From Crambe crambe (lineage: Eukaryota > Porifera > Demospongiae > Poecilosclerida > Crambeidae): 64,000 bases of DNA. This document shows, one piece after another, positions 1 to 64,000 of the stretch. Numbering within the stretch: position 1 is the stretch's first letter; each line of letters starts with the position of its first letter. The stretch is taken from assembly GCA_963924555.1 (NCBI GenBank), contig OZ004581.1:1798001-1862000 (forward strand). Direction: 5' to 3'. The notes under the pieces are model-generated. The model did no database searches. It worked only from the letters and a program-made list of their open reading frames with translations, and had not been told where the DNA came from. The translations under genes and the position numbers were made by a program.

Positions 1-411
1 ACAGGCCCTGTTCTTCTTTCAAAGCAAGAATGAACCAAACTTCTCCAAAAACGATGTTAAGAAATTAACCACACCCATTATTCTTACGTAGTAGTAAAGG
101 TATACGGATGATATTACGATGTAGTATGCGGAGGCCCTGGAATGCCGGGGCATTTTAGCACATGCGCAATCAGTGTATACCAGGCCCTATTTTTTCCCCT
201 CCCCCTGAAAAAAAAAAAATCTCAGCTAGCTTTAGCTATAGACAGATCTGATTTTTTAATTGTTGCGCACCCGCATGTGGTAAATTATTATCCCACGAGT
301 CACGTGATGCACATTCTTTGAAAGAACGGAAACCTGGCGATTGTTACCAGACGTATTTTCCCCCTTCCCTCCTCGCAAAAAATACGTCTGGCGTGCGAGA
401 CTAAGCAAATG
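1..411. other. Non-coding edge with small hairpin
   Basis: No convincing gene was seen. A hairpin with 13-base arms (CCAGACGTATTTT at 347-359 and its complement at 379-391) looks like the core of a small MITE. A CACGTG E-box lies near 300. Confidence 0.4.
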
Positions 412-1051
412 CAGTACGGTACATAGCCAGCACCTTGTTTCTGTACTTTTTATAGTCATATACTCAAGCCTACATCACTCTTTCATTTAGAAGAAATGTT
501 CTTGTTTGCACACTTTTTCAAGGGGCGCGGCTAAGGATGTCAAGAACGATCCTTTACCAAATAATCTTACCACTCTGCCCCACCGCAACTCAGCAAGACA
601 GTTTTTTTCTCAGTGTATAAACTAGCTGTGTCTACGAAGCGTTCTAGTGTTCTAGTGTTGTCTACGTAGCGCCTACGAAGTGTATAAACTAACTGTGCTG
701 TCTACGAAGCCTTCGAGAATTTGAGTCATCCACGAAGGCACTCGAACGGCAATTGACAGTTAGGACTTGAGCTGTACTTCAATTTGAACAATACCATTCC
801 TTACCTGAGGTGTAGAGCTTCAAGATGGTACCAAGATCGTAGATATAGGATGAAGCAGTCGGGAGTTATGGCTGTCAAGCGTTCACGAAGGCACTCGGAC
901 GGCAATGACTTGAGCTTTACTTCAATTTGAACAATACCATTCCTTAGATCAGGTGTAGAGCTTCAATATGGTACTAAGATCGTAGATTTAAGATGAAGCA
1001 GTCTGGAGTTATGGCTGTCAAGAAGAGAGTGCTACTCTACCGCACTCTCTG

Positions 1052-1091
<40 letters not shown>

Positions 1092-1135
1092 AGCATGGGT
1101 GTTTTGCGTGTCAAGCCTACAACTCTCTGATAATT
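412..1135 (+). repeat. Dispersed repeat, copy A (uninterrupted)
   Basis: This stretch matches 35250-38090 nearly base for base, including the repeated phrases built on TCTACGAAGCGTTC and the segment AGGTGTAGAGCTTCAATATGG. Copy A lacks the 2.1-kb insertion seen in copy B, so it preserves the unoccupied target site at about 962-964 (a single TTC). It also holds an ATT microsatellite at about 1052-1089. No coding capacity was recognised. Confidence 0.75.
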
Positions 1136-1704
1136 CCACAATGGCTAGTAGCTAGATTTCATCCTCCAACTTTTAGCTCAGAAGGCTCAGTAGCTTCAGA
1201 AATATTTGAACTGTCTGAGCTGTCTGACCTCTTTACTTATAAATCACAAGTCAATGACTACAAGGGTGCTTAGTAATAATTAAGAGGGCATGTAGCCTTG
1301 ATTATTACTACTTTGGGGCAAACTACTCACTCTCTGCTTGAAAATGATAGTTTAAGTACTACTGGCCTGTATTCCATTCTTTTGCTATTCATAGCTTATA
1401 CTCTCTGGCATCGTAGACAAAGTTTATTTCCCAGGAAAATGGAGTCTACATTTCTTGGCTTTCAGACGCCTGTGACTTTCTACTTTGACTATGCTCCAAG
1501 CTCTGCAAAAAAAAATCCATTACAGCATGCACCACCATTATATATGCAAAGCTATAGATCTGCACTAGCTCTATGACTTATCTCGGTGAACAAAATGCTT
1601 CGCTTTGATTATGGAACTAGCAATCTCTCAGCTTATACTTGAACACATCTAGCATCAAATGTAATGCACCAGCTTTAGTATACATCAAAGGCACTGCCTA
1701 TAGT

Positions 1705-1905
1705 TTATAAGGGAAAAAACATTTCCGTGAAATGAAAAAAAAAATTTAGCTCAAAAAAGTAAGGAAACAAGGGTAGGGAAATGGGATCAATCTTTGTTCT
1801 GTATATCCAGCCAACAATCCCTATACATATATGTTACTGCACTATAATCTGAAGCTACCCAATGTATATGTAGGGATTGTTGGCTGGATATACAGAACAA
1901 AGATC
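1705..1905. repeat. Fold-back element remnant
   Basis: Two inverted segments (centred on GGATTGTTGGCTGGATATAC and its complement, about 1806-1830 and 1870-1895) form a long hairpin. The outer left part, AAGGGAAAAAACATTTCCG, matches the termini of the palindrome at 39092-39395. The right outer arm is missing; the sequence passes straight into retrotransposon integrase code. Confidence 0.65.
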
Positions 1906-2540
1906 ACAATTTGCACGACATGGAATACCAGATGTGTTGATTTCAGATAACGGACCTCAATTCTCCAGTGGATCAATTCACAGCAAGCTACCAGATCAAG
2001 CACAATACAAGTAGTCCCCATTACCCCTAATCAAATGGAAAGGCTGAAATGGCAGTCCAGACCATCAAAAACCTGATGTGTAAGGCTCAAGCTGAAAAAT
2101 GAGACTTTCACCTAGCCTTGCTCGATTTTCGAAATACACCAACAGATGACACCATAGGATCACCTGCCCTGTGACTCATGGGCCCCGTGGTGTACAAAAA
2201 CTTTACTACCCACCACAAATAAACTTCTCCTTCCCAAAGTCATTCCTTCATCCACTGCCAAGTCAAGCCTCCTCAAGCAAAAAACAACAACCAGAAACAT
2301 TACTATGATAAGCATTCCAAACCGTTGGCTCCACTGAACACTGGCGATTGGATTCTCTTCAAAATGGTGCTCTCTGGTTGCCAGCAGTGATCACTAAGGT
2401 CGCTGACTCACCCAGATCATATGTAATTACCACTCCTGATGGACAAACGTACTGGAGAAACCGGAGGCACCTCAGGCCAACACATGCAACTACAGAATGC
2501 CATGAAGGCAAGAGTGATGATGTAATTATCCCTTGGTGAT
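1900..2540 (+). pseudogene. Ty3/Gypsy-type integrase fragment (broken)
   Basis: Translation in shifting frames gives the C-terminal part of a retroelement integrase. The core motif ISDNGPQFSS (second acidic residue of the DDE triad) starts near 1945, and NGKAEMAVQT (third acidic residue) follows near 2036. The tail DGQTYWRNRRHLRPT near 2440-2485 resembles the C-terminal end of Gypsy polyproteins. Several frameshifts and stops lie between these blocks, so this is dead. The 5' boundary abuts a fold-back element, which suggests that element inserted into the integrase and was then partly lost. No LTR was recognised nearby. Confidence 0.75.
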
Positions 2541-2545
2541 GAACA

Positions 2546-3295
2546 AGACGATGGAGAAAGAGATGATGTTGGAGAGCGAGGTGACCAGAACCAAGCAGTG
2601 TACCAACTGCCCCACTACGACGATCCACCCACGACACTTCAGCTATGCTGATCCATACTCACTACGCTTCTAACATTATGAAAAAACAATGCTAATATTA
2701 TAATCAATAATTACTATTTTCATTATCTCATTACATCATAATCTTTATAATCATTACATCATTGAGTTCTAATTCATGGACGTGAACACTGAGTCAGCTG
2801 CTTTGGTTGATTAACAGATCTTTACATAGCCCAACTATAAAACCACAATTAAGTCTTGAAAGGAGGCTATGTAAACTTTGGTTTTTTGTTCATGTTGCAA
2901 GAATACTGTAATCCACTGTGCCATATGCTATAAACCACAGTTAATTTTTTTGGAGGCACAAAGTCACCTGCAAGGCAGGAGACTTCTCTTGTATAATTAT
3001 AAAGATTGAACGTCCAATAGAAGCCAGATAGTAACAACTAACAAAGAGCTAAGGCAGTACAGGCTTAGCTAGCTACCTATGGATTCTTTTTGTAGTTGCA
3101 TTATTTTAATTAATGGTCTGCGCTGCTGTGATGCTATATCAGCCAGTACTTATGAAAATTAATAGTCTATAGCTAATTAATTTTTGATAGTACAAGCCAG
3201 TTAAACTGGTTTTATCGTTGTTTATGGGAAATACACTCAAGGTAGTCCATTTATACACTAATTCAATTTAAGTTTCATGGTCCGCAATGGTGATA
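2546..3295. other. AT-rich intergenic stretch
   Basis: No gene or clear repeat was seen. It includes an ATTA/TTAC-rich patch at 2690-2765 and the 3' flank of the death-fold gene to its right. Confidence 0.4.
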
Positions 3296-6081
3296 TCATA
3301 TCGAAACACGCTTCATAATACACAAATTGAGCACTGGGCAATCTATAGCTCTACTGCATGTACCTCTTGTGGATACTGGATCAGTTTCCATTTCATCCTG
3401 TGATGATGGTGTATCAGAGACACCTAGGGAAGCAGGGTCTTGAGTAGAACCTTGAGGCTTAGCATCAGCACTAGCTTGATGAGAAGAGCATCTGTACTCT
3501 GCAAGTTACATTGAATAGGGCAGTACGTAGCTATGTATCCCCATATGTGAAGGATGTCTATGAAAGTAATGCTGACTCATCATACTATTGACCAGACCCT
3601 ATAATCATCTAAGCCACAAAGCCAATTAAAGTAGGTCCCATACAGGCCCGTAGCCAGGGGGGTTTGGGGGGTTCGATCAAACCCCCTTTTTGAAATGAAA
3701 TTTTTTTAAGCGCGAGCACACACGATTTGCATACGCACGCGTGTGTACATGAATATCGTTCACTCTATCGAGAAGTAGGTCAAAGCCTATCGTCCAGAAA
3801 AGGTCAGTTTTTAGCTATAACTCTGACTCTAAAGCAGTAGTGCCTTAAAGCAGTAGTGCCCGAGACTTTAAAGCATCTAGTGCCTGAAATCTTAAGTCTA
3901 GTCTGGTGGCGCAGCCCCGAGCTTCGCGCTCAGGGCTGCGCCGCCAGACTAATTAAAGTCTTGCTGTAAAAACTGTACAAGTAGCTAGTCTGTGGTGGAT
4001 TGTGAAGAAGTTTGTGAAGAAGTGGCCATCTACTCATAATCTTCATACTTCATAGCAATAATTGCAGCTAAAGCTAACAAAATATGTCATTGTTGGCAAT
4101 CAAAAATGGGCATGGTTGTGTAAAAGTGGGCGTGTCCATCGCTAATGCGCAGATACTTTTGAACCCCATTCAAAAATCTCTGGCTACGGACCTGTCATAA
4201 TAGAAATAGGCTATTGTATTAAGTATGAGTTATATACGATGTGCTACCTAATATCTGGCCAGCTGGTGTCCTAGAAACTAACTTTTAATTCCAGTTTTCA
4301 ACATGCAAGACATAGCATGGAGTAATTACTATACTTACGAGCAATTCTTAGGGCCAGATTCTCATTGTTGCCCCCCATCTTGTGAGCGACAGCATCAATC
4401 AGAACTTGGACAGTGGGTGTTGGCAGATTTAATTTGATATCAAAATAGAGCTTCAACCAAATCTATAAATATATTTATAGACATGAGTGGAATGATAACT
4501 AAAGCTTGTAGGGTTAGGGGTTAGGACTAGGGCTGGGGCTTTTGTGGGGACTTCCCTTCCCCCTCCCCTGTTTTATAATACAGCAGGTTATTTTTGAGGG
4601 GTATATTTTTTATTCGTTGGTCTGTTGGGGCGCAGCATACACAGTGTATGCCATGTGTGCTAGCTATGTAAAAATACTTCTGGCCTAAGCAAATGAGCAA
4701 CAAGAGTTAGTAGTATGTGCCTGTGCTAGAAATGGAAGTTGCAATTATGACTAGGTAAAAGCCATTATGTGAATTGTAGCATACCATGTGCCCGATGGAC
4801 AGTCTTCCATACCATCTTTCTTTACCAGCAAATTTTCTAAAACTGTAGAAGGTGGTACAGACCTTGAAAGGTGACCTTGGGGCCCAGGGATCCAGAAGAC
4901 AAGTCACTTCACATTTAAAATGCTACTGCAACAATCTAGAACTAGGGGGCACGGTTTTTACACGTATTAGATATAATGTTCGTGGGCTAAATTATGAATA
5001 CCACAAAAAATTTCCTCTGCAAAAAATAACCCGCTGTAATATGGGCACTAATTTTAGAGTTCTACTGAGGCTGGAAAGTATTGCTGTAAGTCATAAGTAC
5101 ACACAGTATCCTGTCATTATTTAATTTGAGTGGTTCAGTTGATGATTGAGTTAGATGAATTGAGTTCAGTTATAATTCTCAACATGCCTGGTATTAGCTA
5201 CCTACCTCAATTAATTTTTGAATTTTATTTTCATAGCTGAACTGGTCCTTATCAATAACCTCCACTTCTCTGACTGGTATTCCAAGCAACACTCCTATCT
5301 CGAACCACTTATTTTGGACCTCAATAAGGAAACGGATAAGATCATGAATGATCCTCCTTTTTTCACCAGTTTCAGTAAAATCACCTGATGAATTAACAAT
5401 ATCATGATTCATAGCTTACTGTATTGTCTCAGTCTAACATACACAATTCTGTTCCATCTCCTTTTGATGCAATATCTGAAAGATTCTTTTCTTCAAATAC
5501 TGTTATATTAAATATAATTGAATGATTGAATAAATTTATTCCTGATTACCTTTCCATTCTTTAGCGATTTTAAAGGCAGCTGGACCATTATTTCCTCCAA
5601 GACTGTCAGCTATAACATAAACCACTGACCACCAGCAAGGGTCAAGCCTTCCATGACGTACTTCACTATTGATCCATGAAATTAGTACATCAATCAGTCC
5701 TCTCACTGAGTTACCTATTGTAGGTTTGTTAACAATCATTAGCTACTGAGCAATATTTAAACTCATATCTTTTGAGGACACTCCTTATTTCAATATTTTG
5801 ATGGACAGGCTTACTTCCATGTTTTCTCTTCAGATCTTCTGATGATGAGGATGTATTTACCAAGGATCCAATCTGCACCCATTTCTCGTGCACTTCTGAA
5901 AAAGCTTTCATCAGCATTGGAAGGTCTTTCTCTTCTGAATAAATAGAAAAGCAAATTTGAAAAACTATAGCTGAGACTTTAGAGACTCACGAAATCTTTC
6001 CGTAGGAACATTTGGATACCTTTCAAGTGCTCTTTTTGCATTGTTTGGCCTGTGGCCTCTCCAATCCACCCTAGTAGCCAT
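3296..6081 (-). CDS. Tandem death-fold protein, six exons, 293 aa
   Basis: Reconstructed by eye from splice signals: exons 6081-5991, 5934-5815, 5714-5550, 5384-5206, 4462-4339 and 3498-3296, all introns GT-AG, total 882 bp in frame from ATG to TGA. Residues ~35-125 and ~130-225 each read as a death-type six-helix domain. Family-typical cores are EKWVQIGSLV and NKWFEIGVLLGIPV (helix 1-2) and GGNNGPAAFKIA and GGNNENLALRIA (helix 6). The last ~65 residues are a Ser/Gln/Asp-rich tail. Death-fold domains mediate homotypic assembly in apoptosis and innate signalling, so an adaptor role is inferred from the absence of any catalytic domain. Introns are 56, 100, 165, 743 and 840 bp; the two long ones hold inverted-repeat elements. 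The final exon could instead splice on at AAGAG|GTACAT. The exact death-fold subfamily is uncertain. Confidence 0.8.
3643..4196. mobile_element. MITE inside intron 5 of the death-fold gene
   Basis: The ends are inverted copies of CAGGYCCGTAGCCAG (3643 rightward; complement ending 4196). The interior has no coding potential and contains a strong hairpin. A target duplication was not clearly resolved. Confidence 0.65.
3898..3953. repeat. GC-rich perfect hairpin
   Basis: Arms of about 23 bases (TCTGGTGGCGCAGCCC and complement) around a TTCG-containing loop. The GCGCAGCC/CCCGAGC wording recurs in the terminal repeats of the MITE at 24473-24930 and in the hairpin at 19371-19495, which suggests related elements. 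Confidence 0.65.
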
Positions 6082-6140
6082 TGATAAACGACTCACCAGG
6101 ACAACTTTTAACGAGCGAGCCTCACCGCTTTTACAGTGGC

Positions 6141-6150
6141 ATCACGTGAT
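6141..6150. promoter_or_regulatory. Palindromic E-box upstream of the death-fold gene
   Basis: ATCACGTGAT lies 60 bp upstream of the ATG at 6081. The same ten bases occur at 46774-46783 upstream of the NACHT pseudogene. CACGTG is the known core for USF/MITF/TFEB-type bHLH factors; use here is inferred. Confidence 0.4.
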
Positions 6151-6160
6151 CCTGGCTCAC

Positions 6161-7063
6161 CCATTTTTTTTTGTCGGGGGTGTGACTCATAAGCTCACAT
6201 GATAGACCCACCCACGCGCGATTAACTAGGGCGGCCAGTCGCATGTTGCGTAGGGCAGCTAATATTTTTTTTTCAGAGAGCAAGCTATAGATGCCTGTAT
6301 CAGAGCATTTTACGCGATCCTATTTCATAGAAGGAATGAACTTCGTGACTTTACAGTTAAGTGTGTCATAATGTATCCACAGAACCCCCACTCCAACCAT
6401 TGCAAGGAGAAATTTCCAATTATCGAACTGCTAACACTGACTCTGAAGCGAGGCTTGATATTAAAGTTAGAGGATTCGAAGCCAGGATGCATACTTTGAC
6501 GTTAGGGTTTTCAACCCAAATGCTCCCAGTTATCGCTCCCAGGATCTGACACATTTATATTGAAGGAATGAACAAGAAAAGAAGAGAGTACAACCAGAGA
6601 GTCCAGGAAGTAGAGGCCGGTGTGTTCACCCCCCTTGTTTTTTCCACCTCAGGTGGCATGGGGAAAGAGAGCAGTGTGTTCTACAAGAGACTAGCTGATT
6701 TTTTATCCACGAAAAGAGACATGCCATACTCAAGGACAATGGGATGGCTTCGATGCCACCTCAATTTTGCCCTACTACGCTCTGCTATTTTATGCATAAG
6801 GGGTTCTAGATCAACAAGAAAAAATCCACTTCTTGAAACTGACATTAATCTTGCCTCAGCAGAGAGCAGACTGTCACCAGACCCTGATTGACTATTGTGT
6901 TTTGTTTTTATAACCTTACATATTCTCATTATCCTTTGCCATCAAATTTTATCTCATCATGGATTGAAAAAAAAAATTTCACAAAAGAAGGTATGCTGAA
7001 AAGCTCAAGATTGACAAAGACCTTCTACAGTATCATGTGACTACACACCCCCGACAAAAAATG
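6161..7063. mobile_element. Inverted-repeat element carrying a retroelement-type ORF fragment
   Basis: Left end 6161 reads CCATTTTTTTTTGTCGGGGG and right end 7063 reads its complement with one gap; similarity runs on through a TCACATGA box on both sides. The element is ~0.9 kb and starts about 80 bp upstream of the death-fold gene. It encloses the broken reading frame at 6355-6891. No target duplication was recognised. Confidence 0.55.
6355..6891 (+). pseudogene. Fragment of a recurrent transposon-borne protein
   Basis: Three blocks appear in order, in two frames: NVSTEPPLQPLQGE, EARLDIKVRGFEA with AYFDVRVFNPNAPSYRSQ in the next frame, then NKKRREYNQRVQEVEAG, TPLVFSTSGGMGKE and LLRSAILCIRGSRS up to a stop at 6891. 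I recognise this block order from repetitive ORFs in sponge and cnidarian genomes (retroelement-associated), but cannot name the enzyme. At least one frameshift near 6500 makes it non-functional. Confidence 0.55.
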
Positions 7064-8689
7064 GTCTACCGGTATACTGCACGGATGCCATTGGTGTCGT
7101 GCTTGCTTCCTCTTTAATGACTGACCCATGAGACAGAACAGCTACAGTGATAACAGTCCATCCATTTCAAATGATATACTTACAACACCAGTATGTAAGT
7201 ATCCTTAGATATTGTGTTAGTTTACGAGACACTCAATTTCAATGCATGGTTGTATAAACTAAGTGCGTATGCCAAAAATTAATAAGAGTAAGAAGTCCAT
7301 AATTATTCCCAAGGTTATCACAACACTTACTACATGTGCCCTTGTTCAGTCAAGAGAGACTTTCCAGAGTCGTAGTGAAACAAAAAGACCAGAATATCTC
7401 AGAACAACTTCTTATTATGTATAGTCAGTATTATTTTTTGGTGATGGGTGTGTTTGGATGTCATGTTTCTATGTCCCACAATGCTTGCTCCCTTGATGAT
7501 GGCATACATTGCTGCCAAGACTAAGAAGAATGTCCGTTCAGTTAGAAGAATGTCTAGCTGTTAGGTCTGGCTAGTTACGTAGCTATTATATTCAAGAAAT
7601 AGCTGCACATGCACCCTTATTAAGTTGATGTCAAGCATGGAATGAAAAGCACAAGTGTACATCCTCAGTTACAAGCCAATCCTGCACAGTCTAAATGTAA
7701 TTCGCTATTACCACAAGTATGATTCATTAAAGTAAATTTCAGTTTCAGTTGCAGTTCCACAATCCATTGTTGAAAACTCGGACAAAAAATAGACTATTAA
7801 TGGGGAAGTTTTGTTCCATGTAAGGCCGTTATATTTCGAACTTCCCTGTTGTAAATAATTAGTGGTGGTGTTATAGCTAGCATAAATTTTTGGTGAGCTT
7901 TAGAATCTAAGATGATTATTTCAAGAGTAGCCTCCATTATAGACCCTCCAGCAATATCCTCTCAACCTTCAAGGAACTTTCTATATCCCACTCTTCCTCT
8001 AATGGCGAGGAAGCAGAAGTTGGGTGGGTCAGCCCTAAACAGGATAGAGTATTACACTCATAATTATAGTGCAGTACACAAAACTGGTTTTACATTACAT
8101 ATATACATCATAAGTAGCCTTAATAGTTTGTAGTAACCACATTCAATTTGGCTACATGATAGTATGATGCCTGATAATAATTACACCATAAGGCATTAGC
8201 TATAATTATTCTTAAAGATAAACACAATTATCAAGTAAAAATGGACATGGCTCAGGCTTAAGTAGGCATCTGGGGCACTACAGTGCACCATACAGGCCTG
8301 TCTTGGCCATCCCTGGATCCAGCCCTGGCAAGGTATGTACCATAGATACCACTGTGACAGTCCCTTGTAGGTGCATGATTATGTGCATGCTCCATGAAAT
8401 TGCAATACATAGGCAAACCCAAAGGATTTTGATTCAAGGTATAGATACTTAGCTAACATCAAATAGCTAATCCCCACATGAAACAATTTCACCATCTCTT
8501 GAGCTATGGTCAAAGGTGATGTGAAAGGTAAGAGAATGATTATGATTATGTAGCTATAGCTATGGTATAAATGACACACTCTCTTGTAAAATTAATTGGT
8601 TTGTACTTTCAAGATCACACTTTATTTAACAGTGCAACTACTAACTGTGATTTCATTTAAGGATGACAACTGTCATTACGAATGTGTCA
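7064..8689. other. Intergenic, no supported gene
   Basis: Only short unrelated open frames were seen (for example 7912-8133, 73 codons, no recognisable motif). Base composition is AT-rich throughout. Confidence 0.4.
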
Positions 8690-8790
8690 TTATTCACTGT
8701 AAAAAGGAAGTGCACACACTGTTTTGTTTTTAGTGTGTGTATCAGGACAATTTAGTGTACAGTACACACTTTCATTTTTACAGTGAATAA
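8690..8790. repeat. Small hairpin MITE
   Basis: TTATTCACTGTAAAAA at the left end is repeated inverted at the right end (TTTTTACAGTGAATAA), with imperfect pairing of the AAGTGCACAC part inside. About 100 bp in all. Confidence 0.65.
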
Positions 8791-9232
8791 ACTGTTAAGC
8801 TAGCTGTTTGTGTTAGCTATCTGAAAGGTTTACTTTCAATGTAACAAATCATTGATCATTTTTGACAGCTTCACAATGAAATTGATTAGATCATTATTGA
8901 TTTATTTAGCTAGCTGAAGCAGTTCATTTTTCTCAAATTTCATCAAGTCCGAATGGGCCTCCCTGTTTTTGAAGCAGGTTCTCAACTTGTTCCACCACCA
9001 ATGTGCAGCAGTAATAATTCTCCCTGATCGTCGACTAGTTCTACCTAAAGGATTCAGAAGCGTCGTGTATATAGTCCTCCACAGTCACCATTTCCTGAAG
9101 TTACCCAACTGAAAGTTTTTCCGGAGTTGCACCATCTTACCTTCACTGTATGTACGTATAATAATTAGCATGACTTATCATTACATGACTTGTCACTAGC
9201 CCTGTAGACGTAGATACAATAGTATAGCTACT

Positions 9233-12200
9233 ATGGCTTCTGGTATCACTCCCCTCCACCTAACTAATGATGTGAACAAGGTCAGGGAATTACTGCAAAG
9301 TGGTGAGTACAGTGTAAACTGTTCTGACTCCAATGGGAGGACTCCACTGCATTATGCCTGTGCTAAAGGTCACTTGGATGTGGTGAAGGTGTTGATATCT
9401 GACTTCAATGCTGATATTCTTTTTAAGGATATTAATGGCTGCATACCACTAATGAATGCTGCTTTCAATGGGTGGGAGCATGTGGTGCTTGCTCTATTGA
9501 ACGAGTATCACTGTCCTTCAAATATCAGAAGTAAAGACAATAAAACATTGCTTCACTGGGCATGCAAAGGAGGTAATATTAGCTTAGTTACAACTCTGAT
9601 ACAAAACCACAATGGTGATATTAATGCTAGGGATGATAAAAATAACACCCCACTCCATGTGGCAGCATTGTGCGGGAAAAAAGAGGTTGCTTTGTTTTTA
9701 ATTAATGAGATGGGCTGTGACATAAATGTCAAAGGCGGTTTAGGTCAGTCTTTGTTACATTTGGCATGCAACGTTAGCCTAGTTCAAACTCTGATACAAG
9801 ATCACAATGCTGACATCAATGTTAGGGATGATCAAAATAACACACCACTCCATGTGGCAGCATTGGGTGCAAAAAAAGAGGTTGCACTGTTTTTACTTAA
9901 TGAAGTGGGCTGTGACATGATTGATAAAGGTGGTCTAGGTTGGTCTTTATTACATTTGGCATGTTATGGAGGTGATGTTAGCCTAGTTCGAACTCTGATA
10001 CAATACCACAAAGCCGATATCTATGCTAGGGATGATGAAAATAACACACCACTCCATGTTGCAGCATTAGGTGGGAATAAAGAGGTTTCTTTGTTTTTGA
10101 TTAATGAAATGGGCTGTGCCATAAATGTCAAAGGTCGTTTAGGTCGGTCTTTGTTACATTTAGCATGCAGTGGAGGTAATATTAGTCTTATTAAAACTCT
10201 TATACGAGACCACAAGGCTAATATCAATGTTAGGGATGATCAAAATAACACACCACTCCATGTGGCAGCATTGTGTAGGAAAAAAGAGGTTACATTGTTT
10301 TTAATTAATGAGATGGATAGTGATATTAATGTCACAGGTCGTATAGGTCGGTCTTTGTTACATTTAGCATGCAGTGGAGGTAATGTTAGTCTTGTTCAAA
10401 CTCTGATACAAGACCACAAGGCTAATATCAATGTTAGGGATGATCAAAATAACACACCACTCCATGTGGCAGCATTGTGTGGGAAAAAAGAAGTGACGTT
10501 GTTTTTAATTAATGAAATGGGTTGTGACATAAATATCAAAGGTGGTTTAGGTTGGTCTTTGTTATATTTGGCATGCTATGGAGGTAATATTAGCCTAATT
10601 CAAACTCTGATACAAGATCACAAGGCTGATATCAATGCTAGGGATAATCAAAATAACACACCACTCCACGTTGCAGCATTGTGTGGGAAAAAGGAGGCTG
10701 CATTATTTTTAATTAATGAAGTGGATTATGATGTTAATGTAAAAGGTTATCTAGGTCGGTCTTTGCTACATTTAGCATGCAGTGGAGGTAATGTTAACCT
10801 AGTTCAAACTCTGATACAAGACCACCAAGCTGATGTCAATGCTAGAGATGATGAAAATAACACACCTCTCCATGTGGCAGCATTGTGTGGGAAAAAAGAA
10901 GTTGTATTGTTTTTAATTCATGTCAATGAGGTGGGTAATGCAAAAGGTTACTTGGGTCGGTCTATATTACATTTAGCATGCAGTGGAGGTAATGTTAGCC
11001 TAGTTCAAACTCTAATACAAGACCACAAGGCTGATATAAATGCTAGGGATGATCAGAATAACACACCACTCCATGTGGCAGCATTGTGTGGTAAAAAAGA
11101 GACTACTTTGTTTTTAATCAATGAGATGGTCTGTGATATAAACATCAAAGGTGGTTTAGGTCGATCTTTGTTACATTTGGCCTGCAACGTTAGCCTAGCT
11201 CAATCTCTGATACGTGACCACAAGGTTGACATTAATGCTAGGGATGATCAAAATAACACACCACTCCACGTGGCAGCATTGAGTGGGAAAAAAGAGATTG
11301 CATTGTTTTTAATTAATGAAATGGGCTGTGACACAAATGTCAAAGGTGGTTTAGGTTGGTCTTTATTACATTTTGCATGTTATGGAGGTAACATTAGCCT
11401 AGTACAAACTTTGATACAATACTACAAAGCTGATATCAATGCTAGGGATGATCAAAATAACACACCACTCCATGTGGCAGCATTGAGTAGAAAAAAAGAG
11501 GTTTCATTGTTTTTAATCGATGAAATAGGCTGTGACATAAATATTAAAGGTCATTTAGGTCGATCTTTGTTACATTTTACATGCTATGGAGGTAATATTA
11601 GCCTAGTTCAAGCTCTGATACAAGACCACAAAGCTGATATCAATGCTAGGGATGATCGAAATAACACACCACTCCATATGGCAGCATTGTGTGGGAAAAA
11701 AGAGGTTGCACGGTTTTTAATTGATGAGGTGGGTTGTGACATGAATGTCAAAGGTCATATAAGTCGGTCTTTGCTACATTTAGCATGCAGTGGAGGTAAT
11801 GTTAGCCTAGTTCAAACTCTAATACAAGACCACAAGGCTGATATCAATGTTATGGATGATCAAAATAACACACCACTCCATGTTGCAGCATTGAGTGGAA
11901 AAAAAGAGGTTGCATTATTTTTAATTAATGAAATGGGCTGCGATATAAATGTCAAGGATATTTTAGGTCGGTCTTTGTTACATTTGGCATGCTATGGAGG
12001 TAATTTTAGCCTAATTCAAATTCTTATAAGAGACCATAAAGTTGAAACCAATGCTAGGGATGATGAAAATAACACACCACTCCATATGGCAGCATTGTGT
12101 GGGAAAAAAGAGGTTGCATTGTTTTTAATTAATGAAATGGGCTGTGACATAAATGTTAAAGGTTGTTTAGGTTGGTCTTTGTTACATTTAGCATGCAGTG

Positions 12201-15200
12201 GAGGTAATGTTAGCCTAGTTCAAACTCTGATACGAGATCACAAGGCTAATATCAATGTTAGGGATGATCAAAATAATACACCACTTCATGTGGCAGCATT
12301 GTGTGGGAAAAAAGAGGTTACATTGTTTTTAATTAATAAGGTGGGTTGTGACATTAATCTCAAAGGTCATATAGGTCAGTCTTTGCTACATTTAGCATGC
12401 AGTGGAGGTAATGTTAGCCTAGTTCAAACTCTAATACAAGACTACAAGGCTAATATCAATGCTAGGGATGATCGAAATAGAACATCACTCCATGTGGCAG
12501 CATTGTTTGGGAAAAAAGAGGTTGCATTGTTTTTAATTAATGAAATGGGCTGTGACATAAATGTCAAAGGTGGTTTAGGTTGGTCTTTGTTACATTTAGC
12601 ATGCTATGGAGGTAATATTAGACTAGTTCAAACTCTGATACAGTACCACAAGGCTGATGTCAATGCTACGGATGATCAAAATTACATGCCACTCCATGTG
12701 GCAGCATTGGGTGGAAAAAAGGCTGTTGCATTGTTTTTAATTAATGAAATGGGCTGTGACATAATTGACAAAGGTTTAGGTTGGTCTTTATTACACTTAG
12801 CATGTTATAGAGGTGATGTTAGCCTAGTCCAAACTTTGATACAGTACCACAAAGCTGATATCAATGCTAGGCATGATGAAAATGATACACCACTCCACGT
12901 AGCAGCATTAGGTGGAAATAAAGAGGTTGCATTGTTTTTAATTAATGAAATGAGCTGTGACATAAATGTCAAAGGTCGTTTAGGTTGGTCTTTGTTACAT
13001 TTTGCATGTTATGGAGGTGACATTAACCTAGTTCAAACTCTGATACGAGACCATAAGGCTGATATCAATGCTAGGGATGATCAAAATAACACACCACTCC
13101 ATGTGGCAGCATTGTGTGGGAAAAAAGATGTAGCATTGCTTTTAATTGATGAGGTGGATTTTGAAATTGATGTCAAAGGTTGTATACTAGGTCGGTCTTT
13201 GTTACATTTAGCATGCAGTGGAGGTAGCGTTAGCCTAGTTCAAACTCTAATACAAGACCACAAGGCTGATATCAATGTTATGGATGATCAAAATAACACA
13301 CCACTCCACATTGCAGCATTGAGTGGAAAAAAAGAGGTTGCATTATTTTTAATTAATGAAATAGGCTGCGATGTAAATGTCAAGGATAATTTAGGTTGGT
13401 CTTTGTTACATCTGGCATGCTATGGAGGTAATATTAGCCTAATTCAAATTCTTATAAGAGACCATAAGGCTGATATCAATGCTAGGGATGATGAAAATAA
13501 CACACCACTCCATATGGCAACATTGTGTGGGAAAAAAGAGGTTGCATTGTTTTTAATTCATGAAATGGGCTGTGACATAAATGTTAAAGGTTGTTTAGGT
13601 TGGTCTTTGTTACATTTAGCATGCAGTGGAGGTAATGTTGGCCTAGTTCAAACTCTGATACGAGACTACAAGGCTGATATCAATGCTAGGGATGATCAAA
13701 ATAACACACCATTCCATTTGGCAGCATTGTGTGGGAAAAAAGAGGTTGCATTGTTTTTAATTAATGAGGTGGGTCATGACATTAATATTAAAGGTTATTT
13801 AGGTCGGTCTTTGTTACATTTGGCATGCGATGGAGGTAATATTAGCCTAGTTCAAGCTTTAATACGAGACCACAATGTTGATATTAATGCTAGGGATGAA
13901 CAAAGTAACACACCGCTCCATGTGGCAGCAATATGTGGGAAAATAGAGGTTGCATTGTTCATAATTAATGAGGTGGGATGTGACATTAATGCCAGAGGTC
14001 ATTTGGGTTATACTATGCTTCATATGGCATGTTCAGATGGCAATGTTCAGCAAACTAATACTTTGATACGAGACTATAAGGCTGATATTAATGTTAGAGA
14101 TGATGATAATAATACCCCTCTTCATGTGGCAATTCGCTATCGGAATTTAGAAATCATGTCCATTTTAATCAATAATTATGACTGCTATTTCCATGACAGA
14201 GATCACAATGGCTACTCATTACTACACACAGTATGCAGCCATGATTACCATTCTCTAATAGAAAAGCTCAGTGACCACATATCACCTTTAGTAGTAGACG
14301 ATGATGGTAACACTCCCCTTCATATTTGTTCCTCACGTGGCCATACCAAATGTATAGAGGTATTACTGCAAAAAAATGCTCCAATTCTGATAAGAAATAA
14401 TTCAGGAAAGACTCCGATGGACTTAGCAAAAGGTGATGCTAAATTACTAATTAATGAGTACATGAAACAAAATCGAGATAAAACACTGGTTGACTATCAT
14501 GGCATGCAAGAGTGTGCAAAGAAGAAGTACTCAGGTGCTCAACATATAACCAGGTTATTTATAATTGGTAATCCTGGTGCAGGGAAGAGCTCCCTTGTCG
14601 AATCACTTAAAAGGGAAGGCTATTTCGAATCTTTTTGGAGGGTATCTGAATCTACTGTACCCCCTCACACTGCTGGTATAGTCCCTAGTATACATACCAG
14701 TAAACACTATGGGAGAGTCCAGTTCTATGACTTTGCTGGAGACCCTGAGTATTACTCCTCACATGCTGCTATACTGGAGAATCTTGCCTCATCAAGTAAG
14801 GGTGACAACATATTCATTATTGTGATTGATTTGACACAAGATAACTCAGCTATTGAGAATGTTTTGCACTATTGGTCTGCATTCATACAACACCAGAATT
14901 TTAAGAACAAGCCTTCCCTTATTGTAATAGGGAGCCACTCAGATCTAGTGAACAAAGAAAGTCTAGCCCAAAAAAGCAATTTTTTTGAAAAACTCTTTAG
15001 AAAATACTCAGTGACCACAAGACTGGGTCAAAACACTGCATACTTTCAGTTAGATTGCTGTAAACCAGGATCCAAAAAGATCAGTGAGGTCCAGGAGCAC
15101 CTTATTAGTTTAACAGGTAAGTCCCATTCCTATCGATTGTCTTTTGAAGCAAGCATTCTCTTAGGGCTATTGGAGAAAGATTTCAGCAATGTCACTGCTT

Positions 15201-16841
15201 GTCCTGTCAGTACATTAGTATCCCACATAGAGGACACTGGGGTACACCTTCCCAATAAAGCTGAATTTTTACACCCCATACTGCATGAACTCCATGAAGT
15301 TGGTATTTTATTACTAATGGGAGACAGAACTACTAAGCATAATTACCACATAACATTAAAGACATCTAAACTTACTAATGAAGTTCATGAAACCCTGTTT
15401 TCTAAGCCTGCTATTCAAGATATCAGACAAAGGAGTGAACTTGGATATCTTTCATCTCTTAGTATTGGAATCATCCCTGAAGCCTTTCTAGAAGAGATCC
15501 TTCCTCCATATATCACAAAAGAATGCCTTGTTCATCTTCAGTATTGCCAAGAAATTAAGCTTAAAGATATAGGCCTGTTCCTTTCCACACCACAGGAGAT
15601 TTCATCTAGTAGTCCTCGGTCATTCTTATTCTTTCCTGCTCTCTGTAGTGCAGATAAGAGTGAAGTGTCATGGACCACACCTCCTGATAGCTACGGTATT
15701 GGGTGGCTTGCACAGTGCACTGATCCTTATGACTACTTCCCCCCACGCTTCCTTCATGTCCTTCTTCTCAGAATAGTCTTCAGGTTCACACTCACTGCCC
15801 CTCGAGAACATCCATCACGAGAAACTAGGCACTTTCAACATCTCTGCACCATGTGGAAAATTGGTGTGCATTGGTTGATGGAGGAGGGAGTAGACTGCAT
15901 GGTGGAGATGGTAAACATTAATAAAGGACCTGGAGTGGTAGTCATCACCAGAAGTGATCAAGACACAGTAGAAAATTGCATTAGTGTCTTCAATAGAATA
16001 GTTAGTAGTGTAATGGTGACTATGAAAGAATTCTGCCACTCCATCAGACCTCAGTTTTTTCTGCTTGACTCCACACAACAGGATGACTACCTCAGTGAGG
16101 ACAACTTCTTTGCTATGAGTAAAGTGGAGAAGATCCTGTTATCTTCCAAGAGGGAGGAAACAGTCGTCAGTAAAACCGGGAAGAAGAAAATGAAGCGTTT
16201 TAAGTTGCTCTGGATGCAAAAAATCACTCATTGGAACACTTTATTCCAAATAGACTTCACCTCTGTCCACTTTCATCTCAAAACTATAGTTAGAGATCTT
16301 TTTGATCTTGGTCTCCAACTTGATATCCCCAGTAGTGTCCTTGAGGCCATAGAGGTGCAGTATCCCAATAACATAGATAGACAGAGGAGAGAACTTGTGA
16401 GAAAGTGGATGAGCTCTTCTCAGGATCTCCCATGCTGGTGGCACCTTGTGGAGGCACTGAAGAAGATTGGTAAAAGAGCCATAGCAGATGAAATCGGAAA
16501 GGAATATGGTGAGTAGCTACGTAAATTTAAGAGCTATCTCCACTTTAATATCCTTTTCTACAGGTGACCACATTCGACTCCAGAAAAAGCTGCTTAACCC
16601 AAAGCTCCAAACCATTACACCTGATGTTGAGTTTCTGGAGCTGTTTGCTGGAGTGGTAGGATCCAAGTGGTCATCCCTGGCCTGCCTTCTTTCCCTGACC
16701 AGTGAGGAGATAGAAGAAGTGAAGACAGAAGAGGAAGATCAAGCCCTCCTGATGCTGAAGAAGTGGTCCTCCAAGGAAGGGGCCACATATGGTCAGCTCT
16801 GCAACAGACTCAAAACAATCTCACTCTTTCAGTATGTCTAA
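9233..16841 (+). CDS. Giant ankyrin-repeat / Roc-COR / double death domain protein, ~2,517 aa
   Basis: Two exons: 9233-16508 and 16564-16841, joined by a 55-bp phase-1 GT-AG intron (G|GTGAGT ... CTACAG|GTGACC). Residues ~1-1740 are roughly 48 ankyrin repeats. A Ras-of-complex GTPase follows: P-loop GNPGAGKSS (~1778), switch II DFAGDPEYY (~1833), and a degenerate base-recognition motif GSHSDL (~1898). Residues ~1950-2290 fit a COR-like dimerisation region. Two C-terminal death domains follow, ~2335-2420 (ending in exon 1) and ~2430-2510 (exon 2). Ankyrin + Roc-COR + death is the DAPK1 plan without the kinase, so a scaffold or switch in cell-death signalling is inferred. The ATG at 9233 is the first in frame; an upstream non-coding exon cannot be excluded. 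Confidence 0.88.
9635..14110 (+). repeat. Tandem array of ~22 double-ankyrin units (~204 bp each)
   Basis: Each ~68-residue unit holds two ankyrin repeats, opening with NNTPLHVAALCGKKEV and closing with SLVQTLIQDHKADIN. Near-identity at DNA level indicates recent unequal exchange. There is a higher-order period of seven units (~1.42 kb): units 1 and 8 both lack three residues after LLHLAC; units 2, 9 and 16 share a QY where others have QD or RD; units 5, 12 and 19 share SLIQ. Unit starts near 9635, 11049, 12470 and 13897 mark the super-repeat. Confidence 0.85.
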
Positions 16842-17340
16842 CTATAGTGTAGTGTGTGATGACGTCATTATTTGTAGCTACTATTTTTTCTTTTGTTTTT
16901 GTTTTTGTTGTTGTTTCTCATTTTTTGGCAGTCATGCTTGCATATTTTTTGATTTCGTGCGTGTGGAATTCATTTCAAGAAAGAGTGTTCACTTATTATT
17001 TTTTAATTTCATGTTTGTAGCTATTTAGCTAATTTATCTGTCCTTTCATGTCCACATAGCTAGCTAACTCCTATTCTTATAAGTAATAATAGTTGTAGTC
17101 CTACCTGAGCAGTCACTCTCTCTGATTATTCTATCTCCTGTTTTCATTCTCTACCATCTCCATCTTCCATTACCTTCTCTGTCTCTTAATATTATATCAT
17201 TAGTCTGTTGTATATAGCTTCTAGTTACCTCCTATTGAATCTGCACAATACAAGTACTTCACTCGCTAATGAAATTGGTAAGTGTTACTGCAGAGTAGAC
17301 ATATTCATTTTTATAATCTCCTCCTCCAGGTTCATTCTCT
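16842..17340. other. 3' flank of the ankyrin-ROCO gene
   Basis: T-rich with a run of TTTTG at 16885-16915. Probably 3' UTR and spacer; no clear ORF continues. Confidence 0.35.
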
Positions 17341-17344
17341 CTTT

Positions 17345-18066
17345 TGGATGGTCATGTGACCATTTCCCTCTGAGTCCAGATATGTAGCTATGTGGTCATT
17401 CTCCTCTCCCAGTGATATGGCATTCCTTCCAAGTATGATGTCATGTGACCATCAATTCTCCTTTGTCATGATAATAATGCTACATTCATAGGGTCCTTCT
17501 TTAGTGAAATAAAGAAGTAAGTATCTATGGTAATGATCATTTAGTGACTATTTATAATGTAATAGGTAGCCGTTACTTTCCCTCTTTCTCTTGTTCTGGT
17601 CCATAGAAGCAGAAGATTCAAATCTTCCTGAGAAGGCTAAGTGCTACTTTCTACAGGACTCTTCCCTACAATCATCTCTACCTCAACTATTTATCCTACA
17701 GCATAGAATTCAGCTAAAACTACGTATAATACTTGATCCAGCTATTGAATGAGCTGCTCTGCCTGAGCCCATTGAAATTACACAAAAATGGAAAGGGTAA
17801 GAGACTCATTTAGCTACAACCATTTATAATTAGCATAACCTTCCTTTCCAGATAATATAAACAGGTGGCCATTTTCTTTTTGTCATGTGACCGTTCTCCT
17901 CCATATCTAAGGCAATGATGTGAGTCATGGACATGTAGCCATTACTTTTCCTTTACTATCCAGAGATGTACGTATTAAGACACAAGCACAAGCAGAATCC
18001 TGAAAAGGCCGAATGCTAGTTTTCCTACAACCTCTTTCCCTGAATCATCTATATCTCGATTTATCC
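17345..18066 (+). repeat. Degenerate direct duplication
   Basis: Two blocks (about 17345-17700 and 17870-18066) share the order TCATGTGACC...TTCTCCTC, then AGAAGGCTAAGTGCTA-like and CTACAATCATCT-like phrases. No reading frame is kept open. Confidence 0.45.
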
Positions 18067-18365
18067 GGCTACAGTGAATTCTTTATTCGGCTACAGTGAA
18101 TTATTTATCTGGCTACGGTTAATATTGGAACTATTAATTTTATCGGACTACAGATACTAGCTACTTGAATATTCGAACTTTTATCCAGCTACAATAGAAT
18201 TCTTTATCTGGCTAGCTATAGAGAACTTTTATCCAGCTACAGTTAATTAATATTCTTTATCCGGCTGCAGACACTGTTAATATTTAATCTCTTTATCCGG
18301 CTAAAGTGAACTCTCTATCCAGCAACTCTGTCTGGCTACAGTTAGATCTATCCAGCTACTTTGAT
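18050..18365 (+). repeat. Diverged minisatellite (TTTATCCGGCTACAGT)n
   Basis: At least nine irregular copies of TTTATCCGGCTACAGTGAAT spaced 25-45 bp apart, with CCGGCT varying to CCAGCT or CTGGCT. Non-coding. Confidence 0.65.
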
Positions 18366-18672
18366 AATCATTTTGCAACAGTCTTTACATTCGAACTCTA
18401 CACATGTACAGTACAGTTACATAGCTAAAGCAATTGTATTCATCTGATCTTTATCTGTTCTCCAGTTTACAGTTTAACAGCCCTACTGATAGCCTAATAA
18501 TGTCACTTTTATATCTGGTCACACATTTTTACAAAAATTATTTTTGCATAGTTTGTTGTATAGCTGTGTAGGTATGTATACCCCTATTATTATAATATAT
18601 ATCCCACCTAATACATTTACTCCCATATAGAAAAGTGCTCTTACTGTCATAAATTCCCTCCCTTAGGGTAAA

Positions 18673-18695
18673 GTGCGTTATGACTCATAACGCAC
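18673..18695. repeat. Perfect 23-bp palindrome
   Basis: GTGCGTTATGA-C-TCATAACGCAC. Could be a MITE relic or a binding site; nothing nearby decides. Confidence 0.5.
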
Positions 18696-18724
18696 TGTTC
18701 CCCAGGCTATGAATAACAGGTTTT

Positions 18725-18995
18725 CTGAAGCTGACTGTTGGAAGAAGATGATAATGAAGATAATCTATAATGATAATGATAATAATATAAGATAATGAAG
18801 ATAATCTATGCATGAGATAATGATCAGATAACATTGTCATTAATTAGCTAGCTATTACTAAAGAGTTTATTTCTGTCTCTGTATTGTATTGGTAGTTTAT
18901 AGCTGACTGTTGGAAGAAGAAGTTAACGATCAGTCTATAACATTGTCATTAATCTATTTCTGTCTCTGGGTAGTTTATAGCTGATTGTTGGAAAA
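18725..18995 (+). repeat. Partial tandem copies of a ~80-110 bp unit
   Basis: GCTGACTGTTGGAAGAAGA occurs at ~18728 and ~18902 and, altered, at ~18978; ACATTGTCATTAAT plus TTTCTGTCTCTG also recur. Non-coding. Confidence 0.5.
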
Positions 18996-19370
18996 TGAAG
19001 AAGTCATCTGGTGCTGGGTCACAAGGAAACTTCATAGCTTTTTTTTTTTTTTTTGCAATTTTCACACAAGAAGAAATTATTTCTAAGGCCCATTGGTATT
19101 TTTCGTCATACCTTCCGCTAGCTTCGCCAAAACGTGGGTGGAGGAACTCGTTAATAGCTGGGTACCGGGTGTGGTGGGCATGGGAGGAGCCTCGTAGTTC
19201 GTAGTCTTGCTTGAGAGCACGAGGCTCTGTACTGTGAGTTCGAGTCTGAACAACGGCACATCCCAGGACAGGGACAAGCCATGGCAGGAGTTTTCGTTTT
19301 GTTTCGTAACTAAGGGGTAGCTACGCTCTAGCTACAGACCGACCAATGAAATCGTGCGCCCTGGGGATAT

Positions 19371-19495
19371 ATAACAGTTAGAACACGGTAGTCCTGGTGA
19401 TTATGGCCAAATAAACAACCTTATCCTCGGGCTGCGCCCTCGGATTCGGTTGTTTATTGGCCATAATCACCAGACTACCGTGTTCTAACTATTAC
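19371..19495. repeat. Fold-back hairpin, ~47-bp arms
   Basis: AGTTAGAACACGGTAGTC ... GGCCAAATAAACAACC at the left is repeated inverted at the right with two small gaps. The loop holds CTCGGGCTGCGCCCTCGG, like the ends of other local MITEs. Confidence 0.7.
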
Positions 19496-19499
19496 ATAT

Positions 19500-20149
19500 A
19501 CTGATTCTAATATACTATGTATAACTTCCCAATCTCATGCTATCAGAGACATTCCCATTTCTCGGTATGCTCTTTCTGAATAATTGTGATAATAGTGTTT
19601 GAGTCTTATGAGCAAAAATTCGAAACTGAGTTATTGTTATGTACTATTACGTAATGAAGAGTGTGGAATAACTCAAAGCACACTGTGACCACAGGTTTTT
19701 CATAGTCCCTCCCCCCAAAACAACAAAAATCAGATGGCATCTGATTATTATGACTAGCATCCAGAACACATACGCCCTGTTCACGTGGGATGATGTAATG
19801 GTAATTACAAAAAATGTCCTACATAGCTATACTAGTATTTCCTGACAATTTGTTTCCAGAAAACAACAAAAACAATGACAAACAATCCTCATTGAATGTA
19901 TATTATAATGAAAAAGAACTCCTGCAAGCTATAGATGCATGTACAATAAATTTCAGAATGTGGATGTCTATATACAAATTAATATGATATTAATTTCTAA
20001 CAAAAAAAGAGGGGAAAATTGAAAACTAGCTATGAGAAGCAATCTTGAACTAGATAGCTAGCTATATAAAATGCAGCTGACTAATTATATAACTACGTAG
20101 GTATACAGATACATGTATGTACTTGTGCTTTGTATATTTTTCAGTGAAA
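19500..20149. other. Intergenic spacer
   Basis: AT-rich, no gene seen. It lies just past the truncated 3' end of the VLIG pseudogene. Confidence 0.35.
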
Positions 20150-23100
20150 TTAAGCTTCAGTCTGGTTGTACTGAATTTTTAATTTTGTAAAGAGGGGACC
20201 TTTCAAATTCTTTTCCAAGTAGAGTCGAGGATCATTTCTTCCCCTGAAAGATTCAGCCATTCTTTCAAATTCTGTAACAGCATAGCCACAAACTCTTAAG
20301 TATATCTCATGTTTGTATGTTGATCTGAAAGTGAGAAGATCTTTGAGAACAGCTGATTCTTTTGCAATGTTTGCATCCACCTTTTGAAGGAGTTCCTGGA
20401 CGAGTGCTGTGTTGAAGTCAGTGTCTTTCTGTGTTGTCTCTTCTAGGTACTTTCTGGCTGTGCTAAACACTTTTTCTGTTATTTCAATAGCTTCTTTCAG
20501 GGAAATTTTCCAACCATGAAAATAGAAGAGAGAGGCTGACTGATGACTGCATTCAAAGTAATGTTCCCCCTTTTCAGGTACAAATTCAAGGATACTTCCA
20601 CCCCATTCCCTCAAGGATTCCTTTTCTCTGTACTTTGCTAGGAATAAACCGTCGTAACCTTGTGCTTGCATAAACCAAATCATTTTTTTTTCTACTTCAG
20701 CTTCCACATCTCTATGATCTCCAGACACAATAGGAAGCTGATGCATAAGTTCAATCCAGATACTGTCAAACATTACTTTGAGTTCTTCTTCTGTTTGTCT
20801 CCTCGTTTTCAAGATCTTACTCACTTGTTCAGTAGCAAGCACTCCTCCTACCATAATATAATTGAGATGACTTTCAGTTAACTGACCTCCACACTGGTGA
20901 ATGATGGCATTTATCTGTCTCGCTTGTTCTTTAGTGATAAGTTGTTGCTCTTGGTAGAATTGTGCAGTTTGAGGGGTAAATAACATAACCTTCTCTGAAG
21001 TAACCTCTTCAGTTGTTTTGACTTCAGCTTTCTCTCTTGCAGGTTTTCATTAAGCTCTTCTTGTTCTTTCCAGATTTTTGCTGTGATTATTTCTGCATAT
21101 CTGTTTCGCTCATTTTCAAATTTAGTGATAACCTCTCTATTTTTACCCAAAGTTGTACAGTGCTCTTCTGCATGTAACTTCAACTCCAATGAAAGGTCTT
21201 CCAATCTCGTTTCAAATTTTGCCTTCCACTGTACTAAAATTTCACCTTGTTTGCCATTGAAAAATTCTTCCATCTGTGATTTAAGTGGCTTGATTTGGTC
21301 TGAAACATAAACTTCAAGTTTCTTACACTTGTCTTTCACCAAGGCAGGAACATCCTTTAGAGGAGCAGCACAGATTGCATTTTCAGCTTTTTGTTCCCAC
21401 TTCAACATTGCTTCTTGAAATCTCCAATCCCACATGCTGTATGCAGTTTCCAATGAGTTATAAGCAGTGATCTCAAGAGAATTCTTGAAGCAAAAAACAA
21501 AATTTTCTTGAAGTAGAGCATACCATAAGTTATTAATTTTCATTACAAAGGAGGAGAGATAGAGGTAGCAGGCATCTTTTTCAGTAGCTCTACTATACAT
21601 ACATTCAATGATGTGCTTCTTTAACATTTGAGCAGATTGGCTGTATCCCATATCAACAGGGGCCATTGGTGGATCACCTCTCCATAATCCAGGGAAATGA
21701 TGGACATCATTCTGGTGATTGAATTTTATCACATCATCAAAGGACTTAAACTGTCCCTCACAATTCTCTTCCCTGGCTGCATAAATTGTAATCTGATTCA
21801 GTTTCTGTGAAAACTTGGCACACCCCACTTCGCCAGTATTTTGATGAATAAATTGGCAGCTTGGATTAAATTTGACTTGAGTCATTCGATGAACTGATGT
21901 CTGCAGAATATCATCCATGTCTCCAGGAACCTCACCATAAATGTTTATTAGGGTCATATTGGCCAGTCCAATCACAAATGTGGCAAGTTCATTGTCATGT
22001 TTTTGTGTTTTAAGTGGGTCAAGTTCAGAAGCGTGCAAACCTTCAGTGTCAACCACCAAAACATACTCACAATTTGTTCTTTGCCGTAACTCCTCATCCA
22101 ATGAAAGTAGTTGCATGAATGCTCCGTGAGTACATCTACCGGCACTGACATTGAATTGAAGGCCAAATACTGTGTTTAACATTGTGGATTTCCCTGTGCT
22201 TTGAAGTCCAAGGACTGACAGCACAAAAATTTTAGGATCTCCAAGCATTTCTACTGCTGAATGAAGCACAGCAGTGATCCACTGTAGAGGTACATGAGCA
22301 GCATCACCATCCATCAGTTCCAAAGGGTAACCATCTATAAAAAACTCGGCAGCTGCCTTAGGAAGACAAGAAAAAAATTTTCCATAGTCACCTGACTCTA
22401 AAGCAGCTTCATACACTTGACCAAGTTCACGGAAGAGGTGCATGCTCTAGACCAAAAGAATAATTGATGATGTTTTCCTGAAGGTCTTCCATCAGGTTGT
22501 CACTCTTTATTTTTATCTCACCTTCATGAGAGCTGCTCTTAGCTTGAAGCTTGGATAACACTTTACGTACTGGTGCTGCATTTTTGATATGCTTTCTCTT
22601 GAAAGATTGTTCAATTCCAGTTTCAAACATTGCAAGAAATAGTTTCTCAATATTTGATTGGATGTAAGAGAGTTGACATATTTCAGTTGTTTGGTACGGA
22701 TTTCAGCTTTCTTTTCAGTGATATCTGAATTATTTCCCCTTTAAATGTGTCGATATAGTTCCTTGTCATTAGCAGCCCAAGCTCTCCACAGGTCACTGCC
22801 TTGCAATGGAAGCATGGCATCCTTCAAGTTTGGTTCTTTGTCTATATAGCCAGTAATAATTCTCGTCAATTCATTTGCAAGACTTAACCCATGTTTGTAA
22901 GAATCACAATTTTCATCTACAAGGACTCCTTCCTCTCTAATTCCACATAAATCTTCAATGGACTTTAATTTCTTCACTCTCTTCAGATTTTTCTTGATTC
23001 TTTGATGAATGGAGTCCTTTATTTCCGATCCATTTTTTCTTGCCAGACTTATTATACATGGATCAGGAATTTCTCTTTTTAATGACACTGGTTTTTTCTT

Positions 23101-24385
23101 AACGTCATTTAATATTGTAATAGCACCAGGATATGAATTAAACTCCTTCAATATATCAATGATCTGGCTGTCAAACTCTAAGTCCTCCTCAGTGAGAAGG
23201 ATAAAGCACATGGAAGATATATGCCTGAGGAATCTGCTTTGTCGAAGATGCTGTCTACCATCGCCATGGAGGTTTAGAAAGGTAACAACATCTGGAAATG
23301 CATCAGATGGTTTTCCAGCTGGAAGATACCAACAAGTCCTTCTCCAAGCAAACGACCTTGCTGTCCACCGGGGCAGTCACGATGGAAGTAGTGATCATAG
23401 TCACTAATAACCTCATTTATGCACCACGCTCCTGATGTTTTCCAAAGCGCATGAACGATACAATTGGCATTTTATAACTGACTATTGGGTGTGTTCGCTG
23501 GACCACTTCACCATCTTTATTGATGCATTTCCACTCTTTGATAATGGAGCACATGGCCCAAAGAGGAAGAGTTAATTGCTTGGTGAATGGATCTGGTAAG
23601 AGAAATGGAAGGGCTAGCTGATATCTGTCTATTGGCATCTCCAGGTCTTGCATAAGTAGCTCAAATTCTGCGAGGTAGCTAGTCCTCAACATCCGTATCT
23701 TCAGACATTGCTTGCATTTTAGGTGTTTCTCATCTCCTTTGCTCCAGAAGTTTTTCCTTTCTTCGGGCTTCCTCTCTAGCTCTGGCCTCCTCTTGCTGCT
23801 GCTCCAACTCCTGACGTCTCCTCTCTTCGTCAATCCGTCGAAGTGTTGCATCTGCCTCTGCCTTCTTGGTAAACTGGTCTGCTTGAACCTGCAAGAAGGT
23901 GAAAAACTGTTTCTGAAGTCTTTCTTCCCTCTCTAGGGCCTGCTTGCACAAGCGTTCTTCTCTGGCCCTCTCCTCTTCCTGGCGAGCAATTGATTCTTCC
24001 CGCTGGAGTTGCAAAAACTGTGCTAGCCAGGGGACCTGGTCCTGCTGTGTCTCTGTGGCATTTCCTCTAGGCTTTTCTGCTCTATCTTCAAAATCATTGT
24101 CTTGCTCAGCTGCCGCATCTGATCTCTGTGGCGTGCCAGCCTCGTTTCCAGGCCTCTCTCGTGAACTGTAGCCTGTTCGCTTCCTCGGATTCTTTGACAT
24201 TTTTTGAAATTTAATCAACTTACAGTAGATGCTCGAGTCTTCGGCTTCCTCTGCCAGACAGTTCTTCTGTAACGTTCGTAGATTAACTGGTCCGTGCCTC
24301 TTGGTTATCTCAACCAATGTTCTTGTCTTGGTATTCTTTTTGATCTCGCTGGTCTCACTACAGTCAATGATCTAGCTGTCAGCAC

Positions 24386-24396
24386 CGCTGCCACCA
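24386..24396 (-). other. Retrotransposon primer-binding site (tRNA-Leu type)
   Basis: TGGTGGCAGCG on the minus strand, two bases after the LTR end, complements a 3' tRNA end CGCTGCCACCA, which fits tRNA-Leu. Confidence 0.6.
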
Positions 24397-24472
24397 GATG
24401 TTAGGGGTTTGAGTGAACTATACAGTCGGAAAACTCCCAGGAGCAGGTTCTAGCTAGACTCAGTGTTACAAC

Positions 24473-24930
24473 TAATCTGGCGTAGCCAGCCCCGAGCGCC
24501 AAAGGCGCGAGGGTCTGGTGACACATAATACTTGGACTTGTTCCGGGGCAGGAAGTGCCGGATGATGCTTCCAATTATTCATGTGTCACGATGACGCATT
24601 ACGCGCGCAGTGGGCAGAACCGCAGGAACATCTCTCCTAGATAGAAAAGCATCCAACTGCTCAAACTTCAACCGCTATCCTATGGATTGGTACCCGAATC
24701 TAACAGCAGTTCTGTCGGCAGCATCTTTCAGAGTTGTTGCAGAGCATGTGGCTATTTTAAATGAGGTCATCCAGTGGCGCGTGACGTCATTTGACGTCAC
24801 TAAACGTCAGAATACGTCACATAATGATATTCATTCATTTAGCAGATTTCTTGCTAAATGAACAAGTCCAAGTATTATGTGTCTCCAGACCCTCGCGCCT
24901 TCGGCGCTCGGGGCTGGCTGCGCCAGATTA
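24473..24930. mobile_element. MULE-like MITE, 458 bp, 9-bp target duplication
   Basis: The terminal inverted repeats are ~71 bp with three mismatches (start TAATCTGGCG, GC-rich CCCCGAGCGCC part, then ATAATACTTGGACTTGTTC). They are flanked by perfect 9-bp direct repeats TGTTACAAC (24464-24472 and 24931-24939). Long TIRs with a 9-bp duplication are typical of Mutator-like elements. It is non-coding and sits inside the LTR of the retrotransposon fragment. Confidence 0.8.
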
Positions 24931-25475
24931 TGTTACAACAGCAAAAGACTTAATCAAAATTGCAAGGAGACTGACTTACAGGCAAGAATAGTGACTACTG
25001 TAATTAGATCAAAGCCTAGGTGACAGCAGCATAAATGAATGTGATGATTATGTGTGTATTGTTTGAAGTCTGTGCAAGAAATGACATGTTCAATTGGGTG
25101 TGGGTGGTCCACAGTAGGAAGGTGTGGCTCCAACACCAACCAATCTTGACGGAGAAAGTCATGACTCATCTGAGCAAAGAATTAGGGCAAGAAGACAGTC
25201 AACTGGGTGTATCCCATTAGAGTTGACATCATCTTCATCATACTCAAAAAAAATCATCATCACTGCACTCTCAGACTGAAAACTGTGAAAATTACTTTCC
25301 TTGTTACCTGCAGGGGTCAGGTCAGGCCATAGATAATATCTATGGTCAGACCTACATGATGAGTCATAAGATATTAACTTAAGGAAGGGAATTTGCTTTG
25401 GATCAGTTGGATGGGTCTCACTCAACGACAATCTTAATGGTTCTAGTCTGATACACAGAGCATCTTTCAATTATT

Positions 25476-26736
25476 GCAACTACTCTTGCCGACATCTCCA
25501 ACAGCCTGCAGAGATCAGCAGGTTTGACCTAATATAATACTGTCCTTTTATAATAATAAATTCACCCTCCAGAAATCAATGAGGATACGTACTTCTCTAA
25601 TTTAATTGTCCCCAAAAGTGTATATATATATACAAGTAAGGGAAAAAGCATGCAGTCCTGCATCACATTACAGCTGCATAAAACCTTGCACGATATTCAT
25701 CAAAGCATGATTGGCTAATTTAATGATTAAAATTGTATTTCCATCTGGGAATGTTATTGAAAGTTGGTTAGCTAGCCATGGGAAAGCATTTTAAGGAATG
25801 GGATTATAAGAATAAGCAAATCGTGATGACCTTTCTTTAATATGACTGGAAGCTCCTAAACACTCAAGGCAGTAGCCCCACCCATTGCTACCTTGGTCAA
25901 AGCCATGACAGAGGAGAGCATCACGTGAGAGAATTAATGTAGGCAGGGATATGTAACCATGAGAGAAGAGAGCGTATTTCCCATGGAGGAACAAGCCAAG
26001 GAGATCTATGACGATGTGACTCAACTGGAAGAAATCTCAGCTAGCTAAAATTTCATGGGGGATTATTATTTTGTGATTTGAAATTGGTCTACACTTAGCT
26101 TGATCTCATTCAAAGAGTTTCTCTACTCTTTTGCACTATATTATGGTAGATAAGGACCTTCAAATTATGTCTCCCTCAGATCTGAAATGATATGTAGGAG
26201 ATTAAGCTGTCAGAATTGAATGACAATAATAGCCCGTATGATCTGTGTAGCCCAAAGGAGAAATACTACATGGAGACACTGATGGGTCAGATTGAGGACA
26301 TAATCAAAGCAGAGAAGAGGAAGCATGCATGGGTGCCTGTGGTTAGGCAACAGGAGACCTGAGAGGCCAACTCTCTCATCATCATCATGGTATTCACAGA
26401 TGCTCTATTAATCAAAGTTACTGAGTTGTGTACTGATTTTCATTTCAAGTCTTTTCTTTTAACTTGTTTGTAGAACAGATCTAATTGGATAAAAAATTTC
26501 AGCTTTTCCATGCAAGGCTAGCTAGACTATTGTACAAAAACAACAATAACTACAACAAAAAAAAACAACAAAAAACAAAAAACAAAAAAATTGGGACATG
26601 ATAATTAAATGTAATCAGGAAGAAAATCACTAAAACTATCAACAAAACTTTTTTCTTTGGTTACTAAATCAAGTGTTACTGTAGCTAACTAATAAATTTG
26701 TGAAAGCTCTTTTCTTTTATTTTAGCAGATAATTGT
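25476..26736. other. Spacer between the VLIG pseudogene and the VLIG gene
   Basis: It holds one isolated fold-back terminus at about 25632-25651 (CAAGTAAGGGAAAAAGCA, as at 39092), an adenine-rich patch at 26530-26590, and a short coding-like remnant on the plus strand. Confidence 0.45.
26194..26361 (+). pseudogene. Possible orphan exon
   Basis: After an acceptor-like ATATGTAG, 55 codons stay open to a TGA, including SPKEKYYMETLMGQIED. An earlier open piece near 25959-26035 (MEEQAKEIYDDVTQLEE) is similarly charged. No donor links the two convincingly and no family is recognised. Confidence 0.25.
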
Positions 26737-29700
26737 CTACAGATCATATATTTGTTTTAGGTGTTCTTCCACATCTTTCCACTCAATCTCCAGCCACTGT
26801 GGTGGAACTTTGGGTGGCTTTGCATCAAATCTTTCTCCCAATTTTTCTCCATACTTGCCTACAAACCACATCCAGTACTTAGATTGTTCAGAGGTCAGAT
26901 CTGGAGGAATGGACCAATCAGGGTATATTGACTGGTAGTCTTTGTAGGGGTGGGATTCATTATTTGTAGCTGCATTTTTAAAAGTTACATCATCAGTGGC
27001 AACATGTGCAGGGCAAAAGATTGTTGATAATTCTTCAGTATTAATCCAACGGTATCCTCCAAGACACTTGGGGCGATGAATTGCAGTTTTGTGCTTTTGG
27101 TCATCATCAATATGATTCGGGTCGAGCCAATCACATTGTTCTTTACAAAAAGGACATTGCTCTGTGCAACCGATCAACTTTTCCAAGAGCTTATGTGGCT
27201 TGTCTTTCCAGTGAACCATTTCATGCTCACATATAATATCATTGAATGAAGTATGCAGTTTCTTCTTTAAATCTTCAAGCCCAACACGAATTTGTCTTTT
27301 AAAGTTATCAAGATTTAGTTTAGATGGTGCATCTGAAGAAGCATTCAGTAATTCATCAACTTTAAGTGCAATTCCTAGTTCATCTATGATAATTTTATCA
27401 CTACAAAAGGCTGACAACCATTTGTGCATATCAGTTTCGTTCACTTCAGTCACCTTACTTTCTACAACTCCTACTAGCCTTGTTACTTCATCTTTTGCTG
27501 ATATTTGCAATCGTGTATTTTCATCAGATACCCATTCATCACAGAACTGCACCGTGTAGTGTTTTATTCGATTTTCAAGATAATCTTTGACATTTGAAGC
27601 ATAGGACATATAATCCTCAAAACTATCATTCTCATGGAGATCTGTGAGGATCTTGACTTTCAGGGCCATCTTGGAAGAGAAATGGTGCTCAGAGCCCTTC
27701 ATTATTCCAACCATTTTGGCACCAAGTGTTTTTCCAACTTGTTCTCTTATAGGTCTTTCAAGATATGAAGAGAGAGTGTTGGCAATAGCCTCTTCAGCTT
27801 CAGTCTGGTTGTATTGATTTTTAAATTTTGTAAAGAGGGGACCCTTCAGATTCTTTTCCAAGTAGAGTCGTGGATCATTTTTCTTTCTGAATGATTCAGC
27901 CATTTTATCAAATTCTGGAACAGCATATCCACAAATCATCAAATATACTTCATACTTGTATGTTGGTGTGAATGTGAGATGATCTTTGAGAACAGCTGAT
28001 TCTTTTGTAATGGTTGCATACACTTTTTGAAGGAGTTTCTGGATAAATGCTGTGTTGAAGTCGGTATCTTTCTGTGTTGTATCTTCCAAGTACTTTTTTG
28101 CTGTGCTAAATACTTTTTCTGTAACCTCAATAGCTTCTTTCTGGTAAACATCAACAGTAGTTTTCTTACCACGAAGAAAGAAAGATATCTTCTCAACAAA
28201 TTGAGTAAGGATACGACCATGTATGGTGTAATGTTTTTGCTCACCGGGTAAAAATTGAGAGAAACTTTCCCCCCATTCTATCAAGGATTTCTTTTCTTCG
28301 TACTTCGCTATGAATTGACTTTCATAACCTCTTGTTCGCATAAACTTAGTCATTTCTTTTTCCACTTCAGGTTCCACATTCCTACGTTCTCCAGACACCA
28401 TAGGGATCTGCTGATATAGAAGTTCATTCCAAATTTTGTCGAATTTTACTTTGAGTTCTTCTTCTGTTTGTCGCCTATTTTTCAAGATCTTTCTCACTTG
28501 TTCAGTAGTAAGTACTCCTACCATAATATCACTAAGACAACCTTCAGTTAACTGACATCCACACTGTAGAATGGTGGCATTTATCTGAATTGCTTGTTCT
28601 TCAGTGATTAACTGTTGCTCTTGGTAGAGTTGAGTACTTTTTATTGTAAATATTTTTCTTTGAAGTATGTTCTTCAGTTGTTCTGACTTCATCTTTCTCT
28701 CTTGCAGATTTTGATCAAGCTCTTCTTGTTCGTTCCTTATGCTTGCAATTAGTTTGTGGACTTCTGCTGTGATGATTTCTGCATATCTGTTTCGCTCACT
28801 TTCAAATTTAGTGATAACCTTTCTGCTTTCTCCCAATTTTGTGCAGTGCTGTTCTGCATGTAACTCCAACTCCAATGAATGGTTTTCCAGTCTCCTTTCA
28901 AATTTTGCTTTCCACTGCACTAAAATTTCACTCTGTTTGCCATTGAAAAATTCTTGCATCTGTGATTTAAGTGGTTCAATTTGCTCTGAAACATAAGCTC
29001 CAAGTCTCCTACACTTGTATGTCACTAAGGCAGGAACCTTGTCTAGAGTAGCAGCACTAATTGCATTTTCAGCTTTTTGTTCCCAATTTAGCATTGCTTC
29101 TGTAAATTTCCATTCCCACATGCTATATGCAGTTTCCAATGAGTTGTAAGCTGTGATCTCAAGAGTGTTCTTGAAGCTGAACACAAATTTTTCTTTAAGC
29201 AGAGCCTGCCATAAGTCATTCATTCTCCCACGAAAAGAGGATAGACTGAGATCCCCAACTTCTCTTTCAGAAGAAGATTGACCGGCTTTGCTCATTCTCT
29301 TACATAGAATTTCGATGAAGTGTTTCTTTAGCATCTGTGCAGATTGACTGTACCCCTTGTTAACAGGGGCCATTGGTGGATCACCTTTCCATAATCCAGG
29401 GAAATGATGGACATCATTCTGGTCATCAAATTTTATTACGTCATTAAAGGACTTATACTGTCCCTCACAATTCTCTTCTCTTGCTGCATCAATTGTAATC
29501 TGATCCAATTTCTGTGTAAACTTGTCACGTCCCACTTCACTGTTTATGTTTGCCCCAGCATTTTGATGAATAAATTGACAGCTTGGATTAAATTTGACTT
29601 GAATCATGCGAAGAAATGCATGAACTGATGTCTGCAGAATATCATCCATGTCTCCAGCAACCTCACCATAAATATTGATTAGGGTTGTATTGGCCAGCCC

Positions 29701-32700
29701 AATAACAAATGTGGCAAGTTCATTGTCATGTTTTTGTGTTTTAAGTGGGTCAAGTTCAGGAGCACGCAAACCTTCAGTGTCAACCACCAACACATATTCA
29801 CATTTTGTTTTTTGTCGTAACTCCTCATCCAGTGGAAGTAGTTGCATGAATGCTCCACGAGTACATCGACCAGCACTGACATTGAATTGAAGGCCAAATG
29901 CTGTGTTTAACATTGTGGATTTCCCTGTGCTCTGAAGTCCAAGGACTGACAGCACAAAAATGTTAGGATCTCCAAGCATTTTTTCCACTGAATGAAGTAC
30001 AGCAGTGACCCACTGTAGAGGTACATGAGCAGCATCACCATCCATCAGTTCCAAAGGGTAGCCATCAATGAAAAGCTTGGCAGCTGCCTCAGAAAACCTA
30101 GAAAGATCTTTTCCTGATTCTAGAGCAGCTTCATACAGTTGACCAAGTTCCCGGAAGAGATGCTCTAGACCGAAAGAAGAATTGATGATGTCTTCTTGAA
30201 GGTCTCTTAATTCCTTCTTCAGCCTGTCACTTTTTATTTTTACCTCACTTTTTTGGGAGTCACTCTTAGTTTGAAGCTTGGATAACTCTTTACGTACAGA
30301 TTGATACTGGTGCTGCATTTCTGATATGCTTTCCCTTGAAAGATTATTTAATTCCAGCTTCAGACATTGCAAGAAATAGTTCCTCAATATTCTATTTGAT
30401 GATCCTCCAAGTTGAAGTAGAGAAACTGTGAAGGATTCCATCACTGGAGTAAGAGAACTGACATATTTCAGTTGTTTAGCACGAATTTCAGCTTTCTTTT
30501 TATTCATATCTGCAGTGTAATCATTCACTGTTTTATTCCCCCTTTGAATGTGTCGATGGAGTTCCTTGTCATTAGCAGCCCAAGCTCTCCACAGGTTACT
30601 GCCTTGCAATGGAAGCATAGCATCCTTCAAGCTTGGTTCTTTTTCTCTACAGCCAGTGACAACACTCGTTAATCTATTTGCAAGATTTAAGCCTTTGATA
30701 TAAGAATCATAGCTTTCATCTACAAGGATTCCTTCCTCTCTGATTCCACATAACTCTTCAATGGACTTTGGTTTCTCCACTCTCTCCAGATTTTTCTTTA
30801 TTCTTTGACGAATGGAATCTTTTATTTCTGATGCATTTTTTTTTGCCAGACTGATCATGCGAGTATCAGAAATTACTCTCTTCAATGAATCTGGTTTCTT
30901 CTTAACATCATTTAGTATTGTGATTGCACCAGGATATGAATTAAACTCCTTCAAAATCTCAATGGTCTGGCTGTCAAACTCTAAGTCCTCCTCAGTGAGA
31001 AGGAAAAAGCACATGGAAGATATTTGACTGAGGAATCTGCTTTGTCGAAGATGCTGCCTACCATCACCATGGAGGTTTAGAAAGGTAACAGCATCTGGAA
31101 ATGCATCAGATGCTTTTCCTGCTGGAAGATACCAACACATATCAACAAGTCCTTCTCCAAGCAAATGATCTAGTTGTCCACCAGGGCAATCGCAATGAAA
31201 GTAGTGATCATAGTGGGAGTCACTAATGGCCTCATTTAATATCTTGGACTTTGATGCACCACGCTCCTGATGTTTCCCAAAGCGGATAAATGACACAATT
31301 GGCATTTTATAACTGACTATTGGTTGTGTTCGCTGGACTACTTCACCATCTTTGTTGGTAGACTTCCACTCTTTGATAATGGAGCGCATGGCCCAAAGAG
31401 GAAGAGTTAATTGCTTGGTGAATGGATCTGGTAAGAGAAATGGAAGAGCTAGCTGACATTTGGCTAACCTAGAGAACAAATCTTGACGGAGAAAGTCATC
31501 AGAGCAAAGAATTAGGGCAAGGACACTGTCAACTGGATGTATCCTGCTAGATTTGTTGACTTTTGATTCATCTTCATCAGACTCATCAGAATCATCATCA
31601 CTGTCATTTTCTTTTTTGCAATGACTACCTCCTTTGTTATCTGTAGGCATCAGGTCAGACCTACACAGTGAATCATATGACATCAGCTTATGCAGAATGA
31701 GGTGCGGAAGTTGCTTTGGATCAGTTGGATGGGTCTCATTCAATGATAGTTTCAATGGTTCTGGTCTGATACACAGAGCATCTTGCATTTGTAGCCCCTT
31801 GGGATAATGCTTGCAAAGCCCTAGTTTCTCAAGAAGAGCATGAGCTTCTGAGTTCATTCGGAAAACTGAGGAAGCATCTGCAGTTATTGGTTTGTTTTGT
31901 TCTGCCTTGTTAAGAGAGTGATGATCTTTTTTCTTAGGTGGAGGAGGTGGAGGCTTCTTTGGATGAGAGGATTTCATCAATGAATGCAGTTTTTGTTTCA
32001 ATTCCTCCAATGAAGAAGAACCATGCAGGTATGCATTCAGAATCTTTGGAATCGTTGGTTCAAGAGGTGGCTGAAGATCTGATGTCATTATATAAATATT
32101 TTGCAAAAACTCCTTCAATTGACTTTGTTGAGTTGGACAATAACTCACTGCTAAGTGGAATAGATAGGCTTGAAGATGCAGAGGTTTCTTTTTCACGTAC
32201 TCATTAAACTGTTTTCTCTGCTCAGAAAACTGTTTTTGCAAAGACTCCAGGTCTTTTACTGAAATAGGTTTTAGTGTTATGACACCATCAAAGGCATTGA
32301 CCTGATATGGATAAACTAGGATGGTTATGAAAACATTGTCATATTTCAGCAGATAGTGGATTTGGAGACTGTTAACTCCCTTTGAAACATCCCTGGAGAG
32401 TTTTTCAGGAGAAACTACTGAACCTGACAATTCAACATTCCTTGCATCTATCACAATTTTGTCTAGGAAGGAACCAAAGCTTTCAAAGTCTGTGATATCA
32501 CTCTCTGGATGATAATGACTTGATGCAGAATTTGACTTGTACAACCAATCAGAAACTTCCACCAAACAAGGAAAAACTCGTGTGTCTAGTTGACTCAGCT
32601 CACGTTCTTCTAGTAGTTGTTTAAGAAGGACTTTCACATCTTCCAAATTAGCAGATGTTAATGTAGACTCCATCAATGATTGTATGAAGTCTTGCAGTGA

Positions 32701-35700
32701 AGAATGTGATAGATACTCACTAATCCAAAAAGTAAGATTTGATGTTTTATCAAGAATGTCTTTCTTCACCTTTAGAAGATGCTTAAGGTTTTCCTGGATC
32801 TGACAAAGTGTCATATCTTGTACTTTCCACTGACTCACCTCTTTCAGTACAATATCTGAGTCATATGATAGACTGCTCATCAAGTCTTGCACTGGTTTTT
32901 CTTCTTCACCATGGAGTTGACTCACCTCTTTCAGTACAATGTCTGAGGAGTCATATGACAGACTGCTTATTAAGTCTTGCACTGGTTTTTCTTCTTCATC
33001 ATGGAGTTTTTCCTCCATCTTTTTTCTTTTATTTTTAGCTAAGTGTCTCTTTGATTCCTCTGCTTTCTTTTCATCCAATTCATCGAATTTAAGAAGCTTG
33101 TAAAGAGCCTTTTTCTCAACTGGATATTTCGCTACTGTTTCAAGCTGGGCTAATGTATCAATGTCTCCATGAAGGAGTTTAAGTGATGCTTTAGACTTCA
33201 CACCTATCTTCTCCAACTGTGACAACCAATAGTCCTTGTTATCCAGTCCTATCTTGCCAAGGTGAGAAGCTAGTTCATTTTTTTCATCAATTTCCTATTC
33301 AGAAAAGAAATCACATGAAGGTGAATTCTGGACAGTAGGGTAATACTGGACAGTAGGGTAATTTTGGATGCCTTAAAACTGCTGAGACATAGGAGCTCCA
33401 TTTATTCACTGTCATAGTAGACTATAGCTACGTATAGGGCAATGTGCAATATACCGTAAATCTGGAAATTTTCGCTGTTAAAAATAATTCGCGGTTGGCT
33501 CAAACAACGAAAATTAAACACGTGAAATATTTTCTACAACGGATTATTAAAATATTGAAAATATATACGGTAGGAAGCACATTGCATTGCGTACTAGTCT
33601 CTAGCTCTCCAAGTATTTGAAGGTCTTCCAGATCCCCCTGTTCCTTCTCGGGCTATTGCTCGAGCGAATTATGAAGTAGAGGCAGAGTTAGTTAGTTCGA
33701 GATAGTCTTTCGATCACATCCTACAATCGTACCTGATTTCTTCACTGCCACCGTGTACCTGTCCTTTTCATTCGTTGGCTCCCTCACACTCTAGCGTTTC
33801 ACCTAGACTGGCATCCCACATGTCACGGTACACATGGTAGCCACGAACACAGCAAGTGATCTGGAACTCTGCGCTAGCACTTACCGCCATTTTTCTCCAG
33901 CTGGATATAGTAGCGAAATTTTCATTGTTGAAAATAATTCGCGGGTGATTCAAAAAACGAATAATAAACGCATCGAAAAAATAAAACGCGAAGATATTTT
34001 ACGCGAAAATTTCCAGATTTACGGTATGTAATATGATGGAAAAAATTCCTATAGCAATGTAATGATGTTGGAAATAGTCACATTAATTAGGCTAGCCTTG
34101 TGCACTTTTTTGCGGGGCAGTGAAAAAGTGAAAGGGCCTGGTATAAATTGCATGCGCATGCGCTCCATCCAATGGGACTTCCTTGCATGTCTGTTACATG
34201 TCATCATCATGCTGAGTTAACGATTCTTTTATTTCTGTTGCTTTTGCTCTTTCTGCACTAGATTAAGCATTCTGTGCAAGCTGCTAAATTGAATGAAAGA
34301 AGTGATAAGTTTTGTGTTGCTACTGACTGTATGAGAAGAGTCATTAATTGCTATTAGTCTTACCTTTATTTTTGACGATAAGCTTTGAGAGGGATATAGT
34401 ACAGGAAATATTAGTGCTGTTTTCGTTGTGTTTATTTTGCTGATGTGGATCAGGTCTAGAGCCGGCCAGATGTGCAAGATTTGACAGTAAGTGAGTGAGC
34501 AAGTACTCCTATAGCTTTTAGAGCAGATAGACTCAGATTCATCTGTGCTTCAAATCTTGAATTGCATATGGATGTAAGTTGCAGGCATAATGCTTATCAT
34601 GCACACTAAAGCCTAGTATTTATAAACCTAGTGCCTACAACATGATAATCATAATGTAGACAATTACAAATGGAGCATGCACATATCAACAACCTCTGAC
34701 AGTATTATTGATGCATTTGAATTTCTCCCGACATGGTCATACGTAAGTGACTATGGCCCATGATAATAGATCAAGTGAATATGACTTCTGCTACATTACA
34801 AGCAGCCTGCAAGCCAAAAAAAACTGTGGAGACAGTAAAAGAAGTTGCTAAAGGAGTCAAGTGATGACACCATCTGAACTCCTCATCGGTTAGAAACTCT
34901 GCTCCAAACACAATAATGATTCTGGAGAATTTCTAAAATAATGAAAACTATAGACTATAAAGGCCGAAGTGTACTGATTCTTGATGAGTCCAAATGTGAA
35001 TTACCACCAGCAGATCACACCCAGACCAAAGTTAATGAGAGTAAAAACATTTCTTCTAAATGAAAGAGTGATGTAGGCTTGAGTACATGACTATAAAAAG
35101 TACGGAAACAAGGTGCTGGCTGTGTACTTACAGAACTGACAAACCCTACAATTGACATAAACCCTACATCGCTGCTGCCATATTATCCTTTTGGGTACAT
35201 CTTGCAACGATGTAGGGTTTGTGTCAATTGTAGGGTTTGTCAGTTCTGTAAGTACACAGCCAGCACCTTGTTTCCGTACTTTTTATAGTCATGTACTCAA
35301 GCCTACATCACTCTTTCATTTAGAAGAAATGTTTTTACTCTCACTTGTTTGCATACTTTTTTCAAGGGGTGTGGCTAAGGATGTCAAGAACGACCCTCTA
35401 CCAAATAAGCTTACCACGCCCACCGCAACTCAGTAAGACAGTTTTTTTCTCAGTGTATATTACTAACTGTGTCTACGAAGCGTTCTAGCATTTTAATGTT
35501 GTCTACGTAGCGTCTACGAAGTGTATAAACTAACTGTGCTGTCTACGAAGCGTTCGAGAATTTGAGTCGTCCATGAAGGCATTCGAACGGCAATTGACAG
35601 TTAGGACTTGAGCTGTACTTCAATTTGAACGATACCATTCCTTACCTGAGGTGTAGAGCTTCAAGATGGTACCAAGATCGTAGATATAGGATGAAGCAAT

Positions 35701-38253
35701 CGGGAGTTATGGCTGTCAAGCGTCCACGAAGGCACTCGAACGGCAATTGACAGCTAGGACTTGAGCTTTACTTTAATTTGAACAAGACCATTCCTTAGAT
35801 CAGGTGTAGAGCTTCTAGTCCAGTCATTTTATGACAATTTTGGGGTCAACCCATAAGTAATTGCAACACGAGGTTTCTCAACTGTGTCCTATACAGAAAA
35901 ATGTGCTCTATAACATACTAAAAGTCTTAAGGAATCTTATGAGGGGAGAACACAGAAAATTGGTCACACGTTGACTAAAAATGCAATAATTGCTTAAATT
36001 TTAAGGGTAATATCAAAAAATGGTTTCTCAACTATTTCCTACACAGCAAAAATATGCACTATCACTCCTAAAGAATCTGTTGAGTAGTAACCTTATAAAT
36101 GGCCAAAAAATTAAAAATCGCTCTCTTAGAACTATGTATTAAGGTATCTGATCACAAGAATAGATCTAGATGAGCAATTAACACTCTTGTTACGAAATCT
36201 CAAGACAACCTGGAAGCTATGAATTGTGCAGTTATCTACCAGCTTTATTTAGTGGTCCACAATTTCTTCGGGACACATAAAAGCCTGTGCTAGCAAATGC
36301 AATCTGGTCTCTTTTGCCTCATTCCTGGATTATCTAGTGAGCTCCAGTATGTGTTGGATGGAGGAGCACTACTTCAGCGAATCCCATGGACCAAAGGAGC
36401 CACGTATAAGGAAATTTGCATAGTGTAGCTATACTGAGTATGTCACAAGGAAATATGGGAATGCAGTTGTTGTTTTTGATGGTTATCAATCCAAATCCAC
36501 CAAAGACATGACACATCAGAGACGAACCAAGGGGCAAATAGGAGCTACTGTTACCTTTACAGAAAGTATGCATCTTACCATGAGTAAGGCTCAGTTTCTT
36601 GCAAACAAGGATGACAAGCAACAGTTTATCAATTTGCTTAGTGCAAAGCTCATGGAAAAGAATTACAGGACTATCATGCTACAGGAGATGTTGATCTCCT
36701 AATAGTGCAGAAATCGGTGGAGTAAGCTATGAACACTGTATTGATTGGTGATGATACAGATTTGCTCGTTCTTCTAATTTACAATGCAAGTTTGGAATTT
36801 GGTAGCTTGTTTTTTAAACCTGAGCCAAAACAAAACACTAAGAATTTCCATATTTGGAATATACAGGCAGTCAAAGAACACCTGGGCCCTGAGGTTTGTA
36901 CTCATATCCTTTTCTACATGTGATTCTTGGATGTGATACAACATCCCAACTTTACAGCATTGGAAAAGGTAAATCTCTGAAGAAATATAGAGACTTCTGT
37001 AGTCACGCTGAAGTCTTTAACTTGCCATCAGCTTCTATTGAAGTAATTTCAGCTGCGGGGGAGCAAGTCTTGGTTACCATGCATAATGGGAGACCTGGGG
37101 AGTCTCTTGATTTCATACAGTATAAGAGCTTTTGTGAGAAAGTGGCCACCAGCAAATCGCATATTCAACCACAGACTTTACCACCAACATCAGCTGCAGT
37201 GAAGTTTCACAGCCTGCACGTTTACTACCAAATACTGCAATGTAAAGGAACAGGGGACAGATTTTTGCCTGAAGAATGGGGTTGGAGAGAGAGTGAAAAA
37301 AGACTTATCCCAATTATGACTGATTTAATGCCTGCTCCTGATGATCTTTTGCGCATCATCCGCTGTAACTGTCAAACAAATTGTAGTACTACGAGATGTG
37401 CATGCCATTAGATGCTCTATTGTGTGTGGAAATTGCAAAGGGTCTGGCTGTATGAACTCACCCCCAAATGAAGATGATAGTGGAAATTGCAAAGGGTCTG
37501 GCTGTATGAACTCACCCCCAAATGAAGATGATAGTGGAAATTGCAAAGGGTCTGGCTGTATGAACTCACCCCCAAATGAAGATGATAGTGACGACGATAA
37601 TACTGATGATGTTGTTGAGTAAATAGAATAACTAAAATGAACCAAGGATATGATGATAACTAACTTTTTCGCAGTGCATGATCCTATTTCTGTGTTTTCT
37701 CTTCAACAGTATGTTACAAAGTACATTTTTCTGTATAAGAAACTGTTGAGAAACCATTTGTTGCAATTATTGCCATTTTTGCATATTTTGATCAACATGT
37801 GACCCATTTTCTGTGGTTTCCCCTCATCAGATTCCTTAAGACTTTTAGTATGTTAGAGAGCACATTTTTCTGTGTATGAAACAGTTGAGAAACCATATGT
37901 TGCAATTACTTATGGGTCAAACTATAAATTGACTGGACTATTCAATATGGTACCAAGATTGTAGTTATAGGATGAAGCAGTCGGGAGTTATGGCTGTCAA
38001 GAAGAAGATTATTATCTTATTATTAATGAGCGTGGGCGTTTTGCGTGTCAAGCCTACATAGAGAGTGCTACCGCACTCTCTGATACACCAAGCATAGGAA
38101 TCAATATCAGCTCAATGTATTACCCTGACTAGCTACATAGCTATGTATAGTAGCAAATTGATTAAAAGTCTTACAGTAAAATATTGACTCCCCTAAACTA
38201 GTGCTTCTTACCTCAAATCTTCGTCTCTTTGAATTGAAGTTCTCATTCTCCAT
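26737..38253 (-). CDS. VLIG/GVIN-type interferon-inducible-like very large GTPase, ~2,199 aa
   Basis: One giant exon (33294-26737, 2,185 codons plus stop) preceded by an acceptor TGAATAG at 33295; an in-frame stop lies in the acceptor, so an upstream exon is required. The best candidate is 38253-38212, ATG plus 14 codons ending GAG|GTAAGA, phase 0. Domains: N-terminal VLIG motif LGKIGLDNKDYW and KYPVEKKALYKLL; a duplicated 26-residue segment (EEEKPVQDL, ~110-155); a second family motif LEKLGLCKHYP (~500); a proline/lysine run (~467); an acidic run (~587); the G domain with GLQSTGKST (~1132) and VVDTEGLRAPE (~1185); long coiled helical regions; and a C-terminal Cys/His cluster CPFCKEQC...HRPKCLGGYRW with HPYKDYQSIYPDWSI, as in vertebrate GVIN. 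Vertebrate VLIGs are also single-exon giants. Role in cell-autonomous defence is inferred from the family. Confidence 0.88.
33452..33572. mobile_element. Small MITE with TA-ended termini
   Basis: Starts TACCGTAAATCTGG and ends TATACGGTA; internal CTGTTAAAAATAATTCGCGG is shared with the copy at 33895-34026. TA at both borders suggests a Tc1/mariner-type TA target. Confidence 0.6.
33690..33890 (-). pseudogene. HIRAN-like domain gene fragment (broken)
   Basis: From ATG 33890 the frame reads MAVSASAEFQITCCVRGYHV, then MWDASLGETLECEGANE and a stop, and goes on in frame as DRYTVAVKKSGTIVG. The order RGYHVY / GE-L-C / DRY-VAV-K-GTIVG matches a HIRAN-like module seen in many invertebrate repetitive ORFs. 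The internal stop makes it non-functional. It lies between two copies of the same MITE, so it may be transposon cargo. Confidence 0.5.
33895..34026. mobile_element. Second copy of the TACCGTAAATC MITE (5' truncated)
   Basis: Shares TGTTGAAAATAATTCGCGGG with the first copy in the same orientation and ends GGAAATTTTCGC-complement then TTTACGGTA. The left terminus is lost. Confidence 0.6.
35034..35349. repeat. Long palindrome (fold-back element), ~140-bp arms
   Basis: The arms are nearly identical. From the outside they contain AAACATTTCTTCTAAATGAA, AGTGATGTAGGCTTGAG, AAAAGTACGGAAACAAGGTG and CCCTACAATTGACA; the loop is about 30 bp (35177-35206). Termini resemble the palindromes at 39092 and 60374. 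Confidence 0.8.
36436..37620 (+). pseudogene. Transposon-borne XPG/FEN1-like nuclease with Cys-rich tail (broken)
   Basis: Reading across three frame changes: VVVFDGYQSKSTKD and MTHQRRTKGQ (~36470-36530), GDVDLLIVQKS (~36690), GDDTDLLVLLIYNAS (~36745), LGCDTTSQLYSIGKGKSLKK (~36930), QTLPPTSAAVKFHSLHVYY, EEWGW, and a CXC-like tail CNCQTNCSTTRCACH (~37366-37410). Paired acidic motifs plus GCDTTS-IGKG resemble the metal site and helix-two-turn-helix of PIN/XPG-family nucleases such as FEN1; this is inference from motif order. The family recurs in repetitive DNA of many invertebrates. At least two frameshifts and a TAA near 36724 inactivate this copy. No other transposase was seen in the element. 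Confidence 0.6.
37427..37588 (+). repeat. Three perfect 54-bp tandem copies (Cys motif)
   Basis: Period exactly 54 bp (starts 37427, 37481, 37535); each encodes 18 residues, GNCKGSGCMNSPPNEDDS. It multiplies the last Cys pair of the CXC-like tail and keeps frame. Confidence 0.9.
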
Positions 38254-38534
38254 TATTTACTGGTTGTTTTCACTTGGTTCTTGTAATAATTGCTTGATTC
38301 TATTTGAAAGAAATGAATGCTAATTCTCAATATAAGTGATGTACTACATAATTATCTTAATGATAAGAGTAAACTGAGAATGGTTGGAGTGTAGGTGAAA
38401 CTCTATCTTGGATTGCATTCGTTGATAGTATTTGTATTCTTTAAGTAGGGATGGCATGGATGGCTACGTGATCTGACGAAAAAACAAATGATGGCAAAAC
38501 AATTCTAAATTCAGTGAGTCAGACAAAATCGTTA

Positions 38535-38815
38535 ATCATTCTCCTCATTCACTCGGCTGAAGAGGGTCACTGCATGGGTGATTCACTTTATCGACAACTA
38601 CCAAGCTCAGCAGATGTTACTCCAGTCTTGCACCCACTAACTATCAACGAGCTGAGACAAGCTGAGCGGCTTCTCCAAGGAGATTGGAGCATTGAAAGCC
38701 AATGTCAACATTCATTCATCATTCATTCATCTTCAGCCAGTCCTCTTCTATCCTTGAATCCGTTCCTAGATGACAATTGCCTACTCCGTGTCGAAGGTCG
38801 TGAGAAGAGGCTAGG
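38535..38815 (+). pseudogene. BEL/Pao retrotransposon polyprotein fragment
   Basis: The frame holds HPLTINELRQAERLL, then SASPLLSLNPFLDDNCLLRV and EGR. This is the linker block between RNase H and integrase in BEL/Pao pol proteins (LT--EL--AE ... L-PFLD--GLLRVGGR). Neither RT nor integrase catalytic regions accompany it, so it is an isolated fragment just upstream of VLIG exon 1. Confidence 0.6.
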
Positions 38816-39091
38816 CTTTCCTGTACACTGTAGCACAGTTTCGCCATAAATCACACCACCACCCCTCATAATTAAAATTTAATTCAAATGGGAACCTATA
38901 ATATAGTGCTATAAAGTATAGCTGGGTGTCTAGATTCATTGGATTGGGAATGGTGGAATGGAATACTGGAATTGAATACTGGAATCCAAATGGCTATTTT
39001 ATGATTTAAACACACACATGTTCCTTGGCTACCATATTCCATAGCTCTCTATCAACAATAATGCATGGAGTATTAACCATTGATCTATATA

Positions 39092-39395
39092 TAAGGGAAA
39101 AAGCATTTCGTGAAATGAAAAAAAGATGTAGGGATGACCACTGCTCAAAAAAGTAAGGAAACAAGAAGGATGGAAATGAGATCAATCTTTGTTCTGTATA
39201 TCCAGCCAACAATCCCTACATATACATACATTACTACACTATAATCTGAAGTTACCCGACGTATATGTAGGGATTGTTGGCTGGATATACAGAACAAAGA
39301 TTGATCCCATTTCCATCCTTCTTGTTTCCTTACTTTTTTGAGCAGTGGTCATCCCTACATCTTTTTTTCATTTCACGAAATGCTTTTTCCCTTAC
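39092..39395. repeat. Long palindrome (fold-back element), ~135-bp arms
   Basis: Outer part AAGGGAAAAAGCATTTCGTG, then AGATGTAGGGATGACC, AAAAAAGTAAGGAAACAAG and TTGTTCTGTATATCCAGCC, all repeated inverted. Same family as 1705-1905 and, at its ends, 35034-35349 and 60374-60893. Confidence 0.8.
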
Positions 39396-39632
39396 TTGTT
39401 CCTGGTCTTTTTTTATGGTTTTAGCTATGATTAGAGTTCATTCTTCTATGTGTATGCAGGGACAGATGAAAGAAGTTCTCCAATAGTTCTCCAATAGCAT
39501 ACCAGCCCAATCATTATCGAGTCAAGGTGTTGTGTTGTTGAGCCATACTTGGAGGTCGAAGATGCTGAAATAGAGTCTACCGTGGTGAATCTAAATCCCC
39601 GAATCGATACAGTAGTCTATCATCACCATTAT

Positions 39633-40660
39633 CATAGATAGTATATTACCGCCCCGGGATTGGAAACGGTAGCATAGGCTAATTGAAAATTCCGCGGGCA
39701 CTCCGTGTTATGGTTTGCGACCAAGAAACTTACCTAGTTACGTGGGTAGCAACGGGCTGCAGCGGTCCGCTAGGAGGCGTGTGGCTGCTCTTTCACAGGG
39801 AAACTGCAAGCGGCGGTTAGTATTTATAATTTGCATCCACAATTTCAATTATTCCTACTAGTATAATGGCTAAATTCCACACTTTAGCGATATAGAAAAC
39901 TAGAAGAAAATTTGTCGGGGGAATGGTAGTCTTCATAACTTAGGTTTGTGCTTATTATCTAGTTTTGTGAGTAGAGTCATCCTTCTTTTATAGAATGAGT
40001 GGCATTAGATGCATGTTACTGCATTAATGGTGAAAATATAAACCAATTACTTAGAGCACTCATGGGAGGAAGGAAGCATCGGCTATGTACAAGAAAGTAA
40101 TGGTCATGTAACCTCCACTGCTGCACTCCATTCCAGATATCCTGGTCACTCCACAGTTCATGCCAGTATTAAATGATCAATAGTGTCAATATCATTTATA
40201 GATTGCAACATGACCCTAAAAATTGTTTTGGCATTGCAGCTCCTGTGTCTCTCTAGTAACTGTGCCGGATTGATTCCAGCAAAATTGTGTTGGTAACTCT
40301 GATGACTGCATCTTGGCATTGAAGTTCATTGACAATTTTTGATGGTATAATATTATATTATTAGCAACTCTGCATCAATTTTTGTGATCACTTACTTGTG
40401 CATGCAAATCTATCTGAGCCAGAAAGTAATTATTATATTGTGTAGTATAATTATTGTGTAGTAGCCTCCTCGACTGATGAATAAGGAGAGGAAGAAGAGT
40501 CCATCACATCACTAGTAGCATGCACTGTATGTATTGCACATTATCACTTATGTTCTGTAATAATTATTAGATTAAAGCGCGCGCGCGTTGACTTCATAAC
40601 ACGGATTGCCCGTGGAATTGGTTCCGTTTCCAATCCCGGGGCGGTAATATACTATCTATG
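39633..40660. mobile_element. Non-autonomous DNA transposon, 1,028 bp, 7-bp target duplication
   Basis: Inverted ends CATAGATAGTATATTACCGC... with GGGATTGGAAACGG inside, flanked by perfect direct repeats CCATTAT on both sides. No ORF. The ends match the larger element at 58341-60076 (CATAGATACTATA, GGGATTGGAAAC), which also has a 7-bp duplication. Confidence 0.8.
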
Positions 40661-41456
40661 CCATTATCCAGAGCTAGAGCTAGCTAGCTAGCTAGAGACA
40701 GCTGAGTAATATTATGATTTCGAATAATTGGATATTCAAATACATGCGCATGCGTATTATAGAAAAGATGGCTTCCTAATTGAATTAGTCGAGTGCTGTG
40801 CTCCATAGTGTCTCCTTTTTCATCGACTCTTTCGAGGATCAACGAGTAGAAAAGATCGTAGTTGGTAGAATTTGGAGTGGATTTGTCCAGAAATCATGGC
40901 TGTAGCTTGAGTGGTTCGAGAGATATGGTTGTCTAAGAATAATAATAATAATAGAGAAGAAGAAGAATATAGCGATTTACCTGCTTGCCGTATTTCTGAA
41001 ACGGTAAGCTCCCTGGTCCTGAAACTTGGTCTGCACATTGTAGTAGGCTCTAGTAGGCTGGATAATCATTCACAGTAGCTTTTGTTAGGTCTAAGTGGGA
41101 GAACTAGAATTTCACTTTAGTATTAGTCTATAGGCGGCGCGCGCGGCCGTCCGAGTCATCCCTACATAGAGAGTGAAAATCTGTGATTGCTGGCAACAAC
41201 TGTACCAATTCAGATGCAGGAATCTGTAACATGCATCAGTGTGATGTAGTTAATTAAAGTGGATGTGGCAGCTTTCAATAAAGAAAAAATTACCATATAA
41301 AATAGTGTAAAGCAATAAATTATGAGTAGCTAAGCTGAACATGAAAACAAATTATTCTAATGAATGTTCCCAGTGATAAACATAATTAAGTATGAAAAAA
41401 GAATGCTCTCACAGAGGGTTGGAGTGCACAAGAGGAGATGTGATCATGTGAGCACA

Positions 41457-41775
41457 CAGGGTTTCACCTAGGAATTTCACCTTGGAGGGGAAGCTCATGG
41501 AATGTGTGGCCGTAAGGCCATGGTGAGGGGGAAGGTGCAGGAGGGGGATGTGCCCCCTCCAGCACAGAGTGTGAAACCAAAAATCTAAATTAATAGCTAC
41601 TTAGAAGTATTTTTTAAATGCTTGGATCCTAAAAATATATTACTTAAACATATTTTTGTCCTTCCTTTGACAATATCTTTGGGGAGAAGCTGGGTCAGTT
41701 TGGGGGGGGGGGGGGGAAGTTGAGCTGTTTGGAGGGGAAGCTTCCCCTGCGCCCCCCTCCTTAGATGAAACCCTG
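41457..41775. mobile_element. hAT-like MITE with poly-G
   Basis: Ends CAGGGTTTCACCTAGGA and complement CCTTAGATGAAACCCTG; GCACA occurs on both flanks (5-bp match). It contains a 15-G run at 41702-41716. The CAGGG termini are typical of hAT-type elements. Confidence 0.55.
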
Positions 41776-42304
41776 GCACATGCAGATACCTATAGCTAGC
41801 TTTTTCTGCTGACCACTTGTTCCTACTATAACTAGGGCGAGCGAGCGAGCAAGTATTCAATTCTTTAGATTTTGCTGTTGAGTTTATACGTAACAAAGCA
41901 CTTAGATAAACCTATAGAGCCTCTACAACTACTACTATAGCAATATGCAGCATTTGATGGTGAGTAAGTGAGCAATTAAAGTAGCTTTTGGGCTATTGCT
42001 GTCAGAGACAAGAGTCATGTACTAAGTGGTGCTGTGGTGGTTCCCAGGAAGCTCCATACATAGAAGCTTACCACAAGCACTTATATAAGCCATACACTTA
42101 TCAACAGTTCCCTGAGGATGTTAACTGATAACAATGATTAGTTTCCTGCAGGAGAATAAAAGTTCCCAGGAAGATACACTAGCACTGATATCACTTGAAG
42201 GTAGCTAACTAGCTGTATTTAATTTCAGAAAGTAACTGGTGGCTGGATAGTATAGGCAGTATTCCATTCCAGTATTCCATTCCACCGAATCTAGACACCC
42301 AGCT

Positions 42305-43683
42305 CAATCAAAGAAAGAGCCTAAATAGTGAAATTTCATAATAGAAGGTCAAAGGCAATCCAGTCCAGTGATCCAGTCCACCCTAGCTACATGACCAATC
42401 TATTTGCACAATGATGCATATCTACACTCAGCATTCCACGTCCTTTTGAGTAATTCATTTCGAAATACATACACAAATACATCACATTGATCAGGCTCAC
42501 CCCGCAATACTCTGTATTTTCTAATACAGTTTATGCTCTAAAATGCCCCAGACTACCTCTCATGATTAGTGGTACCCTGCTTGTGTAGTACATATGTGCA
42601 TGTGCTCTAATTGTAATTGCAATAGGGAATCATAGTGGATTGTATTATAGGCTTATCTAAGTGGGAAATATTACAGCTTCCATTCCAGATTTTTAACGTC
42701 CTTAAAGATGAAATTTTACCACTGAAGACGAAATATTTAGTATTTCTTTATGTAGGTGTAGTCCTCAGGGAAAAATGAGAAGTAACTCAAACTAAAGAGA
42801 GACATCCAGATCTACCTTTTGTTAATACAATTTTTTTATCATGTGTCTTGGATACTTCGAGATTTGTAGCAAGCTTCACCAAAGAGGGGAAATAAAATTA
42901 ACACGAATCTAATTAAACGTGATGCTGCAAGGAAACACCCATGATTGAGTAGTAACCATAAATAAAAGCAGCAATAGCTAGCTAGCTAGTGATTTAGCTA
43001 TAAAAATAGAGTGGATAACCAATAACCATGGACTGATTCAGATTCGACTTTTAGATACAGCATACAGCTAGCTACATTCCACTACTGTCTAGATTTGACA
43101 CATGAACTAGTTACCTAGTAGGCTTAATACCTAGCTAGGATTGTATTTGTTGCCTGGTCCAGACCATTGCATGGGTTTGATTATATAGACCCTTCCCTGC
43201 ATGCTGGTGAGGCAATTGCAATCAGGGCTGCAATCAAAGGGGCTGGCTCTGCAAGACTAGCCATGTGGTAGCAGAGCTAGTACATTTCTATCTCACCTGT
43301 AGTGTGCATGCAGGTCTTGTGATGTCTCTGCAGTCTGGCCTTGGTATAACACAGTGCCACTGTAATTGTTTAAGAAAACTATTCACACACTATAACTATA
43401 TTTTACAGGGACTTAAATTTACCACTAAATCTTGTGGCTCTTCCCGCTGTGACTTGGAGTACGGAGATCCTATCGCTCAAAGACAAATCCTGCTTACCCG
43501 ACGACTGCAGACTGATCCTGCTAATGAAAATCAGTTTCTTTTATCCGCGTATTAAAAGCATGCGCGCACAGATTAGCTACGCGCATGCGCTCGTTCCCGG
43601 ATGCAAAGGTGGGCGGGGTCAATTTTTTATAGGCATTCAAGGTGAAAGTTCACAAGCTCAATCCTAGGGAGGCCTAGGAGTGA
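42305..43683. other. Intergenic, no supported gene
   Basis: Short open frames at 43265-43667 show no motif. A GCGCATGCGC NRF1-like palindrome lies near 43582-43591. Confidence 0.35.
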
Positions 43684-44704
43684 GGGTGTCTTGATTTGGT
43701 GGAATGGACTAGTGGAATGGAATACTGGAATGGTGGAATGCTCTGAAACTTAAAGGCTTATTTCACCATGATTGTCCAGCACGTTCAACTTTGGATGTAC
43801 ACTAACAGTGACAAACTTCAATGGCTTGCTCGATTTGCATGTGCTGACTGCGCGTTCCCTGGCACGTACATGCATGGTGGATCGAAAAAGAAATACCACG
43901 CATGGGAGGAAGAGAAGAAGAAGAAAATTTAAGCATGTGGCATTTGGTTGTTGTGTGAAGTTTGGCAGTTTTTTATAACAGTTAGGTTAATCATGGTGTA
44001 TCTATGGGCTGATCATAGTTCTAACTGGTAATGCTGGCTCTCCTATCATCATTGACAGTTGGCTTCCATGTTCTGTATTGCATTGGTATTAAATCTGTGA
44101 TTGCTAGCAACAATTGTACCAATTCAGATGCAGGAGTCCATAACATGCATCGGTGTAATGCAAATAAAGGTGGATATAGCAGCTTTGTGTTAAACATAAC
44201 CATGTAAAATATTTTCACAGGAGGAGATGTGATCATGTTGATCACCTGTCCCTGAGGATGTTTGCTGAGTAATGAAAATACATATCTACATATCACTTGA
44301 AGGTAGCTAGTAGGCCCGGATAAATAATGCTGGCATCATTTTTTGAGTAGCTATATAGCTATCTAGAAGCGTTGAGAAATATCTGAGAATTATAGTTCAT
44401 ATAGCTAAAGTATCAGTCTGACCAGATGGTAATATGGAATGTGGGATGTGGGATTCAGCATAATATGACAGATATAGTACTCAAGAGCTGCATGATCTTA
44501 CAAGTTCTATATTAGGTTTCAGTAATAACAATCACTTAGCTAGCTATATCATACATGATTTGAGGAGCAATAAATAATTATTGGTACAGGCATGTTTGTT
44601 AGCATTGAAGAGGTTAACTGCAGCTAGCTACTAGCTATAGATCAATAGTATTGGTAGTATTCTAGTCCAGTATTCCATTCCACTGTTCCCAATCCACGGG
44701 CCTA

Positions 44705-45534
44705 GCGTAAGCAGCCTACTATCGACCGGCAGGTATTATCGACCGCTGCAGCACCTATTATCGACTACTTAGTATACGGAAAGTCTACGGTAGTAAACAA
44801 ACGTAAACGGAGACTAAGAAAATGGCTGCATTAAGAAATGTATGGGGAAAACTCACAAGCTGTGGAGAGAAAACAGAACTTCAACAGCAAGTATTTATCA
44901 ACTGCAGTATGAAAGTAAGTTACTAGCTCACGTTACCCATCCCCATGGCCCCGGAAGGTCGTTTATAAGCTACGAAAGCTATCGACTTAAGTCGAATTTG
45001 GTGCTTGTTTAGTGAGGACTGTAGGATAGATTATGACTGGACTCTGTATGAATATGAAACAAAGACCAATGAAGACTGTGTCCAAAGAGTATCACCTCAA
45101 TCCAGCAGAAAGGAGAGCTTCTACAGCAGTTCCATTTCACTGTTAAATTGTGAAGCAGTTTATGATAGAAACGCTTCATTCATTTTTTATAAAATTTGTT
45201 ATGATGATATATTTCATAGCATAGAAGTATCTTTTTAAGGGCCCTGACATGTAGTGGAGCAAAACTGAAAGAAAGAATGAAACGGACGATGATTGATATG
45301 ATTTTCAACGGGTGGTCGAAAGTAGGTACCGGTCGCCGATAAATGTTTTTTTTAGTTGACGTAGTAGATTCAGCATAGCAAAATTTCTATCCAATTGTGA
45401 GAAAAATAATGGATATGACGTTATAGAGGAGGAGATTATCTTTCTTATGGTTGTTGTTTGAGACTTTGGCGACCATCGGTGAGGGAGATATGGTGCCAGG
45501 TGCGAAGTACTGGTCGATAGTAGGCAGCTTACGC
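44705..45534 (+). mobile_element. Nested element, 830 bp, TA target
   Basis: Ends GCGTAAGCAGCCTACTATCG and complement CGATAGTAGGCAGCTTACGC with one mismatch; TA on both sides. TATCGAC recurs three times subterminally at the left. It contains a start codon with an open first exon. Confidence 0.7.
44822..44914 (+). CDS. Possible first exon inside the nested element
   Basis: ATG followed by 30 further codons (MAALRNVWGKLTSCG...) ending AAA|GTAAGT. A later open stretch at 45005-45235 (DCRIDYDWTLYEYETKTNED) may be a second exon. No family was recognised; it may be the remnant of the N-terminal part of a transposon protein. Confidence 0.3.
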
Positions 45535-46773
45535 TACTAGCTACCTTCAAGTGATATGTAGATATGTTACTCAGCAAACATCCATAGTAGTAGTCAACAT
45601 TATCAACATGATCACGTCTCCTCTTGTGCATTGTATTCCATTCCACTGTTCCACGGGCCTACTAGCTAGCTACCTTCAAGTGATATGTAGATATGTTACT
45701 CAGCAAAAATCCATAGTAACAGGTGATCAACACGATCACGTCTCCTCTTGTGCACTCCAACCTTCTGCAAAAGCAATTTTTTTCATGGTTATGTTTAACA
45801 CAAAGCTGCTACATCCACCTTTAACTGCATCACACTGATGTATGCTATAGATTCCTGCATCTAAATTGGTACAATTGTTGCATAGATTTAATACCCATGC
45901 AATAATATAGAAGTCGGAACATGTGTTAATAATCTAAATCTTAGATTCCAGTAATTCCCATTCCATCAATCCACTGAATCTAGACATCAAAGCTGAATAA
46001 TGTGCTGGATGATCTTGATAAGGTATGCCCTCTGAAGCATTCCACCATTCCAGTATTCCATTCCACTATTCCATTCCGCTAGTCCATTCCACCGAATCAA
46101 GACACCCGTGGATCAGACCCTTTCTGCAGGGAAGGGGTGCATGGGCTCGATCATAGGTCTATCACAACGATTGACTCCAACTCACTCAATGAAAGGTTCT
46201 CATGATAACAGTAGCTATATAGCTAGTGTACTACTTCTAGTACCCCAAGAAGTTAGTATCTCCATTAATCAACCTGCAATATACTGAAGTCCATTTGCCT
46301 CGTGCATGCAACAGTAAGCTTACCACAGTTATCAGAGAGTATATGATAATACTCTTTAAGTAGGGATGGTATCCAATCTTTGATCGTTTACTCTATTTGA
46401 ACTCACTATCACTGTGAACGGACAAGTAGTCCCCTCCCTGTGCTTGTATCTATCCCTCCTACTCAGCTGGCAAGCCTGTTAGGGTTGGATGTAGCTAGCT
46501 AGCTGTGAACTCAGTTGGAGAGATGCATCCAAGTGGTGTGGCTGTTGATAGTATATATGAACTGGACTTGTGTACATTGTAGAAGCAAAGAATGCAACTA
46601 AGCAAAGACATAATCTTTGATTCAATGTGAATGTAGCTGGCTAACAGATGTTGCTGTAGCAGGAGATTATAATACATGCTGCAAATGACTGTAGTCTGGA
46701 GCAGCCGAATCGCAAAACCAGCCCATGTGTACAGAGCATTCCAGAGCTAGAGACAAGTGTGAAATGCTCCTAC

Positions 46774-46783
46774 ATCACGTGAT
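46774..46783. promoter_or_regulatory. Palindromic E-box upstream of the NACHT pseudogene
   Basis: ATCACGTGAT, 113 bp upstream of the ATG and identical to the box at 6141-6150. Confidence 0.4.
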
Positions 46784-46796
46784 TCTTGGTTGCTGC

Positions 46797-46806
46797 GCGC
46801 ATGCGC
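46797..46806. promoter_or_regulatory. NRF1-like palindrome
   Basis: GCGCATGCGC, about 90 bp upstream of the ATG at 46896. This is the known NRF1 core; function here is inferred. Confidence 0.4.
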
Positions 46807-46895
46807 TGACTACACTCGGATGAAAGGGGCGGGCACTGCTAGACGAATTCTAGCCCTGAGTTATCTCTCCTCGAGGAGTCTTTGTGAAAAAAACG

Positions 46896-49800
46896 ATGCT
46901 TAAAGGGATTGATCTAGCCCCTACTCGTGTAGTACCGCTCCGGTCTCCACCGATAAAGAAAACTCGGCTGGCTGCGGAATACGAGCCTACTGAAAGCGAA
47001 GAAAATAATTCTGATCGTAAGATCCAGTGTAGTGAAAGTGAGGCCGCTGAAAGGAGTGGTGGAACCATTATTAACTATGAAGAAACAAGTGAAGAAACGA
47101 GGTAAATACGATAGTTAGGTTGAAAGGTTTCAAGTGCCATGGTGGGGGTGTTTTACATTTTAACTGCCTCCATAATACACGAGTATAAATCAGCTATCAC
47201 AACCTCACCGTTATCTGTGACCCTCTCTCCCCCTTCCACCTCCCTCTTCCCTTCCCCCTCCCCCCAGAAAATAGTTTTTATCAGTGTATTCGAATACACA
47301 GTTTATCCGATCCAGAGAAAGTTATGAGAACCTTCAGGAGCCAGCGTGAAGCTCTAAAGGACATCATCAGCAATGATTTACCGAGTATGACAAACAAGTT
47401 ATATGCTCAGAGAATTATTTCTAAAGAAACTTACGATAAAGCCTTGAACGAGATGCATACTCCAACTATCAGGACTATGGCATTACTAGATGCTATTGAG
47501 TCAAAGATCACAGCAGAGCCACTGAATTTCATCAAATTCATCAGCATCCTGAACTCTGAACCTTACTGCCATGATTTAGTTGATATGTTGATCAAGAACT
47601 ATTGTAAGTCATCAAATTATAGCTATAGAGTTCCCATAGCTACTCTTGTTTACATTATCTTGTAGGTACAACTCCAGCTAAACCTATTAGCTGTCCAGCT
47701 ACTTCTCCAGCCATCTCTCGCTATTCTGAATACCTCAAGGGGGTGTATGAAAGGTTTTTGGTTTCCAGTGATGGCAAGTTCCCTCCCACGCCTAGTAGGA
47801 AGTACATAAACCTTGCAGTGGTACACCACATGCCACGTGATTTAGACGAAGTAATGAAGCATACCTTGCGTGGTAAAGTCGATGAAATTCTTAGAGGTAA
47901 AAAGGAAATAAGCATTGAAGATATTTTTGAGCCAGTTGAAAACCACAGTCACCTGCCATTAGTTTTGGTAGAGGGTCCACCTGGAGTAGGCAAGAGTACT
48001 TTGGCTTGGGAACTCTGTAGGAGGTGGGACGAGATTCCTTCTATGAGGCAGTTCTATTTGGTTGTGCTCCTCAGATTAAGGGAAAAGCATGTACAGCAGA
48101 TTAAGAAAATTGTTGATCTGTTTCATCACGAGAAGAGAAGTTTAAAGAAATCTGTAGCTAAGGAGGTAGTTGATTCTGATGGTAAGGGAGTATTGTTCAT
48201 CCTTGATGGCTTTGATGAGTTCCCTAACTCTTTACGGCATGATGGACTTTTGATCAATCTCATCACAGGACGTGCTCTACCGAAGTCTACAGTTTTAGTA
48301 ACTAGCAGACCTTCAGCTACAACTGACCTCCTTGAAAGCTGTCGTCCTCAAGTACAAAAGCATATAGAAATCCTAGGTTTCACTCAAGAATGTGTCAAGG
48401 AGTATGCCTCCAGTATCTTTTCATCTGAGCCAAAAATGCTAGATGACTTCTTGACTTACATATCAGCCTGTTATTAACAGCTTGATGTACATCCCCCTTA
48501 ATGCAGCTATAGTTGTGGAGATATACAGAAATAGCAGGAGAACTGGGGGTCCTGTACCCAAGACATTGACACAGTTATACACTAAGTTATGTCTTGTACT
48601 ACTACGAAGGTATCTAAAAAATGAAGATCAGTCCGACCATGCATGCTTGAATAGTTTTTCAGATCTCTCTGAAGATCACTGTCGTTATTTTACTAAACTG
48701 TCAGAAGTAGCTTTTGAGGGATGTAAAGAAAACAGAGTAATTTTTTATAGCAATAATTTGCCCAGAGATTTGATACATTTTGGCTTTCTTGATGTGGTAT
48801 CATCTATTTACGGTGAAGGTGGAGACTCACATAATTTCCTCCATTTCACTCTATAAGAATTCTTAGTGGCTTACCACATTTCCCAGCTTCCTCATCATGA
48901 CGGCTTAGAGGTGTTCAAACATTATGGTAGTGATGAGCGTTGGAATATCGTGTGGAGATTCGTGGCCGGTTTGACTGGTTTAGAATATTTCAAGGGGAAT
49001 TCCATGAAAAGTGAAGCTTTTGTAATCAGTGAGTCACAGTTATCTTGCTTGTTGATTCAATGTTTGTATGAAGCCCAAATCACTGAGTTCGATTTCCAGA
49101 CAACTTTTAAAAGTGGCAGAATATCAGTTCAGAACATATCAGCCCCTCTAGACAAATTTGCACTGGGCTATTGTATTGCTAACAGTGCCCCTACAACATC
49201 CTGGGATGTGGAGTTACGTGATTATTCGACAAGTAGTTTTATTTGGGGGCTTAGGTCAAGAGAACAGTGCACAGGGATTCTTACTTCTTTACAACTGAAC
49301 ACTTGCTTACTTACGGCTGATTTTAAGGAGTGTCCAGCAAGCATCTTGCAAAGTATCACTAATCTTTATTTCCATAGTACAGGAATAGCAGTAACTTCAC
49401 TATCAATACGACATTTAGCTGAAATGATTGCTTCCTTGAATAGTTTAAGCACACTAAGAATTCAAGCATTATCCCTACGTGTCCACCAGCCACTGACTGG
49501 ACCCCAAGCTCTACTGCCTTTTGTTGATCTTACTAGTTAGTACATCAGCTCCTCCATAGCAAAGTGTCCAGCCTATCCATTAGTAACGTGGACTTCAGCA
49601 TTTTGCAGGATGATAATTTTCTCGATGCAATGGCCAAGCTTGTCCATCCGTTTTCTGGGCAACTTAGATCTTTAAATATTCAATCTCTTTCTGGCCATGC
49701 AAATCAATTTTTAAATTTAATCTTTGGTCTTTCATCACTACAGAAACTGTGTATCAACCTTGACTATCCATGTTCACTTACTCGACTTGAAACAAATAGG

Positions 49801-49971
49801 TGTCTGACTCACTTAACTCTGAAATATTATGAGCTGGATGAAACTAGTGCCATGTCATTAGCATGTGTACTGCAAGAGAATATAACTCTTCAATATCTAG
49901 CTTTAAAATGGAGCCACTATCAAGAGTCTTCATGGAAAGCAATTGAAACTAGCTATACTGAATGGACTTAA
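46896..49971 (+). pseudogene. CARD-NACHT-LRR receptor, inactivated
   Basis: Exons 46896-47101 (acidic leader, ends GAG|GTAAAT), 47302-47603 (CARD-like: REALKDIISNDL, LYAQRIISKETYDKAL) and from 47666 (NACHT). Phases agree, so the 5' half was a real gene. NACHT shows Walker A GPPGVGKST (~47980) and Walker B GVLFILDGFDEFP (~48187), then CPEL-like TSRPSAT. Damage relative to the paralogue at 55356-60254: a deletion at 48474 shifts frame (ISACY stop), a CAA-to-TAA stop at 48854 where the paralogue has VQEFLVAYH, and a shift near 49540 in the leucine-rich part. Otherwise similarity is high, so the lesions look recent, or a truncated CARD-NACHT product of ~450 residues may still be made. Confidence 0.85.
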
Positions 49972-50950
49972 AATGAATACAGATTTACAAGAGTTGAAGT
50001 TCCGTGTTCCTAGGACCATGAAACCACCGCTAGATCACCCTGTACTTAATTCTGATACTCGCATCACTTGGTGTAATGATTTACTATAGCTAGCTACAGT
50101 GTACCTTTTAGTAATTTTTTATCGCTATTATTTCATCATTAATCATATGTACAATGCACAGTAGTGTATATGCAATGTTGAAGCCAAACATGCTAGAAGT
50201 TGAACAAACACTTTTAATATTGAGGAGGATAGAGCTAGCTAGCTCACATGACTATTACGTAATTTTATATTTACACATGCGCATGGCTTGAACCTGCAGA
50301 TCACTAGGCTTATCAAAGTGCTTTGAGGTAAGCATTACAATTTTCTATGTATGCAGTTGCCTGCCACCACACTTACATGACTCTTAGCAATATCAAGCAC
50401 TGAAGCCTATCACTATCAGCTACTTTAATTGCTCACTTGCTCACTGTCAAATGCTGCACATTGCTACAGATACTCAACAGTAAATGAAAAATCGTTGAAG
50501 AATACTTGCTTGCAAACTTGCTGTCAACTGAATGTTGAACATTGCCCTAGTACGTAATAAATCGCAACACTCTGTATTGTATACTAAAGTGTGTATTGTA
50601 AGGTAAAGGTTTATATAAGGGGAGATATAGCTATTATGTCCTTGATCACAACGCTGTTGACTTACAGAAATTTTTTTAATATTCACTGATAGCTACGGTT
50701 TGCTTCTTCGCCTCTTCAGTTCCTACTGCAAAACGCCGAAATCTGCAACTTTTTTATCAGCTCATTTTTATTTTGTTTATAATTGCTTGGGTTTGGATTG
50801 ACTGATATTCATGCCATGCCCATGAATTATAAGGTATTAAATATTCCGGATAAAATTAATGTGGTCCATAGCATTATATTATTATTACAAAGTGAACATG
50901 TGTGGCGTTCATCTCGCATAAGACCAGTTCCCTCTATAGTAATGTATCTT
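49972..50950. other. 3' flank and dispersed repeat
   Basis: Part (about 50290-50530) is an inverted relative of 41890-42180 (ACTTTAATTGCTCACTTGC, GTCAAATGCTGCA). No gene seen. Confidence 0.4.
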
Positions 50951-50954
50951 AGAA

Positions 50955-51320
50955 ATCTCTTTTGGGATGGGTTGAGGGTGTGGAGTTGGTTCTGGAGGGG
51001 GTGGAGGTGGGGTTGGCTCACAAGGAGGAGTTGGTTCAGATGGAGGAGGGGTTGGCTCATGAGGAGGAGAGGTTGGTTCTGGAGGGGGCAGAGGTGGGAT
51101 TGGCTCTGGAGGAAGATGCAGGAGGAGGTAGAGTTGGTTCTGGGGGTGGAGTTGGCTCTTGAGGAGGAGATGGAGTCGGTTCCGAAGGGGGTGGAGGAAT
51201 TTCTTCCCCAAGCCCCGATTCGACATCAGGCTCCAGGTTGGCTTCAGAAGTCTCTTCCTGTAGTACTAAAGGAGGTTCCTCTTCTCGAGGTTCAGACTGC
51301 TCCAGTTGAGAATTTTTTTG
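50955..51320 (-). pseudogene. Proline-rich (PPEPTP)n coding remnant
   Basis: On the minus strand an acidic stretch (EEEPPLVLQEETSEANLEP, then DVESGLGEEIPPPP) runs into repeats of PPEPTPPP that continue in shifted frames down to ~50955. The plus strand shows the matching G-rich GGAGGGGGTGGAGG pattern. Repeat slippage has probably broken a low-complexity exon. No family recognised. Confidence 0.4.
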
Positions 51321-51774
51321 TCATGGCTCCTGCAGTGATTCTTTGACTGAAATTTTAAATCTTCACTTACCAAAACGTTCTCTATAATTGCTGGAGGTAG
51401 TGCTCTGGACAGATAATAATATCAAAATGCACCAAAATTTACCTGTATCTATCGTATACCTTCGAAGAAAACAATCCATAGCTACTTCTTTTTGATTCGA
51501 CCCCAAATCTGAAGATGTGATATACACATATAAATTTGCAAGCTATAATTATTAAAGGGTAGGTTGAATGAAAAAAAAATTTTTTTTTTAAATATCACCA
51601 AAACCCTTTCAAGGTAGTCTATAAACTAAATATATTACAATTTTAATTCACACTACAGCATAACACCCACAAAAAATCATTCTTTTCAGCTAGATATCGA
51701 CATTAGATATTTACTTCCTGTTGTGGGCGGGGCTTAACGATGACGCAGACGTAGGGATCCACATGCTATAAATT

Positions 51775-52343
51775 ATGGCAACAGATGGTAGTCTAGGTGA
51801 CCATAGTTCTGGAGAAAGCACTTTAGACTCAAGCTCTTCACTAGGAAGTAGTTCAGGTGACAGCTCTCTAGCACTTTCATATGCATCTTCTGAGTTTGAA
51901 GGTGCTGATGAGCCAGAAGGAGTGCATCCATTTCTCTATGAGCCTGTTAGCTACTAGTAGTGATGATGATGAAGGGAGTGATTCAAGTGATGGTGACTCA
52001 CCTAGACTTCTCAATACAGATTGGTAAGTAAACAACAGTTCAAGTGTATTGATTTTTTTTTTTTTGTTTCTCGATGTTGAAGGTGCACTTGATAATGCCT
52101 ACAGCTATAGAATGTCTCTGCTGTAGTGAAATTACAGAAATGATGAATAAAAGATCAACAGAAGAAGTAGGGTGTATTACTCTTCACCCGGGGTTTCAAA
52201 GTGTTTGCTTGAATACATGGGTTCTCCAAACCGCATATTATAGCTATAGACAGCAGTATGGTGAAAATGCTATTGAAGGAGCTATTCAAGCAAACACTTT
52301 GAAACCCCGGGTGAAGAGTAATACACCCTACTTCTTCTGTTGA
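51775..52343 (+). pseudogene. Left-arm copy of the P2X7-tail-like gene (broken)
   Basis: Same start MATDGSLGDHSSGESTL as the right arm but with a stop after HPFLYEPVSY and a 10-bp deletion at the exon-2 start that removes part of the Cys motif. It retains CLNTWVLQTAYYSYRQQYGE near 52208-52270, the part lost from the right arm. Confidence 0.7.
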
Positions 52344-52728
52344 TCTTTTATTCATCATTTCTGTAATTTCACTACAGCAGAGACATTCTATAGCTGTAGG
52401 TATTATCATACAGTGACCACAAGTGCACCTTCAACATTGAGAAACAAAAAAAAATCTAACTATTCAATACACTTGAACTGTTGTTTACTTACCAATCTGT
52501 ATTGAGAAGTCTAGGTGAGTCACCATCACTTGAATCACTCCTATCACTACTGGTAACAGGCTCATAGAGAAATGGATGCACTCCTTCTGGCTCATCAGCA
52601 CCTTCAAACTCAGAAGATGCATATGAAACTGCTGGGGAGCTGTCACCTGAACTACTTCCTAGTGAAGAGCTTGAGTCTAAAGTGCTTTCTCCAGAACTAT
52701 GGTCACCTAGACTACCATCTGTTGCCAT
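52280..52728 (-). CDS. P2X7 C-tail (ballast)-like zinc domain protein, partial
   Basis: Exon 1 52728-52493 (acidic/serine-rich, MATDGSLGDHSSGES to PRLLNTDW, donor TTG|GTAAGT) and exon 2 from 52428 (acceptor TTGAAG). The joined frame gives DWCTCGHC, then PTAIECLCCSEI and CITLHPGFQSVCLN. The spacing C-C-C / CLCC / CIT-HPGF--VCLN matches the cytoplasmic ballast domain of vertebrate P2X7 and its stand-alone invertebrate relatives, which binds zinc. It ends where it meets the dimer centre, so the C-terminal helix (WVLQTAYY-type) is missing here. Location in a transposon arm suggests it is element cargo rather than a host receptor gene. Confidence 0.6.
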
Positions 52729-53089
52729 AATTTATAGCATGTGGCCAAATGAATCCCTACGTCTGCGTCATCGTTAAGCCCCGCCCACAACAGGAAGTAA
52801 AATGTCAATGTCGATTTCTAGCTGAAAAGAATGATTTTTTGTGGGTGTTATGCTGTAGTGTGAATTAAAATTATAATATATTTAGTTTATAGACTACCTT
52901 GAAAGGGTTTTGGTGATATTAAAAAAAATTTTTTTTTTTCATTCAACCTACCCTTTAATGACGGGAACTCACCCTATCAGTCCGTACCACATGGAAGAAG
53001 AAGATAAAGACACCCTGCTGCATGCATGAGAAAAGGAGGAAATCAGACTTAGCTCTACCTTAAGTGTAAGGGAGAAAGAGTTTATGAAG

Positions 53090-54790
53090 TCCATTGGAAA
53101 TGATGCCAAAGCTTAGTGTTGTTTCTTCATTGATGGCCAAGAATCCAGGTACCCCCACCAACAAAAGGAATAGTGTATTAATCTAAAATACCATTACGGA
53201 AGGTATCATTATTCCCTACCAATATGATCAGAGCTGCAGGACCAATGAACATGTAGATGGTATAATATCCTGGACCAGCTGCCAACCAGCACCTATGAAT
53301 GAGGTAAAGGGTCGTCCATTACATGAATATATATTAGGTAAAGGGTCTACAAAGGTAAAGGCTAAGTATCAATGACATAATCCTTATAAAATGCACTGCA
53401 AATATGATGAGGGGTGGTCCTGGAGTACAAAGTGGTTAGTAATGGCCACTGGCACTTGACTCACCCCATCCTAGTAGAAGGAAGAACCAGGGCTTCTTCA
53501 GCCGATTGGAAAAGATGACCACTAACATGAGATACAGCATAACAGCTTCACACAGCATCCAGAAAAAGACAGCTAGCAAGAAATAGTTCATCAGAGCAGT
53601 CATTATAATACAGGCAACCTGGAAAATATCGGCATTCTGTGCACGGAAGACTTGTTCCACCAACCCTTTTCTTTCTGGCTAAGTCTTGGAAGATGAAAAT
53701 TCCATATGCAATGAACATGGCAATACAGAGAGATTCAGATGCACGAAATAGTGGAGACGTTTAAACAGGTCTTTACTGCAGAGGAAACATTCAATATAGC
53801 TACTTGACTATCATGCATTACCCATAAGTCAGAAAGAAGATGATACTTGGTAGCAGAAAGATAAGGGAAAGTCCAAGACCAATCTTAGTCAAGATCATTA
53901 GAATTTTTTTTTTTTATCGTTCTATAAACAATACAATTTTTTCATGCCACATTTCTATGCTAGCTAACAGCCCATGTAATGTGCAATTACAGGAGGATTG
54001 TATGGTCGAGGGCTTGGTAGAACTGCAAAACTGGTCCTGTGCTTTGAAGTGCAACGCAGACGACCATTCTCTAGCATAACTGTTGTCATTCCTTCAGTTA
54101 ACTAACTCCTATTAAAGGATATTCTGAATGAAGACAGATCTCTCAACAAGTATGGTTACCATGAAATTGATGTCCACTTCAAACACTAAGGTGATAGGGT
54201 GCAGGGATAAAATGGAAGAGCTCTGATCTGACTTGTTTGAAGTCACATGACTGGATAGAACCACAGAGATTGGCCGCTCAGAAGAACTGTCACAAAAGAA
54301 TCAGTCATCACCATAATTATTAGCTATGAAAATCACTTACTTTGTTGGGAAGAACTGTTCAATGTTAGAGACTATGAGATTGACAGCGTTGAATCCTCCC
54401 ATTCTGGCCTGCCTATTCAGGAACTCTTTGGGGATTTCTGTGGTAGCCTCTGACTCAACAAGATTATCCTCACTAGGAAACCGGAAATTTTTCTGGAGTC
54501 TCTAATCATGGTCTATCCCCATTGCCTTTATCACTAAAGGAGTATGACAGATAAAAGACATTAATAGCTATTTATAGATGTGACCACTATTCCTTGATGC
54601 CTCAACTTGAGACCAGCTAGTGTGTGTCTGTGTGTGTCACTTACTGATGCTCTGTCTGGAGTTTTTTGTGGTGAAGTTTCTATCACGCAATCCATTTAGG
54701 AGAAACTTTCTATAAGTCTCAGCAGACTCCAGTAATTTCATGCCAACTGCCGAGTCCTCCACTTTAGTTCTGGTAGGAATCAGCATATTG
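53090..54790 (-). pseudogene. Adhesion-type GPCR, broken
   Basis: Exon-like blocks in order on the minus strand: GAIN-like pieces (~54785-54650, ~54510-54350 with FNAVNLIVSNIEQFF, ~54290-54165 with PISVVLSSHV and LVFEVDINFM), a GPS-like CTSKHRTSFAVL (~54030), TM1 (~53900-53830), TM2 (LCIAMFIAYGIFIF, ~53730), TM3 to TM4 (FFWMLCEAVMLYLMLVVIF, ~53560) ending at a splice donor, TM5 (~53290-53215) and a degenerate TM6 (~53160-53070). Single-base frameshifts lie in TM2 and before QVFRAQNADI, and the 3' end stops short of the transposon dimer. Splice signals between blocks are intact, so it decayed recently. Confidence 0.65.
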
Positions 54791-54889
54791 TCCAGTGCAT
54801 CCACTATTGCCAATGACTATTGTATTAATGAATGAATTCATTATTATAGCTACCACATTAACAATAATATTAACAGCTACACATGCAGC

Positions 54890-55060
54890 TAAACCCTTAA
54901 TTATGCATGTCCATGTCTCCATATCATATGTTGCTTATCATGTCCATGTCTCCATGTTCATGTCCATGTCCATATCATGTCCATGTTCATGTCTCCGCAT
55001 GTTCATGTCTCTGAATGTCCATGTATTGCATGTCATGTCCATGTGTTGCATGTCATCAGT
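54890..55060 (+). repeat. ATGTCC-rich minisatellite
   Basis: Irregular copies of CATGTCCATGT(CTC). It creates misleading open frames on both strands. Confidence 0.65.
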
Positions 55061-55083
55061 GGTGGATTCAGGATTTTCAGAAA

Positions 55084-55106
55084 GGGGGGGGGGGGGGGGG
55101 GGGGGG
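55084..55106 (+). repeat. 23-G homopolymer
   Basis: Follows GGTGGATTCAGGATTTTCAG, a recurrent MITE-like terminus. A potential quadruplex and likely an assembly weak point. Confidence 0.85.
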
Positions 55107-55355
55107 CACATAGATACAGGCTTATGGCCAAAAATAAAAAGAAAAATATAAATCTGGTTCCAGTGCATCAGATTTAAGTTTCTAGCAGCTCAACTATAAT
55201 AAAGTTCAGCAAGTTCAATTTTCATCCATATACAGTTAATGAAGTTAGGTAAAATTTATCAAATAATAGACTAGAACAAATTGCATATGAAAATGAAGGG
55301 AACTGATAATTGTGCTAACACAAATCAAATAAGAAAATGCACCATGGATGCTACA

Positions 55356-58300
55356 CTAGCTCTTATAAAACGCTGGTAGTGAGTTATCTGTACTGTGAGT
55401 GACACGAGGATCAGCTAAGGTGCATTCGCGCCTTGGAATAATTCCTTTCAAAGTTATACATTTAAGGGTAGAGTTCTTTTGCAGTATACGTTCGAAGATG
55501 TGCTTGTATTTGAATGATTCAAAATACCATATTGTCAAGTGAGTTAGACAAGTATTAGTCTCAAGTAGGGCAAACGACTTGTCTAGGGGAGTACATCTGT
55601 CCCAACAAATATGCAATTCTTCTAAGGAAGAATGGTTGAAGCATAAATCAAGAATTTCATCAACGATACCAAATCCCTCTATTGTACTCAATTTCAATAC
55701 TTTAAGTATCCCAAAAGATGGATGAATGGCCTTAGCCAATAAGCTGAGAAAATTTCCAGTGTTAGTAAGAGACAAATGACCGAGAGAGAGACTGGATACC
55801 TTACTATGAGGAAGCTGATTCAATATTTCAGAGATGTGATCGCTTGCTAGCTGAAGATCATAATAAACCGACTGAATTGCAAGTGTGCTTAAACAATCCA
55901 TGGAAGGAATCAATTTGGCTAAATAGTATCCTCCTGGACCTTTCATTGTACAATTATAAATAACAAGAGAAGTAATGCTACGTAAGAAGCTTGTTGGACA
56001 GTCCCATATGAAAGTAATACATGTGCAACCACAAACTATGATTCTGTGCACAATACCATTACATGGCAATCTCCACTTGAGCCCCCAAACAAAACTGTTT
56101 GATGACTCACCAATTAAATGGATATTCCAGGATGCTGTGGGGGCACTACTAGCAATACAATAACCTAATGCAAATTTCTCTAGTGGGGAAGAGGCAGTGG
56201 CTGAAAGATAATATTTAGAGTTTTTAAAAGTGGACTCTAAAAAATCAAATTCAGTGATTTGTGCTTCATATATACATTGAATTAACAAGTGAGACAGGTT
56301 TATCTCATTGTCCTTGAGAGTTATGAAAGCTTCAGAGTTTATAACACCCTTGAAATGTTCAAAACCAGTCAAACCAGATAAAAATCTCCACACCACATTC
56401 CAACGCTTATCACTACCATACTTTTTGAACACCTCTAGGATTCCATGATGGGGAAGCTGGAAGATGTGGTAAGCTACCAAAAACTCTTGCACAGTGAAAT
56501 GGAGGAAATTGTGGGAGTCTCCACCTGCATTGTAAATAGAAGATACGACATCAAGGAAACCAAAATGAATCAAATCTCTAGGCAAATCACTAGCCAAAAA
56601 GATCACTTGATTTTTATTCAGTCCCTCAAAAGCTATTTGAGATAACTGTAGAAAATGTTGATAATATTCATCAGTAAGATCAACGAACTTACTCAAAGAA
56701 TAGCTGCAGTTAGATTGATTTTGAAGATATCTTTGTAATAATATAAGACAAAGTTGAGTGTATAATTGTGTCAATGTTTTGGGTATAGGGCAACCAGTTC
56801 TCCTACTATTTCTGTATACCTCCACAACTATAGCTGCATTGAGAGGAATGTACATCAAGCTGTTGATAGCAGGATTATTAAAGGCTGATATGTAAATCAA
56901 GAAGTCATCCAGCAGTTTAGGTTCAGATGAAAACACAGTGGAGGCATACTTTTTGACACATTCTTGAGTAAAGCCTAGGATCTCTACACGCTTTTGTACC
57001 TGAGAACAACACTTCGTAAGAAGCTTAGCAGTGGCTGAAGGTCTGCTAGTTACTATCACTGTGGACTTTGGTAGAGCACGTCCTGTTATAAAGTCGATTA
57101 AAAGTCCATCACGCTGCAATTCACCAGGGAGCTCATCAAAGCCATCAAGAATGAACAAAACTCCCTTACCTTCAGAGCCGACTATTTCCTTAGCTACAGA
57201 CTGTAGTAGATCACTATTTACATGATAAAATAGATCAGCAACAGCTTTGGCCTGCTGGACATATTTTTCTCTTAGTCTGAGAAGCACCACCAAACTGTAC
57301 TGTCTCATATGTGATAATTTATCCCATTTCCTGCACAGCTCCCAAGCTAAAGTGCTCTTGCCCACTCCAGGAGGACCCTCTATTAAAACAAGTCGTAATC
57401 GACGATGGTCAATTGGTTTCAAGATATCTTCAATACTCATCTTCTCTTTACTCTCAAGAAGTTGTTCCACATTACCATGTAAGGTGTATTGCATCACCTT
57501 ATCTATATCACGTGGTGTGTGGTTTACCACTGCGAGGTTAACATACTTTTTACTTGGGGTTGGAGGGAACTTGTTATCATCACACACTAAACTGTTCTCA
57601 TATATTTCCTTCAAGTATTCAGCATAGCGGCAGATATTGGTAGTTGCTTTGCTACTGGTAGCAGTTTCAAGTGGAAAACCTTCAGCGGTACATGTATCTA
57701 AAAGTATAGCATGACAATATTAGCTATATTGCTTCTATTAAATATTGAAACTCACTGTAACTCTCAATTAGTGCATCAGCTTGTTTATTTGTGTAAGGCT
57801 CAGACTCCAGGATTTGGACAAGGATTTTAAAAGCCGAAGGTTCCACTCTGATCTTTGTCTCCACTGCATGTAACAATACTTCAGTTCTCTTTGTTTCTAT
57901 GTGCATGGCATTTGAAGCTTTAGAGCGAGTTTCGTTAGAGATGATTCCCTTAGCATACAGTTCTCCAGTGACTCTTGATAAATCACTGCTGATTATCAGT
58001 GCAAGAGGTTCATGCTGTTCCATGAAGGAGGTAAGTGCCTGCTTCTTGTCAATAATGGTGGGCAACTCAGCAGATCTGTAGAAATGATATTTAATTGCTC
58101 TGTGTCATTCATAATCTGTATTCAAGAAATATACCATACCCATGAAGCCAGTTCATGGCTTATAGCTACGTAATTAGCTAAATCTGGAATGTGTTGGCAG
58201 GCATACTAAGCTATAGCTCTATTCATACCATTTCAATCGATAAAATCAAATATCTCTATTTCAACATTTCTGTTTAAGCTGTGGACATCCAGCTATGACC

Positions 58301-60254
58301 AAAATCTTTTATTTCCACCTCTGGATAAAGTCAATCAAACCATAGATACTATAAACTACGTGTACGGGATTGGAAACGGCACATTAACCCGTTGAATCCG
58401 TGTCCGAGGGCGTGGCCTTGCTTAACTCTTTATCCGCGAGCAACGTAACGCGGGAGATTGCCGCTGCATCGAGCTAAGCTAGCTACTGATCTCTGTGATC
58501 CTCTGAGTTACCTATGGCCACTTGCATTCCACAAGTTAAAGGTTAGCTGACAACTTATTATTGTATAAAAAAGGGAGAGAGAAAAATGAAAAATAGGTAG
58601 CTAGGTGATATTTAAGTTAGCTAGAGGCTACTTCATATCTGCAGATAGTTGTGTGGAAGCTATAAAAGCTGGCTTGCCATAATATGAGCATGGATGCAGA
58701 TTATGATACCTCCGTGGATAATTGTAAGATTTTAATTGACATGGCTACTAAGTTATATGAGCTATACCAGCAACCCAATTCCATTATTACTGAGTTCAGT
58801 AAATGGCTTCTAGATTCTATCTCAAAAATCATTACAAAAGGTATAGAAAATTTTCAAGTATTAAGGAAAAATTATGGATTGAGTTTCACTCACTCTGGAG
58901 TTCATCTTCATTTATTGAGAAGTGGGTGAAATTCCTCACTGATTGTGGCATAACCATTGAGCCCCTATTTTATCAGCAACTTACTCTGAATTTATTCATC
59001 TCACTGATAGAAAAAGCATTACCTGTGACAGTTGATGATGATGTACACACCAATATAAAGGAGCTAATATACGAAGGACAGTGTGCAATTAGGTATATTG
59101 GAGGCTACATAGTCAGATCCATTCACAAAGACTGCACAGTCAAAGAAATTTTACTTGGACTTGACGACTTACAACAGTGACGATAACATGGAACCATCTG
59201 AATCGGAGGAATGGATGTGTGGTGTGCCATCGATAGGGGAGGTTTAATCCACAGCTTTTATTATACCCTATGTGCCATAGAATATAGTACACGGTGCCAT
59301 TTTAATATAACAGGAATAGATACTCTCCCATGCACATTAACAAGATGTTCTGAATGATTATCTCTCCTAATTCTGCCTCTTTTACATCTCTGCAGATTCG
59401 ACCCAATCATCACTAGCACTGTGAGACTGTTGCTGTCTTTTAGCATTGGAATACATACATTTCTTTGACTCATAGCTATAATTCAATTTTAATAATAGTC
59501 ATTTTCAAAAAAAGTGTAACAAATTAACTGTTTTCTCTAGGATCAAAAGCTTGTTACAGGTACATATGGTAAGCATTGCTCTACCACTTTCAGTAGAGTA
59601 TATGGTAGGCATTTTAGCGAATAGTAATGTAGGAAGTGTTACTACAGTTGAACTGGTTTTTTTCATCCAAATTGTTCACTCTGCTGAATGTAATAGTATT
59701 ACATGACTTAAAATATGGTTAAGTACATATAAGAAACTATTCTCCAATTAATTTTCATTGTCATTACTGTTCACTGTGAGTTCTAGGCAAGTTAATGTTA
59801 CTAACATGCAAAAAAGTAGCCATTTTCACGGTAACTAGAGTTTATGAACTATTTCTGCAACTCTTTCGTGTAAAAGCTTTGCATAGTTACCTTGCTAATC
59901 CACCGCAGGAACTATTCCTCCTTTGGAGATGAACTTGGGATGCGTAGAACACGCGAAATTCGCCAAAATAGGAAACTAACTTGTCTAGGAAACCTCGGAC
60001 AAGGATGAATTACATTGCCATATACGGATGCGGGGGCGGGTTTCCAATCCCGTACACGTAGTTTATAGTATCTATGATCAAACTGTAATAGCATACCTTG
60101 CATGTCCATGGCTCATATCAACTATCTCACTGCTTTCAGAGTGACAAATAAGACTTTGATCATCTCCAGAAAGAGAAGACCCCTCACTCTTGTTAGGGTC
60201 AGAGCTAGCAGTTTGACTTTCTCCTCTCCACCAATTAGTCAACCACTTCCTCAT
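55356..60254 (-). CDS. CARD-NACHT-LRR receptor, intact, 939 aa, three exons
   Basis: Exons 60254-60097 (52 codons, serine-rich leader MRKWLTNWWRGE), 58075-57756 (CARD-like) and 57697-55356 (NACHT and leucine-rich part). Junctions GCAAG|GTATGC, CTACAG|ATCTG, TTACA|GTGAGT and TTTTAG|ATACATG keep frame; total 2,820 bp. NACHT motifs: GPPGVGKST (~57370), GVLFILDGFDELP (~57155), GRALPKSTVIVTSRPSAT. A helical spacer follows (FLHFTVQEFLVAYHIFQLP), then irregular leucine-rich repeats (VSSLSLGHLSL, SSLEELHICW, TCLTHLTIW). This is a bona fide NLR plan: CARD for signalling, NACHT for nucleotide-driven oligomerisation, LRR for sensing. Intron 1 (2,021 bp) holds a DNA transposon. No signal peptide or membrane segment; cytosolic location inferred. 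Confidence 0.87.
58341..60076 (+). mobile_element. DNA transposon, 1,736 bp, 7-bp target duplication, in NLR intron 1
   Basis: Inverted ends CATAGATACTATAAACTACG and GGGATTGGAAAC (~38 bp), flanked by perfect ATCAAAC repeats. It encodes the broken plus-strand protein at 58513-59345. Same family as 39633-40660. CA-starting ends and a 7-8 bp duplication recall P-type elements; this is inference. Its right end is 20 bp from the 5' splice site of NLR intron 1. Confidence 0.8.
58513..59345 (+). pseudogene. Transposase-like protein of the 7-bp-TSD element (broken)
   Basis: A possible start exon (58513, MATCIPQVK, then G|GTTAGC) precedes an open stretch from ~58684 (MSMDADYDTSVDNCKILIDM). A frame change near 58870 leads into SFIEKWVKFLTDCGITIEPL and AIRYIGGYIVRSI (~59086), and another near 59180-59215 into AIDRGGLIHSFYY (~59235). 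The order ALRY-GGY--R ... IDRGGL-H recurs in transposon ORFs of sponges and corals; a link to the C-terminal part of P/THAP9-like transposases is possible but unproven. No DDE triad was identified. Confidence 0.5.
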
Positions 60255-60289
60255 TTTATTTTCACGGTTCACATTAAGACATGAAATTG

Positions 60290-60299
60290 ATCATGTGAT
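60290..60299. promoter_or_regulatory. E-box-like palindrome upstream of the NLR
   Basis: ATCATGTGAT, 36 bp upstream of the ATG at 60254, differs by one base from the box upstream of the death-fold gene and the NACHT pseudogene. A TCACATGAT follows at ~60313. Confidence 0.3.
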
Positions 60300-60373
60300 T
60301 TGACTGTGACTCTCACATGATTTGACTATCATCTATAATATTGTATGGCTTTGCCTCACCCACATTATAGCTA

Positions 60374-60893
60374 TAAGTGCAAAAAATTTCTTCTAAATAA
60401 AAAGTGAAGTAGGGATAGCCATAAAATTTAGCTGCATTCCTATCACTCCTACCCCTCCTAATTTCAATATCCATGCCCATATATATACCCAACTTACGTA
60501 AATCCCTACTCTTCACTCCCCCTTCAGCAATAAGTGAGTCAAGTAATCCCTTACCCATACCCATCACCAAACTCAAGAATCACAGCAATCATATTATTAC
60601 AAAACTACTACTCCTACTTCACTCCTAGGCCTCCTTAGGAGTGAAGTAGGAGTAGTAGTTTTGTAATAATATGATTGCTGTGATTCTTGAGTTTGGTGAT
60701 GGGTATGGGTAAGGGATTACTTGACTCACTTATTGCTGAAGGGGGAGTGAAGAGTAGGGATTTACGTAAGTTGGGTAGCTATATACATGGGCATGGATAT
60801 TGAAATTAGGAGGGGTAGGAGTGATAGGAATGCAGCTAAATTTTATGGCTATCCCTACTTCACTTTTTATTTAGAAGAAATTTTTTGCACTTA
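60374..60893. repeat. 520-bp near-perfect palindrome with coding-like arms
   Basis: Arms of ~255 bp meet at CCTAGGCCTCCTTAGG (60625-60640). Outer ends read AAGTGCAAAAAATTTCTTCT, like the palindromes at 35034 and 39092. Read outward from the centre, an arm stays open for ~85 codons (AEGGVKSRDLRKLGIYMG, RNAAKFYGYPYFTFYLEE); the left arm is intact and the right arm has a small indel at 60775. No family recognised. Confidence 0.8.
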
Positions 60894-61340
60894 CTTGTTT
60901 CCATTCTTTTTCTTTGTAATTAGCTATTATAAATTGATATTTAAAAATTTAAAAATATATTTTCTGAAATGTTTCTTAATTTGGTAAGTACATAGCACTG
61001 GATATGGAAGATTATTAACAATATTTGTGTATTATTCATATTCATAAGAAGTAGTTATTCCTTCATACCCTGCACCTATGGTTTGCAAATAGCTAATTAT
61101 ATGCATTCCCTTGCTAAGAAAAGCTGAATGATTAATTTTGAATGTTATATTCCTCAGGGATGATTGACTGATGAGGAGGTTTCAGAACGAGAAGGTGCAG
61201 TAGTGAAGAACCTGGAAGAAATGAATGGCTGGACACTTAGCTAATTAGCTATTGGTGTTTTTGTTTTGTTTTTTTTTTGTTGTTTTTTTTTTTCAATTAA
61301 TATGTGGGGGCATGTGCAATAAGGAGTGGTTGGGCAGTTT
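60894..61340. other. Spacer with possible short exon
   Basis: At 61167-61244 a plus-strand frame, LTDEEVSEREGAVVKNLEE, ends at TAA; an in-frame TGA lies just upstream. Poly-T runs at 61258-61294. No gene call made. Confidence 0.3.
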
Positions 61341-61389
61341 TTTTATTGAGAGTACCCTCTCATGCATGTGTGCTGAGGGTTTATTGTTT

Positions 61390-61660
61390 GCAAGCATAGG
61401 AGTGAAGAATGTTTTGTTGTCTTGAGGGAGGAGAGTATGACTGACATGAAGGAGGAGTATCTGTAGTGAATACAGTACTGAGGAGTGAAAACATTAGAGT
61501 GGAGGAGCAGAAGGAAATGAATCAATAATAGTTGTTGAGGTTTTGTTGTCTTGCATATGAGGGAGGAGGGTATGAGGGATGAGCATGTGGAGTGCAAATG
61601 AGTGTTGAGGTTTGGTTGTCTTGCACAAGGAAGGGTATGGGGAATGAGCAAATGAGAGTA
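61390..61660. repeat. Imperfect tandem repeat, ~100-bp unit
   Basis: Three copies of the block GTTTTGTTGTCTTG ... GGGAGGAGGGTATGA-like followed by AGTGTTGAGG. It lies downstream of the micro-exon gene on that gene's strand and may be in its 3' region. Confidence 0.5.
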
Positions 61661-61890
61661 GCAATTTGTGATGCGCATGCACATTTGATGTAGCAGGATT
61701 TTGTGCAGAAGCTTAGTATAGAGATCTGCTGTTTGTGTACATGATGATCGCGAGATATATATCTATAAAGCAATAGGGTTAAATGAAGCCAAGCTATAGC
61801 AGCTTTATGCTTGCCTTGAGTTAGAGAATTTCTGCAAGTATTGAGATACAAATGAAATGTTTTATAGTGTTTGAGTGCATGACTTACTTT

Positions 61891-62669
61891 TTATTTTTGA
61901 TGATAGTGGAAATGCACTGGAAAAGACAAGTAGCTATATATAGCTAAGTGATTTTGTAATGTTTTATATTACTTACAGTTTCCTCGATACATATTAGGGT
62001 CTGGAATTAAAGATTATGGTGATACATGTTATATAATGTGTTGGTGGAAAATGGTTAAGTATGTACTCACATGGGAACAGGCAGAATCGAACACCCCTCC
62101 CTCTGCGCCTGGCCCTAGCCCTAGCCCTCCACCCTGGGTGAGGGTGTGCAGATGGAAGTGGCACTGGATGAAGTAATTGCAAGATGCTATCTATAGTTAG
62201 TTGCTTACCTTCTGGGAGGGGGTGCGCAGCTGGAGGTGGCACTGGATGATGTAATCGTAAGATCATGAAATGTTTTATTTATAGTTGCTTACCTTCTGGG
62301 AGGCCGAGGGGGCGTGCAGTAGGTGGTACTGGATGACGTAATTGTAAGAGTAATGAAATGTGTTATCCATAGTTGCTTACCTTCTGGGAGGGGGTGCACA
62401 GCTGGAGGTGGCACTGGATATAAGAGTAATGAAATATGTTATCTATGTATAATTCTTTACCTTCTGGGAGGGGGCGCACAGCTGGAGGTGGCACTGGATG
62501 ATGTAATTGTATGAGTAATGAAATTGTTATCTTTAGTTACTTACCTTCTGGGAGGGAGTGTGCAAAGGGAGGTGGCACTGGATGATGTAATTGTAAGATC
62601 GTGATATGTGTTATGTATAGCTAGTTAGTTGCTTACCTTTTGGGAGGGGGTGTGCAGCTGGAGGTGGCA
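61891..62669 (-). CDS. Micro-exon gene for an 11-residue proline-rich repeat protein (5' incomplete)
   Basis: Nine candidate exons on the minus strand: 62669-62637, 62577-62545, 62493-62461, 62413-62381, 62328-62293, 62241-62209 (33,33,33,33,36,33 bp), then 62163-62071 (93), 62000-61977 (24) and 61916-61891 with a TAA. Every junction has AG before and GTAAG or GTGAG after, and every intron is phase 1. The first six exons each encode a variant of VPPPAAHPLPE, so the product carries it in tandem; the 93-bp exon starts with the same motif and goes on into an Arg-rich segment. Repeat introns are 45, 51, 52, 47, 51 and 59 bp, lengths not kept to multiples of three, while exon lengths are. The first exon was not found (upstream acceptors near 62730-62860 are unclear). 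No known family; a structural or linker role is only a guess. Confidence 0.55.
62164..62669 (-). repeat. Tandem intron-plus-exon units, ~80-92 bp, six copies
   Basis: Each unit carries CTTACCTTCTGGGAGGGGGT on the plus strand, i.e. the donor side of a micro-exon, and CTGGATGATGTAATTG, the acceptor side. One unit at 62293 has a 3-bp longer exon; one at 62413 has a shortened acceptor region. Confidence 0.85.
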
Positions 62670-63475
62670 CTGGTTGAGATCAGTGGAGTAGTTCCAAACT
62701 GAGTGCTACGTAGTCAGAGAAGAAACACTTATGAAAGAGTGAATATGGTTGACACTGAACACATTTTTTTGTACAAATAGCTGCAGAGCACTGGAATTGT
62801 AAGGAAACAGTTCCAAAGTTGCAAGCAGCTGATTATAAAATGAAAAGAAGCACTGGACTCAGGAGTCAAACAAAAGGAAAGAGTGAGTATAACATACCTT
62901 GTTGAACAAACAGCAGAAGACCTTGACCTTGTGTCTCAGAAGAGTGACTGTTACTTAATTTTTTGATTTAAAAGCAGCTGCACTTCAAAAGAAGCTAGCA
63001 CGTGCGCGCATTGCATACTACGTAATTGCAGCGAGCGAGCTGACTCTCAGGTCATGACTCATTGAAATTGTAAAATATATATATTTATTATGTAGTTACT
63101 GAGCATGTCCCATAGAGAATAGTAGTATCACAACTAGGGTGATATTTTACCATATCGCGTAGTCATATCGCGTAGTCATATTACGTCCCCCTGGGCAATC
63201 TTTGCATAATGATTTATTTTATAGCCATGATAATAAAAGTGAAAAACTAGACTATACTTCCTTTTCAAGAGTTTAAAAAATAATTATGCTGAACTCCTAG
63301 CAAAAAAAATCCAGTAGCTAACTAGAGATGCTCGTATAGCATTAGTTGGGCGAGCAAGCAGCCAGTGGTCATTTCAATGTGCTCCTCCCTCACTTATGAT
63401 TATATAGCCCCAACAGTGACTTTCAATATCTAGCTATTCAGGTTGTTAACTGACTTGGTGCATTCCCAGTTAGCA
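62670..63475. other. 5' region of the micro-exon gene and spacer
   Basis: Several acceptor-like CCAG|TG or TCAG|TG junctions (minus strand, near 62852, 62791 and 62755) may be decayed units or real upstream exons. A donor CAACAAG|GTATGT lies near 62897. No start codon could be fixed. Confidence 0.3.
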
Positions 63476-63842
63476 TTAGAGTGTCTTCTCTGAACCCAGG
63501 CTACCACTCCTGTTCAGACTCAGTAGCCAGTCTCTCAAATAATGAGCCCTCATATGCTGTAATCTGGCAGCTCTGTGTTCTGCTGACTCTGCTCTCCTTC
63601 TAGCTCTCATTTGCTCTGCTCTTGCAGCATTATCTTCTGCTGACTCTGTACATTCCCTCCTCCTGGCTCTATCTGTCGCATTTCTTTGCTAGTCTTGTTT
63701 TTCTCTGTTCCTTTGACTCTGTTCTCCTTCTAGCTCTGTCTCTTTCATTTCTTTCATGAGGTCTCGCTCTTCTTTGCTGGTCAGTTTCTAGAGGGTGTTC
63801 TGGGGCCCTCCTTCGCTTGTTTTCTGGTTCTCTGGGTTCCAT
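63476..63842 (-). pseudogene. Helitron-type N-terminal fragment
   Basis: From ATG 63842 (MEPREPENKRRRAPEHPLE) the frame is open for 74 codons, then stops; one base shift restores DRARRRECTESAEDNAARAE, QMRARRRAESAEHRAARLQ to a TAA at 63476. Repeated RARR-ESAEHRAARL units are typical of the basic N-terminal region of animal Helitron Rep-helicase proteins. Rep and helicase domains are absent. Confidence 0.5.
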
Positions 63843-63922
63843 AATACTCGCTACAATAGTGTTTCAACTTCAAGCTTAACGAAAATGATTGCTTATTATG
63901 ACGTTGCTTAGTAGCTATTTCA

Positions 63923-63945
63923 TGCGCATGCGTAAGCGCATGCGC
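63923..63945. promoter_or_regulatory. Two NRF1-like sites
   Basis: TGCGCATGCG (63923-63932) and GCGCATGCGC (63936-63945) lie ~100 bp upstream of the ATG at 63842, with TGACGTACG (CRE-like) beyond. Confidence 0.4.
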
Positions 63946-64000
63946 ATTTTGAGTGACGTACGTGTAACATATAAATATCGCAATTTTCCATTTTGACCAA

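Follow-up and report, generated by a model that had tools for sequence, protein, structure and literature searches.

The window analysed here, a stretch of 64,000 nucleotides from the sponge Crambe crambe, holds on its minus strand nine exon-like blocks, every one of which is directly preceded by CCAG. Six of them form a tandem array of micro-exons delimited by flanking AG and GT, at 62637..62669 (33 bp, VPPPAAHPLPK), 62545..62577 (33 bp, VPPPFAHSLPE), 62461..62493 (33 bp, VPPPAVRPLPE), 62381..62413 (33 bp, VPPPAVHPLPE), 62293..62328 (36 bp, VPPTARPLGLPE) and 62209..62241 (33 bp, VPPPAAHPLPE). The original prediction had described six such AG/33-36 bp/GT units at 62669-62209, and they were recovered at exactly these positions. 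The gaps 3' of the six units measure, in order, 59, 51, 47, 52, 51 and 45 bp, in line with the predicted short introns of 45-59 bp that do not vary in steps of three. The array is followed, also on the minus strand, by three terminal exons, whose dN/dS ratio is given below: 62071..62163 (93 bp), which holds a last repeat-like unit, an Arg-rich stretch and FCLFP, 61977..62000 (24 bp, YPNMYRGN) and 61891..61916 (26 bp, LHFHYHQK and the TAA stop), the tail peptides of the predicted protein being FCPFPYPNMYNGN and LHFHYH. These 93-, 24- and 26-bp exons do continue the phase as had been proposed, and joining the nine predicted exons gives a single open frame of 114 codons with a stop and no start codon. 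The donors of the first eight blocks are GTAAG (six), GTAAA (one) and GTGAG (one). Tandem Repeats Finder returned a period of 84 bp, 6.5 copies and a score of 503, which is far above chance.

The extent that the window copy has in common with other copies is approximately 60364..63026 (minus strand), and includes a 3' terminal palindrome at 60374..60898 (minus strand) that starts with ACAAGTAAGTGCAAAAAA and ends with TTTTTTGCACTT, and whose outer arms resemble palindromes downstream of PF14214 open reading frames. Other copies have a further 5' part, made up of the hairpin TCAGAGAGTGC...GCACTCTCT with roughly 440 bp behind it, which is absent here. Just upstream of the element, a Lys/Arg/Glu-rich, stop-broken segment at 63843-63500 (minus strand) resembles a fragment of a transposon protein, which it may be. 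Elsewhere in the window, positions 9560-14008 contain about 22 tandem copies of a 204-bp repeat; over the initial 1.6 kb one frame is open, and we take its translation (NTPLHVAAL...) to be ankyrin-like.

The locus is one of many. An 851-bp query against the species' own 143-Mb genome gave at least 72 matches, representing at least 40 distinct places with the window included, 26 of them at 86-100% and 14 at 77-82% identity. A second query, itself a member of the 77-82% set, revealed at least 16 more places with the element or part of it, so that the array family occupies at least 56 places in the genome. All 40 places of the first search and short pieces of five of the 16 added ones were examined at the sequence level. 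The main subfamily comprises 26 loci (L009-L026 and L041-L048), a count that includes L041 as a distinct third lineage, and subfamily 2 comprises 14 (L027-L040), of which L028 and L040 stand apart from the others. The number of units differs between copies of the element. Two copies, L010 and L011, are in the same state as the window copy, to which they are 99% and 96% identical, and this is what recent copying would produce. Contig C3 holds 19 of the at least 56 places, and many of the family's diverged or fragmentary places are among these 19.

Many copies begin at a short hairpin, TCAGAGAGTGCNNTAGCACTCTCT, and copies terminate in the palindrome ...TTTTTTGCACTT, followed by A, G or ACTTGT. 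The base before the hairpin is A in 26/28 of the hairpins upstream of arrays (tandem hairpins counted singly), which agrees with the 5' TC start and the insertion after A of Helitrons. Where both ends were seen (11 loci), the element spans 2.9-3.4 kb in nine cases and more in two. Genome-wide, the hairpin has 1,982 occurrences and the exact palindrome end 81, while PF14214 (Helitron_like_N) has 67 matches, 16 of them in open frames of more than 2,300 aa. We presume these long PF14214 frames to be Rep/Hel proteins with a predicted helicase portion. The 16 frames, of 2,300-2,500 aa, are stop-free within the match, which suggests recent Helitron activity.

Both PF14214 frames of more than 2,000 aa on C1 have tandem hairpins about 3.8 kb upstream; on the downstream side the exact palindrome end follows the domain match at a distance of 6.6-7.7 kb. 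Other hairpins likewise lie near C1 PF14214 frames, this proximity being judged from the first 100 of the 1,982 hairpin places, all on C1. Two further PF14214 frames, on C5 and C16, have a palindrome end about 6.6 kb downstream. The place L056 matches the 5' end of L013 at 90% identity over 482 bp, and a PF14214 match within an open frame of 2,428 aa lies 3.5-4.0 kb downstream of it. The outer arms of two 3' palindromes of PF14214 elements reach up to 88% identity over 76-78 bp, and 80-83% to some other copies. By sequence comparison the array-bearing units therefore have ends in common with an element that encodes a transposition protein, and the likeness at both ends leads us to regard the gene-bearing units as Helitron-like elements of about 3 kb that are non-autonomous. 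Membership of the Helitrons is incomplete, since the canonical 3' CTRR-T is absent; its place is taken by the palindrome, which ends in GCACTTA, GCACTTG or GCACTTACTTGT with varied bases next to it. Inspection of the flanks by eye revealed no target-site duplication.

The idea that the 3' palindrome is a MITE that inserted independently of the element was dropped because similar palindromes lie downstream of the PF14214 frames. End pairs some 235-255 bp apart occur away from arrays, so that short solo palindrome copies also exist and both readings may hold. A further hairpin end, TCAGAGAGTGCGGTAGCACTCTCT, is found in the window at 38083 (minus strand) and has only about 31-42 bp in common with the array-bearing elements, indicating an end common to elements with different interiors.

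The array units, mostly 80-95 bp long with introns mostly of 45-61 bp, are at the DNA level tandem short symmetric exon-plus-intron units of the micro-exon gene or SmPoMuc type. Their open frame was rejected as evidence for coding, because among the 33-bp units of 40 loci 215, 216 and 216 of 216 are open in the three frames, and the array of the window copy is likewise open in all three. The argument from exon length, central to the original prediction, also proved indecisive. In the window copy the lengths are indeed multiples of three, but across 40 loci, the window included, 33 of the 296 units scored are not; four of the 263 triplet lengths belong to the ATG exon, scored there from a spurious internal AG. 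One shared 52-bp unit, which breaks the frame and is present in 19 of the 26 main-subfamily loci, accounts for 19 of the 33 odd lengths, and the contrast between exon and intron lengths is thus no proof of selection. Other frame-breaking units are of 70, 37 and 19 bp, most distinct odd lengths being private to one to three loci as judged by eye. Units of 70 bp occur three times in L030 and once in L027; in L030 the insert carries an in-frame TAG (by eye), and the longer unit has been copied along.

Neither did substitutions single out the array exons. The codon-position test on the array gave no third-position excess, with 16, 25 and 24 changes at positions 1, 2 and 3. In the main subfamily the exons carry 0.154 and the introns 0.147 changes per site (22 aligned loci including L041; of 25 loci given, three were dropped for a missing anchor, and L048 was left out), which does not bear out the idea that the array exons are constrained relative to their introns. 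Among 116 distinct units, exon positions have about 2.0 changes per site as against about 7.8 for the next 20 intron positions, the intron figure being inflated by unaligned indels. Since the array-exon changes are alike at all codon positions, the older constraint seems to have acted on nucleotides no less than on amino acids.

The evidence for coding comes from the terminal exons and not from the array. Between L013 and L030 they give dN 0.17, dS 1.25 and dN/dS 0.13 in the predicted frame, compared with 1.55 and 1.38 in the other frames; the 16.3 non-synonymous differences (with 19.7 synonymous) fall short of the 25.7 expected from random placement, and 0 of 2,000 trials were as low (P <0.0005). 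For L013-L041 the ratio is 0.20, compared with 2.52 and 0.38 in the wrong frames, and random placement gave P 0.006. Both L041-L030 and L028-L041 have a dN/dS of 0.15 with values above 1 in the other frames, whereas the close pairs L028-L030, L009-L013 and L034-L030 have too few changes for a test. The sample amounts to about 47 codons and three or four lineages. Joining the terminal exons was possible in 28 of 40 loci (four of the remaining 12 have no acceptor, six miss an exon, and L040 and L048 miss a donor), and 27 of these keep the frame, L033 breaking it. Length changes of 6 bp in the Arg-rich stretch are partly due to its 6-bp repeats. The claimed selection on a spliced product thus stands for the history of the family, through the terminal-exon ratios of 0.13-0.20 between lineages, and is not supported for the window locus as a gene.

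A first exon with a start codon, TTCACC ATG CCA GT..., is present in 9 of the 14 subfamily-2 loci and in none of the 26 main-subfamily loci. In seven of the nine its 3' border, at GTAAGG, is of phase 1, so that the exon continues directly in the frame of the repeats; L032 and L036 have lost its donor. All nine loci have at least one odd-length unit or a lost splice site, in L032 the lost donor of the ATG exon itself, so that none of the copies seen was intact. For the main subfamily, scanning the region upstream of the array in L013 gave no start-exon candidate, and a MANRWS first exon noticed by eye at the 5' end of L013 was rejected because it is not kept in subfamily 2. In L028, L041 and L040 the array has different upstream DNA. 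Some of it is low-copy and has related stretches not only on C1 but also at a few places on C3, and one 170-bp part of it is repeated. L028 too terminates at the palindrome. These three loci may be remains of the gene that was captured by the element, or older elements.

The terminal exons also differ between lineages far more than the two introns that separate them. Sites that differ number 5/121 in the terminal introns and 35/143 in the exons for L013-L030 (P 1.9e-6), 1/121 and 16/143 for L013-L041 (P 0.0006), 6/121 and 37/143 for L041-L030, 4/121 and 36/143 for L028-L013, 5/121 and 39/143 for L041-L028 (P <1e-5 in these three), and 1/121 and 8/152 for L028-L030 (P 0.047); the pairs are not independent. 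Between subfamilies, dS in the terminal exons is 1.25-1.36 and nearly saturated, while the introns differ by about 4%. Beyond the stop codon the divergence is 9% (L013-L030) and 3.6% (L013-L041); it reaches about 20% in windows farther 3' (L013-L032), and about 15% separates L041 from L028 in their upstream DNA. The synonymous sites have therefore diverged at least about six times as far as the non-coding parts measured. Singletons have an equal frequency in exons and introns (54/3,279 and 55/2,935 bases in 23 distinct main copies, 22/2,471 and 14/1,993 in 17 subfamily-2 copies), which means that new mutations show no preference for exons. Farther downstream singletons are much commoner, partly because some copies end early, and were set aside. 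An MK-like table gave P 4e-5 and is indicative only, as it mixes the differences of one pair with the singletons of many copies.

The excess of exon over intron changes is confined to the terminal exons, orthologous array units of L009 and L041 differing at 11/195 exon and 13/432 intron sites (P 0.12). When the introns of the whole array were counted, the terminal exons significantly exceeded the introns in one of six inter-lineage pairs (L009-L041, P 5e-5; P 0.09-0.29 in the other five). This count aligns non-orthologous array introns between the subfamilies, and the terminal introns alone were used instead, a comparison that was chosen after the random-placement results were known. Several causes of the contrast are possible. 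There may be pressure on the mRNA sequence, for example through escape from small-RNA silencing; introns may be homogenised by exchange between lineages, the exons staying apart; or strong constraint on short introns may be combined with great age, although the moderately diverged flanks argue against this last combination. Homogenisation of introns with exons kept apart has been proposed for the schistosome mucins, and is mentioned for spider silk genes, in part of the text of PMC2576457. It is tempting to speculate on a transposon-borne gene whose mRNA, rather than its protein, is pressed to change, which would fit either a small-RNA arms race on spliced transcripts or fine-scale homogenisation of all but the exons; we regard this as tentative, and as rather doubtful.

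Our preferred interpretation, to which we give a probability of about 0.72, is that the array is part of a tandem symmetric phase-1 micro-exon gene that has been carried and multiplied by a non-autonomous Helitron-like element. Its dispersal, its PF14214-like ends, the variable number of units and the constraint on the terminal exons between lineages are established. Perhaps the element acquired the gene from a longer version of low copy number, such as that with other upstream DNA in L028, L041 and L040, and a presumed Rep/Hel protein supplied in trans would have copied the element. Live copies would be transcribed and spliced, with translation from the ATG of the first array exon as in subfamily 2, and the product would consist of an 11-residue repeat rich in Pro, then an Arg-rich stretch, then a short tail of aromatic residues and His. 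Owing to the symmetry of the units, the frame survives when a whole exon and intron are gained or lost, and the repeat number can drift freely. The window copy, which lacks the 5' end, is probably a truncated leftover and a non-functional passenger.

The main alternative is a non-coding minisatellite that hitchhikes in a transposable element and whose splice-like borders and open frame are accidental. The array itself gives it some room, through units open in all three frames, equal rates of change in main-subfamily exons and introns, and the frame-breaking units of 52, 70, 37 and 19 bp. It is nevertheless unlikely: exons of the same predicted transcript, two of them non-repeat, have diverged chiefly through changes that are synonymous in the predicted frame, and the excess of terminal-exon changes stops, by eye, near the predicted splice sites. 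That the C-rich units serve as DNA or RNA motifs, either binding sites for a transposition protein or splicing enhancers, with the protein tail a separate and older feature, is in our view very unlikely. The lower rate in array exons than in introns among the 116 units would suit such motifs, and so would several third codon positions of Pro that never changed, beyond what protein coding alone needs; set against this, the array exons of the main subfamily are no more conserved than the introns, and the PF14214 element places are absent among the array matches listed.

Least probable of all is a host gene at the window locus, presently selected for a spliced 11-residue repeat protein, as the original prediction would have it. 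The window copy does keep all predicted splice sites and the nine-exon open frame, and it has no 52-bp unit. However, the locus is one of at least 56 dispersed places, its 5' end and ATG exon are absent, and L010 and L011 share this state at the high identities that recent copying would leave. If the carried-gene interpretation is correct, a mobile gene with 33-bp exons and introns of about 50 bp would offer a natural test bed for small-exon definition, and would show how repeat proteins gain and lose units with the frame intact.

Pfam gave no family for the product at E up to 1, and a single weak match to the PDB chain 6cvj_D (tau; E 0.0057) was judged to be compositional. Rfam at E up to 1 gave 10 matches of the miRNA type, all under the gathering scores, ARAGORN detected no tRNA in three loci, and one 42-base unit pattern had no match in viral contigs. 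In the literature, searched at the level of titles and abstract openings, no Helitron-borne micro-exon array was found.

Maize Helitrons have reportedly captured host genes, and in snake venom genes particular exons are said to diverge much faster than the rest. Compared with captured-gene Helitrons, the present element carries a multi-exon micro-exon-array gene with constraint between lineages, and it has a 3' palindrome of some 235-525 bp and no CTRR-T. The bat Helitron Helraiser, according to part of its description (PMC4778049), resembles it in having moved host sequence including spliced exons and in its 5' TC start. Conotoxin genes also have particular exons that diverge much faster than the rest, but the sections of PMC3862624 drawn on here report positively selected sites, whereas our dN/dS is 0.13-0.20 with nearly saturated synonymous sites. 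Schistosome micro-exon genes (MEG), as presented in parts of PMC10526429, share the regular alternation of short exons and introns; their introns are long, up to 5 kbp, and their products secreted, whereas the ATG exon found here is by eye unlike a signal peptide. A similar architecture is that of the Schistosoma mansoni SmPoMuc genes, which in the portions of PMC2576457 concerned consist of tandem units of a tiny exon with introns, variable in number, the tiny exon being 27 bp, a multiple of three, and the intronic parts highly alike while exon differences persist. The comparison is one of architecture. The SmPoMuc units are of about 1 kb in clustered genes (same partial source), whereas those in C. 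crambe are mostly of 80-95 bp and the gene is dispersed by a Helitron-like element.
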